The position numbers and the translations under genes are program-made. A stretch of DNA of 64,000 bases, from positions 1 to 64,000 of IMG/VR virus record IMGVR_UViG_3300032805_000003. The stretch is one strand, 5' to 3'. The stretch comes from a virus. Below, one piece after another: positions 1-64,000 of this stretch (within the stretch, counting starts at the first letter, position 1; each line of letters begins with the position of its first letter). The notes under the pieces were generated by a model, which saw nothing but the letters and a program-made list of their open reading frames with translations, was not told the origin of the DNA and did not search any database.

Positions 1-357
1 TTCTATGCCGCCGGTCACGCCGGTGAGGTGTTCCCGGTCGCGTTGTCCGGCGGGCTGACGGCGGCGGTGTCGATGGCCGGCGGCCAGTGGCTGTCAGATT
101 CAGACACCGGGCCGCTGGCAGCAGTCGCGATGGGAGCCGCCACACTGGCCGGCAGCGTGCTGCCAGCGATCCCGTACGCGTTCACCCGCACCCCGGCCGC
201 CCCGGTGCTGTCTGTGGCGCTCTGCGGGCTGGTGGCCTATGTGGTGGCCCGCCTGCGGCCGCATCGCCAGCATCCGCACCTCGAAACCTTCGGCATCCTG
301 ACCGTGATCCTGGCGGTTTCGGTTGCCTGTCTGCTGATCCTGCCCGGAGGGTCTTGA
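1..357 (+). CDS. small membrane protein of the lysis region (5'-partial)
   Basis: The frame is open from the left edge, so the start may lie outside the window; a GTG at 28 is the first in-frame candidate but has no clear ribosome binding site. The visible product is hydrophobic, with two to three potential membrane segments (roughly residues 5-20, 58-75 and 86-106 counted from the GTG) and a basic, His-rich loop between the last two. It is followed directly by the next gene (stop and ATG abut), which suggests translational coupling in the late lysis operon. A holin-type role is possible from position and topology but no family was recognised. Confidence 0.6.
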   Translation, partial: FYAAGHAGEVFPVALSGGLTAAVSMAGGQWLSDSDTGPLAAVAMGAATLAGSVLPAIPYAFTRTPAAPVLSVALCGLVAYVVARLRPHRQHPHLETFGILTVILAVSVACLLILPGGS

Positions 358-660
358 ATGGGTCACTGGCTGCTGCATCTGTGGTACATGCTGTCGGGCG
401 CGGACAACGAAGCCGGCCCGACGTACGGCACCTGGTCAGGGATCGCCGGCGCGACCGCGTGTTTCGCCTGGTTCCCGGCCGGGATGCTGTTGTACCGGCA
501 CCACAACTGTCACGAACCCTGGTGCCCGAGGATCGGCCGGCACACAGTCGGCGGGACACCGTTCCGGGCGTGCCGCCGACATCATCCCGAGCTCGCCAGC
601 CAGCCCAAGCCGAAACGCGGGCACATGACTGAAGCGTGGGACCGGGCGCGGGCCCGGTGA
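358..660 (+). CDS. small membrane protein, Cys/His-containing, lysis region
   Basis: A 100-residue product. ATG directly follows the upstream stop and a GGAGG lies about 8 bases before it. One membrane segment is visible near residues 26-45, followed by a Cys/His-rich soluble tail (NCHEPWCPRIGRH, then CRRHHPE) that could bind metal. Proteins of this pattern occur beside actinophage lysis genes, but I do not know a function. Its stop overlaps the GTG start of the potassium-channel gene, so the two are probably co-translated. Confidence 0.7.
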   Translation: MGHWLLHLWYMLSGADNEAGPTYGTWSGIAGATACFAWFPAGMLLYRHHNCHEPWCPRIGRHTVGGTPFRACRRHHPELASQPKPKRGHMTEAWDRARAR

Positions 661-1013
661 AACCAGCCTGGATCGCCGCCGCCGCCGGAACAGTTCTGGC
701 CGCTGGCGCTGTCGCCTACTCGGCTGTCGAGCATGTTCCGGTCAGCACCAGCTTGTACTGGGCGGTCGAAACCGGGACGACAGTCGGCTATGGCGACATC
801 ACCCCCCGCACCAGCGCTGGCCGGCTGGTCGCGTTGCTGGTGATGCTGACCGCGATCCCGCTCATGGGCGCGTTGTTCGCCGCGGTCACCAGCGCGCACC
901 TGGCCCGCCATCACCATCTTGACGAACTCCGGTCGACGGTCGAGAAAGCGCACCGGATCGCCGCCGACACTTACCGGCATCACACCGGCCAGGACCATCC
1001 CGACGCACCCTGA
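657..1013 (+). CDS. two-transmembrane potassium channel-like protein
   Basis: A 118-residue protein read from the GTG at 657 that overlaps the previous stop (an earlier in-frame GTG lies at 636). It has the layout of a KcsA-type pore subunit: first membrane helix (about residues 4-24), a short pore helix, the canonical K+ selectivity filter TVGYGD (about residues 49-54), and a second membrane helix (about 63-86), then a short charged cytoplasmic helix. Family knowledge: such subunits act as tetramers and conduct K+. What is seen is the intact filter; activity is inference. It sits between small membrane proteins and the endolysin, so it may help depolarise the membrane during lysis or infection. 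Confidence 0.85.
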   Translation: MKPAWIAAAAGTVLAAGAVAYSAVEHVPVSTSLYWAVETGTTVGYGDITPRTSAGRLVALLVMLTAIPLMGALFAAVTSAHLARHHHLDELRSTVEKAHRIAADTYRHHTGQDHPDAP

Positions 1014-1036
1014 CTGTCTCCTGGAGGACTGTCACC

Positions 1037-1429
1037 ATGCCGATCATCCGCAGCAAGTTCCGTACGCATGTCCTCGCCCAGCTGGCCGAGATCCGCACCA
1101 GCCAGGCTGAGATCCTGGCCCGCCTGGACAACCTCGCTTACCAGGCAGGCGGGCTGGCGAAGGCGTCGACGGCGACGACGATCCTGAACCAGCTGGCCGG
1201 CCTGGGCGCGCTGCTCGGCGACGACCAGGAAGTGACGCAGGAAGTCGTCGTCCATCTGAACGGCCTGGACGGCAAAGTCGACTTGCTGACCAGCTCGGTG
1301 TCGCATCTGGCGGCCGCCGCCCAGATCGTCCTCAGCCAGCCCGCCGCCGGCCCGGCGGAAACACCGGCGCCTGCGACTGAGCAGGCGTCTGCGGCACCGC
1401 AGGCGCGGCGGCGCGGCGCGCCCAGGTGA
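1037..1429 (+). CDS. hypothetical helical protein, lysis region
   Basis: A 130-residue product starting at ATG 1037 with a GGAGG 11 bases upstream. It is largely helical, with repeated Leu/Ala/Gln heptad-like stretches (residues 8-40 and 60-105) and an Ala/Pro-rich basic tail. No membrane segment is clear. Its stop overlaps the GTG of the next gene (GTGA). No family recognised; late lysis-operon membership is inferred from spacing and strand. Confidence 0.6.
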   Translation: MPIIRSKFRTHVLAQLAEIRTSQAEILARLDNLAYQAGGLAKASTATTILNQLAGLGALLGDDQEVTQEVVVHLNGLDGKVDLLTSSVSHLAAAAQIVLSQPAAGPAETPAPATEQASAAPQARRRGAPR

Positions 1430-1779
1430 ACCTGTTTCCGTGGCTGTGGGCGCACTGGTGGCCGCGTCTGTGGCCCGCGCTCGCCGGCGGCGGCGCCAGC
1501 CAGGTGATCACTTACTTCAAGCTGAAGGCCCGGATCGAAGCCCATCACCTGGCGCAAGACATCCGGGCGCGCCGGCTCGCCGGCGAAACCCGCGCTCACG
1601 CCGACCAGCTGGCCGCCGAACTGGCAGCCGGGCACAGAAAGCTGGCTGACGACCTGGCGGTTCTGGCCGAAACGATCCGTTCTGTCATGCGACACCGAGA
1701 GGACTCCCCGTTATGCGTGGCTGTGACTTTGCCTGGGGTGTGCGCCCGGGCCAGGAACGCGTCTTCGCGAAAGCGCTGA
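1426..1779 (+). CDS. membrane-anchored coiled-coil protein (holin/spanin-like position)
   Basis: A 117-residue product from the GTG overlapping the upstream stop. It has a Trp-rich N-terminal hydrophobic segment (residues 3-30) followed by a charged helix (about 33-90) with coiled-coil character. The last ~22 codons overlap the start of the endolysin gene in another frame, an unusually long overlap. One membrane anchor plus a coiled coil next to the endolysin fits an accessory lysis protein, but this is positional inference only. Confidence 0.55.
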   Translation: MNLFPWLWAHWWPRLWPALAGGGASQVITYFKLKARIEAHHLAQDIRARRLAGETRAHADQLAAELAAGHRKLADDLAVLAETIRSVMRHREDSPLCVAVTLPGVCARARNASSRKR

Positions 1780-2981
1780 AGGCGGCAGGGTTCGGGTTCG
1801 TCGTCCGGTACCTGTCCGCCGACCCGACCAAGAACCTGACCCGCGCCGAAGTGGCGGCGTACCAGGCGGAAGACCTGGCCATCGTCACCGTCTACGAAGA
1901 CGCCGCTGACGCGATGCTCGGCGGGGTGGCCACCGGCACTGAACAGGCGCGCCGGGCCAAAGCCCAGCTGGAGGCGCTGGGCGCACCCGAGCACGCTCCC
2001 GTTTTCTTCGCCGCCGACTTCCAGGTCACCCCCGAGCAGATGCCGGCGGTCGACGCTGCGCTGGACGCGACCGCGTTCGTGCTGTCCGAAACGCTGAACG
2101 GCATCTACGGCAGCTATGCGACGGTGTCGAAAGCCCAGCACGTCGCCTACCGGTGGCAGACGCTGGCCTGGTCAGCCGGGGTGTGGAACCCGAAAGACGT
2201 CCTCGAGCAGACCGGTGTCGCCAGCGGCGTGACCGACGGAGTCCAGTGGGATCTGGACGAGTCGAAAACACCGGACTTCGGCCAGTGGAAATGGCCGAAG
2301 TCTGCCGTCAGCCCTTCGCTGCAGCTAGGGTCGTCGGGCCCGGCGGTCACCGCTCTTCAGGCCAGGCTGAACAGCCTGGGCGCCAGGCCGAAGCTCACGG
2401 TCGACGGCTTGTTCGGACCGGAGACTGAAGCGGCGGTCAAAGCGTTCCAGAAAGCTCACCACCTGGTTGCTGACGGCATCGCCGGGCCGTTGACAACCGC
2501 TGCTCTGGACGCGCCGGCGCCGAAGAAGCCGTCGCCAGTCAAGAAGGCTGCCGCGGCGACGGCGGCCGTGGTGGTGATGAAGCCCGCAGCTATAGTCGCG
2601 GCGACGGTAGCGAAGGAGCCGGTGATGACGGCGGCGGGCGCGCAGGCGACGCTGGCGGCAGTGATCGGCTGGTGGGCGAAGAACGCCGGGTTGCATCTGA
2701 CGGTGACCCAGCAGCACGCCGCGCTGGTGATCGTCACCGCGCTCGCGGGCGCGGCCGCGGCCGCGGTCACCCGCCCGGCCCGGGTGACCGTGTTCTTCAC
2801 CGCCCTCGGCACTGCGGCGACCGCGGCCGGGGCGTTCGGGTTGCACATCTCGCCGCAATGGCTGGCGGCGGAAGCGCCGGTGGTGGCGTTGTTCGCTGGC
2901 GGGCTGTTGCGAGCGCATGTCTCGCCGGCGACGGTCGTCGCCGCGGTCAAGACAGCGACAGCGAAGGCTTCCGCCGGGTAG
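1713..2981 (+). CDS. endolysin: DUF1906 hydrolase + peptidoglycan-binding domain + C-terminal holin-like domain
   Basis: A 422-residue protein from ATG 1713 (GAGAGGA upstream). Residues 2-195 match the DUF1906 glycoside-hydrolase-like TIM-barrel family (GCDFAWG start, FVVRYLS, later TDGVQWD), expected to cut the glycan of peptidoglycan. Residues about 203-265 are a PG_binding_1 repeat (LQARLNSLG, DGLFGPETEAAVKAFQ). After a Lys/Ala/Pro linker, residues about 305-422 contain three hydrophobic segments like a small actinophage holin, which is unusual at the end of an endolysin. An in-frame ATG with a strong AAGGAG lies at 2625 (separate entry). A strong terminator follows. Confidence 0.88.
   Translation: MRGCDFAWGVRPGQERVFAKALKAAGFGFVVRYLSADPTKNLTRAEVAAYQAEDLAIVTVYEDAADAMLGGVATGTEQARRAKAQLEALGAPEHAPVFFAADFQVTPEQMPAVDAALDATAFVLSETLNGIYGSYATVSKAQHVAYRWQTLAWSAGVWNPKDVLEQTGVASGVTDGVQWDLDESKTPDFGQWKWPKSAVSPSLQLGSSGPAVTALQARLNSLGARPKLTVDGLFGPETEAAVKAFQKAHHLVADGIAGPLTTAALDAPAPKKPSPVKKAAAATAAVVVMKPAAIVAATVAKEPVMTAAGAQATLAAVIGWWAKNAGLHLTVTQQHAALVIVTALAGAAAAAVTRPARVTVFFTALGTAATAAGAFGLHISPQWLAAEAPVVALFAGGLLRAHVSPATVVAAVKTATAKASAG
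2625..2981 (+). CDS. putative nested holin, in-frame internal start of the endolysin gene
   Basis: Inside the endolysin frame an ATG at 2625 is preceded by AAGGAG at 2613-2618, a 6-base spacing that is optimal for initiation. It would give a 118-residue product with three hydrophobic segments (about residues 35-53, 58-78 and 83-99) and a basic C-terminus, which is the size and topology of actinophage holins. Whether the holin is made separately, only as the fusion, or both cannot be decided from sequence. Confidence 0.55.
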   Translation: MTAAGAQATLAAVIGWWAKNAGLHLTVTQQHAALVIVTALAGAAAAAVTRPARVTVFFTALGTAATAAGAFGLHISPQWLAAEAPVVALFAGGLLRAHVSPATVVAAVKTATAKASAG

Positions 2982-3010
2982 CCTGAACGCGCTGTCACCG
3001 GGTACAACTG

Positions 3011-3053
3011 AACCGGCCCGCCCCCTGTGATGGGGGGCGGGCCGGTTCTTTTT
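3011..3053 (+). terminator. rho-independent terminator after the lysis cassette
   Basis: A perfect 15-bp stem (3011-3025 with 3033-3047) with a 7-base loop is followed by CTTTTT. It ends the rightward late transcript 30 bases after the endolysin stop and faces the convergent leftward gene. Confidence 0.93.
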
Positions 3054-3117
3054 GCGTGCCCTCACTACCGTCCGGCGGCCGCACGTTATGACCCGCGAAA
3101 CGACAGCACTTCCACCC

Positions 3118-3501
3118 TCATGCAGATGCCCCTCTCGCGATGCGCCGACGACGCTCCCACCAGTGCTCACGACGGAAGCTAATGAAGCCGGGCGACCTGG
3201 GTGCGATCGGGCCAGTGCTTACCCACGCCCGGCCGCATTCGCACTCCCAGACGGTGCCCTTCGGGTACAGCCGCGCATCCGGAGGGTAGGCGCGGCGCAT
3301 GCCGTCCGGCAGGGGCGCCATCATGGGGGACAAGCCCACGGGTACATCTGCGCCGGGCTCGCTGTAAGTCCAGCCAGGCGCGCAGTGGTGGCGTTGCGCG
3401 GGCGTAGCCACGATCTGACCGCTCATCCCTCTACCTGCTGGGTGGCGTCGTGCGAGGTCGTCTTGGTGTATTGGTTCCTCCGGCTGTCTGGTTACGGGCA
3501 C
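3118..3501 (-). CDS. hypothetical protein with CxC motif
   Basis: Two starts are possible: GTG 3501, overlapping the upstream gene's stop by 10 bases (127 residues), or ATG 3426 (102 residues). Conserved-looking features are a WECECG motif and a Trp/Arg-rich basic tail, suggesting a small metal or nucleic-acid binding protein. It is the last gene of the leftward 3.1-6.7 kb operon. No family recognised. Confidence 0.55.
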   Translation of the reverse strand: MPVTRQPEEPIHQDDLARRHPAGRGMSGQIVATPAQRHHCAPGWTYSEPGADVPVGLSPMMAPLPDGMRRAYPPDARLYPKGTVWECECGRAWVSTGPIAPRSPGFISFRREHWWERRRRIARGASA

Positions 3502-4370
3502 GGCACTGCGGCCGGGGTGAACTGGCTGTAGGTCCAGCGGCCGAATCCGTCCGGGTAGCCGAGCCGCAGAGTCGTCCCCCGGGTGGTGATGAACGACACG
3601 CTTTCCAGCGGCTGGATCGTCAGCGGCTGCCCGTACCGGCGCCAGTGACCGTCTTTCAGCCGGGTCGACGCGTAGAACGTCACCGCCGGGCCGTCCAGGC
3701 TGGTGACCTGCCAGCGCCGGTGACTGTAGCTGCCGCAGGCGCGGGTGGCGGCCAGCACGTTCGGCTGGATGCCGGGGACCAGCTGCTGCCCGTCCCAGGT
3801 GAACGACTCGATCACCGCGGTGTACGACGCCGGCTGGCTGGCGTCAGCGACCAGGTACGCCGTCTTCAGCCCGCCCAGGCCGTGGATGTAGGTCTGGACC
3901 TGCGCCCAGGTGGCGTCGTAGCTGTTCGGGCTGGTGCCGAGAGACCAGCAGATCCCGCCGGCCGGGTCGGCGCACAGCGACGGGTCCGGGTAGCCGGTCG
4001 CGTCGTTGCCGACTGAATCCGGGCCGATCTCGGGCGCGAGCTCCAGCCGGGGCGTGCCGGATCCGTAGCCGAGGACGGTCATCGCCGGAGGCTGGGTGGT
4101 GGCGATGTCCCGCCGGGCGCCGGTGACAGTGACGGTGACGCTGCTGATGCTGGAATGGATTGCCATCAGCAGCGACGGATGGTTGGTGCCGGTGTTCCAG
4201 TTCGCTTCGGCGTATCCGGTGCCCGGGTTGATCGTCAGGCTGTAGCCGGGTGCGGTGGCCGCGTTCGTGGCCTGGACGAACGCCAGAGTGACGGACGCGA
4301 CGATGGCGAGGACGGCTGCGGCGAAGGCAGCGAGAGCGGCGAGCTTGTTGCGCGCGGGCTGGCGATGCAC
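3492..4370 (-). CDS. secreted or membrane-anchored protein of unknown function
   Basis: A 292-residue protein starting at GTG 4370 with AAAGGA 8-13 bases upstream. Residues 1-36 are a basic N-region followed by a hydrophobic helix, a signal peptide or signal anchor. The rest is rich in Ser/Thr/Gly/Tyr with few lysines and several Cys (SLCADPAGGICW), typical of an exported beta-rich domain. No known domain recognised. As an exported product in an operon near the integrase, it is a candidate surface-altering (lysogenic conversion) protein. Confidence 0.65.
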   Translation of the reverse strand: MHRQPARNKLAALAAFAAAVLAIVASVTLAFVQATNAATAPGYSLTINPGTGYAEANWNTGTNHPSLLMAIHSSISSVTVTVTGARRDIATTQPPAMTVLGYGSGTPRLELAPEIGPDSVGNDATGYPDPSLCADPAGGICWSLGTSPNSYDATWAQVQTYIHGLGGLKTAYLVADASQPASYTAVIESFTWDGQQLVPGIQPNVLAATRACGSYSHRRWQVTSLDGPAVTFYASTRLKDGHWRRYGQPLTIQPLESVSFITTRGTTLRLGYPDGFGRWTYSQFTPAAVPCP

Positions 4371-4407
4371 CTTGTTTGCTTCCTTTCAGGTAGGTCAGTA
4401 GTGCGGG

Positions 4408-4773
4408 TTAGCGGGGGCGGATGAGGTTGCGTGCTTGCGCTGCCCAGAACCAGACCGGGTCGGATCTGGCGGCAACAGGGATTTCCAGCGGGCGGGTGTC
4501 GATGATCCGGAAGCTGGCCAGGAACGGGAGACAGAACACCGGGTCGCTGACGCGGGCGCGGACCGCGGCTTCGCATTCAGGGCAACAGCGGACATGGTCC
4601 AGCTCGGCGACGTCGCCCAGGCCGAGCCAGGTCAGCGCGAACCCGAGCAGTTCCGCGGTGCCGTACAAAGCCTGGCGGGTTTCCTCGAGTTCGACGGCGA
4701 CGTCTTCCAGCAGTTCGCATGTCTGCTGGTGCTGGTCTCGTTCACGTTCGTACGCTCTCCGGATTGTGCTCAC
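4408..4773 (-). CDS. hypothetical protein with N-terminal coiled coil and Cys pair
   Basis: A 121-residue product from GTG 4773, which overlaps the stop of the lipoprotein gene (GTGA). Residues 5-38 form a charged, Glu/Gln-rich coiled coil; a CCPEC motif near residue 63 may bind zinc; the C-terminal part has Trp/Phe-rich segments. No family recognised. Confidence 0.6.
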   Translation of the reverse strand: MSTIRRAYERERDQHQQTCELLEDVAVELEETRQALYGTAELLGFALTWLGLGDVAELDHVRCCPECEAAVRARVSDPVFCLPFLASFRIIDTRPLEIPVAARSDPVWFWAAQARNLIRPR

Positions 4774-5270
4774 CGGGCGGTCCGGAGCGACAAGCCGGCG
4801 GTGCGCCGGACTTCAGCCTGAAGCCGTCGCAGAGCGGTCAGCGCTTGATCGAGCGGCCGGATCGCTGTCGCCGGCCCGTACGTCGCGGCGGCGGCGACGG
4901 CAGCGTCCAGGCCGGCCAGGAACTTGCTGTAGAAGTGACGCGGGTCGGCGCACACCGGGATCAGGGACTGGCGGGCGGTGAACACGGCGGCTATCACCCG
5001 GGACGCTTGCACGCCGGTGGTCTTGCCGGTGGTGAACGGCTGGATGGCCTGGTCGACGCCGGCGAGCGCGCGGCCGCCTGCACCCAGTTTCCAGGCGCTG
5101 GCTTGCCCGGTGCACGCTGTCGCGGCAGCGACTTTCACCGGCTGGGCCGGTGACCGGGCTGGTGAGGGAGACGACGAGAGGGACGGGCGGCTGGCCGGGG
5201 CGGGGAACGGTGACGCGCATCCGGCGACCAGCAGCGCGCTGGCCAGGACGGCGGCGAGAGCTTTCAGCAT
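4770..5270 (-). CDS. lipoprotein
   Basis: A 166-residue product from ATG 5270 with GGAGGA about 10 bases upstream. The N-terminus is a classic lipoprotein signal: MLKALAAVLASALL followed by lipobox VAGC, with Cys at residue 18, then a Ser/Pro-rich linker and a helical domain from about residue 46 with two further Cys that could form a disulfide. It should be lipid-anchored on the outer face of the membrane. Phage lipoproteins often act in superinfection exclusion; that role here is inference from position near lysogeny genes. Confidence 0.8.
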   Translation of the reverse strand: MLKALAAVLASALLVAGCASPFPAPASRPSLSSSPSPARSPAQPVKVAAATACTGQASAWKLGAGGRALAGVDQAIQPFTTGKTTGVQASRVIAAVFTARQSLIPVCADPRHFYSKFLAGLDAAVAAAATYGPATAIRPLDQALTALRRLQAEVRRTAGLSLRTAR

Positions 5271-5276
5271 GGCTGG

Positions 5277-5546
5277 TTAGTCCTCCGGTGACAAGGCGTA
5301 CTGGATCGCCGGCGCTGGTTGTGTGATCGTGCTGGCCGGCCCGGGTGCGGTAGCGATCCGGACGGTGCTGGCGGCCAGGACGCCGGCCATCCGGCCGGTG
5401 ATCGCGCACGCTGCCCCCAGCAGCCAGGGCCAGGGTCCGTGCTGGTACGCCGGGGCGGCGCACGCTAGCGCCAGCGCGGCGGTGAACGACACCCCGTATC
5501 CGGCGATCCGGCCGGTTCTGGACCTGCGCCGATGCTGCGGTGACAT
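5277..5546 (-). CDS. small two-helix membrane protein
   Basis: An 89-residue product from ATG 5546 (AAGGAG with 7-base spacing). An Arg-rich N-terminus precedes two hydrophobic segments at about residues 13-32 and 37-59, with a polar C-terminus. It lies directly upstream of the lipoprotein gene, so the two may act together at the membrane. No family recognised. Confidence 0.65.
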   Translation of the reverse strand: MSPQHRRRSRTGRIAGYGVSFTAALALACAAPAYQHGPWPWLLGAACAITGRMAGVLAASTVRIATAPGPASTITQPAPAIQYALSPED

Positions 5547-5618
5547 GTTGCGCTCCTTCAGGGTTGGGCTGGCACGGTGACGCCCGCGGCTCTAGGGCGG
5601 CACGGGCGCCACCGCAAG

Positions 5619-6047
5619 CTAGTCAGACCGGTCGAACCATTCGGCGAGTTCGCTGCCTGACGGCAGCACAGAGCGAACAGGCTTGCGCTGGCGGCGGGAC
5701 GTCAGCACGCTGGCCAGCCGCCGGCGCGCGACCGTCAGCCGGCCCGGCTGGGGCGCTGGCGGCGCTGGCGGCACCCGCCGGATCTCGACGGTGTCTTCCA
5801 TCCAGGGCGGTATCGGCCTGGTCGGGACGGTTTCACCGTCCGCGGTCATCGACACCATCTGTTCGACTCGTTCAGCGACCCGCTCGGGATGCAGCACCCG
5901 GCTGACGGCCTGGCGGCGCTGGGCTGACGGCATGCCGCGCCGGACGAGCACTACCTGCTCGCCGTCCATGCTGGCGTGGATCGCTTCGGCGGCCAGCTGG
6001 TCGGCCCACACGATCCGGATGACGACGGCGTCCTGGTCGAAGCTCAT
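5619..6047 (-). CDS. hypothetical protein
   Basis: A 142-residue product from ATG 6047, overlapping the preceding stop (ATGA). The N-terminal half reads like a small alpha/beta domain (AVVIRIVWADQLAAEAIHAS), followed by a Pro-rich and Arg-rich C-terminal part. No known family recognised. Confidence 0.6.
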   Translation of the reverse strand: MSFDQDAVVIRIVWADQLAAEAIHASMDGEQVVLVRRGMPSAQRRQAVSRVLHPERVAERVEQMVSMTADGETVPTRPIPPWMEDTVEIRRVPPAPPAPQPGRLTVARRRLASVLTSRRQRKPVRSVLPSGSELAEWFDRSD

Positions 6048-6472
6048 GAAACTGGCTCCAGAACATCTTCACGACGGTGGTCAGGGCAGATCCGGATTTC
6101 CCGGCCGCCGGGGGTCAGGCCGAGGACTTGCCAGAGACAGCCGTCGATGTCGAATGTCTTGAGGCAGGCGGCGCACCGTTCGCCGGCGAGCACCGCCGCG
6201 GACAGCCCGTCAGCGCAGATCGTCGGGTGGACTTCCAGGACGACTGTCCCCTGGTCGCCGTAGGGCACCCGGACGTCGGTGACGTGTGTCTCCGGCGCGG
6301 CTCGCAGCTGGTGCCATACCGTCTCGTAGGTCTTGACGACGGCGTGGTTGCGGGTGGTGGTCCGGTGGAACGTGATCGCGTCCCGCAGCGCGTCCAGGAT
6401 GACGGACATCGGGATCAGGTCCGGGATCCCGGCGGGTGGCTGCGGGTCGCTGGCGGCTGGTTCGGCGGTCAT
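6044..6472 (-). CDS. hypothetical protein with Cys/His positions
   Basis: A 142-residue product from ATG 6472. The C-terminal half carries CAACLKTFD and ICPDH, a spacing that could bind one zinc. Start and stop overlap both neighbours by 4 bases, so it is translated as part of the leftward operon. No family recognised. Confidence 0.6.
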   Translation of the reverse strand: MTAEPAASDPQPPAGIPDLIPMSVILDALRDAITFHRTTTRNHAVVKTYETVWHQLRAAPETHVTDVRVPYGDQGTVVLEVHPTICADGLSAAVLAGERCAACLKTFDIDGCLWQVLGLTPGGREIRICPDHRREDVLEPVS

Positions 6473-6696
6473 GCTGCGACCGTCCTCACGAACACGATCC
6501 CGCCGGAGTTACGCAACACGGCGTCGGCCAGCTCGCTGCCGGTGATCAGCCCCCGGCGGTACGCCCGGCCGTATCGTTCCAGATGGGTGAACGCCGGGCC
6601 GCATTCCGGCCGCCAGCAGAAACCGCATTCAGCCTGCCGGGCGAGCGCGTCGACTTCGCGCGGAGAACGGACGGCAGGGCGGGAAGAATCAGCCAC
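6469..6696 (-). CDS. small hypothetical protein, first gene of the 3.1-6.7 kb operon
   Basis: A 75-residue product. GTG 6696 is chosen because AGGGAGGG lies 8 bases upstream; the longer open frame upstream lacks such a site. It contains a CGFCWRPECG motif (possible zinc knuckle) and a helical C-terminus. Being first in the operon, its upstream region should hold the promoter. Confidence 0.6.
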   Translation of the reverse strand: MADSSRPAVRSPREVDALARQAECGFCWRPECGPAFTHLERYGRAYRRGLITGSELADAVLRNSGGIVFVRTVAA

Positions 6697-6914
6697 TTCG
6701 TGAACCCTCCCTAGGGGTGATTGCCTTGTGCTGCTGATGGTGCGTTGCCCTGTCAACGCCTGAACTGTCCTGGCACATCGCCCGTTGGGAGCCTGTGTCA
6801 GAGTAACGACAGGTATTAGACGCCTACCTGTAACAGTCCGGCTACGCCTTGATGTAACAACTTGGCAAAGCTTCGTGTCACGATGCTCCGCTGGATAGCG
6901 CAGAACAGTGCAGG
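6697..6914. promoter_or_regulatory. 218-bp intergenic region with operator-like motifs
   Basis: No gene seen. It must carry the promoter of the leftward 3.1-6.7 kb operon. It contains GCTGGATAGC at 6890-6899, identical to a site in the immunity region at 38818-38827, including the flanking CC before and CAGAA after. It also contains AGGTA-N9-TACCT as an inverted repeat (about 6812-6830) and a leftward TTGACA near 6755. These suggest control by the phage repressor; the exact promoter is not assigned. Confidence 0.45.
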
Positions 6915-7181
6915 TCACTGCAACCCCGCAGGCGATACGGTGACCATCGTCTCGTTTTCGAGAGGCGTGCCGTCTGGCTTGAGCCCCAGCGACGCCAGCA
7001 AGTCGATCTTCCGGACCTTCTTCTCCCGGCCGACCGGCAGTGTCCGGAACGGGAGTTCGTTGTCGCGGTCCATCACGTACGCCCGGCTTCTGCCGATACC
7101 CCAGGCGCGCGCTGCGGTAACCAGGGACATGACTGCTGGCAGTTTCAGGATCTCGTCTACGGTCATCGCCTCGACAGCCAT
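6915..7181 (-). CDS. excisionase / helix-turn-helix DNA-binding protein
   Basis: An 88-residue product from ATG 7181, with GGAGG 8 bases upstream; the much longer open frame upstream is not supported by a ribosome binding site. The segment SLVTAARAWGIGRSRAY is a typical helix-turn-helix of excisionase/MerR-like proteins, followed by a basic wing (GREKKVRKIDLLASLGL). It lies divergently beside the tyrosine integrase, the usual position of a recombination directionality factor. Confidence 0.72.
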   Translation of the reverse strand: MAVEAMTVDEILKLPAVMSLVTAARAWGIGRSRAYVMDRDNELPFRTLPVGREKKVRKIDLLASLGLKPDGTPLENETMVTVSPAGLQ

Positions 7182-7354
7182 AGCCGTCAACCTCCGAACT
7201 GGCGCGAGATCGTCCGTCTGGTTCCGTCCGACCCCAGTCCTACGCTGTTCTGCGTTATTCTGCGGTAAGCTGTCGTCGATGTCAAACAGGGCCAGCACGC
7301 CCGGCGCGCCGGGGTTACCATCGGCGGCAAGCCGGACCATGACGGGAGCGCACC

Positions 7355-8740
7355 ATGAGAGACCCGGTCTACAAACGCTGCCTGTGCCGTGAGGACGGCC
7401 GCGAGCTCGGCGCCAGCTGCCCCCGGCTGAAGCGCAAAGACGGCTCCTGGAACCCGAAACACGGCTCCTGGTACTTCTCGCTGGAACTGCCGAAAGGCGC
7501 GGGCGGGACACGCCGGCGCCGGCTGCGCCGCGGCGGGTACGACAGCCGCGAAGACGCCTTCGCCGCCCTCGATGAAGCACGCCGCCAGCTGGAACACGGC
7601 GCGGACCCGTCAGTCCGGATCACCGTGGGGGAGTACCTGGAAAGCTGGATCCGGCGCCGTGTCGACCTGAAGCCGACGACTGCCCGGAACTACGGCCTGG
7701 TCGTCAGCACGTACCTGCTGCCGTTGCTCGGCCACCTCGAGCTGGCCCGGTTGCAGACCGGGGATGTCGCAGACATGTTCGGCGTGATCCGCGGCTGGAA
7801 CGACCAGCTGGCCGCCGGCGAGCGGGTGCGCAAATACCAGCGGCACGTCGGGCCGGCCGCGATGCAGCGGATCCGGGCCACACTGCGGGTGGCGCTCGCC
7901 GACGCCGTCGACGAAGGGCTGATCAGCTTCAACCCGGCAGTCCGGGTCCGGATGGAACGCGAAACCGCGCGCAAACCAGTGATCTGGACCGCTGAACGGG
8001 CCAGCGTGTTCTGGGCCGTCTACCAGCAGGCAGTCGAAGCCGAGCCGATGGGCCGCGGCGACCGGGCGTTCCGGGTCTGGAGCCGGATGGACCTGCGGCC
8101 CGCGCCGGTGATGGTCTGGACCCCGGCGGACATGGGCCGGTTCCTGGATCACGCTGGCGGGCACCGGCTGGCGACCTTGTTCGAGCTCGTCGCCGCCACC
8201 GGGATGCGCCGCGGTGAAGCGTGCGGGCTGCGGTGGGAAGACGTCGACCTGGATAACGGGATGCTGTCGATCGGGCGGGCCCGCGTCCAGGTCGGCTGGC
8301 AGGTCGTCGACCAGGACCCGAAATCGGAAGCCAGTAAACGCGAGGTCGCGATCGCCGGTCATGCGGTGACCGCGCTGCGGGCCTGGCGCAAGCAACAGCT
8401 GGCGGACCGGCTGGCGTGGGGGAGTGACTACACCGAAACCGGGCTGGTGTTCACCCGCGAGGACGGCAAACCCTGGCATCCGGATGCGGTCACCGAGGCG
8501 TTTGAACGGCTGGCGTTCGGTGCCGGGCTGCCGCCGGTCAAGTTGCACGGGCTACGGCACGGGTGGGCGACGTACGCGGTAGCCCAGGGTGTCGACATCA
8601 AGCTGGTGCAAGCCGGGCTCGGGCATTCGACCAGCCGGCTGACCCGCGACACCTACACCGGTGTCCTCAGCGACCAGGCAAGGGAAGCGGCCGAGAAGGT
8701 CGCCCAGATCATTCCGCGCCGGGGACGTGACCATGGCTGA
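7355..8740 (+). CDS. int: tyrosine integrase
   Basis: A 461-residue phage integrase. An N-terminal arm-binding part (about residues 1-70, RGGYDSREDAFAALDEARRQ) is followed by a SAM-like core-binding domain (about 80-200) and the catalytic domain, with visible catalytic residues: GMRRGEACGLRW (Arg I), LHGLRHGWATY (His-x-x-Arg with the second His replaced by Trp-A-T-Y context) and GHSTSRLTRDTY (final His and nucleophile Tyr). It should integrate the phage into the host chromosome. The candidate attP, a tRNA-Thr 3' half, is 1.4 kb downstream. Confidence 0.95.
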   Translation: MRDPVYKRCLCREDGRELGASCPRLKRKDGSWNPKHGSWYFSLELPKGAGGTRRRRLRRGGYDSREDAFAALDEARRQLEHGADPSVRITVGEYLESWIRRRVDLKPTTARNYGLVVSTYLLPLLGHLELARLQTGDVADMFGVIRGWNDQLAAGERVRKYQRHVGPAAMQRIRATLRVALADAVDEGLISFNPAVRVRMERETARKPVIWTAERASVFWAVYQQAVEAEPMGRGDRAFRVWSRMDLRPAPVMVWTPADMGRFLDHAGGHRLATLFELVAATGMRRGEACGLRWEDVDLDNGMLSIGRARVQVGWQVVDQDPKSEASKREVAIAGHAVTALRAWRKQQLADRLAWGSDYTETGLVFTREDGKPWHPDAVTEAFERLAFGAGLPPVKLHGLRHGWATYAVAQGVDIKLVQAGLGHSTSRLTRDTYTGVLSDQAREAAEKVAQIIPRRGRDHG

Positions 8741-9074
8741 CCGGACGATCACGCTGCTGGAGGCTGACGACCGGCGCTGGCTGGCCGACTACCTGACCGG
8801 CGTCCTGGTCGACGCCGCCACGCACCGGTCAGAGCGCGACGGGTGGGACACCAGCCCGGACGGCGAGCCCGAGCTGGCATGGATCACTTTCGAACGCGGC
8901 CAGATGCTCGCTGCCGTCAACCAGCTTCGCCGCGGCCGCGGCCTGCCCCCTGTCGCTGCCGTCGATCTGCTGCCGGTCGAACGGTCAGCGCAAGGCCACA
9001 GCGACTATGCCCGCCAGTACGCGTTCGGGTGCGCCGAGCTCGTCCTGGGGTTGTGTCGGCCGCAGATGACATGA
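8733..9074 (+). CDS. hypothetical protein coupled to integrase
   Basis: A 113-residue product starting at ATG 8733, inside the last codons of the integrase gene. It is helical and acidic at the N-terminus (LLEADDRRWLADYLTGVL). No family recognised. The overlap suggests it is co-expressed with the integrase. Confidence 0.6.
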   Translation: MADRTITLLEADDRRWLADYLTGVLVDAATHRSERDGWDTSPDGEPELAWITFERGQMLAAVNQLRRGRGLPPVAAVDLLPVERSAQGHSDYARQYAFGCAELVLGLCRPQMT

Positions 9075-9184
9075 TGATTGCGAGGTCGATGTATGCCAAC
9101 GCTCTGGAACCGGACGACCTCCGCAAAAACTGGCAGATGAGCGCGGTCTGGCCTCGTACCGTGAACGGGGCACAAGATCGTTAG
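9071..9184 (+). CDS. small hypothetical protein (37 aa)
   Basis: ATG 9071 overlaps the previous stop (ATGA), giving a 37-residue product starting MMIARSMYANALEPDD. Support is only the coupling overlap and the absence of another gene in the gap. Confidence 0.35.
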   Translation: MMIARSMYANALEPDDLRKNWQMSAVWPRTVNGAQDR

Positions 9185-9199
9185 TCCAGGAGGCGGATC

Positions 9200-9556
9200 G
9201 TGAGCAGTCAGCCGTTCGAAGGCTGGGCGATCGTCGAACTGATGGGCCATCGCAGGCTCGCCGGATTCGTCACCGAGCAGACTCTGGCCGGTGTCGGCTT
9301 CCTGCGCCTGGACATCGTCGGCAAGCAGACGAAAGTCGATGAAGACGACGGGCCGGACGTCGCGCTGCACGGCGGTTTCGAGGGCGGCGTGACACAGTTC
9401 TACAGCCCGTCCGCGGTGTACTGCATCACGCCGACGACGCAGGACATCGCGGTCACGCTGGGCCGCCGCTCGGCGCCAGCGCCGGTCAGCCGGTACGAAC
9501 TGGAGCCGGCCAGGTCCACCGTCGTGGACGACGACCACATCGACGACGACGACTAG
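9200..9556 (+). CDS. conserved phage/bacterial small protein of unknown function
   Basis: A 118-residue product from GTG 9200 (AGGAGG upstream). It has the pattern of a widespread family of unknown function: WAIVELMGHRRLAGFVTE, then FLRLDIV and a C-terminal YSPSAVYCITPTT motif, here followed by an acidic Asp-rich tail. I recognise the family pattern but not a function. Confidence 0.7.
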   Translation: MSSQPFEGWAIVELMGHRRLAGFVTEQTLAGVGFLRLDIVGKQTKVDEDDGPDVALHGGFEGGVTQFYSPSAVYCITPTTQDIAVTLGRRSAPAPVSRYELEPARSTVVDDDHIDDDD

Positions 9557-9584
9557 GGTGATCACTAGTTCCAGGAGGCGGAGC

Positions 9585-10088
9585 ATGCGGGAACCGGCGA
9601 AGACTCCGGTTGACATCGGGCAGGTAGCGTACGAAGCGTACGCCGATCACGTCAGCTGGCGGTCAGTCCGCGGCGAGCCGTTGCCCGGGTACAGCCAGCA
9701 AGCGCCGCGAATCCGGAACGCGTGGCGGGTCGCGGCCGAAGCCGTGCGCGGCCTGGTTCTGCCGGAACTGCGATGGCCCCGGGGGGAGACCTCATGGACG
9801 ATGACTCGCGACGCGTGGGTGCGGTCAGCTACCGACCAGCAAATCGGAGCGGTCATCGCTGCTGTCGCCGCCGGTAGCCGCCTGGACGAGAACGAGGGCG
9901 ACCGGACCGAGCGGAACGAGACGATCTTGTGGTTGTCGACGCGCGGCGAGCAAGGTTGCGAATGGGGCCACGCTGGCAATCCTGCGCGGGACGTCGGCGG
10001 CTGGTGCGACCCGGTGGACACGACTGACGCAGGTCCGGATGGTCCCTCTTTGGTCTCTCAAGCTGGCGGCCCGGAGGCTGGGGAGTAA
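9585..10088 (+). CDS. conserved actinophage hypothetical protein
   Basis: A 167-residue product; ATG 9585 is chosen for its AGGAGG at 7-base spacing over an earlier start. The N-terminal half (AYEAYADHVSWRSVRGEPLP then IRNAWRVAAEAV) matches a short helical motif common in actinobacteriophage proteins of unknown function. The C-terminal half is less conserved-looking. Confidence 0.7.
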   Translation: MREPAKTPVDIGQVAYEAYADHVSWRSVRGEPLPGYSQQAPRIRNAWRVAAEAVRGLVLPELRWPRGETSWTMTRDAWVRSATDQQIGAVIAAVAAGSRLDENEGDRTERNETILWLSTRGEQGCEWGHAGNPARDVGGWCDPVDTTDAGPDGPSLVSQAGGPEAGE

Positions 10089-10215
10089 ACGGCAGGTTCG
10101 CTTGCGCAGGTCACAGCGATCTGACGGGAGCCGGTGAACAGATTCGAACTGTTGACCTGCCGTTTACAAGACGACGGGATTCCGGATCGTTTCGAGCCGG
10201 GCCGGTTCGTTATAC
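10085..10215 (-). other. attP: candidate attP: 3' half of tRNA-Thr(TGT) with flanking inverted repeat
   Basis: On the minus strand about 10127-10179 reads as the 3' part of a tRNA: anticodon stem-loop GTCGT-CTTGTAA-ACGGC (anticodon TGT, Thr), a 5-base variable loop AGGTC, T arm AACAG-TTCGAAT-CTGTT, acceptor strand CACCGGC and then TCC. No pairing 5' acceptor strand or D arm lies upstream, so it is not a complete tRNA gene. tRNA 3' halves next to tyrosine integrases are typical phage attachment cores. A perfect 13-bp inverted repeat (GTAAACGGCAGGT at 10085-10097 and its complement at 10155-10167) overlaps the core. Confidence 0.7.
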
Positions 10216-10343
10216 GTTGAACCGCGCTTGAATGCGCTGGTCAAGGCCACATGCGCGCGCTGGTTTCCACCAGGACGGCGCTGGTTGTTCCAGCCCAGTC
10301 CGGAACTGGCGGCCTCTCACGGGACTCTCTCAGCCCGCAACTG

Positions 10344-10377
10344 CCAGGGCCCGTCCGCGGCGCGGAGCGAGCCCTGG
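10344..10377 (-). terminator. hairpin after the 10.4 kb gene
   Basis: CCAGGGC/GCCCTGG with an inner TCCG/CGGA stem, immediately 3' of the leftward gene. It shares the sequence CGGCGCGGAGCG with the hairpin at 10861-10901 (there CGGCGCGCGGAGCG). No T-run, so terminator function is inferred. Confidence 0.45.
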
Positions 10378-10385
10378 AGCGACGG

Positions 10386-10757
10386 TCAGGCCTTGCGCCA
10401 GGTGACCACAGGCCAGCCGTAGCGGCCGCAGTGCAGACGCCGGGACCGGTGGCCGCATTCGACCCGGTACACGTACGACCCGTCGGCCGCGTCAGCGACA
10501 GCGACACCGACGCCGCGGAACTCCAGCGGCTTGCCTTCGGTGGCGGTCCGGCCGGCCATCCAGACGACGTACTTGGCAGCCAGGTAGCTCGCCTCCAGGA
10601 ACCGGGTCTCGCTGGTCTGGTCCTCGACGTCAGCGAAGAACTGCTCCAGCCGGGCGATCATGCCGGTCGGGCTGTCCGGGTAGCCGTCGCTGTTGACGTA
10701 GACGTTGGCCATCGGCTGGCCGTTCTCGGTGAAATGGACGTTGGCGTGTGTCGCCAT
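10386..10757 (-). CDS. hypothetical protein
   Basis: A 123-residue product from ATG 10757 (GGGAGGTC upstream). An in-frame ATG at 10787 lies 7 bases after a -10 box and could give a leaderless product 10 residues longer. The protein is soluble, with a C-terminal basic, Cys/His-containing end (VECGHRSRRLHCGRYG). It is a single-gene unit bounded by a conserved promoter and a hairpin. No family recognised. Confidence 0.65.
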   Translation of the reverse strand: MATHANVHFTENGQPMANVYVNSDGYPDSPTGMIARLEQFFADVEDQTSETRFLEASYLAAKYVVWMAGRTATEGKPLEFRGVGVAVADAADGSYVYRVECGHRSRRLHCGRYGWPVVTWRKA

Positions 10758-10784
10758 CAGGGACCTCCCAAGGTTTGCCGTTGT

Positions 10785-10830
10785 CATGTAGACAAGCCTA
10801 CGGCAAGCCCGTAACCTCAGCAACACGTTT
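10785..10830 (-). promoter_or_regulatory. conserved early promoter element, copy 1
   Basis: On the minus strand: -35 TTGCTG (10818-10823), 17-bp spacer, -10 TAGGCT (10795-10800), then 7 bases to an ATG. The -10 box is covered by the dyad GTAG-N6-CTAC (10788-10801). The same element recurs at 12.7, 17.8, 26.7, 36.6, 50.3 and, in part, 57.3 kb. Confidence 0.8.
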
Positions 10831-10860
10831 ACGCGACGTTTTCTGGCGGGACCGGGTCGG

Positions 10861-10901
10861 GCTCTAGGGCCCGCCCCGGCGCGCGGAGCGGGCCCTAGAG
10901 C
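10861..10901 (-). terminator. perfect 14-bp hairpin
   Basis: GCTCTAGGGCCCGC at 10861-10874 pairs exactly with 10888-10901 (13-base loop). It lies between the leftward gene ending at 10904 and the next promoter. No T-run. Confidence 0.6.
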
Positions 10902-10903
10902 GA

Positions 10904-11128
10904 TCACACGTAGTCGAACGAGGCGTTCACCCGGACTGTGGCGTAGCGCGCGTCCAGCAGGTCCGGATACACCGCCAGCTCGGCCGCCTTGTTCAGCGCC
11001 GCCCGCGTCGCTTCCTCCGCGGTGTCAGCGGCCACCATCTGTGATGGCAAGACGATCTTGACGGTGATCGGCTTGTCGTCCGGTTCGGGACGGTACTCGA
11101 TCTCGATGTCGGTCTTCCAGAAAGCCAT
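10904..11128 (-). CDS. small hypothetical protein
   Basis: A 74-residue product from ATG 11128 with AAAGGA upstream. It reads as a compact beta-alpha domain (KTDIEIEYRPEPDDKPITVK, then ADTAEEATRAALNKA). No family recognised. It has hairpins on both sides. Confidence 0.65.
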   Translation of the reverse strand: MAFWKTDIEIEYRPEPDDKPITVKIVLPSQMVAADTAEEATRAALNKAAELAVYPDLLDARYATVRVNASFDYV

Positions 11129-11159
11129 CGTCAGGTTCCTTTCTCGCGTCTGGTTGTGG

Positions 11160-11199
11160 TTGCGGCCCGCCCCGGCAGGAGGTCCGGGGCGAGCCGCAA
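11160..11199 (-). terminator. hairpin between the 11.2 and 10.9 kb genes
   Basis: A 16-bp stem with one mismatch (11160-11175 with 11184-11199), 8-base loop, just 3' of the leftward gene that ends at 11214. Confidence 0.6.
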
Positions 11200-11213
11200 G
11201 ATCATCCCCCGGG

Positions 11214-11963
11214 TTACCGGAGCGCGCCTGCGGTCCGGCGGCCGACGCCCGTGCCGCCCAGGTTCGCCCGCTGGCCGGCGGCGTGGCCGTCCCGGTAACC
11301 GGAGCCGCTGTAGGTCACCCGCGCCGTGCGGGTCGTCGGGTACGCCCGCTTGGCCTCCTGCTGGATCGCCAGCGACCGGTCAGCCAGGACAACCGCCGTG
11401 CTGACCGACCCGGTCTCACGCGGTTCGCGCTCGGACTCGGCCGCCGCCGCCTGCTCGGCCTGCCGGACCCGGGCGATCACCGCGCTGGAGAAGCCGAGCA
11501 TCCAGGACCGGCGCCAGGCCTTCGCCCGCCCGCCCGAGCCGGGCACGAACTGGCGGGCCAGCCCGTGAGCCATCTGAAGCAGCACCGACGTGTACAGCAG
11601 GTCCAGGCGCTCCAGGTCGGACTGGTAGGCGAAAACGTGTATCCGGACGGAACCGGACCCTGGCCGCGTCGGCAGCATGATCGCCTGTCCGCGGAACGCG
11701 CGGGCGAGGCCGCACAGCAGGTGCGCCTTCACCCGCGCCCACGGGTTGTCCAGGTCGAACATCCGGCTGGCCGGCCGGTCAGTGTCGGGCTGGCTGGCGG
11801 CGAGGCGGGCCCGGTCGATGCCGTACTTGGCCATCAGTTCAGCCGCCTTCGCCGTCAGCGCTTCCGCCTCGGGCGGGGTGCAGGCCTCGTCCTCGGCTTT
11901 GGCCAGCAGCTTGCGGACACGGTCCAGCAGGCGGGACTCGGCTTCCATGTTCAGCGTGGTCAT
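11214..11963 (-). CDS. DUF2786-domain protein
   Basis: A 249-residue product from ATG 11963. The N-terminus (LLDRVRKLLAKAEDEACTPP, EAEALTAKAAELMAKYGID) is the DUF2786 signature seen in many phage and plasmid proteins. The rest is helical with a putative central domain (VHIFAYQ-like IHVFAYQSDLERLDLLYTSV) and a Gly/Arg-rich tail containing YRDGHAAGQRA. Function of the family is unknown. It is a single-gene unit. Confidence 0.8.
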   Translation of the reverse strand: MTTLNMEAESRLLDRVRKLLAKAEDEACTPPEAEALTAKAAELMAKYGIDRARLAASQPDTDRPASRMFDLDNPWARVKAHLLCGLARAFRGQAIMLPTRPGSGSVRIHVFAYQSDLERLDLLYTSVLLQMAHGLARQFVPGSGGRAKAWRRSWMLGFSSAVIARVRQAEQAAAAESEREPRETGSVSTAVVLADRSLAIQQEAKRAYPTTRTARVTYSGSGYRDGHAAGQRANLGGTGVGRRTAGALR

Positions 11964-12025
11964 CGTGGGGGTTCCTTCCTCGGTTTGGTGTTGCCGGGTT
12001 GCGGGGTCTGTCTGGTGGTCCGATC

Positions 12026-12063
12026 GGCTGCCCAGGCGCCGGGGAAGTGACGACTGGGCAGCC
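12026..12063 (-). terminator. 10-bp hairpin after the 12.1 kb gene
   Basis: GGCTGCCCAG (12026-12035) pairs exactly with 12054-12063, 13 bases 3' of the leftward gene's stop. Confidence 0.5.
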
Positions 12064-12075
12064 TCCTCGATCCGG

Positions 12076-12663
12076 TCAGGCAGCGTCAGCGGCCGCGCGC
12101 GCCTCCTGGCGCTTCTGGCACGCCGCCTCGCTCTTGCAGGTCCGGCGCTTCTGGGGGCGCTTGAAGTCGAACCCGCACTTGATGCAGTGGGTGACGTGCT
12201 CGTCGTCGGCGGCGGGCTGGTCCGCGGCAGGCGCGGGCTGGTCGCCGGCGGGCGGGGTGGCGCACTCGGCGTCGTGCTCGGCCTGCGCCGTCTCGGCGTC
12301 ACCGGCGGTCAGGATCGGGCCGTGCTCGTCCTGAAGGTGCTCGTCGGCGGCCTTCGCCCCGGCGGCGTTGTCCTCGCGGACTTTCTGGCCGATCGTCTCG
12401 GCCAGGTCCTCGGGCTCGTCGACGACAGGGGCGGGCTGGCCGGTCAGCGCTTCGGCGATCGCGGCCATCAAGGTGGCCGGGGTTGCCTGCGCGACGGCCG
12501 GGATGTCGTAGACGCCGTGCTCGATGGTGGCCCGGTCGAACAGCGACTTGGCGGTCTTCTCGCTGACGCCCAGGGTCAGGCCGATGGTCTTCCAGCTGGC
12601 GCCGTCGCGGCGGTCTGCGGCGACCTTGCGGAGCTGGTCCCGGGTGAGAGTCGTTGCGGTCAT
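12076..12663 (-). CDS. helix-turn-helix / zinc-ribbon regulator candidate (paralog of the 49.8 kb gene)
   Basis: A 195-residue product; ATG 12663 has AGGAGGAA 7 bases upstream, although the frame is also open to an ATG at 12690. Residues about 8-45 form a helix-turn-helix (WKTIGLTLGVSEKTAKSLF); a long acidic linker follows; residues about 158-187 hold a Cys-rich finger (HCIKCGFDF, CKSEAACQKRQEA). The gene at 49833-50261 has the same architecture and nearly the same finger, and both lie under the same promoter element, so they are candidates for regulators binding it. Confidence 0.72.
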   Translation of the reverse strand: MTATTLTRDQLRKVAADRRDGASWKTIGLTLGVSEKTAKSLFDRATIEHGVYDIPAVAQATPATLMAAIAEALTGQPAPVVDEPEDLAETIGQKVREDNAAGAKAADEHLQDEHGPILTAGDAETAQAEHDAECATPPAGDQPAPAADQPAADDEHVTHCIKCGFDFKRPQKRRTCKSEAACQKRQEARAAADAA

Positions 12664-12696
12664 TTCGGGTTCCTCCTGTAGGTTTGTCATCGTGAT

Positions 12697-12740
12697 GTAG
12701 ACGAGCCTACGGCAAGTCCGTCAACCTCGTCAACACGTTT
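12697..12740 (-). promoter_or_regulatory. conserved early promoter element, copy 2
   Basis: Minus strand: -35 TTGACG (12728-12733), 18-bp spacer, -10 TAGGCT (12704-12709), dyad GTAG-N6-CTAC at 12697-12710. Drives the HTH/zinc gene at 12.1-12.7 kb. Confidence 0.82.
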
Positions 12741-12762
12741 CCGCGATGTTTTCCGGAGAAAG

Positions 12763-12809
12763 CTGGAGGGGCGGCAGCCCGGGTCCGGTCCAGGCCGCCG
12801 CCCCTCCAG
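12763..12809. terminator. perfect 13-bp hairpin
   Basis: CTGGAGGGGCGGC (12763-12775) pairs exactly with 12797-12809. First of three strong hairpins in the gene-free stretch 12.74-13.2 kb; otherwise I see no gene there. Confidence 0.55.
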
Positions 12810-12940
12810 GCCGGCGAACGTCAACGCGACATGACGGCGCTCCCTCCGTCGACGATGTCTACCAGACGGTGACTAACGTTACGGCACAGGACAGCGCAGG
12901 TCAACACAGAACACCGCTGGACAGCACCCATATACAGCAG

Positions 12941-12974
12941 GAGACCCCGGCGAGGGTGAGCTCGCCGGGGTCTC
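12941..12974. terminator. perfect 14-bp hairpin
   Basis: GAGACCCCGGCGAG (12941-12954) pairs exactly with 12961-12974 around a 6-base loop, a strong terminator-type structure. Just upstream, CCGCTGGACAGCAC (about 12913-12926) differs by one base from the repressor-site motif of the immunity region. Confidence 0.6.
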
Positions 12975-13062
12975 TTGGCTCCAGCCGCAAGGGCTGACCG
13001 GACGTCCGCAGAACCAGGGTAACAACCGTCACCGTCACCCGGCCGCAGGCTTGAACAAGGGC

Positions 13063-13101
13063 GCGGGACCGGCAGCTGCGGGGGTCAGCTGCCGGTCCCG
13101 C
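13063..13101. terminator. perfect 16-bp hairpin
   Basis: 13063-13078 pairs exactly with 13086-13101 around a 7-base loop, followed on the plus strand by TTCGTT. It separates the MarR gene from the units to its left. Confidence 0.65.
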
Positions 13102-13213
13102 TTCGTTACCCGCGAGCCCTGCGCTCCGCGGTGGTTGGGACTCCTTCAGGTAAACATGCTCTCACCTGCGCAGGAAGCCTCCTGGAGGCCACAGAATTGT
13201 GCTCTAGCCTGCG

Positions 13214-13663
13214 CTACAGGTTCGGGTTACGATCTGTTTTTAAGGTTTCGCTGGCGGCCACCGCGCTGAGCACCGCGCTCAAGTCCCGCAACCGGACCAG
13301 CAACGGCAAGATCATGCTGGTCATGCAGGCTTCGCCTGCCGGAGTGAGGACCACCCGGACGATCCGGCTGTCCAGCCGGTCGCGCTGTTTCTGGATGAAA
13401 CCGGCCACGCTGCACCGGTTCACCAGCTCGATCGTGCTGTGCGGCCGCAGCATCAGATAGCCGGCCAGGTCGCTGACGGTCGCCGGGTCGCTGCCCGGGT
13501 GACCTTTGACAGCAACCAGCAGCTGGAACTGCTGGGCAGTCAGCCCGAACTTCGCGACTTCTTGCTCGAGCCAGGCGTTGTGCTGTCTTAGCCGGATGCG
13601 CCAGGCCAGCAGCTTCTGGAAGTCTTCGCGGGACGGCGCCGGGTCAGCGTGGTAGGCGGTCAT
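13214..13663 (-). CDS. MarR-family transcriptional regulator
   Basis: A 149-residue product from ATG 13663. It has the MarR winged-helix layout: N-terminal dimerisation helix, FGLTAQQFQLLVAVKGHPG, recognition region DPATVSDLAGYLMLRPHSTIELVNR, then wing QRDRLDSRIVRVVLTPAGE and a C-terminal helix. MarR proteins bind palindromes as dimers and often respond to small ligands. Its N-terminus overlaps a small upstream gene. Target unknown; could be host genes or lysogeny. Confidence 0.85.
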   Translation of the reverse strand: MTAYHADPAPSREDFQKLLAWRIRLRQHNAWLEQEVAKFGLTAQQFQLLVAVKGHPGSDPATVSDLAGYLMLRPHSTIELVNRCSVAGFIQKQRDRLDSRIVRVVLTPAGEACMTSMILPLLVRLRDLSAVLSAVAASETLKTDRNPNL

Positions 13664-13793
13664 CGGTGTTCGCCTGCTGCGCGCTGGCCAGATCTTGGGC
13701 GAGGACCCGGAACAGCTGGCCGCAGCTACCACAGGCAGCACCAGAAACGCGGGACGCAAACGAAAGGAAACCACCAGGGATACGATTGTTCAT
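13644..13793 (-). CDS. small CxxC protein (49 aa)
   Basis: ATG 13793 with GAGAGGTC 9 bases upstream; the product has a CGSCG motif near residue 21 and overlaps the MarR start by 20 bases, which suggests coupling. No family recognised. Confidence 0.45.
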   Translation of the reverse strand: MNNRIPGGFLSFASRVSGAACGSCGQLFRVLAQDLASAQQANTDDRLPR

Positions 13794-14159
13794 ACGGCTA
13801 GACCTCTCACCAGGTCTTGACGAGCCGGTGACGGGGGTCATCGTCCCGGCGAATCCGGCCCCGGCAGCGCGCGTACCCGCACGTTTGCTGGGGCCGTTAC
13901 TGTCTGGACAGCTTAGCGCGTACAGGACGGATTCCGGAAACCTGTCTCACGTTTTTCGTTCAGGCAGGCTGCACAGACGACTTCCGCATAGCCGGTAGCC
14001 CTCCCCCGGGCAGGTAAACCCCCCGGGGCTGTGATCTTCCCTTAAGGCTTGCGTTCCGTTGAGGGTTTGACCGCAGTACGCCCCGGCTGCCCGGGAGAGG
14101 ACGTTCAGATGCGCCAGCCGGATGGCTGACACCCCGGCAGGGGTCACATGTCCCGGTGG
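13794..14159. other. 366-bp stretch without a confident gene
   Basis: Short open frames exist on the minus strand (for example ending at 13947) but none has a convincing start site. Fragments encode Cys-containing peptides (VCAACLNEKRETGF in one minus-strand frame without a start codon), so a decayed small gene is possible. A CCCCCGGG-rich inverted repeat lies near 14007-14031. It should also hold the promoter of the MarR unit. Confidence 0.4.
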
Positions 14160-14390
14160 TCAGCCAGACTGGCCGAACCGGTCGAACTCGCCGTCGCGCA
14201 CCCCGCCGAGGAACGCGCGCCATTCCCCCGGCGTGAACTGGAGCACTGGCCCGCCCGGGTCTTTCGAGTCGCGGACAGCGACCCCGTCAGGCAGGTCTGC
14301 GACTTCGACACAGTTGCTGTTGGAGAAGCTGAGCGAGCTCTTGAACCATTGCAGGCCCGAGTCGCCCTTGAGCTGGTCCGCCGTTGCCAC
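14160..14390 (-). CDS. DUF397 protein
   Basis: A 76-residue product from GTG 14390 (GGAAGGA 9 bases upstream). It carries the DUF397 signature: LQWFKSSLSFSNSNCVEVA, then VAVRDSKDPGGPVL and a C-terminal WRAFLGGVRDGEF. DUF397 is an actinomycete family usually next to an XRE regulator (Scr1-like) on host chromosomes. No XRE partner is adjacent here, so this may be a captured host gene. Confidence 0.9.
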   Translation of the reverse strand: MATADQLKGDSGLQWFKSSLSFSNSNCVEVADLPDGVAVRDSKDPGGPVLQFTPGEWRAFLGGVRDGEFDRFGQSG

Positions 14391-14471
14391 CGTTGCCGTC
14401 CTTCCCCTGTGACCGCGGTTTCGAGGGTACGGCAAGACGCTGGTCGTCGTCGACGCGTCACGATGTTTTTC

Positions 14472-14723
14472 TCAGGGTGACGATTCGCCGTCGTCCTGGG
14501 CGCCGGATTCAGCGGCAGAAACCTGCTCCATATAGCTGATGATCTCCAGCGCGGCCAGCGCTTCATGCAGCTGAGCGGCGGCCTTCAGCACCGGACGCGG
14601 AACCGGTGTCCGGGCTGCGTCGATGTCCCGGGTGACTTCCCACGCGACCCGCTCGAGGTACTGGGCAGCTTGCCGGGCGGCGCGGACATGCCGGACTCGC
14701 AGGTCATCCAGAGATTCAGCCAT
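14472..14723 (-). CDS. small helical hypothetical protein
   Basis: An 83-residue, mostly helical product from ATG 14723 (GGGAG upstream), overlapping the SLOG gene's end by 8 bases. Acidic C-terminus. No family recognised. Confidence 0.6.
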   Translation of the reverse strand: MAESLDDLRVRHVRAARQAAQYLERVAWEVTRDIDAARTPVPRPVLKAAAQLHEALAALEIISYMEQVSAAESGAQDDGESSP

Positions 14724-15252
14724 CGTTGTCTCCCGTGCGGATCATCCGGCCGGGGATCCCGGCTTTCTTCGCTTTCGTTGCGCAGTCCATCGCACCGTGG
14801 GAACTGTGCGGTTCCTGGCCGGCGCACCGGGGGTCGATACAGCTGGCGACCAGCGCCACGCATTCGGCGGTCGCCCCGGCGGTCATCCGGCGGGTGATCT
14901 CTTGCACCATCGCCAGGTTGCGGATCATCCCGGCCCGGCGGCCGCAGCGATCCCAGTCCGCCGGATAGCGTTCGATCACCCAGCCGCCGAGCTGGCGGGC
15001 GGCCCAGTCCGCCAGCCAGTCACCGCCGAGCAGTTTGCTTTGGGCGGCCAGGTCCAGATGGGTCGCCTGATACCAGGACACCGTCTGGAAGGTGCCGGGC
15101 TGGGGGCCGGGGCGGCGCGGGTCGCACTGGCCGTGGAACAGCACCAGCCGGTCATCCGGCCTGCGGTGAGCGACCCCCGCCAGCGCGATCAGGACCTTGT
15201 CCCAATCCGGCCAGTGACGGCTGCCGGTCACCAGCAGAACATGATCACCCAT
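14716..15252 (-). CDS. SLOG-family (YspA/DprA-like Rossmann) protein
   Basis: A 178-residue product from ATG 15252. The N-terminus LLVTGSRHWPDWDKVLIAL is the SLOG nucleotide-binding start; RRAGMIRNLAMVQ is the typical second motif where the nucleotide would sit. SLOG proteins bind nucleotides or nucleotide-derived ligands; the phage versions (DUF2493-like) have no settled role. Part of the leftward early operon. Confidence 0.8.
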   Translation of the reverse strand: MGDHVLLVTGSRHWPDWDKVLIALAGVAHRRPDDRLVLFHGQCDPRRPGPQPGTFQTVSWYQATHLDLAAQSKLLGGDWLADWAARQLGGWVIERYPADWDRCGRRAGMIRNLAMVQEITRRMTAGATAECVALVASCIDPRCAGQEPHSSHGAMDCATKAKKAGIPGRMIRTGDNDG

Positions 15253-15279
15253 CGCTACTCCCCCGGCCGGCTAGCCGGA

Positions 15280-15402
15280 TCACGTTGCTGCCCCGTCCTT
15301 CTCGGCCGCAACCTGATCCGGATAGTGGATGTGGTTCTGGTGGTCTTCGCCGCCGTCGTGCCGGACATACCAGCACGGCGCGGCCAACTGCTGGACTGTC
15401 AT
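15280..15402 (-). CDS. small hypothetical protein (40 aa)
   Basis: ATG 15402 preceded by CAGGAGG at 7-base spacing; 40 residues starting MTVQQLAAPCWYVRHDGGED. It fills the gap between its neighbours exactly, with a stop 28 bases before the SLOG start. Supported by ribosome binding site and context only. Confidence 0.6.
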   Translation of the reverse strand: MTVQQLAAPCWYVRHDGGEDHQNHIHYPDQVAAEKDGAAT

Positions 15403-15780
15403 CTAAAGGCCTCCTGAATTCCTGCTCTCTGAAACGGCCAGCTTGACTGCCACAGCCAGGCGAAACCATCCGGCCATAACCGCCCCGTTCTTCTCGCGTT
15501 TGCAACGCGGCAACCACCAGGTCGGCGGCCCGGTCATAACGTACGTATAGAGCGTGCCGTAACGGGTGATGAAGCGGCGGCTGCGGTTCCGCTGGCCGGG
15601 CTCCATAGTCCGCGACGCCGCAGGAAGAGCGCTGAGGGCGCGTTCCACGTCTGCGTCGGTGAACGGGCCCGTCTGCTTGTCGCGGCTGAAAGTGCTTGTC
15701 AGAATCCCGGCTGGTATGCGGCGCTTGATGACGAGAGTAAGCCGGTCTTCGCTTAGTGCGTAAACGGTGTCATCACCCAT
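15403..15780 (-). CDS. hypothetical protein
   Basis: A 125-residue product from ATG 15780 (AGGAGAA upstream). The N-terminal half is beta-rich, the C-terminal half basic with TWWLPRCKREKN. No family recognised. Confidence 0.55.
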   Translation of the reverse strand: MGDDTVYALSEDRLTLVIKRRIPAGILTSTFSRDKQTGPFTDADVERALSALPAASRTMEPGQRNRSRRFITRYGTLYTYVMTGPPTWWLPRCKREKNGAVMAGWFRLAVAVKLAVSESRNSGGL

Positions 15781-16003
15781 CAACGTTCTCCTGCTTGCTT
15801 CCGGGTATCTCGATGCGGGCCTGGACGATCAGCTTTGTTCCTTCAGGGAAGTCGTCTGCGGTGGCGGCGAACCCGGGCCCGTAGATGACGGGTGCCCTGC
15901 CGTCTTGCGTGACCTCGTCCCGCCAGTACAACCGGCCGCCCGCTGACCGCCAGACCACCAGCACTGTGCTGGAGGTCTCAGCGCCGGCACGCAGATCACT
16001 CAC
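15773..16003 (-). CDS. small hypothetical protein
   Basis: A 76-residue product; GTG 16003 is chosen because it overlaps the upstream stop. Sequence has Trp/Tyr-rich strands (VVWRSAGGRLYWRDEV). No family recognised. Confidence 0.55.
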   Translation of the reverse strand: MSDLRAGAETSSTVLVVWRSAGGRLYWRDEVTQDGRAPVIYGPGFAATADDFPEGTKLIVQARIEIPGSKQENVDG

Positions 16004-16733
16004 CGGCGGGCTCCGTATCGTCGCCGCCGAGCAGTTGCTCTGGGCGGGTGAACTCGCCACGCAGATAGATCGCGGTCTCGTCGCCCTGTTCCGCGAGTTC
16101 CCGGATCCGGTCGAGCAGGCGGCGGCGGGCTTCAGTCATCGCCTGATGGCATTCGTCCCGGCTGCCGCACACCCGCTGGTACCGGTCCGAGACGAAGCAC
16201 AACGCGCCGACGTCGGCGGCGGGCGGGCCGTAGGCTTCGCAATCCCAGGCGCGGTGCTGATGGTAGGTGTCGACGGCTGCCTGCGCGGCGGTCAGGTTCG
16301 GGTACCGGGTGTCGCCGAGGAGGCTGAGACGGCCGCCGACGACCGAGCCGCGGGCGCTGTCCGTCCGTTCGTGGATCGCCAGCGGGGCACCGTTGCCGGT
16401 CCAGGTCAGGATCATGTTCGGGCGGGTGGGATGCGGCCAGGCTGTGCCGCCGGCCGGGGTCCGGCCCGCCGGGGCGACGTGCTTGGTCAGATGATCAGCG
16501 TTGACTTCCCACTTGCCGCCGTTCAAGATCGCTACGACCCAGGTTGTCCAGGGTGGCGGCCCGTCGTCGAACCGGTAGATCTCGTCGACGACCAGCGGAC
16601 CGTCATCCAGCGGGCTGTCCGGCGACTCCGGGTTGTAGTAGGTGACCCGGTCAGCCGGCTTGTAGCCGTGGTACTCGTCCAGCTGGACGGGGGCGTCCGG
16701 GTCGTCCGGGTCGGTGTTGTAGAAGCGTCCCAT
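15996..16733 (-). CDS. hypothetical protein
   Basis: A 245-residue acidic product from ATG 16733. Domains: an N-terminal Asp/Pro-rich segment, a central WVVAILNGGKWEVNADHLT region, and a helical C-terminus with two Cys (QRVCGSRDECHQAM). No family recognised. ATG overlaps the end of the NADAR gene. Confidence 0.55.
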   Translation of the reverse strand: MGRFYNTDPDDPDAPVQLDEYHGYKPADRVTYYNPESPDSPLDDGPLVVDEIYRFDDGPPPWTTWVVAILNGGKWEVNADHLTKHVAPAGRTPAGGTAWPHPTRPNMILTWTGNGAPLAIHERTDSARGSVVGGRLSLLGDTRYPNLTAAQAAVDTYHQHRAWDCEAYGPPAADVGALCFVSDRYQRVCGSRDECHQAMTEARRRLLDRIRELAEQGDETAIYLRGEFTRPEQLLGGDDTEPAGE

Positions 16734-17506
16734 CAGGGCTTGTCCTCTCTCAAGATGGCGCGGACCCAGGTCAGGATCTGGCCGAGGTAATTCAGGCCGG
16801 GTTCAGCGCACGACGGGCGGCTGCACCGGCAGTCGCCCCAGAACTGGTCGTGCCACCAGTTGCCTTCGATCAGTCCGGCGTCGCCGGTGCTGACCAGCTG
16901 GTCGCCGAGGCGCGGGTTCTGCCAGAACTTGGCCAGGACGACGTCGAACATGACGCGCTTGCGGACGCCGTCCCAATCCGGGCTAAGGCGGAGACGGCGT
17001 CCGGCGCGTTTGGCGTCTAGCGCGGACCGGCAAGCCTGGATCATCATTCGTTCTGTGGCAGTGCTGGCTTTCTGGGCTTGGAAAGCGTGTTCGGCTGTCA
17101 TGTAAACCCAGCCGTCTATGTCAATCGGAGAGCGGGCGAAATTCGACAAGAAGCTGTAGCTGCCCCTGAAATCGGTGACCGGATCAGTCATTTCGTTTTC
17201 TCCTGGCGGGTCGACTTCGGTGAAGCCGCCGATTCGTTCGATGACCCGGATGAAGTTGCTTTGCGGGCCGTAGGCGTCATAGAAGCCGCGGCACAAGGCA
17301 GGGCCGAAGCCGGGATGGTCGCCGTAGCTGAGGGTGTCGTGACAGATGATCCCCTGGCAGTCTTGCCGGAGTCCGGCGGTGACCATCGTCTTGAGGCGGC
17401 CGGGGCGCAGGTGCATCGGGTTGCCGGGCAGGAAGATGCAGGTAGCGCACTGGCCGGACAATAGCCGTGGCCGGTGAGTGACCGGGTCGTAACACGACTC
17501 AGGCAT
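16733..17506 (-). CDS. fusion of a conserved Cys domain with a NADAR (ADP-ribose-processing) domain
   Basis: A 257-residue frame from ATG 17506. Residues about 13-100 match a conserved actinobacterial/phage domain of unknown function (QCATCIFLPGNPMHL, then YGDHPGFGPALCRGFYD and FTEVDPP). Residues about 106-257 are a NADAR/YbiA-like domain (SFLSNFARSPI, MTAEHAFQAQK, FWQNPRLGDQL, GNWWHDQFWG). NADAR proteins act on N-glycosidic bonds of ribosylated substrates, and some remove ADP-ribose from DNA guanine added by DarT-type toxins. An in-frame ATG at 17191 preceded by CAGGAGA could yield the NADAR domain (152 aa) alone. Confidence 0.82.
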   Translation of the reverse strand: MPESCYDPVTHRPRLLSGQCATCIFLPGNPMHLRPGRLKTMVTAGLRQDCQGIICHDTLSYGDHPGFGPALCRGFYDAYGPQSNFIRVIERIGGFTEVDPPGENEMTDPVTDFRGSYSFLSNFARSPIDIDGWVYMTAEHAFQAQKASTATERMMIQACRSALDAKRAGRRLRLSPDWDGVRKRVMFDVVLAKFWQNPRLGDQLVSTGDAGLIEGNWWHDQFWGDCRCSRPSCAEPGLNYLGQILTWVRAILREDKP

Positions 17507-17780
17507 CGTAGCCACCGTATTCAAACAGGCGCGGGTCTTGCGTCCAGAGACCCGTCCGGGGGGCGGGCCCGGGTGTGCCCATCCGGCGGCCACACCAGGT
17601 GCACCGGCCGTTGGTGTTCACCAGGCAGCCGGTGCCGGTGACGACGTCCGGGGCCTGGCAATCGCCACGGTAACGCCGGGGTCTGTCAACCGGGTTGAGA
17701 AGCCAGCGGACTTCCCGCTTGAGGCGGGCGGTCTCGTTCTCGGCCATGATCCGCGCCAGAACCTGCTCTGCGGTGTTCAC
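17499..17780 (-). CDS. zinc-finger-like hypothetical protein, first gene of its operon
   Basis: A 93-residue product; GTG 17780 has GGGAGG 8-9 bases upstream (the frame also opens at an ATG at 17807). N-terminal helix with TAEQVLARIMAENETARLKR, then C-x10-C-x7-C-x2-C (GRCTWCGRRMG). It leads the leftward operon 17.8-14.2 kb and is driven by the conserved promoter. Confidence 0.65.
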   Translation of the reverse strand: MNTAEQVLARIMAENETARLKREVRWLLNPVDRPRRYRGDCQAPDVVTGTGCLVNTNGRCTWCGRRMGTPGPAPRTGLWTQDPRLFEYGGYDA

Positions 17781-17805
17781 CGGACCCGCCTCCCTCACGT
17801 TGGTC

Positions 17806-17852
17806 ATCGTTACGTAGACCACCCTATCGTAACTTTGCGGGAACGTCGAACA
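17806..17852 (-). promoter_or_regulatory. conserved early promoter element, copy 3 (diverged)
   Basis: Minus strand: -35 TTCGAC (17845-17850), 18-bp spacer, -10 TAGGGT (17821-17826), dyad ATAG-N6-CTAC at 17814-17827 with one mismatch. Heads the 17.8-14.2 kb operon. Confidence 0.65.
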
Positions 17853-17897
17853 AAGTTTTCTGCCGGGATTCAGGTCGCACGTCCACTCGTAAAGGCC

Positions 17898-18029
17898 TTA
17901 CTGGCGGGCTGCCCACAACGAGCGGGCCAGCTGTTGTTCCCGGCGGGTTTCCCGCCGCCAGCCGTGCACGAAACCGGCCACACCCGCCAGCGTCACCGCG
18001 GCGACGATCACCAGAGTCCGGTTACTCAC
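17898..18029 (-). CDS. small single-span membrane protein (43 aa)
   Basis: GTG 18029 overlaps the upstream gene's last codons, with AAAGGA 7 bases upstream. One hydrophobic helix (about residues 5-21, TLVIVAAVTLAGVAGFV) followed by a basic tail. Last gene of the 26.7-17.9 kb operon. Confidence 0.65.
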   Translation of the reverse strand: MSNRTLVIVAAVTLAGVAGFVHGWRRETRREQQLARSLWAARQ

Positions 18030-18372
18030 CGGGTGTCCTTTCGCGCAGGTTCACGGCCTGGTCGTCGTGGGTGATCACCCAGGCGGTGTTCCGCAGCGTG
18101 GTAGCCATCAGCTGGAGCTCGGCGGCCGTGGCGCCGGTGTCTGCCGGGGTGATGCTGTCGAGGCCGTCAGCGCGCCGGTCGAGCTCGGCGGCGATGCGGG
18201 CCCGTTCGGCTGCGAGGATGCGCGGTCCGGCGATGGCGAGCGCGCGTTCCGCGACGTCGAAAGCGACAGACCGGATCCGCTCGGGCGGGGCGATGATCCA
18301 CGAAACTTTCCGCAGTTCTTGCGCCACCACCTCGGCGGCGGCGGTGATGATCTCGGCCGGGATCTCAGCCAT
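18022..18372 (-). CDS. helical hypothetical protein (related to 27.0 kb gene)
   Basis: A 116-residue Ala-rich helical product from ATG 18372. Its start (IPAEIITAAAEVVAQEL) and composition resemble the 116-residue product at 27040-27390 (IPAEAIPAAACTAIAVAL), suggesting distant paralogs. No function known. Confidence 0.6.
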   Translation of the reverse strand: MAEIPAEIITAAAEVVAQELRKVSWIIAPPERIRSVAFDVAERALAIAGPRILAAERARIAAELDRRADGLDSITPADTGATAAELQLMATTLRNTAWVITHDDQAVNLRERTPGE

Positions 18373-18799
18373 TCAGGTCCTCCAGTGCTTGACGTAGTTT
18401 GGTCGCGCGGGTTTCTGCCTGTGCGCGCAGCTTGGCCAGGTGCTCGTCCCACGGGCCGGCGAGATGGTTGAAATTCGTTGTCGGGCCTTCGTTACCGAGC
18501 AGGTCGCCGCACAAGCACCGGCCGGTGATGTCGGTGTTGTCCGGGTCGCCGGTGAACTCGATGATCAGCGCGTGCCCGTCCAGCCAGGTTCCGGTCACCG
18601 GCTCGCCGGTCAGCTTGCCGAGCTCGGCGGCTGTCGCCAGGATCGCGGCCGCGGCCTGGCGGGGGTCTTGGGTGTTGTGCCAGAACAAGCTGGCGTGACC
18701 GAATCGGGTTGTCGCATGCGGCCGGCCCTGTTCGTCGAGCCACGCATGCCCGAACGCTGGGTCGGTGATGTCTCCGCTGACGGTGAAATCGCCTGCCAT
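18365..18799 (-). CDS. hypothetical protein
   Basis: A 144-residue product from ATG 18799. Contains TGRCLCGDLLGNEG (possible metal site) and a C-terminal charged helix. No family recognised. Overlaps the next gene by 8 bases. Confidence 0.55.
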   Translation of the reverse strand: MAGDFTVSGDITDPAFGHAWLDEQGRPHATTRFGHASLFWHNTQDPRQAAAAILATAAELGKLTGEPVTGTWLDGHALIIEFTGDPDNTDITGRCLCGDLLGNEGPTTNFNHLAGPWDEHLAKLRAQAETRATKLRQALEDLNG

Positions 18800-18813
18800 A
18801 ACAGGTTGTCCTT

Positions 18814-19917
18814 TCAGAACAAGGTCGGGATCTGGTCGTCCTGGTTGCCGATCAGCCGGTCGACGTCGGCCAGGAAACTGGCAGCACGATCAGGGCTCAT
18901 GCCAGTTCCGGCGGCCAGCCGGCGACTGCGGACGTCAGCGGCTGCGGCGGGCGTGCGCGCAGGCTGGCGCCTGGTCTGGCGGGCTGGATGTTCGGGCGGC
19001 TGTACGTCGGGCCAGTCAGGTACGAACAGCACCCCGTCTTCGGCGGCCGGCGGCTGTTCTGGCGGCAACGCAGGCTCGCGCTCGGTCTCAGCGGGCGGGT
19101 CGTCGCCGCGAAGCAAGGCGAACATCCGTGCGATCCGGACCGTTGCCGCGTGCTGTTCGACTGCTGTTTTCTGTTCGTCCCAAGCGCGGACGTACCAGTC
19201 TGGTTCGGCCAAGCTGTCAGCACAGCCGATCACCACACGCCGGCCCAGTTGCCAGAGATGGACGTTCACGCACAACCCGGCGACTGACACCGGCGAGATG
19301 TCGTTGCCGTACCACCAGAAGTCGGCCGGGTCTTCGCCGCCGCCGCGGAGAGCTTCAGCAGCGCCGTAGAACATTCCGCCGGTGCCTGCGCACGGGTCGC
19401 AGATCGACTGTCCGCGCTCGGCTTTAGTGCCCGTCAGCGTCATCTCGGCCATCGTCCGGCAGACACTGAGCGGGGTGTAGAACTCGCCGCGCGCTTGCCG
19501 GGCTTTCGTCGACCGGGCGCCGAGCGTGTAGACCGTGCCGATCACGTCTTGATCGCCGTACCGGCCGGTCCATAGCCCGGCTTTGATAGCAGCGCGGGCG
19601 ACTTGCGCGGCCGCCCGCACCCGCTGATGGTCACGCGGTTCGGCGTTCAGCCAGCTGGCGAACGGGCCGCAACGGAACGCCAGCTCGGGCCGGATCGCCC
19701 AGAATGTCGCCCACGCTTGCGCGAGCAAGTCCGCGATCTGGTCGTCAGCCGCGCCGGCGACCAGCGTCTCGGCTTGCTTGGCTTCCGGGCCGATATACGA
19801 CGGCCAGACCAGCAGGCACAAGCCGGCGATCACACCGACCATCTCGGCGTCGTCACCGGGTCGCCCGGCCCCGTACCAGGTTTCAGCGACCCGTTCAGCT
19901 AGTCGCGCGACGCTCAT
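18814..19917 (-). CDS. N6-adenine DNA methylase-like protein lacking a visible catalytic NPPY motif
   Basis: A 367-residue protein from ATG 19917. After a helical N-terminal part, GEFYTPLSVCRTMAEM and DPCAGTGGMFYGAAEAL (residues about 147-182) are the HsdM-type SAM-binding start and motif I, followed by WYGNDISPVSV and IGCADSL. The NPPY/F motif expected soon after that position is absent; instead the sequence goes to EPDWYVRAWDEQ and then a long Pro/Arg-rich tail. It can probably bind SAM or be a structural relative, but methylation of adenine is doubtful. Confidence 0.8.
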   Translation of the reverse strand: MSVARLAERVAETWYGAGRPGDDAEMVGVIAGLCLLVWPSYIGPEAKQAETLVAGAADDQIADLLAQAWATFWAIRPELAFRCGPFASWLNAEPRDHQRVRAAAQVARAAIKAGLWTGRYGDQDVIGTVYTLGARSTKARQARGEFYTPLSVCRTMAEMTLTGTKAERGQSICDPCAGTGGMFYGAAEALRGGGEDPADFWWYGNDISPVSVAGLCVNVHLWQLGRRVVIGCADSLAEPDWYVRAWDEQKTAVEQHAATVRIARMFALLRGDDPPAETEREPALPPEQPPAAEDGVLFVPDWPDVQPPEHPARQTRRQPARTPAAAADVRSRRLAAGTGMSPDRAASFLADVDRLIGNQDDQIPTLF

Positions 19918-19932
19918 CAGGTGATCTTCCTT

Positions 19933-20184
19933 TCAGAACAAGGTCAGGGCGGCTTGGGTGGTCAAGGTGGCCGGGTCGAGGCCGCGGGACTCGGCGAACT
20001 GGCGGCCGAGCTCGCCGTCCGGGTCGACCAGCTCGGCGGTGTTCTCCAGCGCTTGCTGGATGCCTTTGCCGTGGTTCCGGCCACCGCAGATGCAGTCGCA
20101 ATCTGGTTCGCTGGCGTCGTAGCATTTGGCGTCGCATCTGCCGACGCAACCTTCGCTGGTGTAGACCGCGATCAGCGTTGTCAC
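19933..20184 (-). CDS. conserved Cys-rich small protein
   Basis: An 83-residue product from GTG 20184. The N-terminal half (SEGCVGRCDAKCYDA, then CDCICGGRNHG) is a Cys-rich pattern seen repeatedly in actinobacterial and phage proteins of unknown function; it probably binds metal. C-terminal half is helical. Confidence 0.7.
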   Translation of the reverse strand: MTTLIAVYTSEGCVGRCDAKCYDASEPDCDCICGGRNHGKGIQQALENTAELVDPDGELGRQFAESRGLDPATLTTQAALTLF

Positions 20185-20495
20185 AGGGCACCGTCCGGGA
20201 ACAGGCCCAACTGGACGTCAGACGACGCGGTGATCGCGGGCGGCAGGGCCAGCAGGCGACGCAGATCGCCAGCGCACCGGCGGCACATCGCAACCCGGTC
20301 TCCCGGGTCGCCGTGAGACGGAGTCAGTTCGACCGGGATCGCCTCGAGCGGGGCGTCGGCCTCCTTCGCTGAACATCTGCCCCATTCCATCGGGCCGCGG
20401 TGCTTGCGACCGCACCAGCCGGCGCACACACACGTCCCGAACGCTGCCCGGGCGACCGCGCGGCGCTGTTCCTCTGTGACCGGCGCGTCAAGCAT
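20181..20495 (-). CDS. Cys-rich hypothetical protein
   Basis: A 104-residue product from ATG 20495 (GTG 20513 is an alternative). Cys/His pattern CVCAGWCGRKH and later CRRCAG suggest zinc binding. No family recognised. Confidence 0.6.
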   Translation of the reverse strand: MLDAPVTEEQRRAVARAAFGTCVCAGWCGRKHRGPMEWGRCSAKEADAPLEAIPVELTPSHGDPGDRVAMCRRCAGDLRRLLALPPAITASSDVQLGLFPDGAL

Positions 20496-20874
20496 CGACG
20501 GCCTCGCATTCACGGCAGATCCAGCCGTTCGGGCTGCCGGGGTCTATCCGGCACGTCCGGCGCTGTTCGCAGACCCAGCAGACCTGGTTGCGTTTGCGCT
20601 CGGGCTCGGGAGACGGCGCCGGGGCGGGCTGCGCGGCCGCTGGCGGGCCGGGCAGCGGAACCATGTCGCGTCGCCCGGCCATCACCGCCCGGACGCCAGC
20701 GTCGCGCTCAGCGATCACAGTCGTGTACGCCTCCGGTTCTGGCGCCGGGGCGTCAGATTGCCGCAGCATCGGACCGAACGCAGCCAGACAGCCGTGGCAC
20801 GGCTGGCGCGGGTCGTCGGTCACGTTGTTGCAGCCCGGTAGCGGGCACGTCGGGAACAAGCTGAGCGCGGTCAC
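20488..20874 (-). CDS. zinc-ribbon hypothetical protein
   Basis: A 128-residue product from GTG 20874 with two Cys clusters: N-terminal CPLPGC with CHGC, and C-terminal CWVCEQRRTC with CREC. The middle is Ala/Pro-rich. Probably a small nucleic-acid or protein-binding zinc protein. Confidence 0.6.
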   Translation of the reverse strand: MTALSLFPTCPLPGCNNVTDDPRQPCHGCLAAFGPMLRQSDAPAPEPEAYTTVIAERDAGVRAVMAGRRDMVPLPGPPAAAQPAPAPSPEPERKRNQVCWVCEQRRTCRIDPGSPNGWICRECEAVDA

Positions 20875-20888
20875 TGGGCACCCGTCGT

Positions 20889-22382
20889 CTACTCGCCGTC
20901 GCCGTCGTCGCCCGGCTCCGGGTCAGTCTCGGCGGCGCTGGCGGCTGCCTGGCCGGCGAGCATCGCAGCCTGCTTCGCCCGGGCTTTCGCGGGCCCGTCG
21001 ATGACCAGCTGTTCGATCTCGGACGGCTCGTACCCCCAGGCCTTGAGCGCGGTGAAGTACCGGCACGACCATGAATCCTGTTCGCGGTAACGCTCTTCAG
21101 CGCGCCGCCAGATGTGCACGTCAGTCCAGTTCTCGTACGCGCCGAGGATCAACGCCAGCAAGATGACCTGCTGGCGGCCGGGGCGGGCTTTCGCCAGCAT
21201 GTCGCACAGCCCGTCGACGGACGTCTTGCCGTAGTTGACGCTGGTGTCGACTTTGAAGCCGAGCAGATCTTGCGCGCCTTTCCAGCCGTTTTCCATCTGT
21301 TTCACCAGCGTGAAATCGCCGCGCACCAGTTCGCTGATGATCCACGGCAGCGCGTCATCCGGCGGGGTCTGGCGGCCCAGGAATTCGCGCAGCCAGGTAC
21401 GCCGGACTTTCTCTGCGGACCGCCAGGCTTTGTTGCCGGCCAGGACTTGCTTGCGTTCGGTTTTCTCGTTGTCGGACATGGCGCCAGCTCCGGCGCCCCG
21501 GATCCGCTTGTGCCCGTTCGCCTTCGGGTCGGTGCAGAAATAGACCGCCTCGTATTTGGCTCCGCCGCCCCAGCCGCGCCGGTTCAGGTACGCCGCATGG
21601 CCCGGGCACTTCCGGTGCGTCTTTTCAGTCAACGGCTGGCCGGCGTCGTCGAGCAGGTTCTCCAGCTTCGGAGGATGATCCCAGCCGGGGAAATGCGTGA
21701 CCTTGATCCCTCGCTTCTCCAGTTTGGCCGCCAGCGCGGCTTGCTCTGCCTGATCGTCGCGCTGGTCCCGAAGCCGCTGCAGCTGGTGCGCGAACTGGCC
21801 CGGGCTTTCCGCAGCCGCCCGGGTCAGCTGGGCGACGGCGTCATTGTCGCCGTCGAATTCGGCGATCCCGGCCGCCTGATCCAGCGTCAAGGTGACGACT
21901 TTCGCCGAGGCGGCGACCGCAGCCGGCGACCCGACGATGGCCTGCGCCGCGGCGACCTGCTTCTTGTCCAGCCGGGTCTTGCGCTGTACCTGCTGTACGT
22001 CCAGGCCCAAATCGAGCAGCTGCTGGACGACGCCGGCTGTTTCGACGACGGTCAGGTCTTTCCGGTGGGTGTTCTCGTCGAACTGGGCGAGGATCCGGCC
22101 GGCTTCGCCGGTGCCGTCGTCGACGCCGGCGACGACCATCACCGGCACGGTCGGCTGGCCGGCCTGAATCGCGGCGGCGCGGCGCCGGTGGCCGTACCGG
22201 ATCCGGATTTCTCCGATGTCGGTGCGGATGGCGACCAGCGGGACCAGCACACCGTGTTCTTTCACGCTGGCTAGCAGGCCGTCGTCGATGTCTTCGTCGC
22301 GGATGTTCTTGTCGGCCAGCAGGCTGGCCGGGTCCAGGTGTTCAAGGGTCGCGGCCGGGGCGGCGGCAGTGTCGGTGGTCAT
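20889..22382 (-). CDS. ParB-like nuclease-domain protein (large)
   Basis: A 497-residue protein from ATG 22382. Residues about 15-90 are a ParB N-terminal domain (LLADKNIRDEDIDDG, KEHGVLVPLVAI, IRYGHRRRAAAIQAG), residues about 110-170 a helix-turn-helix-like part, and the C-terminal ~250 residues are of unknown nature with CPGHAAYLNRRGWGGG and several Trp. ParB-fold proteins bind CTP and can cut or bind DNA. No ParA gene was seen nearby, so partitioning is not supported; DNA processing is more likely. Confidence 0.85.
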   Translation of the reverse strand: MTTDTAAAPAATLEHLDPASLLADKNIRDEDIDDGLLASVKEHGVLVPLVAIRTDIGEIRIRYGHRRRAAAIQAGQPTVPVMVVAGVDDGTGEAGRILAQFDENTHRKDLTVVETAGVVQQLLDLGLDVQQVQRKTRLDKKQVAAAQAIVGSPAAVAASAKVVTLTLDQAAGIAEFDGDNDAVAQLTRAAAESPGQFAHQLQRLRDQRDDQAEQAALAAKLEKRGIKVTHFPGWDHPPKLENLLDDAGQPLTEKTHRKCPGHAAYLNRRGWGGGAKYEAVYFCTDPKANGHKRIRGAGAGAMSDNEKTERKQVLAGNKAWRSAEKVRRTWLREFLGRQTPPDDALPWIISELVRGDFTLVKQMENGWKGAQDLLGFKVDTSVNYGKTSVDGLCDMLAKARPGRQQVILLALILGAYENWTDVHIWRRAEERYREQDSWSCRYFTALKAWGYEPSEIEQLVIDGPAKARAKQAAMLAGQAAASAAETDPEPGDDGDGE

Positions 22383-22431
22383 TGCTGTGTGGTTCCTCCT
22401 TGTTTGTTTCAGCCCAAGGCGTCAGCCTCGG

Positions 22432-22740
22432 CTAAAGGTCGTCTTCGTCGGGCTGGTATTCGGCTGGGTCGCTGGCTTTGTCAGCTTCGTAGGCGGCGAC
22501 GAACTCGCTTACCCCGCGTTCGACATCCCGCAAGCTGTCGAACGTTCCCCTGAGAGACGGGTGCCTCACCGGCAAGCCGGCGACGGCTGGCTTGCGATCA
22601 TCGGTCAGATAGACGTGGCCGCCGGGTCCGTCCCACACCAGGAACAGATGGTCGGTGTCCGGCAGCGGACCCCATTTCTGCATGCCGAACGCCAGCGGCT
22701 GGCGAGGCACTTTGCGGGTTGTAGCGGTCAGATCAGCCAT
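22432..22740 (-). CDS. hypothetical protein
   Basis: A 102-residue acidic product from ATG 22740 overlapping the GIY-YIG gene's stop. Contains HLFLVWDGPGGHVYLTDD, a beta-rich core. No family recognised. Confidence 0.55.
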   Translation of the reverse strand: MADLTATTRKVPRQPLAFGMQKWGPLPDTDHLFLVWDGPGGHVYLTDDRKPAVAGLPVRHPSLRGTFDSLRDVERGVSEFVAAYEADKASDPAEYQPDEDDL

Positions 22741-23035
22741 GGGGGTTGCGCTTCCTCTGGTTGCAGATCGGACAGCGGCGGGACGCGCCGCCTTGTCGCT
22801 TCAGCTGGCGTTCGCGGGCCCGGCCGCCGGGCCAGGTCCGGGCTAGCTGGAAGCCGATGCCGTTGGCGGCGACGACGGCCATCAGCCGGGCACCGTTGCC
22901 GGCGGCGTGCGCGGCGAGGCGCGCGGGCAAGTCGTTGGTCCAGCCGGTGTAATGCTTGGCGATGCCGCGATCGTTCGGGCCGCCGCCGGGGCCGTAGGGC
23001 CGGTCAAAATGCAGCAGGTACACAGTCCCGCTCAT
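22733..23035 (-). CDS. GIY-YIG-like nuclease domain protein
   Basis: A 100-residue product from ATG 23035. YLLHFDRPYG and HYTGWTNDLPARLAAH match the GIY-YIG superfamily core in the variant form used by small phage proteins (HYxGWT). Ends in a CPICNQRKRN zinc knuckle. Predicted to cut or process DNA in the early region. Confidence 0.75.
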   Translation of the reverse strand: MSGTVYLLHFDRPYGPGGGPNDRGIAKHYTGWTNDLPARLAAHAAGNGARLMAVVAANGIGFQLARTWPGGRARERQLKRQGGASRRCPICNQRKRNPHG

Positions 23036-23316
23036 GCAAGCCTCGCTTGGGCTTCGTCGTCGTCGGGTTCCAGGTCTTCCGGCGCCGGGCCGTGTTCAGC
23101 CAGCGCGCGGTGCAGGGCTGCCTCAGCCCAATCCGCTCGAGGTTCGCCGCGGATGTACTCCCGCAACGGCTTCGGGGTGTTGCTGTAAGGGCGCCAGGCT
23201 GGCTGGTAGGCGTCCGGGTCGCCGTGTCGGGCTCGCCGGCGGGCGTCCGCCGGATCTGGTGAGCAGACGTCGCCGCGGAGCGCCAGGATCCGGGGACGAC
23301 GCGTTCCGGCGGTCAT
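23032..23316 (-). CDS. hypothetical protein
   Basis: A 94-residue product from ATG 23316; basic N-terminus, acidic C-terminus (PEDLEPDDDEAQ). Overlaps both neighbours by 4 bases. No family recognised. Confidence 0.55.
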   Translation of the reverse strand: MTAGTRRPRILALRGDVCSPDPADARRRARHGDPDAYQPAWRPYSNTPKPLREYIRGEPRADWAEAALHRALAEHGPAPEDLEPDDDEAQARLA

Positions 23317-24230
23317 CGGATGCTGCCTTGAGCCGTCAGGCCAGCCTTGTACCGTTCGACCGTGCGCTTGGTGACACCGAGGCGGCTGGCCGCGTCGGCG
23401 GCGGTGACGTGCACTGGCGGCGCAGAGTCGGAGCCGTGGTGCATCGGCAAGCTGGCGACGACTCGCAACCGTTCTTCACGGGCACTCGGCGGCGGTTCGT
23501 CAGCGGGCAACCGCTCGCCTCGTTCGTCGGCGCGGATCACGTACTCCCAGCATTCGCCGCACGCGACTTTGCTGTTTTTGCCAGCGCGGTCCCGGCCGTA
23601 CTTGACGGAGCCGTGGCCGGCCAGCTGGCAGCGCAGCCGGGCCTGGTCGGCGAGCGGGTGACTGTAGGCGAAATGGTCGGCGGAGACGCTGGCCATCGGC
23701 CGGCCCGGCTTCCCGTGACTGCGAGCACGCTTGCGGTGTTCCCGGACTGCCCCGACCGCGTCGGCTGCGCTGACGCGGCCGTCGCGGATCAACTGGCGGG
23801 ACGACTCGTCCAGATCGAGCAGCGACAAGTAGTAGGACACTGTCGACGGAGTCAGGCCGATCGACCGGGCGATATCTGATGCGGACATGCCGCGGCGACG
23901 CAGCTTGCCCATCGCCTCAGCTTTCTCGATCGGGTTCAAGCCGGATCGCTGGCAGGCGGTGATCAGCATGATCTCGATTGCTTTCGCTCCGGCTGCTGCG
24001 CGCACGGTGACCGGGAATTCGGTCACCCCGGCGAGTTTGCCGGCTGCCAGCCGGCGGTGCCCGTCGACGACCTGGAACGCGCCGCGTTCAGTCGGATGCG
24101 GCTGGACGGTCAGATCTTGCAAGATGCCGTGCGACCGGATCGACGCAGCCAGCCCTTCCAGGTCGTCGAGTTCTTCGCGGATGTTGGCGGGGTGCTCGCG
24201 CAGCCGCGAGACGTGGACGTAGTCAGGCAT
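23313..24230 (-). CDS. ParB/KorB-like DNA-binding protein
   Basis: A 305-residue protein from ATG 24230. Residues 1-85 are a ParB N-terminal domain (REHPANIREEL, SIRSHGILQDLTVQ, VVDGHRRLAAGKLAG); residues about 95-160 a helix-turn-helix (MSASDIARSIGLTPSTVSYYL); a Cys/His segment (CQLAGHG, CGECWEYVI) follows; and the C-terminus has a second helix-turn-helix (HVTAADAASRLGVTKRTVERY). Two DNA-binding parts suggest a regulator or a DNA-bridging protein. Confidence 0.88.
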   Translation of the reverse strand: MPDYVHVSRLREHPANIREELDDLEGLAASIRSHGILQDLTVQPHPTERGAFQVVDGHRRLAAGKLAGVTEFPVTVRAAAGAKAIEIMLITACQRSGLNPIEKAEAMGKLRRRGMSASDIARSIGLTPSTVSYYLSLLDLDESSRQLIRDGRVSAADAVGAVREHRKRARSHGKPGRPMASVSADHFAYSHPLADQARLRCQLAGHGSVKYGRDRAGKNSKVACGECWEYVIRADERGERLPADEPPPSAREERLRVVASLPMHHGSDSAPPVHVTAADAASRLGVTKRTVERYKAGLTAQGSIR

Positions 24231-24849
24231 CGGCCGGCTCTTTCTCGTTCTCTGCGGGGGCAGCGGGTTCGGCCAGGTCGCGGGTGCCGGTGCACCAGTG
24301 CGAGCCGTTCCGGCCCGGGTGCGTCCAGCCGGGGCACGTCTGGCCGCCGCATTCGCATTTGCGCAACTTGCTGCCGCACCGGCACACGACGTCCGGGTTC
24401 GGGTCAGTCTGGGAGATGTCGAACACGTAGGCGATCTTGAAGCGCTGGCGCGACCGGGCGCTGTCCTCCCCCGCCTCGGCGGGTTCAGGTTCGGAGAACT
24501 CGGTCACCGGCGCGTCACCGTTCTCGCGGTAAGAACCAGCCGGGGCGAGGATCTTGATTCCCCATTCCCCCGGGGCTACGTCGGGCGGGCGTTTGCGGAC
24601 GCACCGGCCACGGTCCAGCCAGGCCCGGAACCCGTCGACGTCTGTCGCGTCCGGGTACTGCATCGCGATCAGCATCGCGTTCCGTTCGCTGTAGCCGTCG
24701 AACCGGGCCAGTGCCGCGGCGATCAACGCCGGGTCAGCGCCTTCCTGCCATTCAGCGAGCCGGTCCCGCAAGGCGGTGACCTGCTGGCGGCGCTGTTCAG
24801 CGAACACAGCCCGGTCTTCCCGGCTCCGGACCTTCGGGCGTGTTTTCAC
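24223..24849 (-). CDS. ArdC-like N-terminal domain protein (antirestriction/ssDNA-binding candidate)
   Basis: A 208-residue product from ATG 24849. Residues about 50-165 follow the ArdC N-terminal pattern: YSERNAMLIAMQYPDATDV, GFRAWLDRGRCV, WGIKILAP, then FKIAYVFDISQTDP. ArdC proteins bind single-stranded DNA and can block restriction; the metalloprotease half of full ArdC is absent and replaced by a Cys/His-rich tail (CRCGSKLRKCECGG, HWCTG). Confidence 0.75.
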   Translation of the reverse strand: MKTRPKVRSREDRAVFAEQRRQQVTALRDRLAEWQEGADPALIAAALARFDGYSERNAMLIAMQYPDATDVDGFRAWLDRGRCVRKRPPDVAPGEWGIKILAPAGSYRENGDAPVTEFSEPEPAEAGEDSARSRQRFKIAYVFDISQTDPNPDVVCRCGSKLRKCECGGQTCPGWTHPGRNGSHWCTGTRDLAEPAAPAENEKEPADA

Positions 24850-25436
24850 CGGGCACCTGCCCAGATGCGTCGCACCGTCTCGGCCCGGTTCTCGTTCACA
24901 CCGGGCATATGCGGGCGCGGGAAAGGCGGCAAGACAGCGTCCGGGCCGCCGGCGTCCAGCGCGGCCGCGGCGGCAGCCGCCCAGTCATGGCGCGGGCCCG
25001 GGCCGTGGATCCGGCGCGACCAGTCCATCACCGCGAGCGCGCCCGCGCTGGCCGACTGCCCGGCAGCCTGATAGCCGGCTAGCTTGCTGGCGACCCAGGC
25101 CAGGTCGTGACCGGAGACATCCGGATCAGCCCAGCCTTCCAGGATCTTGTCCAGCGTCCGGTAGTAGGCCGGGCCGGTGGCCCAGTTGCCGTCCTGGTAG
25201 CGGGTGTCCGGGTCGGGCGGGACGACGCCGAGGACTCGCACCAGCCCGCCCTGAACTCGGCTATGAACCCGGGGGGCGGTGGCGTAGATCTCGCCGGTGG
25301 CCTGCACGTAGGAGACCCGCCAGCGGGGCCAGTCGTGGCCTTTGACGGTCCAGTTGACGCCGTAGTCGGCTTCGCCGGACAGCATCCGGTCCTTGTTCGC
25401 GTTGTAGAACTCGCCGAGCGAGGGATAGGTCTGCAC
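24846..25436 (-). CDS. conserved-looking actinophage hypothetical protein
   Basis: A 196-residue product from ATG 25436. Trp-rich core WRVSYVQATGEIYA and a segment YYRTLDKILEGWADPDVSGH. No function known. Confidence 0.6.
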   Translation of the reverse strand: MQTYPSLGEFYNANKDRMLSGEADYGVNWTVKGHDWPRWRVSYVQATGEIYATAPRVHSRVQGGLVRVLGVVPPDPDTRYQDGNWATGPAYYRTLDKILEGWADPDVSGHDLAWVASKLAGYQAAGQSASAGALAVMDWSRRIHGPGPRHDWAAAAAAALDAGGPDAVLPPFPRPHMPGVNENRAETVRRIWAGAR

Positions 25437-25458
25437 GGAGTTGCGCTCCCTTGTCTGG

Positions 25459-26148
25459 TCAGTGATCTGGGTTGTAAAGGTCGAACAGTGCAGCCTGGTT
25501 GTTGACGGCTTGCTGCCAGCCGAGCACCACCGGCAGGTACCGGTCGGGCTGGCGGGTCTGGACGAGGTAAGTTCCGTCAGCGGTGTCGCATCCGATCGCC
25601 TCGGCGTACTTGAGCCGTCTGAAGGAGTTCACCCGGCCCATGTGGACGGCCTTGCCGCGTGTCTTCGCCTCAGCGACCAGACGGCGGGCAGCTGGCCCGA
25701 GCTTCCACGCGTCGTCGCCGCCGACGAACAAGACATCAAAGTCGTCCCACGGCACGATCAGGTCTTCGAGCCCGTTCTGGGCGACCAGCGCGGCCGGATA
25801 GCCGATATGCCGGATCCAGTCGAGCATGCGCGCAGACCGCTGGAGGGTGGCTGCGGCGTCGTACAAGACGTCGGGGGCGACAGCGAAGAACGCGCCGCTG
25901 GTGTCCGGATCGCAGAAGTCCGACCCTTCGGCTGCCCACAAGTCCTGTAGCAGCCCCAGGTACTTTTCGTCACCCGGGTATCCGGCGCCTGCGCGGCCGT
26001 CTTTCCCTGGCCCGCAGCTGTTGTCGACGCACCACAGCGCACCGTCGGGCAGCTTGTTGCCTGCTCGCGGAGTGATGATGCAAGCGAGCGATCCAGCGGC
26101 CATGGCCGCGCGGACCCCCGGGGTTGAGGGGTTAGCGAAGTACAGCAT
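25459..26148 (-). CDS. TGT-like TIM-barrel protein, DpdA-family candidate
   Basis: A 229-residue product; ATG 26148 has GGAGC 7 bases upstream. Motifs MLYFANPSTPGVR, FFAVAPDVLYDAAATL, PAALVAQNGLEDL, DVLFVGGDDAWKLGP and HMGRVNSFRRLKYAEAIGCD follow a phage/actinobacterial family related to tRNA-guanine transglycosylases. DpdA-type members insert 7-deazaguanine bases into DNA, which protects phage DNA from restriction. No preQ0 synthesis genes are visible in the window, so the substrate would come from the host. Assignment rests on motif recall. Confidence 0.55.
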   Translation of the reverse strand: MLYFANPSTPGVRAAMAAGSLACIITPRAGNKLPDGALWCVDNSCGPGKDGRAGAGYPGDEKYLGLLQDLWAAEGSDFCDPDTSGAFFAVAPDVLYDAAATLQRSARMLDWIRHIGYPAALVAQNGLEDLIVPWDDFDVLFVGGDDAWKLGPAARRLVAEAKTRGKAVHMGRVNSFRRLKYAEAIGCDTADGTYLVQTRQPDRYLPVVLGWQQAVNNQAALFDLYNPDH

Positions 26149-26410
26149 CGGGTGCTCCGTCTTGAACTTCCACCGACCAGCGGCCGGTGTGCCAGCGGGT
26201 GGTGACCGTGCCGCCGGCTGGAAGAAGCGCGGCGATCCCGGCGGTGTAGTCCTCATGGCTGATGGGCTCGGCAGACAGCCCGTCGATTTGGGCGCCGAAG
26301 GCGTGCAGTTCCGGCGCCGGGCCCGCCAGCGTGATCACGACTTCGCCGTGGTCGGTTTCGGGCTTGTACGGGCACTGCTTCACGACAGCGGTTCGCAGGA
26401 TGGTTTTCAC
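26132..26410 (-). CDS. small hypothetical protein
   Basis: A 92-residue product from ATG 26410, beta-rich at the N-terminus (VVKQCPYKPETDHGEVVIT). Overlaps the TGT-like gene by 17 bases. No family recognised. Confidence 0.6.
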   Translation of the reverse strand: MKTILRTAVVKQCPYKPETDHGEVVITLAGPAPELHAFGAQIDGLSAEPISHEDYTAGIAALLPAGGTVTTRWHTGRWSVEVQDGAPDAVLR

Positions 26411-26745
26411 CGGACGCCTCCGTGCCAGACGGTCCGGTCGACGTCGTCGGCCAGGTCCGGGCGGATCAGCCGCAGCCGGGTGTGCAGCCGGCGGTACTCG
26501 CCCAGCAGTTCGGCAGCGTCGGCTTCTGCCTGCTCGGTTTCAGCCTGGTAGGTGGCCCGGTTGGTGGTCGCCCAGCCGCGTTCCCGCTCGTTCTCGGGCA
26601 ACGGCCTGGCCAGCATTCGGGTCAGCTGGGTCCGGCGGGCTGCGGCGCGGGTTTGCGCCATCCGGGCGTCGTAACCGGCGGCGAGCGCTTCGTTCGCCAG
26701 CGACAGTGAGGACACCACCAGCCGGTCCACATTTATCAACGTCAT
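26407..26745 (-). CDS. helical hypothetical protein, leaderless start
   Basis: A 112-residue product from ATG 26745. The -10 box of the conserved promoter ends 7 bases before this ATG, so the mRNA probably starts at the ATG (leaderless). The protein is a charged helix with coiled-coil character (residues 35-100). It opens the long 26.7-17.9 kb operon. Confidence 0.65.
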   Translation of the reverse strand: MTLINVDRLVVSSLSLANEALAAGYDARMAQTRAAARRTQLTRMLARPLPENERERGWATTNRATYQAETEQAEADAAELLGEYRRLHTRLRLIRPDLADDVDRTVWHGGVR

Positions 26746-26790
26746 GTTGGCCAGCCTATAGCGTCCCGGAAACCTTGGCAACACGTATTT
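26743..26790 (-). promoter_or_regulatory. conserved early promoter element, copy 4
   Basis: Minus strand: -35 TTGCCA (26776-26781), 17-bp spacer, -10 TAGGCT (26753-26758), then 7 bases to ATG 26745. Dyad diverged: ATAG-N6-CAAC at 26746-26759. It lies inside the 3' end of the upstream gene. Confidence 0.75.
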
Positions 26791-27043
26791 GCAGTGCCTC
26801 GATCGCCTGGTTCTGCTCGGCCTGAATCTGCTGGCAGCGCTCGCACCGTTTCGCGTGAGCGATCATCATGAGCACCGCTGCCGGGGTCACATCCGGCGAC
26901 AACCCCGGCAGCGGCACCGCCCGCCGCAACCCCGGCAACACGGTCACCGCACGGCGCAACGACGCCGCCTCGACGCCGCACAACCCCCGGATGACCGCAC
27001 CCTTCGGCTGGTCGACGATCCGCAGCGGAAGCTCGCCTTTCAC
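26756..27043 (-). CDS. hypothetical protein with CxxC
   Basis: A 95-residue product from GTG/ATG 27043 region, with a CERCQQIQAEQNQAIEAL segment: a Cys pair followed by a coiled coil. No family recognised. Last gene of the replication operon. Confidence 0.55.
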   Translation of the reverse strand: MKGELPLRIVDQPKGAVIRGLCGVEAASLRRAVTVLPGLRRAVPLPGLSPDVTPAAVLMMIAHAKRCERCQQIQAEQNQAIEALQIRVAKVSGTL

Positions 27044-27390
27044 GACTCACCGCCGTCCAGCACGGCAGCGACAGCACGGCCGAAGTAGATGAACGGCGGA
27101 TGCTTGCGACCGAGGTCACCGAGGCCCTGGCGGATGCGCTCGCGTTCAGCTGCGGTTCCTTCGCTGACGCCTTGCAGGTAGCCCAGGTCGCGGGCGTGCC
27201 CGGGTTCGGTGACGGTGATGAGCGGCGCGGCGGCAACAGCGGCGCGGCGGCCGGCTTCCAGGAGGACTCCCAGCAGCGCAGACGGGTTTCGCATGAGCAA
27301 CGCCGTCGCTTCAGGTTCGTAAGCCTGAAGCGCGACGGCGATAGCGGTGCAGGCGGCGGCGGGTATGGCCTCGGCCGGGATGCCGGTCAT
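27040..27390 (-). CDS. helical hypothetical protein (related to 18.0 kb gene)
   Basis: A 116-residue Ala-rich product from ATG 27390. N-terminal IPAEAIPAAACTAIAVAL resembles the 18022-18372 product. No function known. Confidence 0.55.
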   Translation of the reverse strand: MTGIPAEAIPAAACTAIAVALQAYEPEATALLMRNPSALLGVLLEAGRRAAVAAAPLITVTEPGHARDLGYLQGVSEGTAAERERIRQGLGDLGRKHPPFIYFGRAVAAVLDGGES

Positions 27391-27911
27391 GGCTGGTACC
27401 GGATCAGCGGCTCGTCGCCGCGGACGAACAACGGATGCCGCGGCTGGCCGTTCGCAGTCAGCCCCAGGCAGTGCAGCTGGACGCCGTCCAGCAAAGCGAG
27501 GACGTCCCGGGCGCGGCCGCGGTGAGCGCCGTGCAACCCCCAGGCTGCGACGACCACCGGCGACGACTCAGCGCGCGCCTTGATGACCAGGTTGTTGTCC
27601 GGTCCTTCGGGCGCCAGGTGCTTGATCATCACACGCGGGTGGGTGGCCCGCAGCGCGAACAGATTCACCACCGCCAGCCCGTCATACCCCCAGGCTTTGC
27701 TGTAGGCGATGCACCGGCGGATCGTCGGATCATCGGTGTTCTCGTCGGCGGTCGACGGGTTCAGCATGATCCAGGTCACGCAGTACGGCTTGGGACCCCA
27801 GTGGCGGGTCAGGTCGTACCGGTACACCCGGTCCGGGCTGAACACCGCCCGGCTGGACTGGCCGAACAAGTCCAGATCTAGTCCGGTCGTCTCGACTGGG
27901 GCGGCGGTCAT
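27387..27911 (-). CDS. DUF1643-family protein
   Basis: A 174-residue product from ATG 27911. The DUF1643 pattern is clear: YRYDLTRHWG, VTWIMLNPSTADENTDDPT, RRCIAYSKAWGYDGLAVVNL, FALRATHP, and WGLHGAHRGRARDVL. Members occur in phages, plasmids and bacteria; their biochemical role is unknown. Sits immediately after the clamp gene. Confidence 0.85.
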   Translation of the reverse strand: MTAAPVETTGLDLDLFGQSSRAVFSPDRVYRYDLTRHWGPKPYCVTWIMLNPSTADENTDDPTIRRCIAYSKAWGYDGLAVVNLFALRATHPRVMIKHLAPEGPDNNLVIKARAESSPVVVAAWGLHGAHRGRARDVLALLDGVQLHCLGLTANGQPRHPLFVRGDEPLIRYQP

Positions 27912-29050
27912 CGGGAGTTCTCCGTCCGCATCGGCATCACCAGCGCGCGGAACTGGTCGTCTTCGGCGCGGGTGACCAGCGCCGGCTTGAACGACCCGGT
28001 CATCCGGATCCGGACCTGCCCGGGCACTGGCAGCAGGGCGTCTCGCAGCAGTTCGGGCCCGAACCCGATCTCCAGCGGCCCGCCTTCGGTCTTGGCCGGC
28101 AAAGATTCGACGGCGGTGATCGCCGCGCCGGTGCCGGCCCGCAGCGTCAGTTCCCCGTCGCCGACCTTCAGATGGATCGCGGTCTTGCGCTCGGCGGCGA
28201 TCCCGACCCGCTTGATCACCTGAACGAGCCCGGCCGCGTCGGCTTCGACGACGACCGGGAACTCCCGGTTCTTGCCCATCAGCGACCGGTAATCCACGAA
28301 CTCGCCGCCGGCGCACCGGATCGTCACCCGCCGGCGCCCCAGGTCGCTGGCGAACCCGGCCAGCCCGGTCCCGTCCGAACCCGGATCCGGCAGGCTGATG
28401 GTGATCTCGCCGGCGTCGGGCAGGCCTTTGACGAACGCCGCCAGCGCTTTGCCCGGGACCAGCGCCGTCCGGGGATCCATGCCCGGGTCAGCCGGGGTCC
28501 AGGGCAGGTCGACGGTCGCGAGCTCGTACCGGTCGGTGGCAGCCAGCACCAGCCCGGTCTTGCTGGCTTCCAGGCACACCGTCGTCAGCACCGGCAATTC
28601 GGTGTCGCTGCTGACGGCGGGCAGCACGCTGGCGACCGCCTGAGCGAACCCGGCCGGCGAGCACGACCCGGCCGGCGCGGAAGTCTCCGGGAACTGCGGG
28701 TACTCGTCCAGCGGCAGGGTGTTCAGCGAGAACTTGCTGGTTCCGCACGCCAGCCGGAGCATCGCGCCGTCCAGCTCGAGGTCGGCTGGCTTGGCGGGCA
28801 GGCTGGCGGCGATCGTGGTGAACAGCCGGCCGGGGATCAAGACGGCACCGGGTTTGTCGCTGCGGACACCGGTGACGCTGATCTGAGCGCCGTTGTCGCC
28901 GTCGAACGCGTCGACGATCAGCGTGCCTTCGCGGGCGGTCAGCCGCAGGCCGGCGTAGACCGGGACGTACGGGCGGGCCGGGAGCGTGCGAGCAGCCCAC
29001 GCGGTAGCGCTGGCCAGATCGCTCTGGCTGATGGTGAGTTTCACGGTCAT
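27908..29050 (-). CDS. dnaN: DNA polymerase III beta subunit-like sliding clamp
   Basis: A 380-residue protein from ATG 29050, the normal size of a DnaN clamp with three domains. Recognisable pieces: VYAGLRLTAREGTLIVDAFD (domain 1), AVSSDTELPVLTTVCLEA and ATDRYELATVDLPW (domain 2), and DYRSLMGKNREFPVVVEAD with a C-terminal RALVMPMR (domain 3). The clamp tethers the replicative polymerase. No phage polymerase was seen in the window, so it may recruit the host polymerase to phage DNA. Confidence 0.93.
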   Translation of the reverse strand: MTVKLTISQSDLASATAWAARTLPARPYVPVYAGLRLTAREGTLIVDAFDGDNGAQISVTGVRSDKPGAVLIPGRLFTTIAASLPAKPADLELDGAMLRLACGTSKFSLNTLPLDEYPQFPETSAPAGSCSPAGFAQAVASVLPAVSSDTELPVLTTVCLEASKTGLVLAATDRYELATVDLPWTPADPGMDPRTALVPGKALAAFVKGLPDAGEITISLPDPGSDGTGLAGFASDLGRRRVTIRCAGGEFVDYRSLMGKNREFPVVVEADAAGLVQVIKRVGIAAERKTAIHLKVGDGELTLRAGTGAAITAVESLPAKTEGGPLEIGFGPELLRDALLPVPGQVRIRMTGSFKPALVTRAEDDQFRALVMPMRTENSR

Positions 29051-29580
29051 GCTGCCTTTCCGGTTGTGATCGGGCTGGGCCAGAATCTGTTGACCTGCTG
29101 TCCGGACATGCGCAGCCAGCAGCGGACGTGCCAGCGGCTGTAACCGAGGGCAGCCATCTGCCGGACTGCTTCAGCGCGTTCGGCGCTGGTCATCTGGACG
29201 TCGTCGCCGGCGATCACCCGGTCGACAACGGCCTGGTCGAAAAACAGCTGGTTCACGCGGTGACCAGACATCCGCAGACGTTTAGCGACCTGCGAGCGGG
29301 TGAAACCACGGCGCGCCATCTGCCGGACCGCTTCAGCGCGTTCCAGGCGGGTGAGCGGGACGTCTTCGCCGTCGATCGCCCGTTCAACCGCGACGTCGTC
29401 GACGAAAGCGTCAGGCGGCGGCCAGCCGCCGGCGCGGCGGGCAGCTGCGCGGGCTGCCCGGCAGATGTCATCGAGCGGTTCATGGCGGTACCGGTGCCGG
29501 GCGATCGCCGCGGCGGTGCCGCAAGGCTGGATCCACCGGGCGCCGTAGCGGGTGTCGTCCCGGCGCTGGTTCCGGATCAC
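29047..29580 (-). CDS. DNA-binding protein with tandemly duplicated helix-turn-helix
   Basis: A 177-residue product from GTG 29580. Residues about 68-115 and 118-165 are two copies of one unit: each has ERAEAVRQMA followed by Arg/Gly, a turn, and RLRMSG-HRVNQL or WLRMSG-QQVNRF. The N-terminus (QPCGTAAAIARHRYRHEPLD) resembles the start of phage proteins that bind DNA. Two HTHs in one chain could bind a direct or inverted repeat as a monomer. Confidence 0.72.
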   Translation of the reverse strand: MIRNQRRDDTRYGARWIQPCGTAAAIARHRYRHEPLDDICRAARAAARRAGGWPPPDAFVDDVAVERAIDGEDVPLTRLERAEAVRQMARRGFTRSQVAKRLRMSGHRVNQLFFDQAVVDRVIAGDDVQMTSAERAEAVRQMAALGYSRWHVRCWLRMSGQQVNRFWPSPITTGKAA

Positions 29581-29876
29581 TGGTCACCACCCATCGCGGC
29601 CCGGACCGCGGCGATCCCCCGCCGGGACGCCTCCGCTTGCCTGGGATCCGGCTGGGCGGGCCGGCGCGCATGCAGCGGGTTGCGGGACGCTTCCGTCAGA
29701 TCACGCGGGCCGGCCTGCTCGTCGACCATCAGCCGGACGGTCTCCTGCAAGATCCGGGGCCATGGCCAGCCGGCGGAACGGACAGCGCCGATCGCGCCGG
29801 CGAGCCGGTCCCGGTCCCAGTCCGGCCGGACTGCGGCGGCCAGGTCGATCAGCTGGAGGGTGGCGACTTCGATCAC
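29577..29876 (-). CDS. hypothetical protein
   Basis: A 99-residue product from GTG 29876, overlapping the loader gene's end. Helical N-terminus with WDRDRLAGAIGAVRSAGWPW; basic C-terminus. Gene order suggests a replication accessory role, not recognised. Confidence 0.6.
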   Translation of the reverse strand: MIEVATLQLIDLAAAVRPDWDRDRLAGAIGAVRSAGWPWPRILQETVRLMVDEQAGPRDLTEASRNPLHARRPAQPDPRQAEASRRGIAAVRAAMGGDQ

Positions 29877-30436
29877 GGTTCGCTCCTTCGTGGCTGGCGT
29901 CGTGATTCGGCGGCTTGCCGGCGCGCGATCGCTTGCGGGCTTTCGATCGCCCGCCGCCGGGCCGGCCCTAGGATCTGCCTGAGTTCTCCGAACGCGGCCC
30001 GCAGCGACGCGGGCGGCCCGTTCGTTCGCATCACCGGCGCGGCGAGCGCCCGGAACGCGCTGGTGACCGGCAAAGCGTGGCCGTCGCCAGCGCGCCGGAT
30101 GTTCGCCTGCAACGCAGCCTGGAAAGCTGGCGGGTTGTCGGCCAGTTCTGCGGGCGGGTCGTCGACGACCGACTTCTTGATCCGTTCGGCGCGGGTTGCC
30201 CTGACCCGGCGCCGGATGTCAGCGGGCATGATCCAGTCCCGCGTTTCGCGGTAATGCGCCTGGACGGCTTGCGCGCAGTCGGCGTAAGTCAGGTCGCCGA
30301 TCATCTCCAGCCAGAACCCGATCACGGCGTTGCGGCCTTCGACGTCGTCTTCGTCCGGCGGCTTGCGGTTGTCCGCGAGCGCCATCAGGCCGAGCAGTTT
30401 GCCGACTTCGCCGGGAGTCATCCGGGGCTGGTTCAC
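29873..30436 (-). CDS. replicative helicase loader-like protein (G39P-type)
   Basis: A 187-residue product from GTG 30436. The N-terminal ~90 residues follow the phage helicase loader pattern: MTPGEVGKLLGLMALADNRK, then FWLEMIGDLTYADCAQAV, HYRETRDWIMPADIRRRV. The C-terminal half is basic and looks flexible. It directly follows the initiator gene, as lambda P follows O. Confidence 0.78.
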   Translation of the reverse strand: MNQPRMTPGEVGKLLGLMALADNRKPPDEDDVEGRNAVIGFWLEMIGDLTYADCAQAVQAHYRETRDWIMPADIRRRVRATRAERIKKSVVDDPPAELADNPPAFQAALQANIRRAGDGHALPVTSAFRALAAPVMRTNGPPASLRAAFGELRQILGPARRRAIESPQAIARRQAAESRRQPRRSEP

Positions 30437-31386
30437 CGGCCCGCGCCCCCTTCCGCCTCGAAACCGAGCCCGGCGTCCATCCAGCCGCGCGCCCGGTCCG
30501 GCGCTGACGGTGAGGCAGGCCTGCTGCCGTTGCGCTGTCCGGCGCCCCGGATTTCGCCGAGGGCGACGGTGATCGTGCCGCCCGAGACCGGCCGGCGTTC
30601 GCGGGCGAGCTTGTCGAGTGCCCGTGCTACGTCGTTGCGCGGAAGCCCGTTGGCGATGGCGGTGCGGATGACGCCGCGGATGGCCAGGAACGGCTGGGCG
30701 GTTGCGGACTTGTGGTGTTCCCAGAACGCGGCGGCCAGCTCGTCGGCGACGTCGTGCTTGCGCTGTCCTCGCCGCTGGGGTGCAACTGGTTGCACCCCAG
30801 GGTTTTCGGCCGCCGTGGTTGTACCTGAGCTATCTGCACCTACAGGTACATCAAGGGGGTTGAGGTTAGTAGTTAGTTTGGGTGCAATGGGTTTCACCCC
30901 AGGCGACGCTGTATTGCACCCCAGCAAATCGGACACTTGAGGTGCAGTGGGTTGCACCCCAGGGGATTCATGCAGGTCAGAGCCGGTTTGGGGTGCAATA
31001 GGTTGCACGTCAGCCTGGGGTGAATCTGGTTGCACCCCAAGGTCAGCCTGGGGTGCAACCGGTTGCACCCCTTGGGGTGAACCTGATTGCACCCCAGCGA
31101 CGCGCTCCATCGCCAGGTCATAGACCATCGGACGACGGTTCTGCGGCAGGTCCCCGGTCAGCGACTGGTCCCCAGGACGGATCAGGCCGAGTCCGACAAG
31201 AAGCGCCAGGTCGTACCGCACCTGACGCTGGCTCTTGCGGGCATAGCCGCTCAAGGTGAGAGCGCTCGGGAAGGCTCCGCGGCCTTGCTTGTCGGCGTGG
31301 TGGGCGAGGCCGAACAGGGAGCCGACGCACTGCGGCGGAACGTCTGGCGCGTCGCGAAGCGCCCACACGATCGCCTCGTAGCTCAT
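30433..31386 (-). CDS. replication initiator (winged-helix, lambda O-like) carrying iteron-encoded repeats
   Basis: A 317-residue frame from ATG 31386 (GTG 31446 is an alternative). Residues 1-80 form a winged helix of the phage replication-initiator type (SLFGLAHHADKQGRGAFPS, YARKSQRQVRYDLALLVGLGL). Residues about 95-205 are a spacer with repeats of GVQPVAPQ-like peptides, encoded by palindromic DNA repeats (separate entry). The C-terminal ~110 residues form a helical domain (DELAAAFWEHHKSATAQPF, ITVALGEIRGAG). The arrangement, with origin repeats inside the initiator gene and a loader gene next, is that of lambdoid replication modules. Confidence 0.8.
   Translation of the reverse strand: MSYEAIVWALRDAPDVPPQCVGSLFGLAHHADKQGRGAFPSALTLSGYARKSQRQVRYDLALLVGLGLIRPGDQSLTGDLPQNRRPMVYDLAMERVAGVQSGSPQGVQPVAPQADLGVQPDSPQADVQPIAPQTGSDLHESPGVQPTAPQVSDLLGCNTASPGVKPIAPKLTTNLNPLDVPVGADSSGTTTAAENPGVQPVAPQRRGQRKHDVADELAAAFWEHHKSATAQPFLAIRGVIRTAIANGLPRNDVARALDKLARERRPVSGGTITVALGEIRGAGQRNGSRPASPSAPDRARGWMDAGLGFEAEGGAGR
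30775..31098. repeat. ori: candidate replication origin: about 8 palindromic iterons plus an AT-richer segment
   Basis: Palindromic repeats with arms TGGGGTGCAA / TTGCACCCCA and a 4-bp centre occur at 30775-30800 (perfect), 30878-30902, 30939-30962, 30988-31013, 31014-31041, 31047-31073 and 31071-31098, with a half site at 30914-30924. All lie within the initiator gene. Between the first and second repeats, 30815-30880 is noticeably richer in A/T than the surroundings (for example GGTTAGTAGTTAGTTTGGG), a candidate unwinding element. Iterons inside the initiator gene are known from lambda O. Confidence 0.82.
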
Positions 31387-31594
31387 GCTGCATCCCGGCG
31401 GGGAAGCCCCGCCCGCCGCATGGCGCTCATTGTCACCGATTCCCACCGTCTGCTTTTTCCGTTTCGCGTACTTGTGGTATGCCTACACTACACGTTGCAT
31501 CGTGGCAACGCTACCTGTAGGCGAATGCCGTGTAAATATGGCATACTGGTGACGTGGCCTAGAGACGTGCCACGATTAGGGAGTGACCGACGAC
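31387..31594. promoter_or_regulatory. divergent promoter region between the replication operon and the 31.6 kb HTH gene
   Basis: Minus strand: -35 TTGCCA (31503-31508), 17-bp spacer, -10 TAGGCA (31480-31485), matching the core of the conserved early promoter but without the CTAC half of the dyad. Plus strand: TTGCAT (31496-31501), 17 bp, TAGGCG (31519-31524) is a possible promoter for the HTH gene; GCCGTGTAAATATGGCATAC (31528-31547) is an AT-rich imperfect dyad nearby. Confidence 0.6.
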
Positions 31595-31837
31595 ATGGCT
31601 GGAGTGCTCGCCGCGCATCAGGCGTATCTGGACGCCCCCGACGAAGCGAGAGAACTACTCGCCCGCCGCCGCGCCCAGCTTGGTCTTGCGGTCGCCCGGG
31701 AACGAGGCCAGGGCACATCGCAGAGAGCCATCGCTGAACGACTCGGCCGGACCCGCGAGCAGATCCGCCGTTATCAGCAGGCCTACGACGACTGGCAGCA
31801 TGACCACCCTGACGAGCAGCTAGAAGCAGTCGGCTAG
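31595..31837 (+). CDS. small helix-turn-helix protein
   Basis: An 80-residue product from ATG 31595 (GTG 31585 region, 31583, is an alternative, 84 aa). Residues about 40-65 read GTSQRAIAERLGRTREQIRRY, a clear helix-turn-helix. It is the only rightward gene inside the early region and is divergent from the initiator gene, the arrangement of a local regulator of replication genes. Confidence 0.75.
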   Translation: MAGVLAAHQAYLDAPDEARELLARRRAQLGLAVARERGQGTSQRAIAERLGRTREQIRRYQQAYDDWQHDHPDEQLEAVG

Positions 31838-31840
31838 CCA

Positions 31841-32182
31841 TCAGGCAGCCGCCTTCCAGCCCAGGTACTTGCGGCGCGTCTTCCGTCCCAGATGCCAGTG
31901 CCCGGCCGGGCACCGGTACTCGTTCAGCCCCTGACCTTTCCGGTGCTTAGGCATCCGCCGGATCGCGGCCCTGGCGAGAGCCTGAGTCTCGTACCGGGTC
32001 TTCCACGGATGCAGGCACCGGCCAGTTTTGACCAGCCCGGCCAGCTCGGCTGGCTCGTCGTCCCGCTCGAGGCGGGCCAGCCATTGCCGGTAAGCAGCTT
32101 GACGGTCTTCAGCTTCGCGGCGGCGGCGGGCCCGCAGCACCCGCAGCGCGCCGCGGTGCTGCGGGCCGGTGAAACGCGACAT
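31841..32182 (-). CDS. basic zinc-knuckle-like protein
   Basis: A 113-residue product; ATG 32182 has GGAGGTG 6 bases upstream. Arg-rich helix at the N-terminus and a C-terminal GLNEYRCPAGHWHLGR motif seen in small phage proteins. Probably nucleic-acid binding. Last gene of the 36.6-31.8 kb operon. Confidence 0.65.
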   Translation of the reverse strand: MSRFTGPQHRGALRVLRARRRREAEDRQAAYRQWLARLERDDEPAELAGLVKTGRCLHPWKTRYETQALARAAIRRMPKHRKGQGLNEYRCPAGHWHLGRKTRRKYLGWKAAA

Positions 32183-32184
32183 CT

Positions 32185-32556
32185 TCACACCTCCGGCTGA
32201 TAGTCGCGGCAGGCGGGCCACCAGACCCGGACGTCTGTCGCTGCACCGTTAGTGACCCGCACCGGGCGGCCGGTGACCGGGCCCGGCAGATAGCACTTGC
32301 CGTAGACCCGGTCGTGGTGCCTGAGCAGCTGGCGGAACTGGCAACTGCCGCACCGCAACCCGGGTGCTGTCCGGTCAGCAGCGGGTGCGGCGTCTGGGTG
32401 CAACGGCAGCGGGAACCCCAGCGGTGACGACAGCGGGTGCCGGCCGCTGGCGAGCAATTCCGCCTGCCGCCGGGTCCGGCGCTGGTCTGCTGACTCATGC
32501 TCGGCAGGTTCAGCGGGCAGCCCGGGGTCGACGTGGAACAGTTCAATCTGGCTCAT
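32185..32556 (-). CDS. Cys-containing hypothetical protein
   Basis: A 123-residue product from ATG 32556. Motif LRCGSCQFRQLLRHHDRVYGKCYL followed by RVWWPACRDYQP gives four Cys in a zinc-site-like spacing. The pattern recurs in actinophage early regions; function unknown. Confidence 0.68.
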   Translation of the reverse strand: MSQIELFHVDPGLPAEPAEHESADQRRTRRQAELLASGRHPLSSPLGFPLPLHPDAAPAADRTAPGLRCGSCQFRQLLRHHDRVYGKCYLPGPVTGRPVRVTNGAATDVRVWWPACRDYQPEV

Positions 32557-32635
32557 CGCTTTCTCCGTGGTTCAGGTACGGCCCGATCCGGATAGGAGGC
32601 AGGCCGTCGATACGCGTGAGCTCGGCCGCCGACAT
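32543..32635 (-). CDS. very small ORF (30 aa), start uncertain
   Basis: ATG 32635 gives 30 residues (MSAAELTRIDGLPPIRIGPY...) overlapping the next gene's start. The open frame extends further upstream without a good start, so the true N-terminus is unclear. Confidence 0.35.
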   Translation of the reverse strand: MSAAELTRIDGLPPIRIGPYLNHGESDEPD

Positions 32636-32670
32636 GCCATCGGGCGGCAGCGTCGGCGGCAGAGTGACGA

Positions 32671-32799
32671 TCAGCGCGACGGCGGGACGGCTAGCGCCAC
32701 CCCGGCGGCCGCGGCGAGCGCGCAGACGATCAAGCCAACGGCCAGCCAGGCAAGTCCTCGTATGACGACCCGGGCGGTCTTGGCGGCGGCGCATCTCAC
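32671..32799 (-). CDS. small single-span membrane protein (42 aa)
   Basis: GTG 32799 overlaps the upstream stop (GTGA) with GGGAGG 5-7 bases before it. Basic N-terminus and one hydrophobic helix (AWLAVGLIVCALAAAAGVAL). Unrecognised. Confidence 0.65.
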   Translation of the reverse strand: MRCAAAKTARVVIRGLAWLAVGLIVCALAAAAGVALAVPPSR

Positions 32800-33113
32800 T
32801 GCGCCTCCCGGCCGTGCGCGCCGGCCTTCAAGAACTGGCCGGTGACCGGATCCCGCGGCCGTTCAGCGGCGAGAGCCGCCAGATGCGGGTTGCGAGTGCT
32901 GCGCGCTTGCGCTGGCCGGTCAGCAGCCGGCCGGCTGATCGGCGGCGCGGTCTTGTCGATGCTGGCCAGCAGCTGGCGCAGCGGGACCAGCTTGGGTTCC
33001 GGCGGCTTCCGGCGCGCGGGAGCGGTCCGCAGCCGGCCAGCGACCAGCCCGCCCGCCAGGACCAGGTTTTCGACGACCAGCCCGCCGGCGACGACGACAC
33101 CGGCGGCGCTCAC
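32796..33113 (-). CDS. hypothetical protein with N-terminal hydrophobic segment
   Basis: A 105-residue product; GTG 33113 overlaps the preceding stop. Hydrophobic N-terminus (VVVAGGLVVENLVLAGGLVAG), then a basic soluble part ending DPVTGQFLKAG. Possibly membrane-associated. Confidence 0.55.
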   Translation of the reverse strand: MSAAGVVVAGGLVVENLVLAGGLVAGRLRTAPARRKPPEPKLVPLRQLLASIDKTAPPISRPAADRPAQARSTRNPHLAALAAERPRDPVTGQFLKAGAHGREAQ

Positions 33114-33379
33114 GCTGGCTCTCCCGCCTGGTCGCCAGAGCCGGCGACCTGGCCGGCTGCAGCGGTCTGGACGGCGGCGAGCTCGGCCGCCCGGCGGGCT
33201 AGCGCTCGTTCGAGGCACGCTGCAGCCTCGTCCGGGTTAGTGCTGGTGGCGGTCGGGCAGTAGTGGGTGCCGTCGCCGGGTGACACCATCTCGCCGGCGG
33301 GGCGCTCCAGCGCGCACAGCGAGCACGCAGCCGTCTCAGCTTCAGTCGTAGACAAGGTCACGGTCGTAGACATGATCAC
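33110..33379 (-). CDS. small Cys-containing hypothetical protein
   Basis: GTG 33379 overlaps the upstream TGA and is preferred to ATG 33373. The 89-residue product has CSLCALERPAG and a further Cys pair, a possible zinc site. No family recognised. Confidence 0.55.
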   Translation of the reverse strand: MIMSTTVTLSTTEAETAACSLCALERPAGEMVSPGDGTHYCPTATSTNPDEAAACLERALARRAAELAAVQTAAAGQVAGSGDQAGEPA

Positions 33380-33690
33380 GGTCGTTGGTTCCTTTCTGGT
33401 TCGTTCACAAGCGGGTAGCGGGTGAGCATGCAGAAGGCGATCGCCAGCTGGTCTTCCTGATCGGGAGTCAAGACGTCGCCGTCGACTGGCCGGCCCGGAT
33501 GCTGCGCCGGCGTTGGCGGCAGCGATGTCATCGGCGGCTTGGACGCCGGCGGCGGCGCGGGTGGAAGGCGACGGCCGTGGACCGCGTTGACTGCCCGGGT
33601 CGCCAGGATCGCGACGCAAACCAGGCCGCCGAGGATCAGGTAAGCGATCACACAGCCGACCGAATAGTCGTACGGGGTGACGGTGTTCAT
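33376..33690 (-). CDS. single-span membrane protein
   Basis: A 104-residue product from ATG 33690: one membrane helix (VGCVIAYLILGGLVCVAILA, about residues 11-30), a Pro-rich linker and a polar domain. Unknown role; overlaps the HNH gene by 4 bases. Confidence 0.6.
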   Translation of the reverse strand: MNTVTPYDYSVGCVIAYLILGGLVCVAILATRAVNAVHGRRLPPAPPPASKPPMTSLPPTPAQHPGRPVDGDVLTPDQEDQLAIAFCMLTRYPLVNEPERNQRP

Positions 33691-34247
33691 GCGACCTCAG
33701 CCCCTTCAGGCGGGCTGAACGTGTACCGGCCGTCAGCCGTCAGCCATCGCCCGGGCCGGCCGGTGCCATAAGGCTTGACCGCGACCAGCAATGGTTTCTG
33801 GCCGGAGTCGAGCAAGAACCCCCGGTCTTTCATCCGTTTCTCTTCGCGGGTGGCCGCGCCATGGCAGCCGGTGTACGGGTCGCCGCACAACAGGGCCGCG
33901 TTCTGGATCGTGTTCCGGGTGCGAGATCCGCCCATTCCCCGGTTGCACCGGTGATGAACCTGCCCGCCGTACAGGCCGAGCCAGCGGCCGCAGCATTCAC
34001 AGCGGGCCTCAAGCGGGTCACCGTCGCCGGCGCGGGTCCGGACCGCCAGCCGGATCTCCGGGGTGAACCCGGTTTCCCGGCGCCGGGGACGTCGCTGGCC
34101 GGCCGGGACGGTGACCTTAGCGGGAACCAGCGGTGACCCGAACCCGCGCCATGGCGGTGCTGTCCCGCGCGCGAGCCCGGTCTTCCTGGCCGGGCCTTCG
34201 CCGCGGGGCATCGGCTTGGTGCGCTGCGGCAGGCCGGAGCGTTTCAC
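33687..34247 (-). CDS. HNH endonuclease
   Basis: A 186-residue product from GTG 34247. The HNH core is clear in residues about 82-130: CECCGRWLG, GGQVHHRCNRGMGGS, and LLCGDPYTGCHG. Such enzymes cut DNA with a metal ion. It lies among recombination genes rather than next to the terminase, so a role in DNA processing or host DNA cleavage is possible. Confidence 0.88.
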   Translation of the reverse strand: MKRSGLPQRTKPMPRGEGPARKTGLARGTAPPWRGFGSPLVPAKVTVPAGQRRPRRRETGFTPEIRLAVRTRAGDGDPLEARCECCGRWLGLYGGQVHHRCNRGMGGSRTRNTIQNAALLCGDPYTGCHGAATREEKRMKDRGFLLDSGQKPLLVAVKPYGTGRPGRWLTADGRYTFSPPEGAEVA

Positions 34248-34906
34248 CGGCCGGCCCCGTACGGCTTGATCAGATCCCAGATGTCGCGGACCTGGCGGGC
34301 GTCGGACAGGGCTTCATGGATCTGGTAGGCGCTCAAGTCCAGCCCGAGCGCGGTCGTGATCTCGCTCAGGCTGGTCGACTCGGGCAACGGCGGCCCGGTC
34401 TTGAGCAGGCCGAGGCCGTGCGGGTCGTCCCACGGGACAGTGTCCGGCAGCTGGCCGGCCAGGTGCCGCTGGCCGGCCAGCCATCCCAGGTACAGGCTGC
34501 CGATGTCAACCAGCCGGTAATCCCACGCCGGTGCCTGACCGTTGGCTCGCAGGAATTTGTCCAGGAACCCGGCGTCGAACGCCGGATTCTTGGCGACGAA
34601 CGCCGCGTCCGCGGTCAGCGCAGCGAACGTCCGGGCTGTTTCGCGCGGGTCAGCCCACGTACAGCCTTTGGTGCGCTGGTAGTACCGGCCGATCCGCAGC
34701 GCGGTCGTCTGCGCGTGCTCCATCGACGGAGGTTCGACCAGCCACCAGTATTCGCCGTCCAGGTAGGCACGGGCTTCTGGACAGTCCGGGCGGATAGTCG
34801 CCCACGGTTCGCGGACGATCAGGCCGATCTCCCACAGATGCCCGGTCAACGGCGAGTCCGTAGTGGTCTCGACGTCGACGAAGCACACTCGCTCGGGCAG
34901 TTTCAT
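34244..34906 (-). CDS. DnaQ-like 3'-5' exonuclease
   Basis: A 220-residue DEDD-family exonuclease from ATG 34906: Exo I FVDVETT (Asp/Glu), Exo II FVAKNPAFDAGFL (Asp), Exo III HEALSDARQV (His, Asp). It removes nucleotides 3'-5' on DNA or RNA using two metal ions. It is coupled by a 4-base overlap to the helicase gene, suggesting a shared recombination or repair role. Confidence 0.9.
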   Translation of the reverse strand: MKLPERVCFVDVETTTDSPLTGHLWEIGLIVREPWATIRPDCPEARAYLDGEYWWLVEPPSMEHAQTTALRIGRYYQRTKGCTWADPRETARTFAALTADAAFVAKNPAFDAGFLDKFLRANGQAPAWDYRLVDIGSLYLGWLAGQRHLAGQLPDTVPWDDPHGLGLLKTGPPLPESTSLSEITTALGLDLSAYQIHEALSDARQVRDIWDLIKPYGAGR

Positions 34907-36597
34907 GCGCTCATCACCGCCAGCTCGTTCACCAGGTCAGCCAGCTGACGGCCATGGCCGGCGGCGGCAAGGTCGAACAACGCGCCCTGCGGCCCGGCCT
35001 CAGCGACGGTCTCTGTGGCGGGCCCGGGCACCGGGGCGGTCTCGGGCTCGGGATCCGGGTCGTCGTCCGGGTCGTCGTCCGGGTCGCCGGCGAGAGCGTC
35101 CAGGAACCGGGCGACCCACGCCAGCCCGGCCGGGTCCAGGACGTACTGGGCGCGGGTGACCGCGACGTAGGCGAGCATCGCGTCAGTGCGCGGGATCTTC
35201 GGCTCGCTGCCGTCGCGGGACTTCGGCTCGCGGAAGTCGTCAGCGATGACGACGTTCCGCCATTCCCGGCCCTTGGCCTTGTGGGCGGTCGAGACGATGA
35301 CGTCTGCTTTGCGCTCGTCGCTGGTGACCCGGTTCAGGATCGCCAGCAGCCCGTCCGTGCCGTGCGAGTCGACCAGGTCAGCGAACACCTTCAGGTCCTG
35401 GCCTTCGGGGTCGTTCTCGACGTAGTCCTGGAACTGGCCCCAGGTCGTGAACCCCATCAGTTCCGGGTGTTCTACCGGCCGGCCCGCCTTCAGGTCCTCG
35501 GCGGCGCGGGTGAGGGCGATCAGTTCGCCGACACCGCCGGCCATCGCGACTTTCAGGCCCTTGTCCAGCAGGCCGATCGCCTGCTTGATCACTTCCGCGT
35601 TGGTCCGGCACAAGATCGCGTCCGGCTGGCCGAGGGCGACTTCACCGACCCGGTCCTGGATCTTGTCCCAGCCGCGGAGCGGCTTGGTGACGCCCAGGAT
35701 CGTCAGCCACTGGTTGCCGACTTCGGCGATCGCCGGCCCGAACCGGAACGACTGGGTCAGCGACAAGACGGTGACCCCGGACTGCTGGCTGAAGTCGCGC
35801 ATCGCGTCGGTCGCGCCGCGCCAGCCGTAGATCGCCTGGTTCTGGTCACCGACCATGATCAGCTGGGTGCCGTACCGGGCCTGCTCGCACACCATCGCGG
35901 CGACGCAAGGGTTCGAGTCCTGCGCCTCGTCCAGCATGATCACGTCGCCGGGCAGGTGCGGGTGGGTCAGCGCGTACGCCTTCAGGTAGTGATCATGGGT
36001 GACCGGGAACCGGCCGTGCGGGTGATGCGGGCTCCCGCTGCCCAAGATCGCTTCAGGCTGGGTGATGTCGTTGTCCCACGCCTTCTGGGCGATCGGCGGG
36101 ACGATCTTCCGCAGCGCGGCGATCTCGGCCGGGTCCGACAGGGACTTGATGTCGGACGGGACATGCCAGCCGGTGATCTTCTCGTCAGCCGAGTAGCAGA
36201 ACTTGGCGATCGTCTGCCGGACCACCGAGGCCAGCTGGCCGGGGGCCAGGACCCGGTCGGCGGTCAGGCGGGCCGGGCCGAGGATCCCCAGCACTCTCGC
36301 CAGCTGGAGGCCGGTCATCCGGCCGCCGCCGATCCGCTTGGCCATGTCGATCATCGGCCGGTACGCCAGCCCGTGGCTGGTGACGCACCTGGCGTTGACC
36401 GGGAACGACCGGGCGGCGTCGTCTTTCGCGGACCGGTTGTAGGCGATGTACAGCACCTTGATGCGCGGGTTGGCGCTGGCCAGCAGCCTGAGTGTCGACG
36501 TCTTGCCGGTGCCGGCGTACGCGCCGATCACCAGGTTCTTGCGCGCCAGGTAGGCGTCGATGATCGCCTGCTGTTCCGGGGTGGGGGTGAAGGTCAC
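34903..36597 (-). CDS. UvrD/PcrA-like superfamily 1 helicase
   Basis: A 564-residue protein from GTG 36597 (GGGAGA upstream). Motif I GAYAGTGKTSTL, Ia-like IKVLYIAYNRSAKDDA, motif II MLDEAQDSNP, motif III IMVGDQNQAIYGWRGA, motif IV-V VIVSTAHKAKGREW and motif VI YVAVTRAQ are all present. It should unwind DNA 3'-5' with ATP. First gene of the 36.6-31.8 kb operon under the conserved promoter. Acidic linker near the C-terminus (DDDPDPE). Confidence 0.93.
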   Translation of the reverse strand: MTFTPTPEQQAIIDAYLARKNLVIGAYAGTGKTSTLRLLASANPRIKVLYIAYNRSAKDDAARSFPVNARCVTSHGLAYRPMIDMAKRIGGGRMTGLQLARVLGILGPARLTADRVLAPGQLASVVRQTIAKFCYSADEKITGWHVPSDIKSLSDPAEIAALRKIVPPIAQKAWDNDITQPEAILGSGSPHHPHGRFPVTHDHYLKAYALTHPHLPGDVIMLDEAQDSNPCVAAMVCEQARYGTQLIMVGDQNQAIYGWRGATDAMRDFSQQSGVTVLSLTQSFRFGPAIAEVGNQWLTILGVTKPLRGWDKIQDRVGEVALGQPDAILCRTNAEVIKQAIGLLDKGLKVAMAGGVGELIALTRAAEDLKAGRPVEHPELMGFTTWGQFQDYVENDPEGQDLKVFADLVDSHGTDGLLAILNRVTSDERKADVIVSTAHKAKGREWRNVVIADDFREPKSRDGSEPKIPRTDAMLAYVAVTRAQYVLDPAGLAWVARFLDALAGDPDDDPDDDPDPEPETAPVPGPATETVAEAGPQGALFDLAAAGHGRQLADLVNELAVMSA

Positions 36598-36624
36598 GGG
36601 TATCGTCTCCCTGTAGGTTTATCT

Positions 36625-36675
36625 AGGTTATGTAGTCAAACCTACAGTCGGTCACGAAACCTCGTCAACAGGTTT
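36625..36675 (-). promoter_or_regulatory. conserved early promoter element, copy 5 (best dyad)
   Basis: Minus strand: -35 TTGACG (36663-36668), 18-bp spacer, -10 TAGGTT (36639-36644), with the dyad TGTAG-N6-CTACA at 36631-36646 perfect over 5-bp arms. It overlaps the end of the upstream gene. Confidence 0.85.
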
Positions 36676-37370
36676 CGCTGATGTTTCCGCGTCGTCGTGC
36701 GGCGCGTCGTCGTGATCGGGGTCCGGCGATGTTCCGTCGTCGTCGGTGAACCGGTCCGGCGGAACCGATCCCAGGTCCGCGTGCGGGTCGACGAGCTCGC
36801 CGTCCTCCGTCAGTTCGCCGCGCCGGATCGCCTCATCCAGCGACAGCCACGCCTTCGGCCCGGGCCGGTACGAAAACCGGCCAGACGGCTCGTAGCGGGT
36901 CACCACAGCGACTTGCTCGCGTTCCCCGCTGCGCCGGCTGGCGACCTTCCCGTCGTTCTCCTCCAGCTCGGCCTGATACTGGGCCCGCACACCGGGCTTG
37001 ATCCGGGTGCCGACCAGATGCGGGAACCGGGCCGCGAGTCCCGGTCAGCACCGGGCAGCAGATAGTCCTCCAGGTCGCCGGAATCGTTCCCGGCGGCGAT
37101 CGCCAGAAGCGAGTCCTCGTCGACCGTGAACGTCGTCGTGCCCTTGTGAATCGAGATCGTCCCGATCTCAGTCCCGTCCGGCAAGATGACAGCCAGAGTC
37201 TTGTCCGCCTTCCGCCGCGCCGCGGCGAACACGATCTGCGCAGCCGCGCGAGCGCCTTCTTTCGCCCGTTCTGCCTGATCGGCCTGCCCGGTCTTGATCG
37301 CGACCCGCAGCGCGTGCCGCTGCAACACTGCCGGAGTCGGCGGCGTGACAGTCTCGTCCTGGCCGCTCAT
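36652..37370 (-). pseudogene. frameshifted early gene of unknown function
   Basis: From ATG 37370 one frame reads a coherent domain to about residue 112 (KTLAVILPDGTEIGTISIHK, DLEDYLLPGADRD), then turns into nonsense. A second frame continues the sense immediately (LAARFPHLVGTRIKPGVRAQ, then VTRYEPSGRFSYRPGPKAW) to a stop at 36652. The switch is near 37036-37042 and equals one missing base. The joined protein, about 238 residues, matches a pattern of actinophage proteins encoded next to ERF/RecT recombinases. The break could be a real mutation, a sequencing error or, less likely, frameshifting. Confidence 0.75.
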
Positions 37371-38458
37371 GACTGCTGCGCCTTCGCCTGCTTGGCGGCG
37401 GCCGCCAGCTGTTCCCGCCGCTTGGCGATGTCACCGAACAGCGCGTTGGCGGTCTGCGGGGTGATGTCTTTGCTGGCGATCGCCTGACCGATCTCGCGCT
37501 GTAGCTTCCGGACCGCGGCCTCGTCCGGGGCGTCCCACAGCTTCGCGGTGAACTCCTTCAGCCATTCCGGGTTCTCGCCCGGGCCGGCCACCGGTTCCGC
37601 AGGCTGGCTGTCGCTGGCCGGCCCGGGCATCTGGGGCTCGGCGCCGGGGTCGCCGGTTTCAGCCTGCGCAGTCTGCGCTTGCGCCTTCAGGCTGTTCACC
37701 CGCGCTGTGATCGCGTTCGACAGCACGTCAGCCCGCGCCTCGTCGATCTGGCCGTCTTTCAGCTGCTGGCCGATCTCCCGCCAGACTGCGGTAGCGTCGT
37801 CACGGCCGGTGATCTCGTCGATCTTCGGCCTCCACGGGTCTTCCGGATCCAGCGGCCTGTGCTGCGGCGCGGGCCGTTCAGCTTGCGATGACTGCTGCTG
37901 GCGACGCGGCCGGTTCCCCGGCGCCGGGGCCGCTTGATCGAACGACTCGCCGCGGCGGGACTGGCGGCGCGAAGAATGGTCCTGGCGCTCGGTCCCGGCA
38001 CCGTCCAGGTCCTCTTCGGCGACGATCCCGGTGACCGCGCAGAAGCAGTACCGCTTGGCGTAGGTGATCGCCCCGCCCAGCTTCTGCAGATCACCGCCCG
38101 ACAGGGGGAAGAAGCCGCGTTCGCTTTCGCCGGACGGGCCGTGCTTGAGCTTGTACCGGAGACCGAACTGGCCTTTGCGCATCGTCGGCTTGGCGATGTA
38201 CGCCAGCCCGTGCCGGCCCAGCAGCGGAAGCCCGGCGCGGTGGACGGCGGCCAGGTCGGCGTAGCTGTAGCTGAAGCCTTGCTTGCCGTCTTTGCCGGGG
38301 ATCGTCGCGTCTTTGTTCTTGTGGACTTCCGGCAGTTCCATCTGGAACGCCGCGAGGGCGTCGGCCAGGGTGTCGTGCTTGACGGCGGTCATCGCTGGCC
38401 GCGCCGGCGATGATTGCTCGGCGGCGGCGGTCTTGCTGCCGTTGGTGGTGGTGCTCAT
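37367..38458 (-). CDS. erf: ERF-family single-strand annealing recombinase
   Basis: A 363-residue protein from ATG 38458 (GGAAGGGAG upstream). Residues about 25-155 have the ERF core: VHKNKDATIPGKDGKQGFSY, SYADLAAVHRAGLPLL, and the hallmark GGAITYAKRYCFCAVTGI followed by AEEDLDG. A long Gln/Pro/Arg linker and a helical C-terminal part follow. ERF proteins anneal complementary single strands during phage recombination and circularisation, fitting the helicase and exonuclease genes downstream. Confidence 0.9.
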   Translation of the reverse strand: MSTTTNGSKTAAAEQSSPARPAMTAVKHDTLADALAAFQMELPEVHKNKDATIPGKDGKQGFSYSYADLAAVHRAGLPLLGRHGLAYIAKPTMRKGQFGLRYKLKHGPSGESERGFFPLSGGDLQKLGGAITYAKRYCFCAVTGIVAEEDLDGAGTERQDHSSRRQSRRGESFDQAAPAPGNRPRRQQQSSQAERPAPQHRPLDPEDPWRPKIDEITGRDDATAVWREIGQQLKDGQIDEARADVLSNAITARVNSLKAQAQTAQAETGDPGAEPQMPGPASDSQPAEPVAGPGENPEWLKEFTAKLWDAPDEAAVRKLQREIGQAIASKDITPQTANALFGDIAKRREQLAAAAKQAKAQQS

Positions 38459-38487
38459 GGTGAGCGCGCTCCCTTCCTGTAATCTGT

Positions 38488-38548
38488 GCCGGACGAGAAG
38501 TTGCGCTCCCGTCCGGCGTCCCCGGCCGACCTGACCCCGGCCGGGGAC
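38488..38548 (-). terminator. two hairpins between the repressor and the ERF operon
   Basis: GCCGGACG/CGTCCGGC (38488-38495 with 38510-38517) and an 11-bp perfect stem 38518-38528 with 38538-38548. They lie just 3' of the leftward repressor gene and should insulate it from the early operon. Confidence 0.6.
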
Positions 38549-38554
38549 GTTGTG

Positions 38555-38803
38555 TTATCCGGTGCTGGTTTCCAGCAGGTCGTCGGTCTGGACGTCAAGC
38601 GCTTGCGCTAGCGCCAGCAAGCTGGCGGGCGCTGGCCGGATCCGGCCGCGTTCATAGCGGGAAATCTGGCCAGCTGTGACTGGCCGGCCGTCCTCGGCTT
38701 CAGCGCACAAGGCCGACAACTGCCGCAGCGTGAGACCGCGGCGAAGCCGGGCAGCCTTGATCGCCCGGCCGCTGACCTTTAGTTGATCTTGAGTTGCGGG
38801 CAC
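38555..38803 (-). CDS. XRE-family repressor candidate (immunity)
   Basis: An 82-residue product from GTG 38803. It is a single Cro/CI-type helix-turn-helix domain: KAARLRRGLTLRQLSALC, VTAGQISRYERGRIRPAPAS, LALAQALDVQTDDLL. No ribosome binding site precedes the GTG; instead a TAGTTT -10 box lies 6 bases upstream, consistent with a leaderless mRNA. Divergence from the 38951 gene with shared operator motifs makes it the likely lysogeny repressor, although it lacks a separate dimerisation domain. Confidence 0.8.
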   Translation of the reverse strand: MPATQDQLKVSGRAIKAARLRRGLTLRQLSALCAEAEDGRPVTAGQISRYERGRIRPAPASLLALAQALDVQTDDLLETSTG

Positions 38804-38950
38804 GACAGCAAACTACCGCTGGATAGCACAGAAAGCAACAGATTAAAACAGCTATCAGATAGCGTTCGTTGCTTTTTGTTGCTGGCCTGCGCTGAATGCG
38901 GCTATCCTGCGTCCGGAACGGGGTTCAGCAGACGGCAAAGGGCAGGGAAC
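38804..38950. promoter_or_regulatory. divergent immunity operator/promoter region
   Basis: Leftward promoter: TTGCTT, 17 bp, TAGTTT ending 6 bases before the repressor GTG. Rightward promoter: TTGCTG (38879-38884), 18 bp, TATCCT (38903-38908). Operator motifs: GCTGGATAGC (38818-38827) in the leftward spacer, GCTATCAGATAGC (38851-38863, palindrome around one central base) in the middle, and GGCTATCCTGC (38900-38910) over the rightward -10. The first recurs exactly at 6890-6899. Confidence 0.75.
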
Positions 38951-39388
38951 ATGCCAGAGCAGACCCGGCAACGGGCCAGGCTCAATGCGCTGATGGAAGA
39001 CCGGCGCCTTGAGTTGCGCATGCGCTGGCGCGACGTCGCCACCAGCGCAGGCATCACCTACGAAACTCTCCGGGCTGTGCGCCGCGGCGGCCAGGAGATC
39101 CGGGACCTGACCAAGCGAGCCATCGAAGACGGCTTGCTGTGGGAACGCGGCTCAGTCGACACCATCCTCAAGGGCGGCGACCCGGTTCCGCTCGCCCCCA
39201 GCGCCGTGTCCCGCAGCCAGCGTTACGATGACCCGCGCCTGCAAGAAGTCTCGGATGCTGTCGCTGACATGGATCTTGACCCGGAGCTCAAAGCCGGCAT
39301 GGTCGCGTTCGCGATCGGCTTTTTCCGCCAGCAAGACACAGCCGCCAGCGCGGACGGCCGCCGGACTCGCGCTGGCCGGCCTGCCTGA
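38951..39388 (+). CDS. helix-turn-helix regulator, divergent from the repressor
   Basis: A 145-residue product from ATG 38951 (CAGGGAAC upstream). Residues about 12-60 hold an XRE-like helix-turn-helix (LELRMRWRDVATSAGITYET, LRAVRRGGQEIRDLTKRAIE). A helical C-terminal part follows with acidic residues (VADMDLDPELKAGMVAF). As the first rightward gene from the immunity region it may be a Cro-like or activator protein. Confidence 0.72.
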   Translation: MPEQTRQRARLNALMEDRRLELRMRWRDVATSAGITYETLRAVRRGGQEIRDLTKRAIEDGLLWERGSVDTILKGGDPVPLAPSAVSRSQRYDDPRLQEVSDAVADMDLDPELKAGMVAFAIGFFRQQDTAASADGRRTRAGRPA

Positions 39389-39431
39389 AAATCATGTCGC
39401 AGCGCGTAACCCGCTGTAGCATCCCGGTGCT

Positions 39432-39734
39432 GTGACCGGAACACCCGACGACTTGCCAGCCCGGGTCACCCAGCTGGAAAACCGCATGGCGATGATCGAA
39501 CGGTTCTTCCGCAGCATCGCCAGCGACGACGGCCCGAACGGCTGCCAGGTGATCAGAATCATCCTCGACGGCCAGCCGGTGACGGTGTCTGTCCCGGCTG
39601 GTGAACCAGTCGACCTGGACGCGATCTGCCTGGCTGTCCAGCAGCAACGGCAGTCAAGGCAGCCCGCTGTGTCGCCCGCCGACGAAAGGTACGCCGGCCT
39701 TCACCCGGTCAGCCCGCCGCCGGATATCGCCTGA
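39432..39734 (+). CDS. hypothetical protein with N-terminal coiled coil
   Basis: A 100-residue product from GTG 39432. DLPARVTQLENRMAMIERFF is a short coiled coil; then a beta-hairpin-like segment (VIRIILDGQPVTVSVPAG). No family recognised. Convergent with the GNAT gene, 4 bases away. Confidence 0.55.
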   Translation: MTGTPDDLPARVTQLENRMAMIERFFRSIASDDGPNGCQVIRIILDGQPVTVSVPAGEPVDLDAICLAVQQQRQSRQPAVSPADERYAGLHPVSPPPDIA

Positions 39735-39738
39735 GAAC

Positions 39739-40476
39739 TCAGGCGTTCATGTCCATGTCGTACAGAACCAGCAGCCCCGGACCCTGGAAACGTTCGACAG
39801 CGCCGTTGTCGAATTGCACTATCCACCGGCCGTCGTCGCCCCGGCCGGTGACCCGGCCTTGCCCGTAGTTCTCGGCGAACACCCGGGCTCCTTCCTCGAG
39901 CACCGGCTTCTCCCGGGTCATCCATACCGGCACCGGCGCCGAGAACATCTCCCGCGCCTCCGGATCCGGCCCGGCCGGGAGCCGGAACAGCGCGCCGGAT
40001 CGTTTCCCGGGGACTTCAGCGACCCGGACGAGCTCGGCGCCCTGGCGCTGGTACCAGGCCCGCAGCGGGGCGGCGTCATCCAGCCGGTACACATCCAGCC
40101 GCAGCCAGGGAATCCCGGCCTGGTGCGCCTGGTCTGCCGCCCACCGCAGCATCGGCCCGCCGAGTCCCCGGCCCCAGGCCAGGGATGTCGCCATCTTGGA
40201 GACGTACATCGCCGGCTCGGCCAGCTCTTCGCGGGTCCAGAAGCCCGGGTCGCCCTGCGGCGACAAGGTGATCGTCCCGGCGATCCGGTTGTCGTCTTCG
40301 CGCATCGTCAGCCAGGTCCAGCCCTGTGCGACGATCGACGCGACCCGGGCGTGCGAAACCAGGTCACCGTCCCACTGGCTGGATCCGCGTTCCCGCAGCC
40401 AGCTGGCGCGTTCTCGCAACAGCCGCTGGACGTCGAACCGGCGCCCGGAAGTAGCCGGGTACATGACATATCTCAT
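39739..40476 (-). CDS. GNAT-family acetyltransferase
   Basis: A 245-residue product from ATG 40476. N-terminal ~170 residues follow the GNAT fold: RIAGTITLSPQGDP, MYVSKMATSLAWGRGLGGPM (acetyl-CoA loop R/Q-x-x-G-x-G/A, here AWGRGLGG), IPWLRLDVYRLDDAAPLRAWYQRQGA. A C-terminal ~75-residue beta-rich extension (VTGRGDDGRWIVQFDNGAVE) is additional. It is the downstream partner of the GntR gene (4-base overlap), a pairing common on actinomycete plasmids and integrating elements. Confidence 0.88.
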   Translation of the reverse strand: MRYVMYPATSGRRFDVQRLLRERASWLRERGSSQWDGDLVSHARVASIVAQGWTWLTMREDDNRIAGTITLSPQGDPGFWTREELAEPAMYVSKMATSLAWGRGLGGPMLRWAADQAHQAGIPWLRLDVYRLDDAAPLRAWYQRQGAELVRVAEVPGKRSGALFRLPAGPDPEAREMFSAPVPVWMTREKPVLEEGARVFAENYGQGRVTGRGDDGRWIVQFDNGAVERFQGPGLLVLYDMDMNA

Positions 40477-41240
40477 CCTGGTAGCTCCGCAATCAGCCGG
40501 GCCCGGTCAGCAGGCCAGATCGTTACCGTCAGCTTGAGCGGCCGCCCGTCGCCGGTCCGGCCGGTGGTGTACTGGACGATCACCGGAACGCCTTGCGGGA
40601 TCCGCAGCTGCTCGGCTTCGCCGCGGGTCGGCATCCGTGCCTCGAATTCGTAAACGAAGACGTCTTGCTCCAGCCCGTGCTCGCGCATCAGCAAGATCAC
40701 GCCCTGGGGCACGTCAGCCGGGTGCATGATCTGCGGGATCTGGCCGGCGACGTCCATCGGGTAGAACGTATCCGACAGGTTGTGCGGGTCGCCGTCTACA
40801 GTCCGCAGATGATGCCGGACCAGCACCGCGTCGCCTTGCTTGATCCCGAGCCGGCGGGCGACTTCCGCGTCAGCGTCGTCGATCCGGACCATGATCGCCT
40901 GCTGGCCTGGTTCGCGGCCCAGGTCCCGGACGTCTGTCATCCAGGCGTCCCGGCCTGCGCTGCGGCGCTGGTCCGCGCGGGCTCGCGTTTCGGACTGGGC
41001 GAACGGGACCGTCAGCGGTTCGTGTTTCCGGACGCGCCGTGGCCGGCCTTGCCCGGGTGTGGTGATCAGCCCGTCGTGTTCCAGGTCGCCGAGCGCTTTC
41101 CGGATAGTGTCCCGCGAGTACCCGTACCGGCTCATCAGATCCTGCTCGGACGGGAACGAGTCATCGGGGGCCAGGTCGCCAGCGTCGATGCGGTCACGCA
41201 GGTCGTCGTAGACCTCACGGCGCTTGGACCGTTCGGTCAC
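40473..41240 (-). CDS. GntR-family (HutC/KorSA-type) transcriptional regulator
   Basis: A 255-residue product; GTG 41240 has GGAGGT 6 bases upstream. N-terminal winged helix: VYDDLRDRIDAGDLAPDDSF, PSEQDLMSRYGYSRDTIRKAL, GLITTPGQGRPRRV. The C-terminal UTRA-type ligand domain includes LGIKQGDAVLVRHHLRTVDG and VPVIVQYTTGRTG. In pSAM2-type elements such regulators (KorSA) repress their own and transfer genes. Repeats of GTACGTACAAG just upstream are likely operators. Confidence 0.9.
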   Translation of the reverse strand: MTERSKRREVYDDLRDRIDAGDLAPDDSFPSEQDLMSRYGYSRDTIRKALGDLEHDGLITTPGQGRPRRVRKHEPLTVPFAQSETRARADQRRSAGRDAWMTDVRDLGREPGQQAIMVRIDDADAEVARRLGIKQGDAVLVRHHLRTVDGDPHNLSDTFYPMDVAGQIPQIMHPADVPQGVILLMREHGLEQDVFVYEFEARMPTRGEAEQLRIPQGVPVIVQYTTGRTGDGRPLKLTVTIWPADRARLIAELPG

Positions 41241-41426
41241 GCCGGCACCTCCGCCTCCGGTCACGGGGAAAGTCCGTACAAGTATCTTGCCACCTCCGCC
41301 GATCGCGGTTACCGTGTACGTACAAGCATGCATGGTACGTACAAGGTGGTCAAGGATGAACGGTCTCCCGCACATCACGATCTTCCACGGCTTCTGGGGC
41401 TGGAGCCAGATGCAGGAGACGTCCCG
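41241..41426. promoter_or_regulatory. GntR operator array between gntR and whiB
   Basis: GTACGTACAAG occurs at 41316-41326 and 41335-41345, flanking CATGCATG, with a related CGTACAAG at 41276-41283. This gives a palindromic, repeated target in the divergent control region. A short frame (ATG 41356, 24 codons, ending MQETSR) ends on the whiB GTG with a one-base-offset overlap and could be a leader peptide; not annotated as a gene. Confidence 0.7.
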
Positions 41427-41981
41427 GTGACCGCTGCCGCCGAATGGGCCGTGCCCGCCAGGCCAGCTCTCACCCGTGTCCCTGACTTGCCCGAGCCGGA
41501 TGTCACCCGGGCGCTGGGCTTGATGCGCGAAGGCGTCCAGGTCCGCAGCATCGCCGTAGCCCTCGGCCGTACCGCCCAGGAGATCCGCGACGCCGGCATC
41601 GCTCACGGCTGGACCTGGTCGCCAGCCGAACGCCGGATGATCCGCGAGGGGATGACCTTGCCGCCGCCGCATGAAGGTGCCCGGCCAGCGCGCCACCCCG
41701 GGCCGGCCGCCCCGGAAACGCTCGCCAGGATCTTCGGGATCTTCTCTGACACTGCCGCCGGAGACCTGGCCTGGATGGACGACGGCTTGTGCGCCGAAAC
41801 CGACCCGGAAGCGTTCTTCCCCGAGAAAGGCGGGTCGACGCGGGAAGCCAAGATGGTCTGCCGGTCGTGCGAGGTCCGAGCCGAATGCCTCGAGTACGCG
41901 CTGGAGCGCGACGAGCGGTTCGGGATCTGGGGCGGCCTGTCCGAACGGGAACGACGCCGGCTCAAGCGCCAGCGAGCCTGA
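41427..41981 (+). CDS. WhiB-family iron-sulfur protein (1)
   Basis: A 184-residue product; GTG 41427 has AGGAGA 8 bases upstream. Residues about 20-75 hold a helix-turn-helix-like segment (REGVQVRSIAVALGRTAQEI). The WhiB domain (residues about 112-184) has four Cys (GLCAETDPEAFFPEKG; MVCRSCEVRAECLEYAL) to hold a 4Fe-4S cluster, then the FGIWGGLSERERRRLKR turn and basic tail. WhiB proteins regulate transcription with sigma factors; phage WhiBs can block host septation or superinfection. Preceding HTH makes this an unusual fusion. Confidence 0.9.
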   Translation: MTAAAEWAVPARPALTRVPDLPEPDVTRALGLMREGVQVRSIAVALGRTAQEIRDAGIAHGWTWSPAERRMIREGMTLPPPHEGARPARHPGPAAPETLARIFGIFSDTAAGDLAWMDDGLCAETDPEAFFPEKGGSTREAKMVCRSCEVRAECLEYALERDERFGIWGGLSERERRRLKRQRA

Positions 41982-41995
41982 AAGGGAACCTGACT

Positions 41996-42454
41996 GTGCC
42001 AACCAAGATCGTTCACAACCAGCCGGCGCGGGTGACCGTCGAATACGGCAGCGGGCCCAGCGGCAGCACCGTCGCGCTGGTCGTCTTGCTGGTCGTCGCG
42101 ATGGCCGCCGCCGGCGGAGCCGCCCGCGCCGGGCATCTTCTCGACGGCGTGCTGCGCTTCGCCCTGATCGTAACCGCGTGCGTTGCTGTCGCCGGGCTCC
42201 TGATCCTGGCTCACCTGCTGCGGCGAGTGTTCTGGAACTATCACCGCCAGCGCGAGCAGGAAGCGCTGGCCGCGCAAACTCAGGCCCGCGAGATCGCCGT
42301 CCAGACCCGGACCGCGATAAGCCAGCAGGCTGCCGCTGCTGACGTCCCGGCGATCGCCCCCAGGTTCGACGCCGACACCGCCTACGTCCTGTCCGGCGAC
42401 GCCGTCCAGACCGTCCGGGTCGAACGCTTCCCGAAAGAGGAGGACACCCCGTGA
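41996..42454 (+). CDS. two-helix membrane protein of the transfer-like module
   Basis: A 152-residue product from GTG 41996 (AAAGGGA upstream). Two membrane segments (ALVVLLVVAMAAAGGAA; ALIVTACVAVAGLLILAHLL, residues about 26-42 and 56-76), then a coiled coil (NYHRQREQEALAAQTQ) and a soluble tail. Overlaps the next gene by 4 bases. Resembles spread-type membrane proteins of actinomycete plasmids in position only. Confidence 0.65.
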   Translation: MPTKIVHNQPARVTVEYGSGPSGSTVALVVLLVVAMAAAGGAARAGHLLDGVLRFALIVTACVAVAGLLILAHLLRRVFWNYHRQREQEALAAQTQAREIAVQTRTAISQQAAAADVPAIAPRFDADTAYVLSGDAVQTVRVERFPKEEDTP

Positions 42455-42906
42455 ACATCCTCGCCGCCCTGGCCGCATCCGCCGCCGGCATCGTCGCTAT
42501 CGCTGTCGCGATGGTGGTCTCGATGCACTACACCCACCTGCCGTCCGGGCTGCACCCGTGGATCGCCCGCCTGATCATCGTGATCATGTACTGCGGCGGG
42601 TCGGTGATCGTCGCCGCCGGCCTCGGCTCGGTCGTCTCCGGCCTGATCGCCGACGCCGTCGACCTGATCGGCGGCCAGTACGCCGGACTGATCAACGTCG
42701 GCATCATCATCTTCGCGCTGGTCATGCTCGTCGGCCTGGTCGCCGAACTGATCTGGGCGCCCAGCACAGACGTGGCGATCACCGCCGCGTGCATCCCGCT
42801 GCTGCTGTCGCTCGTCGCCGGCGGGTTCATCCATCAGTTCTACCTGGACACCACCGCACCAGGCCAGCAGATCGCCGCCCAGATCATGGCCTGGGTCGCA
42901 GGCTGA
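42451..42906 (+). CDS. polytopic membrane protein
   Basis: A 151-residue product from GTG 42451 with about four hydrophobic segments and little else. It fits a Spd-like helper protein for the FtsK-type translocase, an inference from gene order; no family recognised. Confidence 0.65.
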   Translation: MNILAALAASAAGIVAIAVAMVVSMHYTHLPSGLHPWIARLIIVIMYCGGSVIVAAGLGSVVSGLIADAVDLIGGQYAGLINVGIIIFALVMLVGLVAELIWAPSTDVAITAACIPLLLSLVAGGFIHQFYLDTTAPGQQIAAQIMAWVAG

Positions 42907-42920
42907 AAGGACCATCACCG

Positions 42921-43814
42921 ATGCACATCTTCCTCGCTCTCGCGATCCTGGGGCTGGCGGTGTACGGCGCTGGCGCTATGACGACCCGCATGGTCCGGCA
43001 CGTCGCCAGCAGCGCCAGCAGCACCCCCGGCGCGAAGCGAGTCGCCGGCCAGGTCCAGCAACGCGGCCGCGCCGCCCGGGGTGCCGCCGGAACCAGAAGC
43101 AAGCAAGCTGCTCAAGTCGGCCAGCGGCGGATCAGCGAGATCTGGCATGAAGCGTTCGCTTTGAACTGGCTGGAGAAACACCGGGCCCGCCGGGCGGCGA
43201 ACCCGGGCAGCGTGCGGCCAGTCCGGCAGCGCGTCACTGAATGGATCGGCGCTCGCCGCAAGCCGCCAGCCTCGGGCAGTCAGCCACAGCAGCCGATCGC
43301 GCCACCAGGACCATCCAGCACGCTGGGCGGGGCCATGCCACCGCCCGCGGCCAAGCCTGCCGCCCCGGCCGCGCATCCCGCGCCGGCTACCCACTCGCCT
43401 TCGCACCCGCCGTCGACTAACGGAAAGGCTCCTACTCCGATGACCCAGCCCGTCAGCGCCCCCCCTGTCTCCGGAGCATCCGGAGACCTGTTCACCGCCG
43501 CCAACCAGCTCGTCGGATCCTCCCTCGCCGGCGGGATGCAGTCCAAGCGCCGCGGTGTGCACACCCTCGCCGAAGCAGTCGACTACTTCGCGAACCTGCT
43601 CCACCAGTTCTCGTCCCGGCTGGCCGAACCCGACCAGGGATATCCGGCGGCCGTGTGGGAGCCGATCGCCCAGGCTGCCGCGCATCTCAAGGGATGCGGC
43701 TCCAAGCTCGGCGAATCCGACACCGCGCTCGCCACCCTCGCGAACACGCCGATGGGCGACGTCGCGACCTCTACCGTCAAGTCGCCTCACCACGACCAGG
43801 TGAACAGTGAGTAA
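42921..43814 (+). CDS. membrane-anchored protein with conserved C-terminal domain, upstream of ftsK-like gene
   Basis: A 297-residue product from ATG 42921 (GAAAGGA upstream). N-terminal membrane helix (FLALAILGLAVYGAGAM), a basic region, a Pro/Ala-rich linker, and a helical C-terminal domain (residues about 185-290: LFTAANQLVGSSLAGG, HTLAEAVDYFANLLHQF, GCGSKLGESDTALATLA). Its stop overlaps the translocase start, suggesting a partner of that protein. Confidence 0.65.
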   Translation: MHIFLALAILGLAVYGAGAMTTRMVRHVASSASSTPGAKRVAGQVQQRGRAARGAAGTRSKQAAQVGQRRISEIWHEAFALNWLEKHRARRAANPGSVRPVRQRVTEWIGARRKPPASGSQPQQPIAPPGPSSTLGGAMPPPAAKPAAPAAHPAPATHSPSHPPSTNGKAPTPMTQPVSAPPVSGASGDLFTAANQLVGSSLAGGMQSKRRGVHTLAEAVDYFANLLHQFSSRLAEPDQGYPAAVWEPIAQAAAHLKGCGSKLGESDTALATLANTPMGDVATSTVKSPHHDQVNSE

Positions 43815-45858
43815 GACCGCCGCCCCCCCGCACCCGCCCCAGAGCTTGCCCGGCAAGCCCAGGTTCACCTGGCTCGTGCCGCTGTGGATGCGACGTCACC
43901 GGCATCTGACCGTGCCGCTCCTGCTTGTCCCGGCCGTCTTCCCGGCTGCCGGGCTAGCGCTGCACACCAGCCGCTGGCGGGCCGAAACGCTGATCGCCTC
44001 CGGTGTCGTCCTGGCCTGCGTCTGGTTCTTCGCCCCCCACAAATGGGACCGCCCGGCGGAACGCTTCTACGCGATCGCGTCCGTCGCCGCCGCCGGCGGC
44101 TGGCTGACGTTCGCCGCCTACCGCGGCTTCAGCCGGTGGACCTGGATCGCCGCCGTCGTCCTCGCCGCCCTCTGGGGAGTGCCGTGGTGGTGGCACAAGC
44201 GGGTGCGCTTGTACTCGAGCTCGGCCCGCCTGGTCCGGTCCTGGAACAGCTGGTGGCAGGCCAACTCGCATCTGTGGAACGGCCAGGGCTCTGGTGTGAT
44301 CGACCTTGACCCGCGCCGGGACGTCGAAGAGCTCCGGATCCAGCTGGTCCCCGGCGTCCACCATGCTGAGGTGGTCAAAGACTGGCTGCCGCGGATCGAA
44401 TCCGCGCTTCAGGGCTATGTCCGGCACGGGATGGTCCGCGGCCAGGTCGACCCGCGCAACCCGTCTCAGGCGCTGATCCAGCTGCGCCGCGAGAACCCGC
44501 TCCGCGACGACGTCGAATGGGATCCGAAGCAAGCCCCGTCGACGATCACCCAGCCGGCGCCGATCGGGAAACACGGCGCCGGTAACTGGGTCAAGACGTT
44601 GCTGCTGCGTAACTGGTTCGTCCTCGGGATGACCCGCTGGGGCAAGTCGAACTGGCTGTCAGCGTTCCTGGCTACCGTCAGCCAGTGCGACGACGCGCTG
44701 CCCTGGCTGATCGACATGAAAGGCGGCCGGGCGACCCGCCCCTGGCTGCCCGCCCTGGACTGGGCCGCGGTGACGATCGACGAAGCCCGCCTGCTGCTCG
44801 GCTGCGCGCTGGCCGAGATCCAGGCCCGCGCTGAAGACGCCGAATCCGAAACCGAGCAGCTGGAGCCGACCCCGGAAGTCCCGGCCCTGTTCGTGATCAT
44901 CGACGAGACGCATGAGGTGACGTCGCTGCCGGTCGGTGACACCGAATGCGCGGTCCAGCTGTCGCGGGTGGTATCCCTCGGCAACGGCCTGGCGGTCTAC
45001 GGGGTGGTGGCGACACAGTACGGGTCGCTGGACGAGTCGGTCCGGTTCGCCCAGACCCGCGCGAACCTGGACGGCCGGGTCTGCTTCCATGTCGCCTCCA
45101 GCCGCGACGGCCAGTTCGCGCTGGAAGACTGGGCGAAGCTGGACGCGTCCCGCCTGGACGTCCCCGGCTCGTTCTATTACCAGCTCGGCGCTCGGGCGTC
45201 TGTCGAAGACGCCAAAGGCCCGCACATGCCGCACGCTCTTGTCCGGATGATCGCCGCGGCGAACGGCAAGCTGCGGGCCAGCCGGCCGCCGCTGCGGCTG
45301 TATTGCGGTGACCGGCCGATCAGCGACCAGCCGGGTGCGCCGACCTGGCAGCAGGTCTACGACGACCGGTGGAGGCGGTTGCCGGCCAAGTTCTGGAAAG
45401 ACGCCCCGCAGTGCGACGGGCTGGCCGTCCCGGGCCCGGCCTCTCCCCCGGTCGCAGCCCCGGCACCGTCGCCGGCTGCAGCCGGGCTGGCCGCCGACGC
45501 CGCGGCGATCGCCGCCCGGATCGAAGCTGACATCGCCGGCACCCCGGATATCAACCCGGGGCAGCTGGCGCGGATCCCGTCCGAGATCGAGCTCGAAACC
45601 GAGACGCTGCGCAAGATGGCCATGTTCGCTCGCTTGCTGACCGACGCCGACCCGCACATCACCCCGAAGGATCTTGTGAGCAAGTCGGGGATGTCGCGGG
45701 CGTGGATCATGGCGATGCTGCCTGATCTGGTCACAGACGAGGTTGTGATCAACTCTGGCAAGGGCCAGTACCGGGCAGTGCCGGGTGCTGACGTCTGGGC
45801 TGCTATCGAGGCCATCCGGGACCGGCGGGCCAGGTCGCTGACCGGGGCGACAGCCTGA
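43807..45858 (+). CDS. FtsK/SpoIIIE-type DNA translocase, TraB-like
   Basis: A 683-residue protein from GTG 43807. Four membrane helices in residues about 38-130, then an ATPase: Walker A GMTRWGKSN (about 277-285), IDMKGG, and Walker B LFVIIDETHEV. The C-terminus (about 600-683) is a winged helix (ITPKDLVSKSGMSRAWIMAM). Family knowledge: TraB of Streptomyces plasmids is such an FtsK-like pump that moves double-stranded DNA between cells and reads 8-bp repeats at clt through its winged helix. An 8-bp repeat array follows this gene directly. Confidence 0.9.
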   Translation: MSKTAAPPHPPQSLPGKPRFTWLVPLWMRRHRHLTVPLLLVPAVFPAAGLALHTSRWRAETLIASGVVLACVWFFAPHKWDRPAERFYAIASVAAAGGWLTFAAYRGFSRWTWIAAVVLAALWGVPWWWHKRVRLYSSSARLVRSWNSWWQANSHLWNGQGSGVIDLDPRRDVEELRIQLVPGVHHAEVVKDWLPRIESALQGYVRHGMVRGQVDPRNPSQALIQLRRENPLRDDVEWDPKQAPSTITQPAPIGKHGAGNWVKTLLLRNWFVLGMTRWGKSNWLSAFLATVSQCDDALPWLIDMKGGRATRPWLPALDWAAVTIDEARLLLGCALAEIQARAEDAESETEQLEPTPEVPALFVIIDETHEVTSLPVGDTECAVQLSRVVSLGNGLAVYGVVATQYGSLDESVRFAQTRANLDGRVCFHVASSRDGQFALEDWAKLDASRLDVPGSFYYQLGARASVEDAKGPHMPHALVRMIAAANGKLRASRPPLRLYCGDRPISDQPGAPTWQQVYDDRWRRLPAKFWKDAPQCDGLAVPGPASPPVAAPAPSPAAAGLAADAAAIAARIEADIAGTPDINPGQLARIPSEIELETETLRKMAMFARLLTDADPHITPKDLVSKSGMSRAWIMAMLPDLVTDEVVINSGKGQYRAVPGADVWAAIEAIRDRRARSLTGATA

Positions 45859-45909
45859 GGTGTCCAGGAGGCCGGACGGTGCCTGTCGCATCCCGCAGCA
45901 GGCGCCTAC

Positions 45910-46048
45910 GCGCGCGCGCGCGAGTGGACATCCAGCTGGACACCAGCGCTGTCCAGCTGGACACCCCGCTGGACACCAGGGGACCGGATCAAACCAGCCG
46001 ATAGACACCAGCCCAGGGCAAAGCCGCCCGTAGACACCGATAGACACC
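45910..46048. repeat. clt-like array: seven 8-bp direct repeats TRGACACC plus a CG run
   Basis: In the intergenic region after the translocase gene, TGGACACC/TAGACACC occurs at 45937, 45958, 45970, 46002, 46031 and 46041, and TGGACATC at 45925, all in one orientation; spacing is irregular (10-32 bp). An alternating (CG)7 stretch at 45910-45923 precedes it. The 8-bp repeat size and position match TraB recognition sequences at the clt locus of conjugative Streptomyces plasmids. Confidence 0.72.
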
Positions 46049-46071
46049 AGCAGAACAGAAGGTGAGGGATC

Positions 46072-46740
46072 ATGCTCGGTCGTGAACACGCCCTGTCCGG
46101 GCTAGCCGCCGGGCTGGCCGTCGCCGGGCTCGGGCTGCATCTGCACACCGGCCCGCTGCTGGCGCTGGCTGCCGGAACCGGCGCGTTCGCCACCGTCCCG
46201 GACATGGACACCCTCCATTCGTGCGCCGCCCGGTCGCTCGGTTTCCTGTCCGAAGCGTTCGCCTTGCTGATCGAAAAACTGTCGGGCGGGCACCGGCACG
46301 CCACCCACAGCCTGCTCGGCGTCGCGGTGTTCACCCTGGACGCCCAGATAGCGTGCTATTACCGGCATGACCCGGGCGGCCGGATCGGCCTCGGCCTGGT
46401 CCTGGCGATCGCGCTGGCCGCAGGCCTGCGCGCGCTGCATGTCCACCGGAACCTGGCTGACCTGCTCGCGCTGCCCGCCGCCGCGGCGATCGCGGTAACC
46501 GGCTGGAACCTCGAGCTGGTGCCGCTGGCGTGCGGCCTGGGCTGCCTGACGCACATCACCGGAGACATGCTGACCACCGAAGGCTGCCCGCTGGCCTGGC
46601 CGGTGACGCTCAAGCATTACCGGCTGCTGCCCGGCCCGCTGGATTTCACCACCGGCACCTGGCGCGAAACCTGGGTCGTGTTCCCCAGCCTGCTGGGAGC
46701 GATCGGGTTGCTCGGTTACCTGGCTGTGACAACACACTGA
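46072..46740 (+). CDS. YdjM-like membrane-bound metal-dependent hydrolase
   Basis: A 222-residue product from ATG 46072. Motifs REHALSGLAAGLAVA, FATVPDMDTLHS, and GHRHATHSLLG followed by several membrane helices fit the YdjM/DUF457 family with metal-binding His and Asp. Members are membrane hydrolases of unclear substrate, often in mobile elements and under DNA-damage control. A late ITGDMLTTEGCPLAWP motif adds conserved Asp. Confidence 0.82.
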   Translation: MLGREHALSGLAAGLAVAGLGLHLHTGPLLALAAGTGAFATVPDMDTLHSCAARSLGFLSEAFALLIEKLSGGHRHATHSLLGVAVFTLDAQIACYYRHDPGGRIGLGLVLAIALAAGLRALHVHRNLADLLALPAAAAIAVTGWNLELVPLACGLGCLTHITGDMLTTEGCPLAWPVTLKHYRLLPGPLDFTTGTWRETWVVFPSLLGAIGLLGYLAVTTH

Positions 46741-46777
46741 CCAGATGTCCTCCGCTACCCCCGGGAAAGGCGCGACC

Positions 46778-47722
46778 ATGGCTGACATGGCAGACAACAC
46801 CCCCGCGCACGCCGTCCGCCCGCGTTCGTTCGAACCGGAACAGAAAGCTGTCCTCGCGCTCCTGATCGCCGTCGTCGCAGTGATCCTGGTTGCCTACGGG
46901 GCGGCCGCGTCGTACGACAACCTGTGGCATCTGGCGCTCGCCCGCGGTGTGCCGTTGCCGCGGCTGATGCCGGTCGGGCTGGACGGCGGCCTGATCGGCA
47001 CCGTCGCCCTGGACCTGGCGCTCACATGGGCCGGATACCCGCTGTGGTGGCTGCGGTGGATCGCCCGCCTGTTCGCGTTCGCGACGATCGCCGCCAACGC
47101 TCTGGCGGGCTGGCCGAACCCGGTAGGCATGTTCCTGCGGATGGCCGCCCCGGCGCTGATCGTCGTCATCACTGAAGCTGTCCGGGCAGTGTTGCTCAAG
47201 CGGCGGCGGGAGATCGCCAGCGACCGGATCCCGGGTGCCCGCTGGCTGCTGGCACCACGGCAGACGTTCGCGATGTGGAAGCGGATGAAGCTGTGGAACA
47301 TCACCGTCTACAGCAAGGCAGTCACGATGGAGCTCGCCCGGCTGCGCGCGATCGAGGCGCTAGCCGACTATTACAAGACGCGGGACTGGCGCGCGCTAGC
47401 GCCCGGGTCGCTGGTCTGGATGCTGGACGCGGGTGTCCACATGGACGACGCGCTGGCGGCTGTGGCGGTTCTCACCGCCCCGCCAGAAGCCTCGCCAGAA
47501 CAGACGCCAAAGGCCCGCCAGAAGCCTCGCCAAACCAGCCGCCAGAACGCTCGCCAGAAGCCTCGCCAGGAGACCGCCGCCGCGCGCGAAAAGGCGAAGC
47601 GTCTCATGACCGACGACTGGACGATGCCGCTGGCGGATGTGGCCGCCCAGACCGGGTTGTCCGAGCGGACCGTCAGCCGGGTCCGGAGCCAGATGCCCCG
47701 CCCGCTCCGGTCCACAGGATGA
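46778..47722 (+). CDS. DUF2637 (SpdB-like) membrane protein with C-terminal helix-turn-helix
   Basis: A 314-residue product; ATG 46778 has AAAGG 8 bases upstream. Residues about 25-140 are the DUF2637 membrane domain (AASYDNLWHLALARGVPLP, PVGLDGGLIGTVALDL) with four helices, typical of actinomycete plasmid transfer/spread proteins. After a Gln/Arg/Lys-rich repeat segment the C-terminus is a helix-turn-helix (LADVAAQTGLSERTVSRVRS). Supports the view that this block derives from plasmid transfer genes. Confidence 0.85.
   Translation: MADMADNTPAHAVRPRSFEPEQKAVLALLIAVVAVILVAYGAAASYDNLWHLALARGVPLPRLMPVGLDGGLIGTVALDLALTWAGYPLWWLRWIARLFAFATIAANALAGWPNPVGMFLRMAAPALIVVITEAVRAVLLKRRREIASDRIPGARWLLAPRQTFAMWKRMKLWNITVYSKAVTMELARLRAIEALADYYKTRDWRALAPGSLVWMLDAGVHMDDALAAVAVLTAPPEASPEQTPKARQKPRQTSRQNARQKPRQETAAAREKAKRLMTDDWTMPLADVAAQTGLSERTVSRVRSQMPRPLRSTG
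47481..47570 (+). repeat. direct repeats CGCCAGAA in the DUF2637 gene
   Basis: CGCCAGAA occurs at 47481, 47493, 47516, 47540 and 47552, partly within longer units (CGCCAGAAGCCTCGCCA three times). It encodes a RQK/RQN-rich linker. Could be a simple coding repeat or a second set of DNA recognition sites. Confidence 0.6.
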
Positions 47723-47970
47723 CGGACGACTTCGGCGAGTTTCAGTTCACCAGCCTGGCCGGCGGGCTGCGCTGGCGGATCGACCGGGCTGACCCGCGCA
47801 TCCGGATCAGCGGCCAGATCGTCCGGATGGGCCTCGCCCGCGAGCTGGCACCCGGCGCCGAGCTCACCAGCGACCGGCTGGTGATCTGCGGCGAGAACCA
47901 GCGAGTGATCTACCAGATCGGGCCGTACCATCAGGACGAAGACTGGTACGAAGCCTGGTGGCCGGACTGA
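47719..47970 (+). CDS. small hypothetical protein
   Basis: An 83-residue product; ATG overlaps the previous stop (ATGA). Beta-rich sequence with many aromatic and acidic residues (YHQDEDWYEAWW at the C-terminus). No family recognised. Confidence 0.6.
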   Translation: MTDDFGEFQFTSLAGGLRWRIDRADPRIRISGQIVRMGLARELAPGAELTSDRLVICGENQRVIYQIGPYHQDEDWYEAWWPD

Positions 47971-48044
47971 ATCTGGACGCCGCGACCAGATCGTGACCGG
48001 CAGAAAGGCGCAGAAACCTGCGCTTGTCTGGTATCAATTGCGCC

Positions 48045-48647
48045 ATGGCCGACTCTGCGTCCAACGGATCCAGCCCTGCCGCCGGCGATGTCCCTGACGG
48101 TCTGCGCCCAGCCCCCGCGCTTGTCATCGCAGACTTGTTCGCCCGCAAGCTAGCCGAATTCCTGGGCTCCTGGATCGCCCAGCAGCCCCAGATGCTTGCC
48201 AGCGTCCTCGCGCAAACCAAACTCAAGCAGCCGATGTGCGCTCAATGCCTGCTGCAACGACTCCTCTGGGAAGCCAGATACGACACCGAGCTGGACGCCG
48301 CCCTGGCGACCGCTATAACCGAGAACGGGATCGCGGAACGCGCCGACCCCCGCGTCGGCAGCCTGGACCTGGCCGCGTACCTTCCCGAGCCTTTGCGACC
48401 GCATCCGTCTAAACCGTGGGACGGCGACCGGATGCCGCAAATCCTCGACGGGGTGACGTTCGCCTCAGGGTCCTGGTGCTGCCCGTTCCATATCCCGGGC
48501 GCACCCCCGCCTGACGGCGTAACCCCGCTCGCCGCAGTGCTGAACCAGCGACCGCCACTTATCGCGATGCCCGGCATCAGCCTGTCCGCGGCGGCAGCGA
48601 TAGCGATGGGCAACGTCCCGGGACTGCCGGGAGCCCCTGGACAGTGA
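48045..48647 (+). CDS. hypothetical protein with CxxC
   Basis: A 200-residue product from ATG 48045. No ribosome binding site; GTATCAATT upstream could be a -10 box of a leaderless promoter. Contains MCAQCLLQRLLWEARYDTEL and ALATAITENGIAE, then a Pro-rich end. It overlaps the next gene by 4 bases. Not recognised. Confidence 0.6.
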   Translation: MADSASNGSSPAAGDVPDGLRPAPALVIADLFARKLAEFLGSWIAQQPQMLASVLAQTKLKQPMCAQCLLQRLLWEARYDTELDAALATAITENGIAERADPRVGSLDLAAYLPEPLRPHPSKPWDGDRMPQILDGVTFASGSWCCPFHIPGAPPPDGVTPLAAVLNQRPPLIAMPGISLSAAAAIAMGNVPGLPGAPGQ

Positions 48648-49357
48648 ACTGCCCGGGCACCTGCAACGCCGAGTACCGCAAACTGAAAGCGATCTACGAC
48701 GACGCAGTCCGCCGGTACGACGCCACTCTCGCCAGCTTGCCCGACGGTGCGCCCGTGCCGGACCCGCCCCACCCGCCGCGGCTGCGCGCGTTCGAAGGCC
48801 GGCCGGTCTGGTGCGGCCGGTGCGCGTCGGTCATCCGGATCCAGCTGGCCGAACTCGACGAGCTAGCCGCGTTGCTGGCCGCGCTCCCGCCCGGGATCCG
48901 GCCCGCGTCTGACACGCCGCGTAACCCGGGGAAAGTAGACGGCACACCGGCTATCCAGTCACCGTCACCCGCCGGTGACGACCTGGACGAGCTAGAACGC
49001 TGGCTCGCCGGCTGGGAACGAGACTGGCGGCATGCCCGCGGCTGGCCGTCGCCGCCGAAACGAGGTGTGCTGGCCACCCCGATCACCACGATGGTCGCCT
49101 GGCTCGGGCTGCGCCTTGACGCCATCGTCGCCGACGCGGACTACGGGGAACGGTTCGGGCTGGAAACCTTCCGCTGGCACCGGGTCATGCGCCGGAAATC
49201 GCACGCCGCGTCGTTCTCCCGCTTCGTCAGGCAACCGTGCCCCAGCTGCAAGAGATACACCCTGTGGGAGAAAGTCGGCGAACCGTATATCTCATGCGTT
49301 TACGAGCCGTGCGCCCGCCGGCTGACCCGCGAAGACCTCGAGCGGGAGTCAGCGTGA
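48644..49357 (+). CDS. zinc-ribbon hypothetical protein
   Basis: A 237-residue product from GTG 48644. N-terminal CPGTCNAEYRKLKAIYDDAV, internal WCGRCASVI and C-terminal CPSCKRYTLWEKVGEPYISC suggest two zinc-binding parts around a helical middle (VAWLGLRLDAIVADADYGE). Pattern is common in actinophages near the terminase, function unknown. Confidence 0.65.
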   Translation: MNCPGTCNAEYRKLKAIYDDAVRRYDATLASLPDGAPVPDPPHPPRLRAFEGRPVWCGRCASVIRIQLAELDELAALLAALPPGIRPASDTPRNPGKVDGTPAIQSPSPAGDDLDELERWLAGWERDWRHARGWPSPPKRGVLATPITTMVAWLGLRLDAIVADADYGERFGLETFRWHRVMRRKSHAASFSRFVRQPCPSCKRYTLWEKVGEPYISCVYEPCARRLTREDLERESA

Positions 49358-49674
49358 ACCCGGTGTTGACCGCACCGCCGGCGCCTGTGTACAGTGGCGC
49401 CAGCGAGACACGTATGCCCTGGCCAGAGCCAGGGCTTTCTGTTTCTCCGGATCAGGTCGCCGCCCGGTACTTCACCATCGCCAGCGTGCCGTTGCTGACC
49501 GCTCCCGAGCTCGGCCAGATGCTCGGTATCCGGACCCGGACGATCTATGAATGGCGCCGGCGCGGGTTCCTGCGCGAACGCGGCCTGGACGACCAGGGCA
49601 GGTGGCTGTTCGACGTCGCTGAAGTCGCCGAAGTGCACGCCACCCCCGGCTGCCGCAGGCGGGATCTCCGGTGA
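49354..49674 (+). CDS. MerR-like helix-turn-helix protein
   Basis: A 106-residue product from GTG 49354, overlapping the previous stop. C-terminal half LTAPELGQMLGIRTRTIYEW, RRRGFLRERGLDDQGRWLFD is a MerR/excisionase-type helix-turn-helix with wing. May regulate late genes or act on packaging DNA. Confidence 0.72.
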   Translation: MNPVLTAPPAPVYSGASETRMPWPEPGLSVSPDQVAARYFTIASVPLLTAPELGQMLGIRTRTIYEWRRRGFLRERGLDDQGRWLFDVAEVAEVHATPGCRRRDLR

Positions 49675-49964
49675 GCGTTTCCCCGGCGTGGGTCCAGCAG
49701 ACCCTGTTCCAGCTGTACGGCCAGCTGGCTACCGCCCAGCAGTCGCTGGCGATGGCCCGTGACCTTGAGATGGAAGCCAAGTACGAGCATGACCGGGGCC
49801 CGATCGACCCGGGGCTTCGCGCGGAGACAGGTTCAGGCGGCCTGCTGGTTCGCGGCCTGACGCTTCTCGCACGCCGCCTCGGACTTGCACACCTGACGGC
49901 TCTGGGGGCGCGGGAAGACGAACCCGCACCTGACGCACTCGCTGACTTTGCCCGGCCCGGCTGA
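49671..49964 (+). CDS. small hypothetical protein, C-terminus uncertain
   Basis: A 97-residue frame from GTG 49671, overlapping the previous stop. The N-terminal ~45 residues (SPAWVQQTLFQLYGQLATAQ, MARDLEMEAKYEHDRG) look like a real helical protein. The remainder runs antisense through the end of the convergent regulator gene, a ~130-bp overlap that is suspicious. Confidence 0.45.
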   Translation: MSVSPAWVQQTLFQLYGQLATAQQSLAMARDLEMEAKYEHDRGPIDPGLRAETGSGGLLVRGLTLLARRLGLAHLTALGAREDEPAPDALADFARPG

Positions 49965-50261
49965 GGCTTCGATCGCGTCGTTCGCTGCGTCGGCCGCAGC
50001 CTGCCCGGGGTCGCGCCCGTCCTCGAGCGCGGCGGCCGCAGCGGCGCACGCTGCCCGCTCGGCCGCGTTCTCGGCGGCAGACCGGAGCGAGTGACGCCGG
50101 ACCCGGTCACGGATGGTGCTGACGGCGACGCCCATCTGGCGGGCGGTCTCGGCGTAGCTCCGGCCAGTGTCGACGTACATGTCGAACGCCATCTTGTCGA
50201 GCTCGGCCAGCGCGGCGGCGGCCTGGACCTCGGACAGAGGGGTCTGGGTGAGTGCAGCCAT
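49833..50261 (-). CDS. helix-turn-helix / zinc-finger regulator candidate (paralog of 12.1 kb gene)
   Basis: A 142-residue product from ATG 50261 (AGGAGG, 6-base spacing). N-terminal helix-turn-helix (SYAETARQMGVAVSTIRDRV), an Ala-rich linker, and a C-terminal finger (CVRCGFVFPRPQ, CKSEAACEKRQ) nearly identical in pattern to the finger of the 12076-12663 product. The only leftward gene in this area, with its own copy of the conserved promoter. Confidence 0.75.
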   Translation of the reverse strand: MAALTQTPLSEVQAAAALAELDKMAFDMYVDTGRSYAETARQMGVAVSTIRDRVRRHSLRSAAENAAERAACAAAAAALEDGRDPGQAAADAANDAIEASAGPGKVSECVRCGFVFPRPQSRQVCKSEAACEKRQAANQQAA

Positions 50262-50286
50262 CGGATCCTCCTGAAGTTCATGTCGT

Positions 50287-50335
50287 TGTGATGTAGACGA
50301 CTCTACGGCAAGCCTCCCAACCTACGCAACACGTA
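50287..50335 (-). promoter_or_regulatory. conserved early promoter element, copy 6
   Basis: Minus strand: -35 TTGCGT (50324-50329), 18-bp spacer, -10 TAGAGT (50300-50305), dyad GTAG-N6-CTAC at 50293-50306. Drives the regulator at 49.8-50.3 kb. Confidence 0.8.
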
Positions 50336-50358
50336 TTGCCGAACTTTCCGGAGGTGGC

Positions 50359-50901
50359 GTGGCCGGCGAGATCACCCAGTTCCCGCACTGTGACCAGCGC
50401 ATCCTCCACGCCCCCGGCGAATGCGAGTTCTGCGACCGCCACCCCGGATGGCAGCAGCTACGGCAAGCATGGGGGATCGCGTTCACCGGCCACCCGCCGC
50501 GCGCCGGCTTGCCGAAATGCGGCCGCCGGATGCGCAACACCTTCCCCGGCTACGGCAGCGACAAAATCCGCTGCCAGCAACCCGCCGGCCATCAAGACGA
50601 ATGCCGCCCGTACCCGGCGTGGGACGTGCTGCCATGCCCAGCCGACGCAACCCGCCCGCCCGGCGCCTCGAATGATCACCGCCGCTGGGGCGGCAACAAG
50701 CCCACCACAGCCGCAAGCAACCCGGCCTGGCCCGCCGAAACAACCGCCAGCAAGATCCTGTACGGCGACAAAGGCGGCCGCCAGCTCTGGCCGCTACGCG
50801 AACAGATCACCCGCCGGGCCCGCCGCCCGATCGAGAACTGGCGCATGCGACACCGCGGCTGGCGACGCGACGGCCCGTTCTGGATCCGGAAGCACTCCTG
50901 A
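50359..50901 (+). CDS. Cys-rich hypothetical protein
   Basis: A 180-residue product from GTG 50359 (GGAGG upstream). Cys pairs: CDQ, CEFCDRHPGW, CGRRM, CQQPAGHQDEC, suggesting zinc sites; C-terminus is Trp/Arg-rich. Just upstream of the terminase genes. Not recognised. Confidence 0.6.
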   Translation: MAGEITQFPHCDQRILHAPGECEFCDRHPGWQQLRQAWGIAFTGHPPRAGLPKCGRRMRNTFPGYGSDKIRCQQPAGHQDECRPYPAWDVLPCPADATRPPGASNDHRRWGGNKPTTAASNPAWPAETTASKILYGDKGGRQLWPLREQITRRARRPIENWRMRHRGWRRDGPFWIRKHS

Positions 50902-50953
50902 CCAGCTTTTTCGACGAACCCCATCAGCCCATCGCAAACCACCTGGAGGTCCG

Positions 50954-51475
50954 ATGGCTCAGGGTCGCAAACGCGGGCTGGAACAGCGCGAGAAAGACCT
51001 CCGCGCGCTGGAAGCCCGCCGCCGTAACCTGACCTACCACCAGATCGCCGCCAACCTCGGCTACTCGTCAGTGTCGGGAGCGTACGCCGCAGTCCAGCGC
51101 GCGCTCGAAGACAGCGTCCGCGAAGCAAGCGACGCGGTCCGGCAGCTGGAGCTTGACCGGCTGGACGAGCTCGCCCGCCACATGTACCGGATGCTGGCCG
51201 CCAGGCATGTGGTGGTGATCCAGAGCGGGAAAGACGCCGGCAAGCTGGTGACCGACGACGATACCGGGTTGCCGTTGCAAGACTGGGCGCCGGTCGAACG
51301 GGCTGTAGCCCGCCTCCAGTCCATCAGCGAAAGCCGCCGGAGGCTGCTGGGGCTGGACGCGCCAGTCCGCACGAAGGTGGAAGTGATCACCCGCGACCAG
51401 GTCGAAGACGCGATCATGCAGCTGGAGGCCCAGATTGCCCAGCGCGAGCGGGCTGCCGCCGAAGCTGCTGGTTGA
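50954..51475 (+). CDS. terminase small subunit candidate
   Basis: A 173-residue product from ATG 50954 (GGAGGT upstream). N-terminal helix-turn-helix (LTYHQIAANLGYSSVSGAYA) followed by coiled-coil helices (DRLDELARHMYRMLAARHVV) and a C-terminal VEVITRDQVEDAIMQLEAQI helix. Small terminase subunits bind packaging-site DNA and lie directly before the large subunit, as here (genes overlap). Confidence 0.75.
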   Translation: MAQGRKRGLEQREKDLRALEARRRNLTYHQIAANLGYSSVSGAYAAVQRALEDSVREASDAVRQLELDRLDELARHMYRMLAARHVVVIQSGKDAGKLVTDDDTGLPLQDWAPVERAVARLQSISESRRRLLGLDAPVRTKVEVITRDQVEDAIMQLEAQIAQRERAAAEAAG

Positions 51476-53048
51476 AGCGCCGGAAGACCGGCTTCGCCGG
51501 CTGAAAGAGCTTCAGGACCAGTGGGAGGCGCTGGAGAAGATCCGGCTCGCTGAACTGGACGTGTTCGACCTGATCGGCTACAGCCCGTCGCCGAAGCAAG
51601 CCGAGTTCCATGCAGCCCGCGAGTTCGACATCTTGTACGGCGGCGCGGCCGGCGGCGGCAAGTCGGCGGCGCTGGTCGCCGAAGGCCTCAGAGCGTGCGC
51701 CCGCTACCCGGGCCTGCGGTGCCTGCTGGTGCGCCGCACGTACGACGAGCTCGAGGAATCCATCTTCCCGGCGCTCCGCAAGTTCCACATGGGCGAGCCG
51801 GTCGGCGCACGATGGAACGGCACCACCCGCGAGCTCAGCTTCACCAACGGCAGCTTGTTCCGGTTCCGGTACATGGAAACCCTCGCCCACGCCTCCAGGA
51901 GACAAGGCGGCGAGTACCAGCTGCTGCTGGTCGACGAGCTCACGCTGATGGTCCCCGGCGTCGTCGACATCCTCCGTTTCGAACGCCTCCGCGCCTCCGG
52001 TGACCAGCCGATCATCGGGGTCCGGTGCACCAGCAACCCGGGCGGCCCCGGCCACGGCCAGGTCAAAGCCCGCTATATCGACGCCACCCGCCATGGCCAG
52101 CGGATCGTCACCGACGAAAACGGGCTGACGATCCGGTTCATCCACGCGAAAGCGACTGACAACCCGCACCTGGACCCGGGTTACCAGCAACGCCTCGACG
52201 CGATCCCGGACCCGGCCCGCCGGGCGGCGATGCGCGACGGAGACTGGGACCAGTTCGCCGGCATGGTCTTCAAAGAGTTCCGGCGAGATCTGCACACCGT
52301 CGACCCGGTCCAGCTGCCGTTGTCCTGGCGCCGGTACAACGGCATCGACTGGGGATTCGCCGCCCCGTGGGCTGTCCTGTGGGGCGCGCTGGACGAAGAC
52401 GGCCGGGTCTGGATCTACCGGGAGATTTACCGGACCCACGTCGGTGAAGCCGACCAGGCGCGCAGCATCCTGGCGGCGGAAGCTGACGGAGAGCACGTCA
52501 GCGTCCGGTACGCCGACGACGCGATGTGGGCCACCCGCGGCGACGCGAAACCGATCTCAGAGGTCTACGCGGAGGAAGCGGTCCCGCTGACGCAAGCCGG
52601 CTCGTCCGCAGGCAGCCGGATCGCGGGCTGGCAACGGATCCACAGCTACATGCGGGAAGGGCCAGCGTGCCAGCTGCACCGGGCCGAAGGCCGGGACACC
52701 TGCCCGATGATCCATTTCTTCCGGACCTGCGAGAACCTGCTGTCCGAGCTTACGAACATCCCGTACGCCACCACCGGCAACCCGGAAGACACCGACCCGA
52801 ACGCGCCAGATCACGCGTGTGACGCTCTCCGGTACCTGCTGATCAACCTGGGAACCGGACCCCAGTTCGTCATCCTGGCCGACGCCCCCAAGCCGCTGGA
52901 AGCCGACGGGGTGGAAGTGCTCCAGCCGGCCGGGTCGTTCGCTGTCCGGCCCGATCCGGCGGACATCCTGTTCGGGTCATCCAGCCAGGCTGCTGCCGAC
53001 AGCGACGGGCCTCGCGCCGGCGCGACCCAGAAAGCTCCCTGGATGTGA
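51435..53048 (+). CDS. terL: terminase large subunit
   Basis: A 537-residue packaging motor; the start is uncertain (TTG 51435 is the first, overlapping the small subunit by 41 bases). Walker A is GGAAGGGKSAAL (about residues 72-83), Walker B LLLVDELTLM (about 173-182), coupling region RCTSNPGGPGH. Nuclease domain: YNGIDWGFAAPWAVLW (first Asp), later VRYADDAMWA and DHACDALRYLL (acidic residues). It pumps DNA into the prohead and cuts concatemers. Confidence 0.94.
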   Translation: MPSASGLPPKLLVEAPEDRLRRLKELQDQWEALEKIRLAELDVFDLIGYSPSPKQAEFHAAREFDILYGGAAGGGKSAALVAEGLRACARYPGLRCLLVRRTYDELEESIFPALRKFHMGEPVGARWNGTTRELSFTNGSLFRFRYMETLAHASRRQGGEYQLLLVDELTLMVPGVVDILRFERLRASGDQPIIGVRCTSNPGGPGHGQVKARYIDATRHGQRIVTDENGLTIRFIHAKATDNPHLDPGYQQRLDAIPDPARRAAMRDGDWDQFAGMVFKEFRRDLHTVDPVQLPLSWRRYNGIDWGFAAPWAVLWGALDEDGRVWIYREIYRTHVGEADQARSILAAEADGEHVSVRYADDAMWATRGDAKPISEVYAEEAVPLTQAGSSAGSRIAGWQRIHSYMREGPACQLHRAEGRDTCPMIHFFRTCENLLSELTNIPYATTGNPEDTDPNAPDHACDALRYLLINLGTGPQFVILADAPKPLEADGVEVLQPAGSFAVRPDPADILFGSSSQAAADSDGPRAGATQKAPWM

Positions 53049-53055
53049 CCCGGAC

Positions 53056-53313
53056 ATGTCCGGACATCTTCCCTCGCCGCCGCAGGTCGCACCCGAACCA
53101 GCCAGTAACAGATCATGGGCGGGACGGACCGAGACGGACCGGCTGACGGTGATGAACACCTGGCGCCGGCAGGCCGCCGTCTCCTACGGCGTCCCTCGCC
53201 GCAAACTGCGGCTGGTGTTCTGGTGCGAGAACGACCACGACATGGTCACCTGGATGGCCTGCCCTGACGACAACCCGTGCTGCTGGTTCTGCGGCCAGCC
53301 CGGCCGACGATGA
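53056..53313 (+). CDS. small Cys-rich hypothetical protein
   Basis: An 85-residue frame from ATG 53056; a later ATG at 53152 would give a 53-residue protein that contains all the conserved-looking part (CENDHDMVTWMACPDDNPCC, WFCGQPG). Likely a zinc protein. Not recognised. Confidence 0.5.
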   Translation: MSGHLPSPPQVAPEPASNRSWAGRTETDRLTVMNTWRRQAAVSYGVPRRKLRLVFWCENDHDMVTWMACPDDNPCCWFCGQPGRR

Positions 53314-53331
53314 TCACCTGGGAGGTCGGCC

Positions 53332-55323
53332 GTGCCTCTCCGTGATTACCTGCCTGCGCCGCGGCCGAAAGGACGGCACCACGCCCCGCCGGTGATCACC
53401 GAAGCCGCGCCCCAGTACACCCGCGCCCAAGGCGCCCAGAACCGGGTGACACCGTCTCCCGAGCGCGCAGGGTTCGTCTGGGGCATCCCCCCGGGCGGGC
53501 TGGATGAATACAACCAGGCCACCGGCGCCAGCACCCAGACCGACCGTAAATCCCTCATGCAACAGCTGTACGAGGGATACGTCGCCTGCCCGTGGGCCTG
53601 GTCGTGCGTTCAGGCGATCGCCCGCACAGTCACCAGCGGCGGGCTGGTCACCCAATGGGACGGCGACACCGACAACGCGAACCCGAAAGCCCCGGACAAG
53701 CCAGACAACGTGCTGGCGCTGGAACGGCTGCTGGCGTTCGTCAACCCGCAGCAGAACATCCGCCAGCTGTGCCGGAACATCATCGCCGACTTGCAAGTCT
53801 TCGCCGACGCCTACATCGAGATCGTCTGGTGGGGGAACCTGCCGGTCGCGTTGTACAACCAGGACAGCCCGACGACGTACCCGGTCGCTGACGAACACGG
53901 CGCGATCACCAAATACGTCCAGATCACCGACTTCGGCCAGCGCGCCAGCTTTGACCCGCGCGAGATCATCCATATCTCGCTGGACGCAGCCCGCCCCGGC
54001 GTCCAGGGCGTGTCCCCGATGCAAGCCGCCTTGCTGCCGGTGACCGCCTGGCTGTTCGCTGCTGCAGACGGGAAAGAAGGCTTCCGCAAAGGCCTGCCCC
54101 CGTCGTTCCACGCCGACTTCCCCGGCGGGGCGCAAGAGAAAGAGATGCGCCTGTGGCGCGACCAGTACTACACCCAGAACCTGGGCGCCCGGAACATCGG
54201 AACCCCGGTGATCACCAAAGGCGGTGTCCGGCTCACCGAACTCCAGCAAGGCCGGATCGCGGACGTCCTCCAGTTCAAGAACCAGTGCCGGGACGAGATC
54301 TTCGCCACCTTCGGCGTCCCGCCGTCGAAAGCGACAGTGATCGAATCCGGCAACCTGGGCGGCGGCACCGGGGAAGCGCAAGACAAGTCGTACCGGATCG
54401 ACACCTGCGACCCGATCGCCGAGCTGGTTGAAGAAGCGTTCAACTATGCGCTGACCCAGCAGGCGTTCGGCATCGACGACTGGCACCTCGAGTTCGTCGA
54501 CACCGACTACCGGGACTCTCAGGTGATCGAGCAGATCCGGGACATGCGGCTCCGGAACGGGTCATGGACCCGGAACCGGTACTCCGCTGAAATCGGCGAA
54601 CCGCCGGTCGAAGGCGGCGACGACGCAGTCCTGGTCGACCGGCAGAACCTGGTGCTCTGGTCAGACATGCGAGCCATGTCCGCGGCGATGGTCGCGTCGA
54701 AACAGCCGGCTGGCCAGCAGCTTGCGGCGCTCCAGCCAGGTACCCAGCCGCCAGCCAGCCCGCCCGCCCCGGACGACCAGGACGACGACCAGGATCCGGA
54801 TGCCCGCGAGACAGCCCGCCGGTACGCGACGGCGTACCGGATCCGGCTGGCCGCGGCGCTGAAAGCGCTGCCGGTCCTCACCGAAGCACATCCGGCGCTC
54901 GCTGACGCCAGCCAGGCTGTTTATGACCAGCTGGCGCAAAACTTCCCTGCCCGGTCGATCGGCTGGGTGCGTGACCTGGAATGGGAAGGACCGGTGCGAG
55001 TCCCGGCTGACCATATCGACGTCCAGCATGCAGACGAGTGGGCCGCCAGCCATGACGGACGTTTGCCCAAGTTCGTCAAAAAGCTGAAGCGACGCCAGCG
55101 CAACGGCCGCGAGCTCAAGCCGGCGGTGTATGTCCGGACCCCCGGCCAGCCGAAAGACGTGATCGTCGACGGGCATCACCGGACGCTGGCGTACCTGGAC
55201 CAGGGGCAAGCACCGCTGGCGTACATCGGGCGGGCGTCCAGCGACCAGGGCCCGTGGGACGAGCTTCACGCCGCCCAGTATCCGGATCATCACCACCGGC
55301 CGGATGACAACCAGATGCAGTAA
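53332..55323 (+). CDS. portal protein fused to a C-terminal ParB-like domain
   Basis: A 663-residue protein from GTG 53332 (GGGAGG upstream). Residues about 55-450 are an HK97-type portal (CPWAWSCVQAIARTVTSGGL, DAYIEIVWWGNLPVALYN, EIIHISLDAARPGVQGVSPM, FATFGVPPSKATVIE). After a Pro/Asp linker, residues about 560-635 resemble a ParB/sulfiredoxin domain (VRVPADHIDVQHADEW, PKDVIVDGHHRTLAYLDQG). The portal forms the DNA entry ring; the added domain may act on DNA at ejection or during assembly. Confidence 0.9.
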   Translation: MPLRDYLPAPRPKGRHHAPPVITEAAPQYTRAQGAQNRVTPSPERAGFVWGIPPGGLDEYNQATGASTQTDRKSLMQQLYEGYVACPWAWSCVQAIARTVTSGGLVTQWDGDTDNANPKAPDKPDNVLALERLLAFVNPQQNIRQLCRNIIADLQVFADAYIEIVWWGNLPVALYNQDSPTTYPVADEHGAITKYVQITDFGQRASFDPREIIHISLDAARPGVQGVSPMQAALLPVTAWLFAAADGKEGFRKGLPPSFHADFPGGAQEKEMRLWRDQYYTQNLGARNIGTPVITKGGVRLTELQQGRIADVLQFKNQCRDEIFATFGVPPSKATVIESGNLGGGTGEAQDKSYRIDTCDPIAELVEEAFNYALTQQAFGIDDWHLEFVDTDYRDSQVIEQIRDMRLRNGSWTRNRYSAEIGEPPVEGGDDAVLVDRQNLVLWSDMRAMSAAMVASKQPAGQQLAALQPGTQPPASPPAPDDQDDDQDPDARETARRYATAYRIRLAAALKALPVLTEAHPALADASQAVYDQLAQNFPARSIGWVRDLEWEGPVRVPADHIDVQHADEWAASHDGRLPKFVKKLKRRQRNGRELKPAVYVRTPGQPKDVIVDGHHRTLAYLDQGQAPLAYIGRASSDQGPWDELHAAQYPDHHHRPDDNQMQ

Positions 55324-55360
55324 CCAGCGAACGTCACCGCCAGCCGGTACTATCAGGCGC

Positions 55361-55510
55361 ATGACAGCGCAACTTGCCACAGAACTGCGTGATTCTGTGC
55401 GACGTTGCCGGCGCCGGCTGCCCATGAGCTCGGACGACGAAACGCCGCAATGGTGCCAGCGGCCAGCCGGTCACCAGTTCGGCTGTTCACCAGTGCCGGA
55501 CCAGTCCTGA
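55361..55510 (+). CDS. small hypothetical protein (49 aa)
   Basis: ATG 55361 with a TACTAT hexamer ending 7 bases upstream, perhaps leaderless. Contains WCQRPAGHQFGC, a Cys/His motif. Followed by coupled genes. Not recognised. Confidence 0.45.
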   Translation: MTAQLATELRDSVRRCRRRLPMSSDDETPQWCQRPAGHQFGCSPVPDQS

Positions 55511-55776
55511 TGGCTGGCAGCCCGATGGTCAGCATCCCGATCAGGCTCGAGGCAGACCATCTCACCGGCGCGATCGACCTTATGATCAAGCATCTGACCG
55601 CTTTGCGTGACGACCTGGTCGCCTACGCCGCCGGTGATGATCCCCGGATGCTGGACGATCTGGAGTACCGGACTGGTGCAGCACCCCGGTTCGTGTGCAC
55701 CAGGCACGGGTGGGCGTCGAACTTCACCCCGTGTCCGCGCGCCGGCCACGCACCAGCCGGAACCCAGCGGCTGTGA
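55510..55776 (+). CDS. small hypothetical protein
   Basis: An 88-residue product from ATG 55510, which overlaps the previous stop (TGATG). Helical N-terminus (EADHLTGAIDLMIKHLTALR) and Cys/His end (FVCTRHGW, PCPRAGH). Not recognised. Confidence 0.55.
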   Translation: MAGSPMVSIPIRLEADHLTGAIDLMIKHLTALRDDLVAYAAGDDPRMLDDLEYRTGAAPRFVCTRHGWASNFTPCPRAGHAPAGTQRL

Positions 55777-55934
55777 ACGGCGCCGAATTCGGGCCTGACG
55801 GCAGCAACTGGCGCTGGAAAGCCAGCGTTGCCTGGCTCTGGCTGACCCGCCCGAGGCTGATGACCAGCCTCCGCCGCCGCGGCCCGAAGCATCTGATCAC
55901 GGTGCCGTCGCACACCTTCGGAGACGGCCAGTGA
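55773..55934 (+). CDS. small basic protein (53 aa)
   Basis: GTG 55773 overlaps the upstream stop; 53 residues, Trp-rich then basic (NWRWKASVAWLWLTRPRLM). Supported by coupling to both neighbours. Confidence 0.5.
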   Translation: MNGAEFGPDGSNWRWKASVAWLWLTRPRLMTSLRRRGPKHLITVPSHTFGDGQ

Positions 55935-56053
55935 GCCAGCCTGACCCGCCCGCCGGTGACACACCAGCGGATGAACCCGGCCGGCGAGACTTCCCGGACT
56001 GGCCGATGACCGCGCAGGACGCGGCCGCGCTATTGCCGAAGAACATCGGCTGA
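55931..56053 (+). CDS. small acidic protein (40 aa)
   Basis: GTG 55931 overlaps the upstream stop; 40 residues, Pro/Asp-rich, ending MTAQDAAALLPKNIG. Supported only by coupling and tiling of the gap. Confidence 0.5.
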   Translation: MSQPDPPAGDTPADEPGRRDFPDWPMTAQDAAALLPKNIG

Positions 56054-56067
56054 CAGGAGACAAAGCC

Positions 56068-56325
56068 ATGGCACTGCTCGACGAACTTCTGCCCGCGCTG
56101 CGGGACCTGGCCTCCGGCGGTGACGCCCAGCTGGTCGCTGACGTCCAGCAACTGGAAGGAATCGTCAGCCGTCGCGCTGCTTCAGCTGCGGCGGCCGTCG
56201 ACCAGGCGGAGACGGAGGCGAAAAGCTGGCTGGCGGACCGTCTCAAGGGCGTGCTGCCTGCCCCGTCCGCTGCGGTGAGCGAGCCGGCGCCGGAGTCGCC
56301 TGACCAGGTGACGGAGACCAGCTAA
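56068..56325 (+). CDS. small helical protein
   Basis: An 85-residue product from ATG 56068 (CAGGAGA upstream): coiled-coil helix (ADVQQLEGIVSRRAASAAAA, VDQAETEAKSWLADRLKG) and acidic tail. Possibly a scaffold- or assembly-related protein by position; not recognised. Confidence 0.6.
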   Translation: MALLDELLPALRDLASGGDAQLVADVQQLEGIVSRRAASAAAAVDQAETEAKSWLADRLKGVLPAPSAAVSEPAPESPDQVTETS

Positions 56326-56337
56326 GGCGGTCGCTGT

Positions 56338-56769
56338 ATGGGCCGCGGCCCGATACCGGGCCGGCGCACCGTACCCGAGCCGGCTACCCGGCGTCGTGTT
56401 TCACCGGACAGCCGGCGTCCGGTCACCGGGATGCGCGGCGGGTGGGAACGCTTGAGCGAATGCGTCCAGCGCGCCCTGGATCCCGAGTTGTTTTTCCCCG
56501 GCGTCGGTGAAGAGATCGACCCGGGCGTGTTCGCCGCCTGCTCGGCGTGCCAGGTCCGGCAGCAGTGTCTTCGCCGCAGTCTGGCGGTCGACCAGGTGAG
56601 CCTGGCGCAAACCGGTTACCGGTTCGGGATCTGGGGCGGGCTGACACCCCGGCAACGGACGAACCTGATCGCCGGCCGGACTGTCCGGACCAGCATCCCG
56701 ACCGGTGAACGGAACCGGTACAAGAAACGCACCGTCGCCGGGGCTGCGCTTAAGGCGGTGAACAGCTAG
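56338..56769 (+). CDS. WhiB-family iron-sulfur protein (2)
   Basis: A 143-residue product from ATG 56338. The WhiB domain (residues about 38-115) has four Cys: SECVQRALDPELFFPG, then ACSACQVRQQC, and the turn YRFGIWGGLTPRQR, with a basic C-terminus. It lies inside the head-gene cluster, so it would be expressed late, unlike the first WhiB at 41.4 kb. May reprogram host transcription late in infection. Confidence 0.85.
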   Translation: MGRGPIPGRRTVPEPATRRRVSPDSRRPVTGMRGGWERLSECVQRALDPELFFPGVGEEIDPGVFAACSACQVRQQCLRRSLAVDQVSLAQTGYRFGIWGGLTPRQRTNLIAGRTVRTSIPTGERNRYKKRTVAGAALKAVNS

Positions 56770-56786
56770 AAGCCGGAGGGTTCGGG

Positions 56787-57281
56787 GTGGCCGACCGGCC
56801 TGTGGTAAGCGGAGGACCCGGTCGCAACCCGGGCGCAGCGGGTTTGACAGCAGACGGCCGTGTGGTCCCGCCTCCCGCCATCGACCCGGACGCCTGGCTA
56901 GATGACACTCCGCTGGAGCTGGTGTTCGCCGCCGGGGCCTGGCCGCGACGTCAGGCACGCGCCAGCCGGCGCCAGCTGCTGGAGACGCTAGCCAGCCATG
57001 GTGTGACCGAGCAGGATTACCAGCTGGTCGAACACGCCCGCGAGCTGGTTCAGGAAGTGAACCAGCGGCTGGCCAGACGCGGATCCGCGCTGGTGTACGC
57101 GGTCACGTTGCAGGTGTCACCGGAGCCGGTTCATCCGCCGCAGCGACTGGAAGAACGACCGGGTGACGTTCCGGCGGACCAGCCGGCGACTCAATGCGCC
57201 GTGACCGCGTTCAGCAGCCGAAACGTCGCCCATCGTCCGCTGAGTGAAGTACAAGCCGCGCCGGATCTGGTCCCAGGTTGA
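56787..57281 (+). CDS. hypothetical protein, 3' end uncertain
   Basis: A 164-residue frame from GTG 56787. Residues about 30-100 look real (PDAWLDDTPLELVFAAGAWP, RRQLLETLASHGVTEQDYQL). The last ~55 codons run antisense to the small leftward gene at 57117-57290, and their composition is less protein-like. The original gene may have been extended or cut when that unit entered. Confidence 0.5.
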   Translation: MADRPVVSGGPGRNPGAAGLTADGRVVPPPAIDPDAWLDDTPLELVFAAGAWPRRQARASRRQLLETLASHGVTEQDYQLVEHARELVQEVNQRLARRGSALVYAVTLQVSPEPVHPPQRLEERPGDVPADQPATQCAVTAFSSRNVAHRPLSEVQAAPDLVPG

Positions 57282-57290
57282 ACGAGCCAT
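57117..57290 (-). CDS. small basic protein (57 aa), antisense moron candidate
   Basis: ATG 57290 with GGGAGGTGAGG upstream; 57 residues starting MARSTWDQIRRGLYFTQRTM and rich in Arg. It is the only leftward gene in the rightward head-gene operon and carries a copy of the dyad operator just upstream (57309-57324), so it is probably expressed with the early genes rather than the late ones. Confidence 0.65.
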   Translation of the reverse strand: MARSTWDQIRRGLYFTQRTMGDVSAAERGHGALSRRLVRRNVTRSFFQSLRRMNRLR

Positions 57291-57306
57291 CGCACCTCAC
57301 CTCCCT

Positions 57307-57346
57307 CATGTAGACAAACCTACACCTGGCCGGCGACACCCGGGGG
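57307..57346 (-). promoter_or_regulatory. dyad operator and -10 box, copy 7
   Basis: TGTAG-N6-CTACA (57309-57324) is a perfect dyad matching the 36.6 kb copy; -10 TAGGTT at 57317-57322. The expected -35 position (about 57341-57346) has no TTG-like sequence, so either an activator is needed or the promoter is weak. Confidence 0.65.
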
Positions 57347-57351
57347 CGATC

Positions 57352-58332
57352 GTGACTGATCTCGCCGAGCAAGCCCGGCTGGCGTACGCGGCCGGGTGGG
57401 CGCTGTCCGGCGGGCCGATGACTGCGCGTGTTCAGGCTGGCGGTGCCGCCGTCGTCGCCGCCAGCCTGAACACCCGCGATCCGGTGATCCTGGAAGTCGC
57501 GCTCCAGATCGGCAAGCTGGAAGGCACCTGGGCAACCTACTTCCAGCGGCGGGAACGGCTGATCGCCGCCCAGACCGCCCTGGTGCTGAAGACCTGGCAC
57601 CAGATCACCGCCAGCTTGCACCCCCGGCAGACGATCCGGCGGGTCAGCGCCGAACTCGGGCCCAAGCCGGATCCGGTGCAAGCCCGCGAGATCGCCGCAG
57701 TCGCCGCCGCCGGCTTGCTGTCCGGCGTGTACGCCCACGACTCGCATCACCAGCTGCAGCAGATAGTGCAGGACGCGCTGAGGGCTGCGGCAGCTGAAGG
57801 CCAGGCCGGGTCGCTGGCGATCGCCGCCGACCGTCTTGGCCGGGCGTTCAGTTTCACCAGAACGTTCCGGATCTTGTACGGCCAGCTCGGGACGCTGCCC
57901 GAGTTGCCGTTGCTAGCCCAGCAATGGATCCAGCGGATGATCGCCGGGGCTGCATCCTCCACCGGGTCGCTGATCGCCCGCATGATCACCGCCGGCAGCA
58001 CCGAAACCGAAGTCGAGGCTGCGGTCACCAGCGCGCTCGGCACCGGCCTGGACGCAGCCGCCGGGCGGGCGGTGAAACTGTTCCTGGATCAGGCGATGAC
58101 CCAGGCCATGTCTCAGGCGTCGATCCAGCTGTATCAGGCTGAAGGCGTCAGCCAGGTGTACTTCCTGACCGCCGGCGACGCCGCCGTCTGCGTCATGTGC
58201 CAGGAGGCGGCAGACGGGAACCCGTACACCACCCAAGACGTCCCGACTCCCGGGCTGCATCCGGACTGCCGGTGCACCGTCACTCCAGCAGACCCGGAGC
58301 CGTATCAGGCGCTCGCCGCCTACCTGCCCTAG
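57352..58332 (+). CDS. minor head protein (Mu gpF-like, head morphogenesis)
   Basis: A 326-residue product; GTG 57352 has GGGGG 6 bases upstream and avoids overlap with the operator (the frame is open further upstream). Mostly helical; C-terminal VYFLTAGDAAVCVMCQEAAD then PGLHPDCRCTVTP is the MuF-type head morphogenesis signature. These proteins associate with the portal and can be ejected with DNA. Confidence 0.85.
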   Translation: MTDLAEQARLAYAAGWALSGGPMTARVQAGGAAVVAASLNTRDPVILEVALQIGKLEGTWATYFQRRERLIAAQTALVLKTWHQITASLHPRQTIRRVSAELGPKPDPVQAREIAAVAAAGLLSGVYAHDSHHQLQQIVQDALRAAAAEGQAGSLAIAADRLGRAFSFTRTFRILYGQLGTLPELPLLAQQWIQRMIAGAASSTGSLIARMITAGSTETEVEAAVTSALGTGLDAAAGRAVKLFLDQAMTQAMSQASIQLYQAEGVSQVYFLTAGDAAVCVMCQEAADGNPYTTQDVPTPGLHPDCRCTVTPADPEPYQALAAYLP

Positions 58333-58345
58333 AAGGAGGCCTCGG

Positions 58346-58786
58346 ATGGCTGACGATCCGGTACGGCTTATCTGGTCGCTCGCCGGCTCAGGCGAAGGCG
58401 TGACGCTGACCGCCAGCGGCAACTCGGGCAGCTGGTCATCCAGCAACCCGAACGCCAAAAGCCCGGTCGACTTGCGCTGGGTCGACGACGTCTGGATGTC
58501 CGTCAGCGTCGCCGGCGCGTCCGGCACCACCCCGACGCTGAAAGTCAACCTGAACGCTTTCGACGACCAGGGCAACCTGTTCGGCGGCGGCGCCAGCCCG
58601 CTGCTGGTCGCCCCCGCATCCGGGTCGATCACCGGCGCCGGGCAGACCGTCGTGTTCGGTGGCCGGCACGGCGGATCCGGCGGCTCGTACTTCGTGCTGC
58701 CGGAATGGGGTCAGGTGTCCTGGACGCTCGGCGGCACCAGCCCGTCGTTCACCGGCGTCGAAATCGCGCTCTACGGCCGCGGCTGA
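58346..58786 (+). CDS. putative virion protein (beta-rich)
   Basis: A 146-residue product from ATG 58346 (AAGGAGG upstream). Gly/Ser/Thr-rich beta-sandwich-like sequence (VDDVWMSVSVAGASGTTP; WGQVSWTLGGTSPSFTGVEI). Resembles capsid decoration or tail-associated beta proteins. No family recognised. Confidence 0.6.
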   Translation: MADDPVRLIWSLAGSGEGVTLTASGNSGSWSSSNPNAKSPVDLRWVDDVWMSVSVAGASGTTPTLKVNLNAFDDQGNLFGGGASPLLVAPASGSITGAGQTVVFGGRHGGSGGSYFVLPEWGQVSWTLGGTSPSFTGVEIALYGRG

Positions 58787-58840
58787 ACCCCCGGCACACC
58801 TGCCAACCGATCAACACCTCGAGCCCAGGAGGACTCAGCC

Positions 58841-59164
58841 ATGGCGAAGAACCAGATCCTGACCGAGTACGACGACAACGGTTTCCCGGCGCAGGCGTGG
58901 GAGACCTTCCCGGTCACCCTCGGCGGCCTCCAGACCGTGAAAGCGGGCCCGGGCCGGCTGGTGAAAGTCACCGTCACCACGGCGACCGCGTCAGCGGCGG
59001 CGACGATCTACGACAACGCTTCCGCCGGCTCCGGCACCGAGTTGCTGGTGATCCCGGCCGCCGCGCCGGCGGGGACGGTGTACGACGTCCAGCTGCCGGC
59101 GGCGAACGGGATCACCGTGTCGTCGTCAGGAGCGACCGGCGGCATCACCGTCGGCTACAGCTGA
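58841..59164 (+). CDS. putative capsid decoration protein, copy A
   Basis: A 107-residue product from ATG 58841. Paralog of the next gene: shares YDxNGFP near the start, TIYDNASAGSGTELLVIP, and LPAANGITVSSSGATGGITV. All-beta, Gly/Ala/Thr-rich, typical of virion surface proteins. Expressed in the head operon. Confidence 0.68.
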   Translation: MAKNQILTEYDDNGFPAQAWETFPVTLGGLQTVKAGPGRLVKVTVTTATASAAATIYDNASAGSGTELLVIPAAAPAGTVYDVQLPAANGITVSSSGATGGITVGYS

Positions 59165-59219
59165 CCGGCGCCCGCGTCTTTTCAGCCACATCGGGATCTA
59201 GGGAAGAGACGGTCAAGCC

Positions 59220-59549
59220 ATGGCCAAGAACGGGCTGTTCACCAACTACGACAACAACGGCTTCCCGGTGCAGGCGTCGTACACCGAGCCGGTTGCCGCC
59301 GGCGCCGGGACGACGACGATCAAAGCCGCAGCCGGCCGGCTGTGCCGGGTCGTCGTCACCACCGCCGGGACCTCCTCCGACAACCTGACGTTGTACGACA
59401 ACGCGTCAGCCGGGTCAGGCACCGTCCTGGCGGTGATCCCGGGCGGCGGGACAGTCGGCACCGTGTACGCGCTGGATCTGCCGGCGGCGAACGGGATCAC
59501 CGCGGTGAACGTCGCCTCCGGTCCGGCGGTCACAGTCGGCTACAGCTGA
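59220..59549 (+). CDS. putative capsid decoration protein, copy B
   Basis: A 109-residue paralog of the preceding product (MAKNGLFTNYDNNGFPVQA; LTLYDNASAGSGTVLAVIP; LPAANGITAVNVASGP), ending in the same VTVGYS/ITVGYS. The pair indicates a tandem duplication; divergence suggests both are kept. Confidence 0.68.
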   Translation: MAKNGLFTNYDNNGFPVQASYTEPVAAGAGTTTIKAAAGRLCRVVVTTAGTSSDNLTLYDNASAGSGTVLAVIPGGGTVGTVYALDLPAANGITAVNVASGPAVTVGYS

Positions 59550-59552
59550 CCA

Positions 59553-59792
59553 GTGCCCAGTCCGGCACAGCAGGCGAAAGCCGCAGCTGAACGAACCCGG
59601 TTCACCGCCATGCTGCTGGAGGTTCTGGCTGACCCGGAGATCCGGCGTCAAGTGCAGGCGGCGCTGCGGCACACCAGCGCCGATTCTGGCCAGCGGCCGG
59701 GCCGGCGACGCGAATACGCGACGACGACGGCTAAAGCCCGCGAGTTGAAGACAGCACGGCTAGCAAGCCGGGGAGGCGTGCGGAATGGCTAA
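59553..59792 (+). CDS. small basic hypothetical protein
   Basis: A 79-residue product from GTG 59553, helical then Arg-rich. Overlaps the protease-scaffold start by 8 bases. Not recognised. Confidence 0.55.
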   Translation: MPSPAQQAKAAAERTRFTAMLLEVLADPEIRRQVQAALRHTSADSGQRPGRRREYATTTAKARELKTARLASRGGVRNG

Positions 59793-61659
59793 AGTGCTCG
59801 CCACGATCGGCGGGGTCGCGATCGCTCCCGGGGTGTCGAAGAACCGGCGCTGGTACAAGCCCGAGCACGTCGCCAGCGCTGTCGCCCGCGCCCGGGAACG
59901 GCTGGAAGCCGGCGACCAGCCGATGGTGATGCTGACTCACCATGACGCCGGCGACGACTCGCAGCTGATCGCCGCCCGGATGACCGGCATGTCGCTGGAC
60001 GAGCACGGGCGAGCCCGGTTCACCGCCGACCTGGCTGACACTCCGGCTGCCCGGAACATCGCCAGCCTGGCTGACACCAGTGACGGCCAGCCCGCGCACC
60101 TGAAAGGCGTGTCGATCCGCGGCCGGTGGCTCGGGAAAGTCCGGAAAGTCCAGGGCCCGGACGGTGACCCGGTCGAAACCGGCGACGACCTCGAGATCGA
60201 CGGCCTGGACTTCACCCGCAAACCCGGTGTCGACGACGCCGGGATCGACACCTTCAGCTGGGCGGCCTCCGGGGCGCGTGAAACAACCGAGCGAGTGCTG
60301 ATCACCGAATCCGTGGAGGCAGAAGTGACGATCACCGAAGACGCCACGGCGCCGGATCCGGGGGTGTTGTCGACGGCGTACCCGGATCTGGCCGGCGACC
60401 AGCTGCACGTCTTCGAGAACGGGCTGTGCGTGACGTGCCCGCCGGTCACCGAGGCGAAAGACCCGAAGAAGCCGTACGGCGACGTCGCCTACGCCGACCC
60501 GGGCTACCAGAAAGACGGCAAGAAGCGTTACCCGCTGGACAACGAGAAGCACATCCGGAGCGCCTGGGGGTACATCAACCAGGCCGGCAACGCCGCCTTG
60601 TACACCGCCGCCCAGCTGAAGCGAGTCAAGGGCCGGATCAAGGCGGCGATGAAGCGCATCGGCGCGAAAGTCGCCAGCGAATCCGAGCAGGCCCCCGGCT
60701 GGTTGTTCTTCCCGCCCCGCCAGCTGGCTGAATCCGCCAGCGTGACCGAGTACTACGGTGACGGGTCTCGCGCCGGGTCCTGGTCGATCTCAGCCAGTAA
60801 CGGTCCGGTGAACTTGTGCCTGAGCTCGTACAGCATGGACCCGGCTGACCTGGACGTCATCCTCCGCGCCGCCGCCGACGCTGCGTGCAAAGCTCTCGCC
60901 GCGCTGGATCCGGATATGGACGGCGACGTCGACGTCCCGGGCGCCGGCCAGGACAGCGACCCGGACGACGACGCTCCCGCGATCCCGCCGCTGACGCTCA
61001 CCGGCGACGAACACGAACCCGACGACCCGGCCGGCCCGGCCGAGTCGGCTCAACCGGCACCGGACCCGGCCGCCGGCACCACCGAGAATCAGGAGGACTC
61101 CGTCATGCCGGAGAACACCATGGCCGAGACCGCTACGGCCGCGCCCGCAGCAGGGTTGTCCCAGGCCGACGTCACCGCGGCGGTCCAGTCCGCGCTGGAC
61201 GCCGAGCGCGCCGCCCGCAAGGCGAAGAAGAAGAGCAAGAAGGCTGCCGCGGAGGCGGCGGCCGCCGAGACCGCCCGGATCGAGAAGATCGTCGCCGAGC
61301 GGATGGCGGCCGAGCGCGCCGCCCTCGGCGAAACCGCCGCCGGCGACAGCCAGCCGGCTGCCGGGGTGGCCGAGACTGACGAGCAGCGGGTCGCCCGCCT
61401 CGTCGAAGCGCGGGTGACGGAGGAACGGCAGAAGCTGGTCGCCAGCGGTCAGGTCGACGTCGGCCGCAAGGGCGTGGTCCGGCCGGTGAACGAGACCGTC
61501 GCCGGCGCCGGCGCCGGCGGCGAGATGAACAGCCACGGCATGCCGGCGGACTGGCCGGACAAGCCGTTGCACCAGTACACCCCGGACGAGCGCGACCGGT
61601 TCTTCGGGCCGGTGCTGACCCGCCACGTCCTCGGCCAGCGCGCCGACTTGCTCTCCTGA
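59785..61659 (+). CDS. prohead protease-like protein with DUF6582 segment and C-terminal scaffold
   Basis: A 624-residue protein from ATG 59785. Residues 1-165 resemble a phage prohead protease N-terminal domain (GGVAIAPGVSKNRRWYKPE, MLTHHDAGDDSQLIAARMTG, LKGVSIRG, a Ser in the usual position). Residues about 225-300 match a DUF6582-like segment (YGDVAYADPGYQKDGKKRYP, AWGYINQAGNAALY). From about residue 460 a Lys/Ala/Glu coiled coil looks like a scaffold. Internal start at 61105 (separate entry) recalls lambda C/Nu3. Confidence 0.75.
   Translation: MAKVLATIGGVAIAPGVSKNRRWYKPEHVASAVARARERLEAGDQPMVMLTHHDAGDDSQLIAARMTGMSLDEHGRARFTADLADTPAARNIASLADTSDGQPAHLKGVSIRGRWLGKVRKVQGPDGDPVETGDDLEIDGLDFTRKPGVDDAGIDTFSWAASGARETTERVLITESVEAEVTITEDATAPDPGVLSTAYPDLAGDQLHVFENGLCVTCPPVTEAKDPKKPYGDVAYADPGYQKDGKKRYPLDNEKHIRSAWGYINQAGNAALYTAAQLKRVKGRIKAAMKRIGAKVASESEQAPGWLFFPPRQLAESASVTEYYGDGSRAGSWSISASNGPVNLCLSSYSMDPADLDVILRAAADAACKALAALDPDMDGDVDVPGAGQDSDPDDDAPAIPPLTLTGDEHEPDDPAGPAESAQPAPDPAAGTTENQEDSVMPENTMAETATAAPAAGLSQADVTAAVQSALDAERAARKAKKKSKKAAAEAAAAETARIEKIVAERMAAERAALGETAAGDSQPAAGVAETDEQRVARLVEARVTEERQKLVASGQVDVGRKGVVRPVNETVAGAGAGGEMNSHGMPADWPDKPLHQYTPDERDRFFGPVLTRHVLGQRADLLS
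61105..61659 (+). CDS. nested scaffold protein candidate (in-frame internal start)
   Basis: ATG 61105 is in frame and preceded by CAGGAGG at 61090-61096 (8-base spacing). The product, 184 residues, starts MPENTMAETATAAPAAGLSQ and is a charged coiled coil ending in a short globular tail. In lambda, scaffold Nu3 is made this way from the end of the protease gene; here the same is inferred. Confidence 0.6.
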   Translation: MPENTMAETATAAPAAGLSQADVTAAVQSALDAERAARKAKKKSKKAAAEAAAAETARIEKIVAERMAAERAALGETAAGDSQPAAGVAETDEQRVARLVEARVTEERQKLVASGQVDVGRKGVVRPVNETVAGAGAGGEMNSHGMPADWPDKPLHQYTPDERDRFFGPVLTRHVLGQRADLLS

Positions 61660-61672
61660 GCAACCCCTGACG

Positions 61673-61822
61673 GCCGTCCGGGCAGAGAGCGGGGCTGCCC
61701 GGACGGCGCACCATCACTCCGTGTTTGATCATCCTGACCGCCAGCCAGCCGGCTGGTGTCTAGAGCGGCAACGGTCACCCAGCCCTGCAACCCCCGGACG
61801 CACCACCGCGCCGGGGGTTTCG
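61673..61822. terminator. two hairpins between scaffold and capsid genes
   Basis: A perfect 13-bp stem (61673-61685 with 61695-61707) and a second stem AACCCCCGG/CCGGGGGTT (61789-61797 with 61811-61819) followed by T. The second precedes the capsid ribosome binding site by ~15 bp. They may protect or balance the capsid mRNA. No gene is seen between them. Confidence 0.65.
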
Positions 61823-61849
61823 TCTTCCCGACCGAAGGGAGGGGCGGCC

Positions 61850-63226
61850 ATGCCGTCCGAGCTCCGTGAGGCGCTCACCGCAGCCGGTGCCAGCGCACTC
61901 ATCCCGAAGATCATCGACCCGATCCTGCTGGAGTACCAGCGGCGCTACAGCCCGCTGGTGCGTTCGATCCCGATGCAGCAGTGGGCCGCGGACGTGTACT
62001 ACTTCAACCAGCGCACTTCGGTGGCAGCTGGCGGGTTCGTGCCCGATGGCGGCGCCAAGCCGGTGTCCAACTCGGTGTACGTCCAGCTCAGCTACCAGAT
62101 GAAGCACGTCGAGACCGTGGGTGCGGTCACCGGCTACGCGCAGGAAGTCACCCGGCAGGTCATCGGTGACCTGCGGCAGACAGAAATCCAGGGCTCGATC
62201 CGGGGCTACTACTGGGACATCGAGACCGGCATCCTGTGGGGCAACTCGGCGTCGACGCTGAACCAGGCCCAGCCCCAGTTCGACGGCCTGGACTCGCTGG
62301 TCAACGTCTACAGCGGGTCGTACCAGAACGCGCTGGACAAGGCCGGCAACACTCTCACGCTGGCGATGCTGGACGAGCTCATCGACATGGTCGAGTCGAA
62401 CGCGGCGATGCCGGTGTTCGACGACACCTGGATGCTGCTCATGTCCAACACCGCGTCGTCGAAGATCGCCCAGCTGCTGGTGAACCAGCAGCGGTTCAAC
62501 GACACCGTGGAAGTCGCCGCCGGCCTGATCGTTCCGACGTACCGGAACATCCCGCTGATCAAGTCCAGCTTCCTGTCGACCCGGTCTTACTCGATGGGGA
62601 CGGTGACGCCCAGTACCACCACCTACGCTGGCGCGACGCTGAACGCCACCTACAAGTACGTGATCTCGCCGGTGATCGCCCGTCAGGGCGAGATCCTGCC
62701 GTGCGCGGAGGTGTCGCAGGCGGTGACCACCGGCAACGCGGTCACGCTGACGTTCACTCCGCCGACCGGGCTGGATGGCTTGTCGCCGCAGCTGTACAAG
62801 GTGTACCGGACGGCAGCCGGCGGCGCGAGCGGGTCCGAGACGTTCCTCGGCTATGTCGACGCGACGGTCGGGCTCGCCAGCGACGGGGTCACCCCGGTGG
62901 TCACGAACCAGATCCAGGACACCGGCTCGTTCCTGGTGCCGGTCCAGACCACCGGCTCGGTCGTGCCGGCGACGTTGCCGACTACCTACTACGGCACGAA
63001 CACCGGCATGTTCCCGCCGGCGGCGGGCAACGAGAACCTGTACCTGATCAGCCGGGACAGGAACAACGTGGTCCGGCCGTACATCAGGGAAGCGCAGCCG
63101 CTGGACGTCTACCCGACGACCGCCAGCCCGGACACGCTTCCGTACGCCGTGATCGGTGACACCGCGCTGGCGGTGCGCGCCACCCGGTACACCGGCCGGC
63201 TCAGCAGGGTCAACGTCAGCGTCTGA
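61850..63226 (+). CDS. major capsid protein (HK97-fold) with Ig-like insertion
   Basis: A 458-residue product; ATG 61850 has GGGAGGGG upstream. N-terminus (LIPKIIDPILLEYQRRYSPL, SIPMQQWAADVYYFNQRTS) and the later ELIDMVESNAAMPVFDDTWM and NVVRPYIREAQPLDVY fit a capsid of the actinophage HK97-fold group. Residues about 255-345 contain a beta-rich insertion (LYKVYRTAAGGASGSETFLG) like an Ig/fibronectin-type domain displayed on the shell. Highest-expression gene by context (flanked by strong hairpins). Confidence 0.85.
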   Translation: MPSELREALTAAGASALIPKIIDPILLEYQRRYSPLVRSIPMQQWAADVYYFNQRTSVAAGGFVPDGGAKPVSNSVYVQLSYQMKHVETVGAVTGYAQEVTRQVIGDLRQTEIQGSIRGYYWDIETGILWGNSASTLNQAQPQFDGLDSLVNVYSGSYQNALDKAGNTLTLAMLDELIDMVESNAAMPVFDDTWMLLMSNTASSKIAQLLVNQQRFNDTVEVAAGLIVPTYRNIPLIKSSFLSTRSYSMGTVTPSTTTYAGATLNATYKYVISPVIARQGEILPCAEVSQAVTTGNAVTLTFTPPTGLDGLSPQLYKVYRTAAGGASGSETFLGYVDATVGLASDGVTPVVTNQIQDTGSFLVPVQTTGSVVPATLPTTYYGTNTGMFPPAAGNENLYLISRDRNNVVRPYIREAQPLDVYPTTASPDTLPYAVIGDTALAVRATRYTGRLSRVNVSV

Positions 63227-63236
63227 CCCGTGTGAT

Positions 63237-63284
63237 GTGCGCCGGCGCCCAGGCTGAATCCAGGTCGGCCGGGCGCCGGCGCAC
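63237..63284 (+). terminator. perfect 14-bp hairpin after the capsid gene
   Basis: 63237-63250 pairs exactly with 63271-63284 (20-base loop), 10 bases after the capsid stop. No T-run; probably a partial terminator or mRNA-stabilising structure. Confidence 0.6.
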
Positions 63285-63345
63285 TCCCCAGGCCTTCCCC
63301 CCGGGGGGCCTCGAGACAACCCGCAACATACCGGAAGGCGCCAGC

Positions 63346-63672
63346 ATGCTGCTCAGGAAAGAGCACGGCGGGTCGGTGATCGGCTCGTATTCGTGGGCGA
63401 AAGACGGTGACGTGACCGACGTGCCGGATGATCTGGCAGCTGAATTGCTGGCGATCCCCGGCAATGACTTCAGCGTCGCTGAAGCGCCCAGGCCGCGTCC
63501 CCGGGTAACCCCGGCGCCGGCGCCGGCTACACCGCCAGCGGACGCTCCAGCCCCGTCCCCGCCAGCGGCCGCGGCCGCAACACCAGCGGAAAGCCCGGCT
63601 CCGGCCGCGGCTGACGCCGCACCGCAGCCCGCCGCCGGCGCCCAGGAGGCGGAAGCCGCCGCCAGCGCGTGA
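63346..63672 (+). CDS. small head protein with Ala/Pro-rich tail
   Basis: A 108-residue product from ATG 63346 (GGAAGG upstream). The first ~50 residues form a compact domain (GSYSWAKDGDVTDVPDDLAA); the rest is a low-complexity Ala/Pro stretch. Position suggests a head-tail or capsid accessory protein. Confidence 0.6.
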   Translation: MLLRKEHGGSVIGSYSWAKDGDVTDVPDDLAAELLAIPGNDFSVAEAPRPRPRVTPAPAPATPPADAPAPSPPAAAAATPAESPAPAAADAAPQPAAGAQEAEAAASA

Positions 63673-63711
63673 AGCTGTTAACCGCACGCTTATCGACCGG
63701 GAGACGGTGAC

Positions 63712-64000
63712 ATGGCTGACACTCCAGTGCCGTTGTGCACCGCCGCCCAGTTCACCGAAGGCCCGTACGGAGATCTGGTCGCCAAGTATTCGCCGCAGGC
63801 GCTGTCTGACGTGCTGGTTGAAGCGACCCGGATGTGCGAGTCGGAAACCGGCCGCCGGTTCGCTCCGTTCACTACCACTGAAACGCACCGGGCCAGCGGG
63901 ATCGACCCGGACGAATACTCGGACAGCGCGAACTTGCCGATGGACATCCGGTCAGTCCTCGGCGCGTCGTACGCGGCAGCGCTCGGCGCGTCGTCGCTGG
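63712..64000 (+). CDS. head-tail connector candidate (3'-partial)
   Basis: ATG 63712 with GGGAGA upstream; the frame is open to the right edge (96 codons visible). Sequence LCTAAQFTEGPYGDLVAKYS, LVEATRMCESETGRRFAPFT has the look of an HK97 gp6-like connector N-terminus. Assignment is tentative because the C-terminus is missing. Confidence 0.6.
   Translation, partial: MADTPVPLCTAAQFTEGPYGDLVAKYSPQALSDVLVEATRMCESETGRRFAPFTTTETHRASGIDPDEYSDSANLPMDIRSVLGASYAAALGASSL

Follow-up and report, generated by a model that had tools for sequence, protein, structure and literature searches.

A KcsA-like potassium channel gene paired with a Cys/His membrane protein gene in the late operon of a soil phage

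Introduction

Why would a phage carry, shortly before its endolysin gene, a gene for a potassium channel? This question is raised by a small open reading frame near the start of the DNA analysed here (the window, 64,000 nt, positions 1 to 64,000 of IMG/VR record IMGVR_UViG_3300032805_000003). In a preliminary description, the channel was placed in the lysis cassette and its role there was held to be new, with collapse of the membrane potential to trigger lysis, or a block of superinfection, as its proposed role. Phage K+ channels as such had already been listed by Greiner et al. 2018 (PMC6163359), in Myrna, Phabba, BillNye, ventosus, ME3 and vibriophages, with their function called speculative, and potassium-channel genes have been noted in desert soil viruses (PMC8269230). 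The lysis cassettes of actinophages often hold several proteins with 1-4 transmembrane segments (TM), as in Gordonia phages (PMC9671378), and LysF1a has two such segments, with both termini inside (PMC13056207). What is new here is not the presence of a phage K+ channel but its setting.

Results

A KcsA-type pore module with an intact filter

The limits of the channel reading frame are exact in translation, from GTG at 657 to TGA at 1013. Its product matches Pfam Ion_trans_2 (PF07885) at 9e-17 and 61 bits, against a cut-off of 22.5 bits, and its sequence matches in the PDB are KcsA, TOK1 and K2P chains. An AlphaFold2 model (monomer, ten relatives in the input, mean pLDDT 88.7) has TM1 at residues 3-25, a pore helix at 29-41, the filter, and a long helix at 53-110 that comprises TM2 and the C-terminal helix. 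The top Foldseek match of this model is KcsA, over 92 columns at an rmsd of 1.2 A and 32% identity, with a TM-score of 0.83 by target length. Given these Pfam, PDB and fold matches, the likeness is not due to chance. The selectivity filter TTVGYGD is intact at residues 41-47, and the pore signature, LYWAVETGTTVGYGDI, is like that of KcsA, including the Glu ahead of the filter, so that both the TM1-pore helix-TM2 fold and the T-x-G-Y-G-D filter of 2-TM K+ channels (KcsA-type, PF07885) are present. The preliminary description of a 118-residue protein with a two-helix pore layout and an exact TVGYGD filter is borne out, and since the filter is intact, K+ conduction is the likely activity in this phage, as judged from sequence. 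No holin family match was found for the channel in Pfam or PHROG.

The end of the late operon

All genes lie on the + strand from the structural genes via the tail genes to the endolysin, and the operon ends with two 1-TM proteins, a 230-aa protein, a VIT1-like protein, a Cys/His membrane protein (CHHP), the channel, a 130-aa protein, an Rz-like protein, the endolysin and a hairpin (Table 1). Three terminator-like sites were found in the region against 1.8 expected, the stem at 3010-3048 being the longest by far. The channel lies close to the endolysin in the same late operon, on the same strand and ahead of this hairpin. Junctions between genes are tight (TGAATG at 355-360, GTGA at 657-660 and GTGA at 1426-1429): the ATG of CHHP directly follows the stop codon of the VIT1-like gene, the start of the channel overlaps the stop of CHHP, and the Rz-like gene overlaps both of its neighbours. 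The channel gene is thus in the lysis region and, by its overlap, predicted to be translationally coupled to CHHP. Co-translation with small membrane proteins, as proposed earlier, holds on the 5' side, where the gene for the 4-TM VIT1-like protein precedes CHHP; that the channel precedes the endolysin also stands, with the qualification that two small genes lie between them. The first of these, encoding the 130-aa protein, had no match in Pfam or PHROG. The C-terminal extension of the endolysin, of about 130 residues, carries hydrophobic segments and has no Pfam or PHROG match; it might hold the protein in the membrane or represent a fused holin-like part.

Table 1. Features at the end of the late operon and elsewhere in the phage genome (window positions unless stated otherwise)
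Feature	Position	Strand	Basis or remark
Two 1-TM proteins	87,098-87,825 of the record	+	Followed by a 230-aa protein, then the VIT1-like gene
VIT1-like 4-TM protein, 144 aa	88,734 of the record across the circular junction to 357 (C-terminal part 1-357)	+	PF01988
CHHP, ~100-aa Cys/His membrane protein	358-660	+	Alignment, recurring gene pair
KcsA-type K+ channel pore module, 118 aa, TTVGYGD filter, His-rich C-terminal helix	657-1013	+	Translation, PF07885, AlphaFold, Foldseek
130-aa protein, no predicted TM, coiled-coil-like by eye	1037-1429	+	Own GGAGG ribosome-binding site
117-aa protein, hydrophobic N-terminus, rest coiled-coil-like, weakly Rz-like spanin	1426-1779	+	phrog_1403 7e-4
Endolysin, Rv2525c-type glycoside hydrolase, PG_binding_1 and C-terminal tail	1713-2981	+	PF08924 6.9e-18, PF01471 8.6e-19, phrog_13480 2.5e-25
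Terminator-like hairpin (18 bp, T tail) that closes the late operon	3010-3048	+	
Integrase	7355-8740		
GntR-UTRA regulator	40473-41240	-	Plasmid-like stretch
683-aa 2-TM protein	43807-45858		No Pfam match; plasmid-like stretch
YdjM	46072-46740		Plasmid-like stretch
DUF2637 protein	46745-47722		Plasmid-like stretch

The record is 88,938 nt long and its two ends share an exact 127-nt repeat; the genome of 88,811 bp (68% GC, 128 ORFs with a simple gene caller) is therefore circular or circularly permuted. Genes for the terminase, portal, major head protein and tape measure are clearly recognised, and by its gene content, integrase included, the phage is a complete temperate siphovirus. Host contamination as the source of the channel was ruled out, since the gene shares one circular record with these four genes, the integrase and the endolysin. 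A stretch within the phage (39739-47722) resembles those on actinomycete plasmids or integrative elements.

A recurring partner

When viral contigs were scanned with the channel alone, 80 loci were obtained, eleven of them with a CHHP homolog directly upstream. The combined CHHP alignment was too diverse for a contig scan and two sub-alignments were used instead, which gave 56 loci. After removal of near-copies, 40 loci, counting the window, had both CHHP and a channel homolog and a further 13 had CHHP alone, a pairing rate of 40/53 that is biased upward by the building of the sub-alignments from channel-paired copies. Many database hits were channels of hosts, located at the edges of prophages or in Firmicutes (L004-L065 type), and these were excluded from the cassette counts. 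The pair is therefore found in 39 further viral contigs, in 26 of which the two genes share the 4-nt start/stop overlap seen in the window, and in one locus (L084) the two are fused in a single ORF. None of the isolate phages searched carries the pair, nor were the CHHP and VIT1-like genes found in them by single-sequence searches. Sugar-nucleotide epimerase-like and glycosyltransferase-like genes were seen by eye near the cassette in several large soil phages (L003, L060, L068, L070, L074).

The CHHP tail carries an invariant, zinc-ribbon-like motif, CH-x(3,4)-C / C-x2-H, whose residues C51, H52, C56, C72 and H75 are unchanged in all ten sequences of its alignment (A1); a model of the protein (pLDDT 78) gave no significant match in a fold search. 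The VIT1-like protein of the window scores 5.9e-6 and 26.7 bits against PF01988, below the cut-off of 28.1, and its homolog in L068 passes the Pfam VIT1 cut-off at 1.3e-10. This gene adjoins the CHHP-channel pair in at least 11 of the 40 loci (nine relatives, L002 and the window), and so in at least ten viral contigs besides the window. The protein has the form of a half-length transporter with four predicted TM. CHHP also occurs in Actinomycetota chromosomes, in 4 of 396 genomes (L224-L227), and no channel lay beside it in the short loci fetched from these four. In L227, CHHP is followed with a 4-nt overlap by an 88-aa protein that has one hydrophobic segment and a coiled-coil-like tail.

Placement of the pair

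Only four of the 40 loci were found directly beside an endolysin, a rate that is a lower bound because the search covered four endolysin families and many of the contigs are incomplete. Besides the window these are L014, where a GH25 endolysin ORF begins at the channel stop, L095, with a PG_binding_1 ORF next to the channel, and L106, with an Amidase_2 ORF there; these three were the only relatives with a directly adjacent endolysin of the four families. A GH25 gene lies about 3.4 kb from the cassette in L003 and L060, and the 40 records contained no CHAP domain. Elsewhere, with neighbour roles assigned partly by eye, the pair is upstream of a terminase gene (L067, L096, L097, L103, L110, L111) or lies between genes of the head-tail connector and those of the tail (L003, L060, L074, L076, L085, L086, L092, L098, L099, L102, L140). 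The stable partner of the channel in its relatives is thus CHHP, not the lysis genes, and proximity to an endolysin of the four families is not conserved among them.

Repeated loss of the filter under purifying selection

Occurrence in related phages had been suggested as a check; 39 uncultured relatives carry the pair, and the filter is lost from almost half of the cassette channels. GYGD is kept in 22 of the 40 and the GYG filter is lost in 18, at least one TVGYGD residue being gone; the variants include TVGGDV, TLGGDV, TDGCDL, TVGC-D, TAGADI and TTSGNS. Among the ten cassette channels of a further alignment (A2), the filter is invariant while the rest of the protein has 26-44% identity. With the filter columns removed before tree building, the filter state changed at least five times, three of these changes being forced by well-supported branches (74 alignment columns kept, many forks open). 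The dN/dS ratio, by a simple counting method that is rough in such GC-rich DNA, was 0.24-0.56 for intact pairs and 0.12-0.52 for filterless pairs. Decay into pseudogenes was ruled out for the filterless members by the latter values, which indicate purifying selection. Because the filter was lost and the gene is still under purifying selection, K+ conduction would be dispensable for the cassette in the filterless phages, and the role of the channel family cannot be K+ flow alone. Among filterless channels such as L092, L093, L097, L098, L103, L110, L111 and L127, many combine a pore-helix Cys with a second Cys where the filter was lost (GLYC...GC, GVYC...GCD), and others have the pore-helix Cys only. 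The two Cys might be joined by a disulfide that spans the pore loop.

Origin of the cassette channels and likely host

In a tree with 30 host channels and no algal-virus rows, the 40 cassette channels form one group with a chromosomal channel of an Actinomycetes MAG (L144), apart from the other sampled channels (support 100/99). L144 lies inside the cassette clade, and a clade of the 40 cassette channels alone is also compatible with the data (p-AU 0.609). That L144, the best chromosomal match, belongs to a prophage was ruled out by its longer C-terminal domain and its chromosomal neighbours, e.g., an Era-type GTPase (by eye). Algal-virus channels did not emerge as the closest relatives, since the best structural matches were to KcsA and those to algal-virus channels were weak. 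The high GC, the actinobacterial channel within the cassette clade and the presence of CHHP-like genes in Actinomycetota (4 of 396 genomes) make an actinomycete the likely host.

Discussion

The late position, the coupling of the channel with CHHP and the VIT1-like gene that recurs beside the pair lead us to read the locus as a late membrane-modulation or ion-handling cassette whose intact members conduct K+, a reading to which we give a probability of about 0.5. Counted in its favour are the fold and intact filter, the run of the late operon from structural genes to endolysin and terminator-like hairpin, the occurrence of the pair in 40 loci, the well-supported clade of the cassette channels, the purifying selection and the three further endolysin-adjacent relatives; counted against it are the 18 of 40 members without a filter and the position of most relatives away from an endolysin. 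Under the cassette reading, a K+-selective, KcsA-like tetrameric pore would be produced late in the host cytoplasmic membrane together with CHHP, which is likely an accessory or regulatory subunit and may contact the channel; some phages would add a VIT1-like cation transporter. Late in infection, the cassette would alter the state of the host membrane, setting its K+ permeability and hence turgor and voltage, the latter near the K+ equilibrium potential. Placed inside the lysis operon, as here, it would most likely affect the conditions under which holin-like proteins are triggered, and a part in lysis timing in this phage is possible.

By established biophysics, a pore selective for K+ drives the voltage towards the equilibrium potential of this ion, strongly negative at low external K+; it also lets K+ and turgor fall. 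The pore alone does not collapse the proton motive force, and a depolarising trigger therefore needs more than the channel, so that the proposed collapse of the membrane potential does not follow from a pore of this kind. For this reason we consider it unlikely that the channel depolarises the cell and thereby sets off the holin and lysis: its place two genes upstream of the endolysin, the three further independent endolysin-adjacent relatives (L014, L095, L106) and the triggering of actinophage holins by loss of the proton motive force (PMC13056207) would all suit such a trigger, but most relatives are outside a lysis cassette and almost half have no filter. The channel could instead exclude superinfection or block incoming DNA through a changed K+ content or potential, its lysis-operon position being incidental. 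This has a precedent in the chlorovirus channel Kcv of algae, where the host is depolarised and a second infection prevented (PMC7019647), and the several late-region sites of the cassette are as expected for an added gene set; a late gene, however, comes too late for most exclusion, and there was no sign of prophage expression, with no promoter-like site in 1-4400 (a weak test), which leaves exclusion improbable as well.

The filterless members bear on another account, in which the selected function is structural or signalling, as a partner of CHHP or a holin-like 2-TM oligomer, with K+ conduction an ancestral property kept by some. Loss of the filter in 18 of 40 through at least five changes, with purifying selection and the same operon retained, is what this account would predict, but 22 of 40 keep GYGD at 26-44% identity, which points to selection on K+ selectivity there, the window channel included; we regard it as possible, if doubtful. 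A moron, that is, an acquired host channel with no lytic role that might, e.g., help a lysogen under osmotic or ionic stress in soil, would accord with the temperate nature of the phage (integrase), with K+-channel genes among the stress-related genes of desert soil viruses (PMC8269230) and with the channels in the lysogeny regions of the isolate phages JNU_P5 and Dulem virus 33. We think this improbable, however, as the channel sits within the late operon with apparent translational coupling, and the pair has persisted across a large divergence and so was not recently acquired. Extending the cassette reading to its relatives, we suggest tentatively that soil phages, probably actinobacterial, share a late VIT1-like/CHHP/channel cassette in which a KcsA-derived channel was recruited for infection control and repeatedly turned into a filterless, non-K+ form, lysis control being one of its uses.

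No function has been known for phage K+ channels since their listing in 2018, and a conserved partner and a VIT1-like neighbour provide testable partners for them. The natural filterless members are built-in controls, which allow intact and filterless versions of the same cassette to be compared directly. Such repeated filter loss in genes kept by purifying selection would amount to an unusual experiment of nature on functions of the pore module other than K+ conduction.

Comparison with known systems

KcsA is the pH-gated K+ channel of Streptomyces. With it and other bacterial 2-TM channels of PF07885, the window channel shares the TM1-pore helix-TTVGYGD-TM2 layout, the fold and a C-terminal cytoplasmic helix, and with KcsA itself also the pore signature (SVET/AVET..TTVGYGD) with the Glu preceding the filter; it differs from KcsA in being phage-encoded in a late operon and coupled to CHHP, with a shorter N-terminus and a His-rich C-terminus. 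The K+ channels of isolate phages are likewise small 2-TM channels of tailed phages, with a GYGD- or GFGD-type filter, but the five whose records were checked are all outside lysis cassettes, in metabolic, tRNA-rich, accessory or lysogeny regions, and have no CHHP alongside. The chlorovirus channel Kcv is also a miniature viral K+ channel with little beyond the pore module, whereas it comes from a eukaryotic virus, acts at entry as a virion membrane protein, and has neither a lysis operon nor a CHHP or VIT1 partner; its structural match to the window channel is weak. The holin-like 1-4 TM proteins of actinophages (PMC9671378; LysF1a/b, PMC13056207) are similar as small membrane proteins clustered with an endolysin, but no pore helix or K+ filter has been described for them, and the channel has no holin family match. 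In the open-access literature we found no paper on the CHHP-channel pair, its VIT1-like neighbour or its filterless members, and it is this setting that is new here: a K+ channel of a known type in a pairing with CHHP, beside a VIT1-like gene and with filterless members among its relatives.
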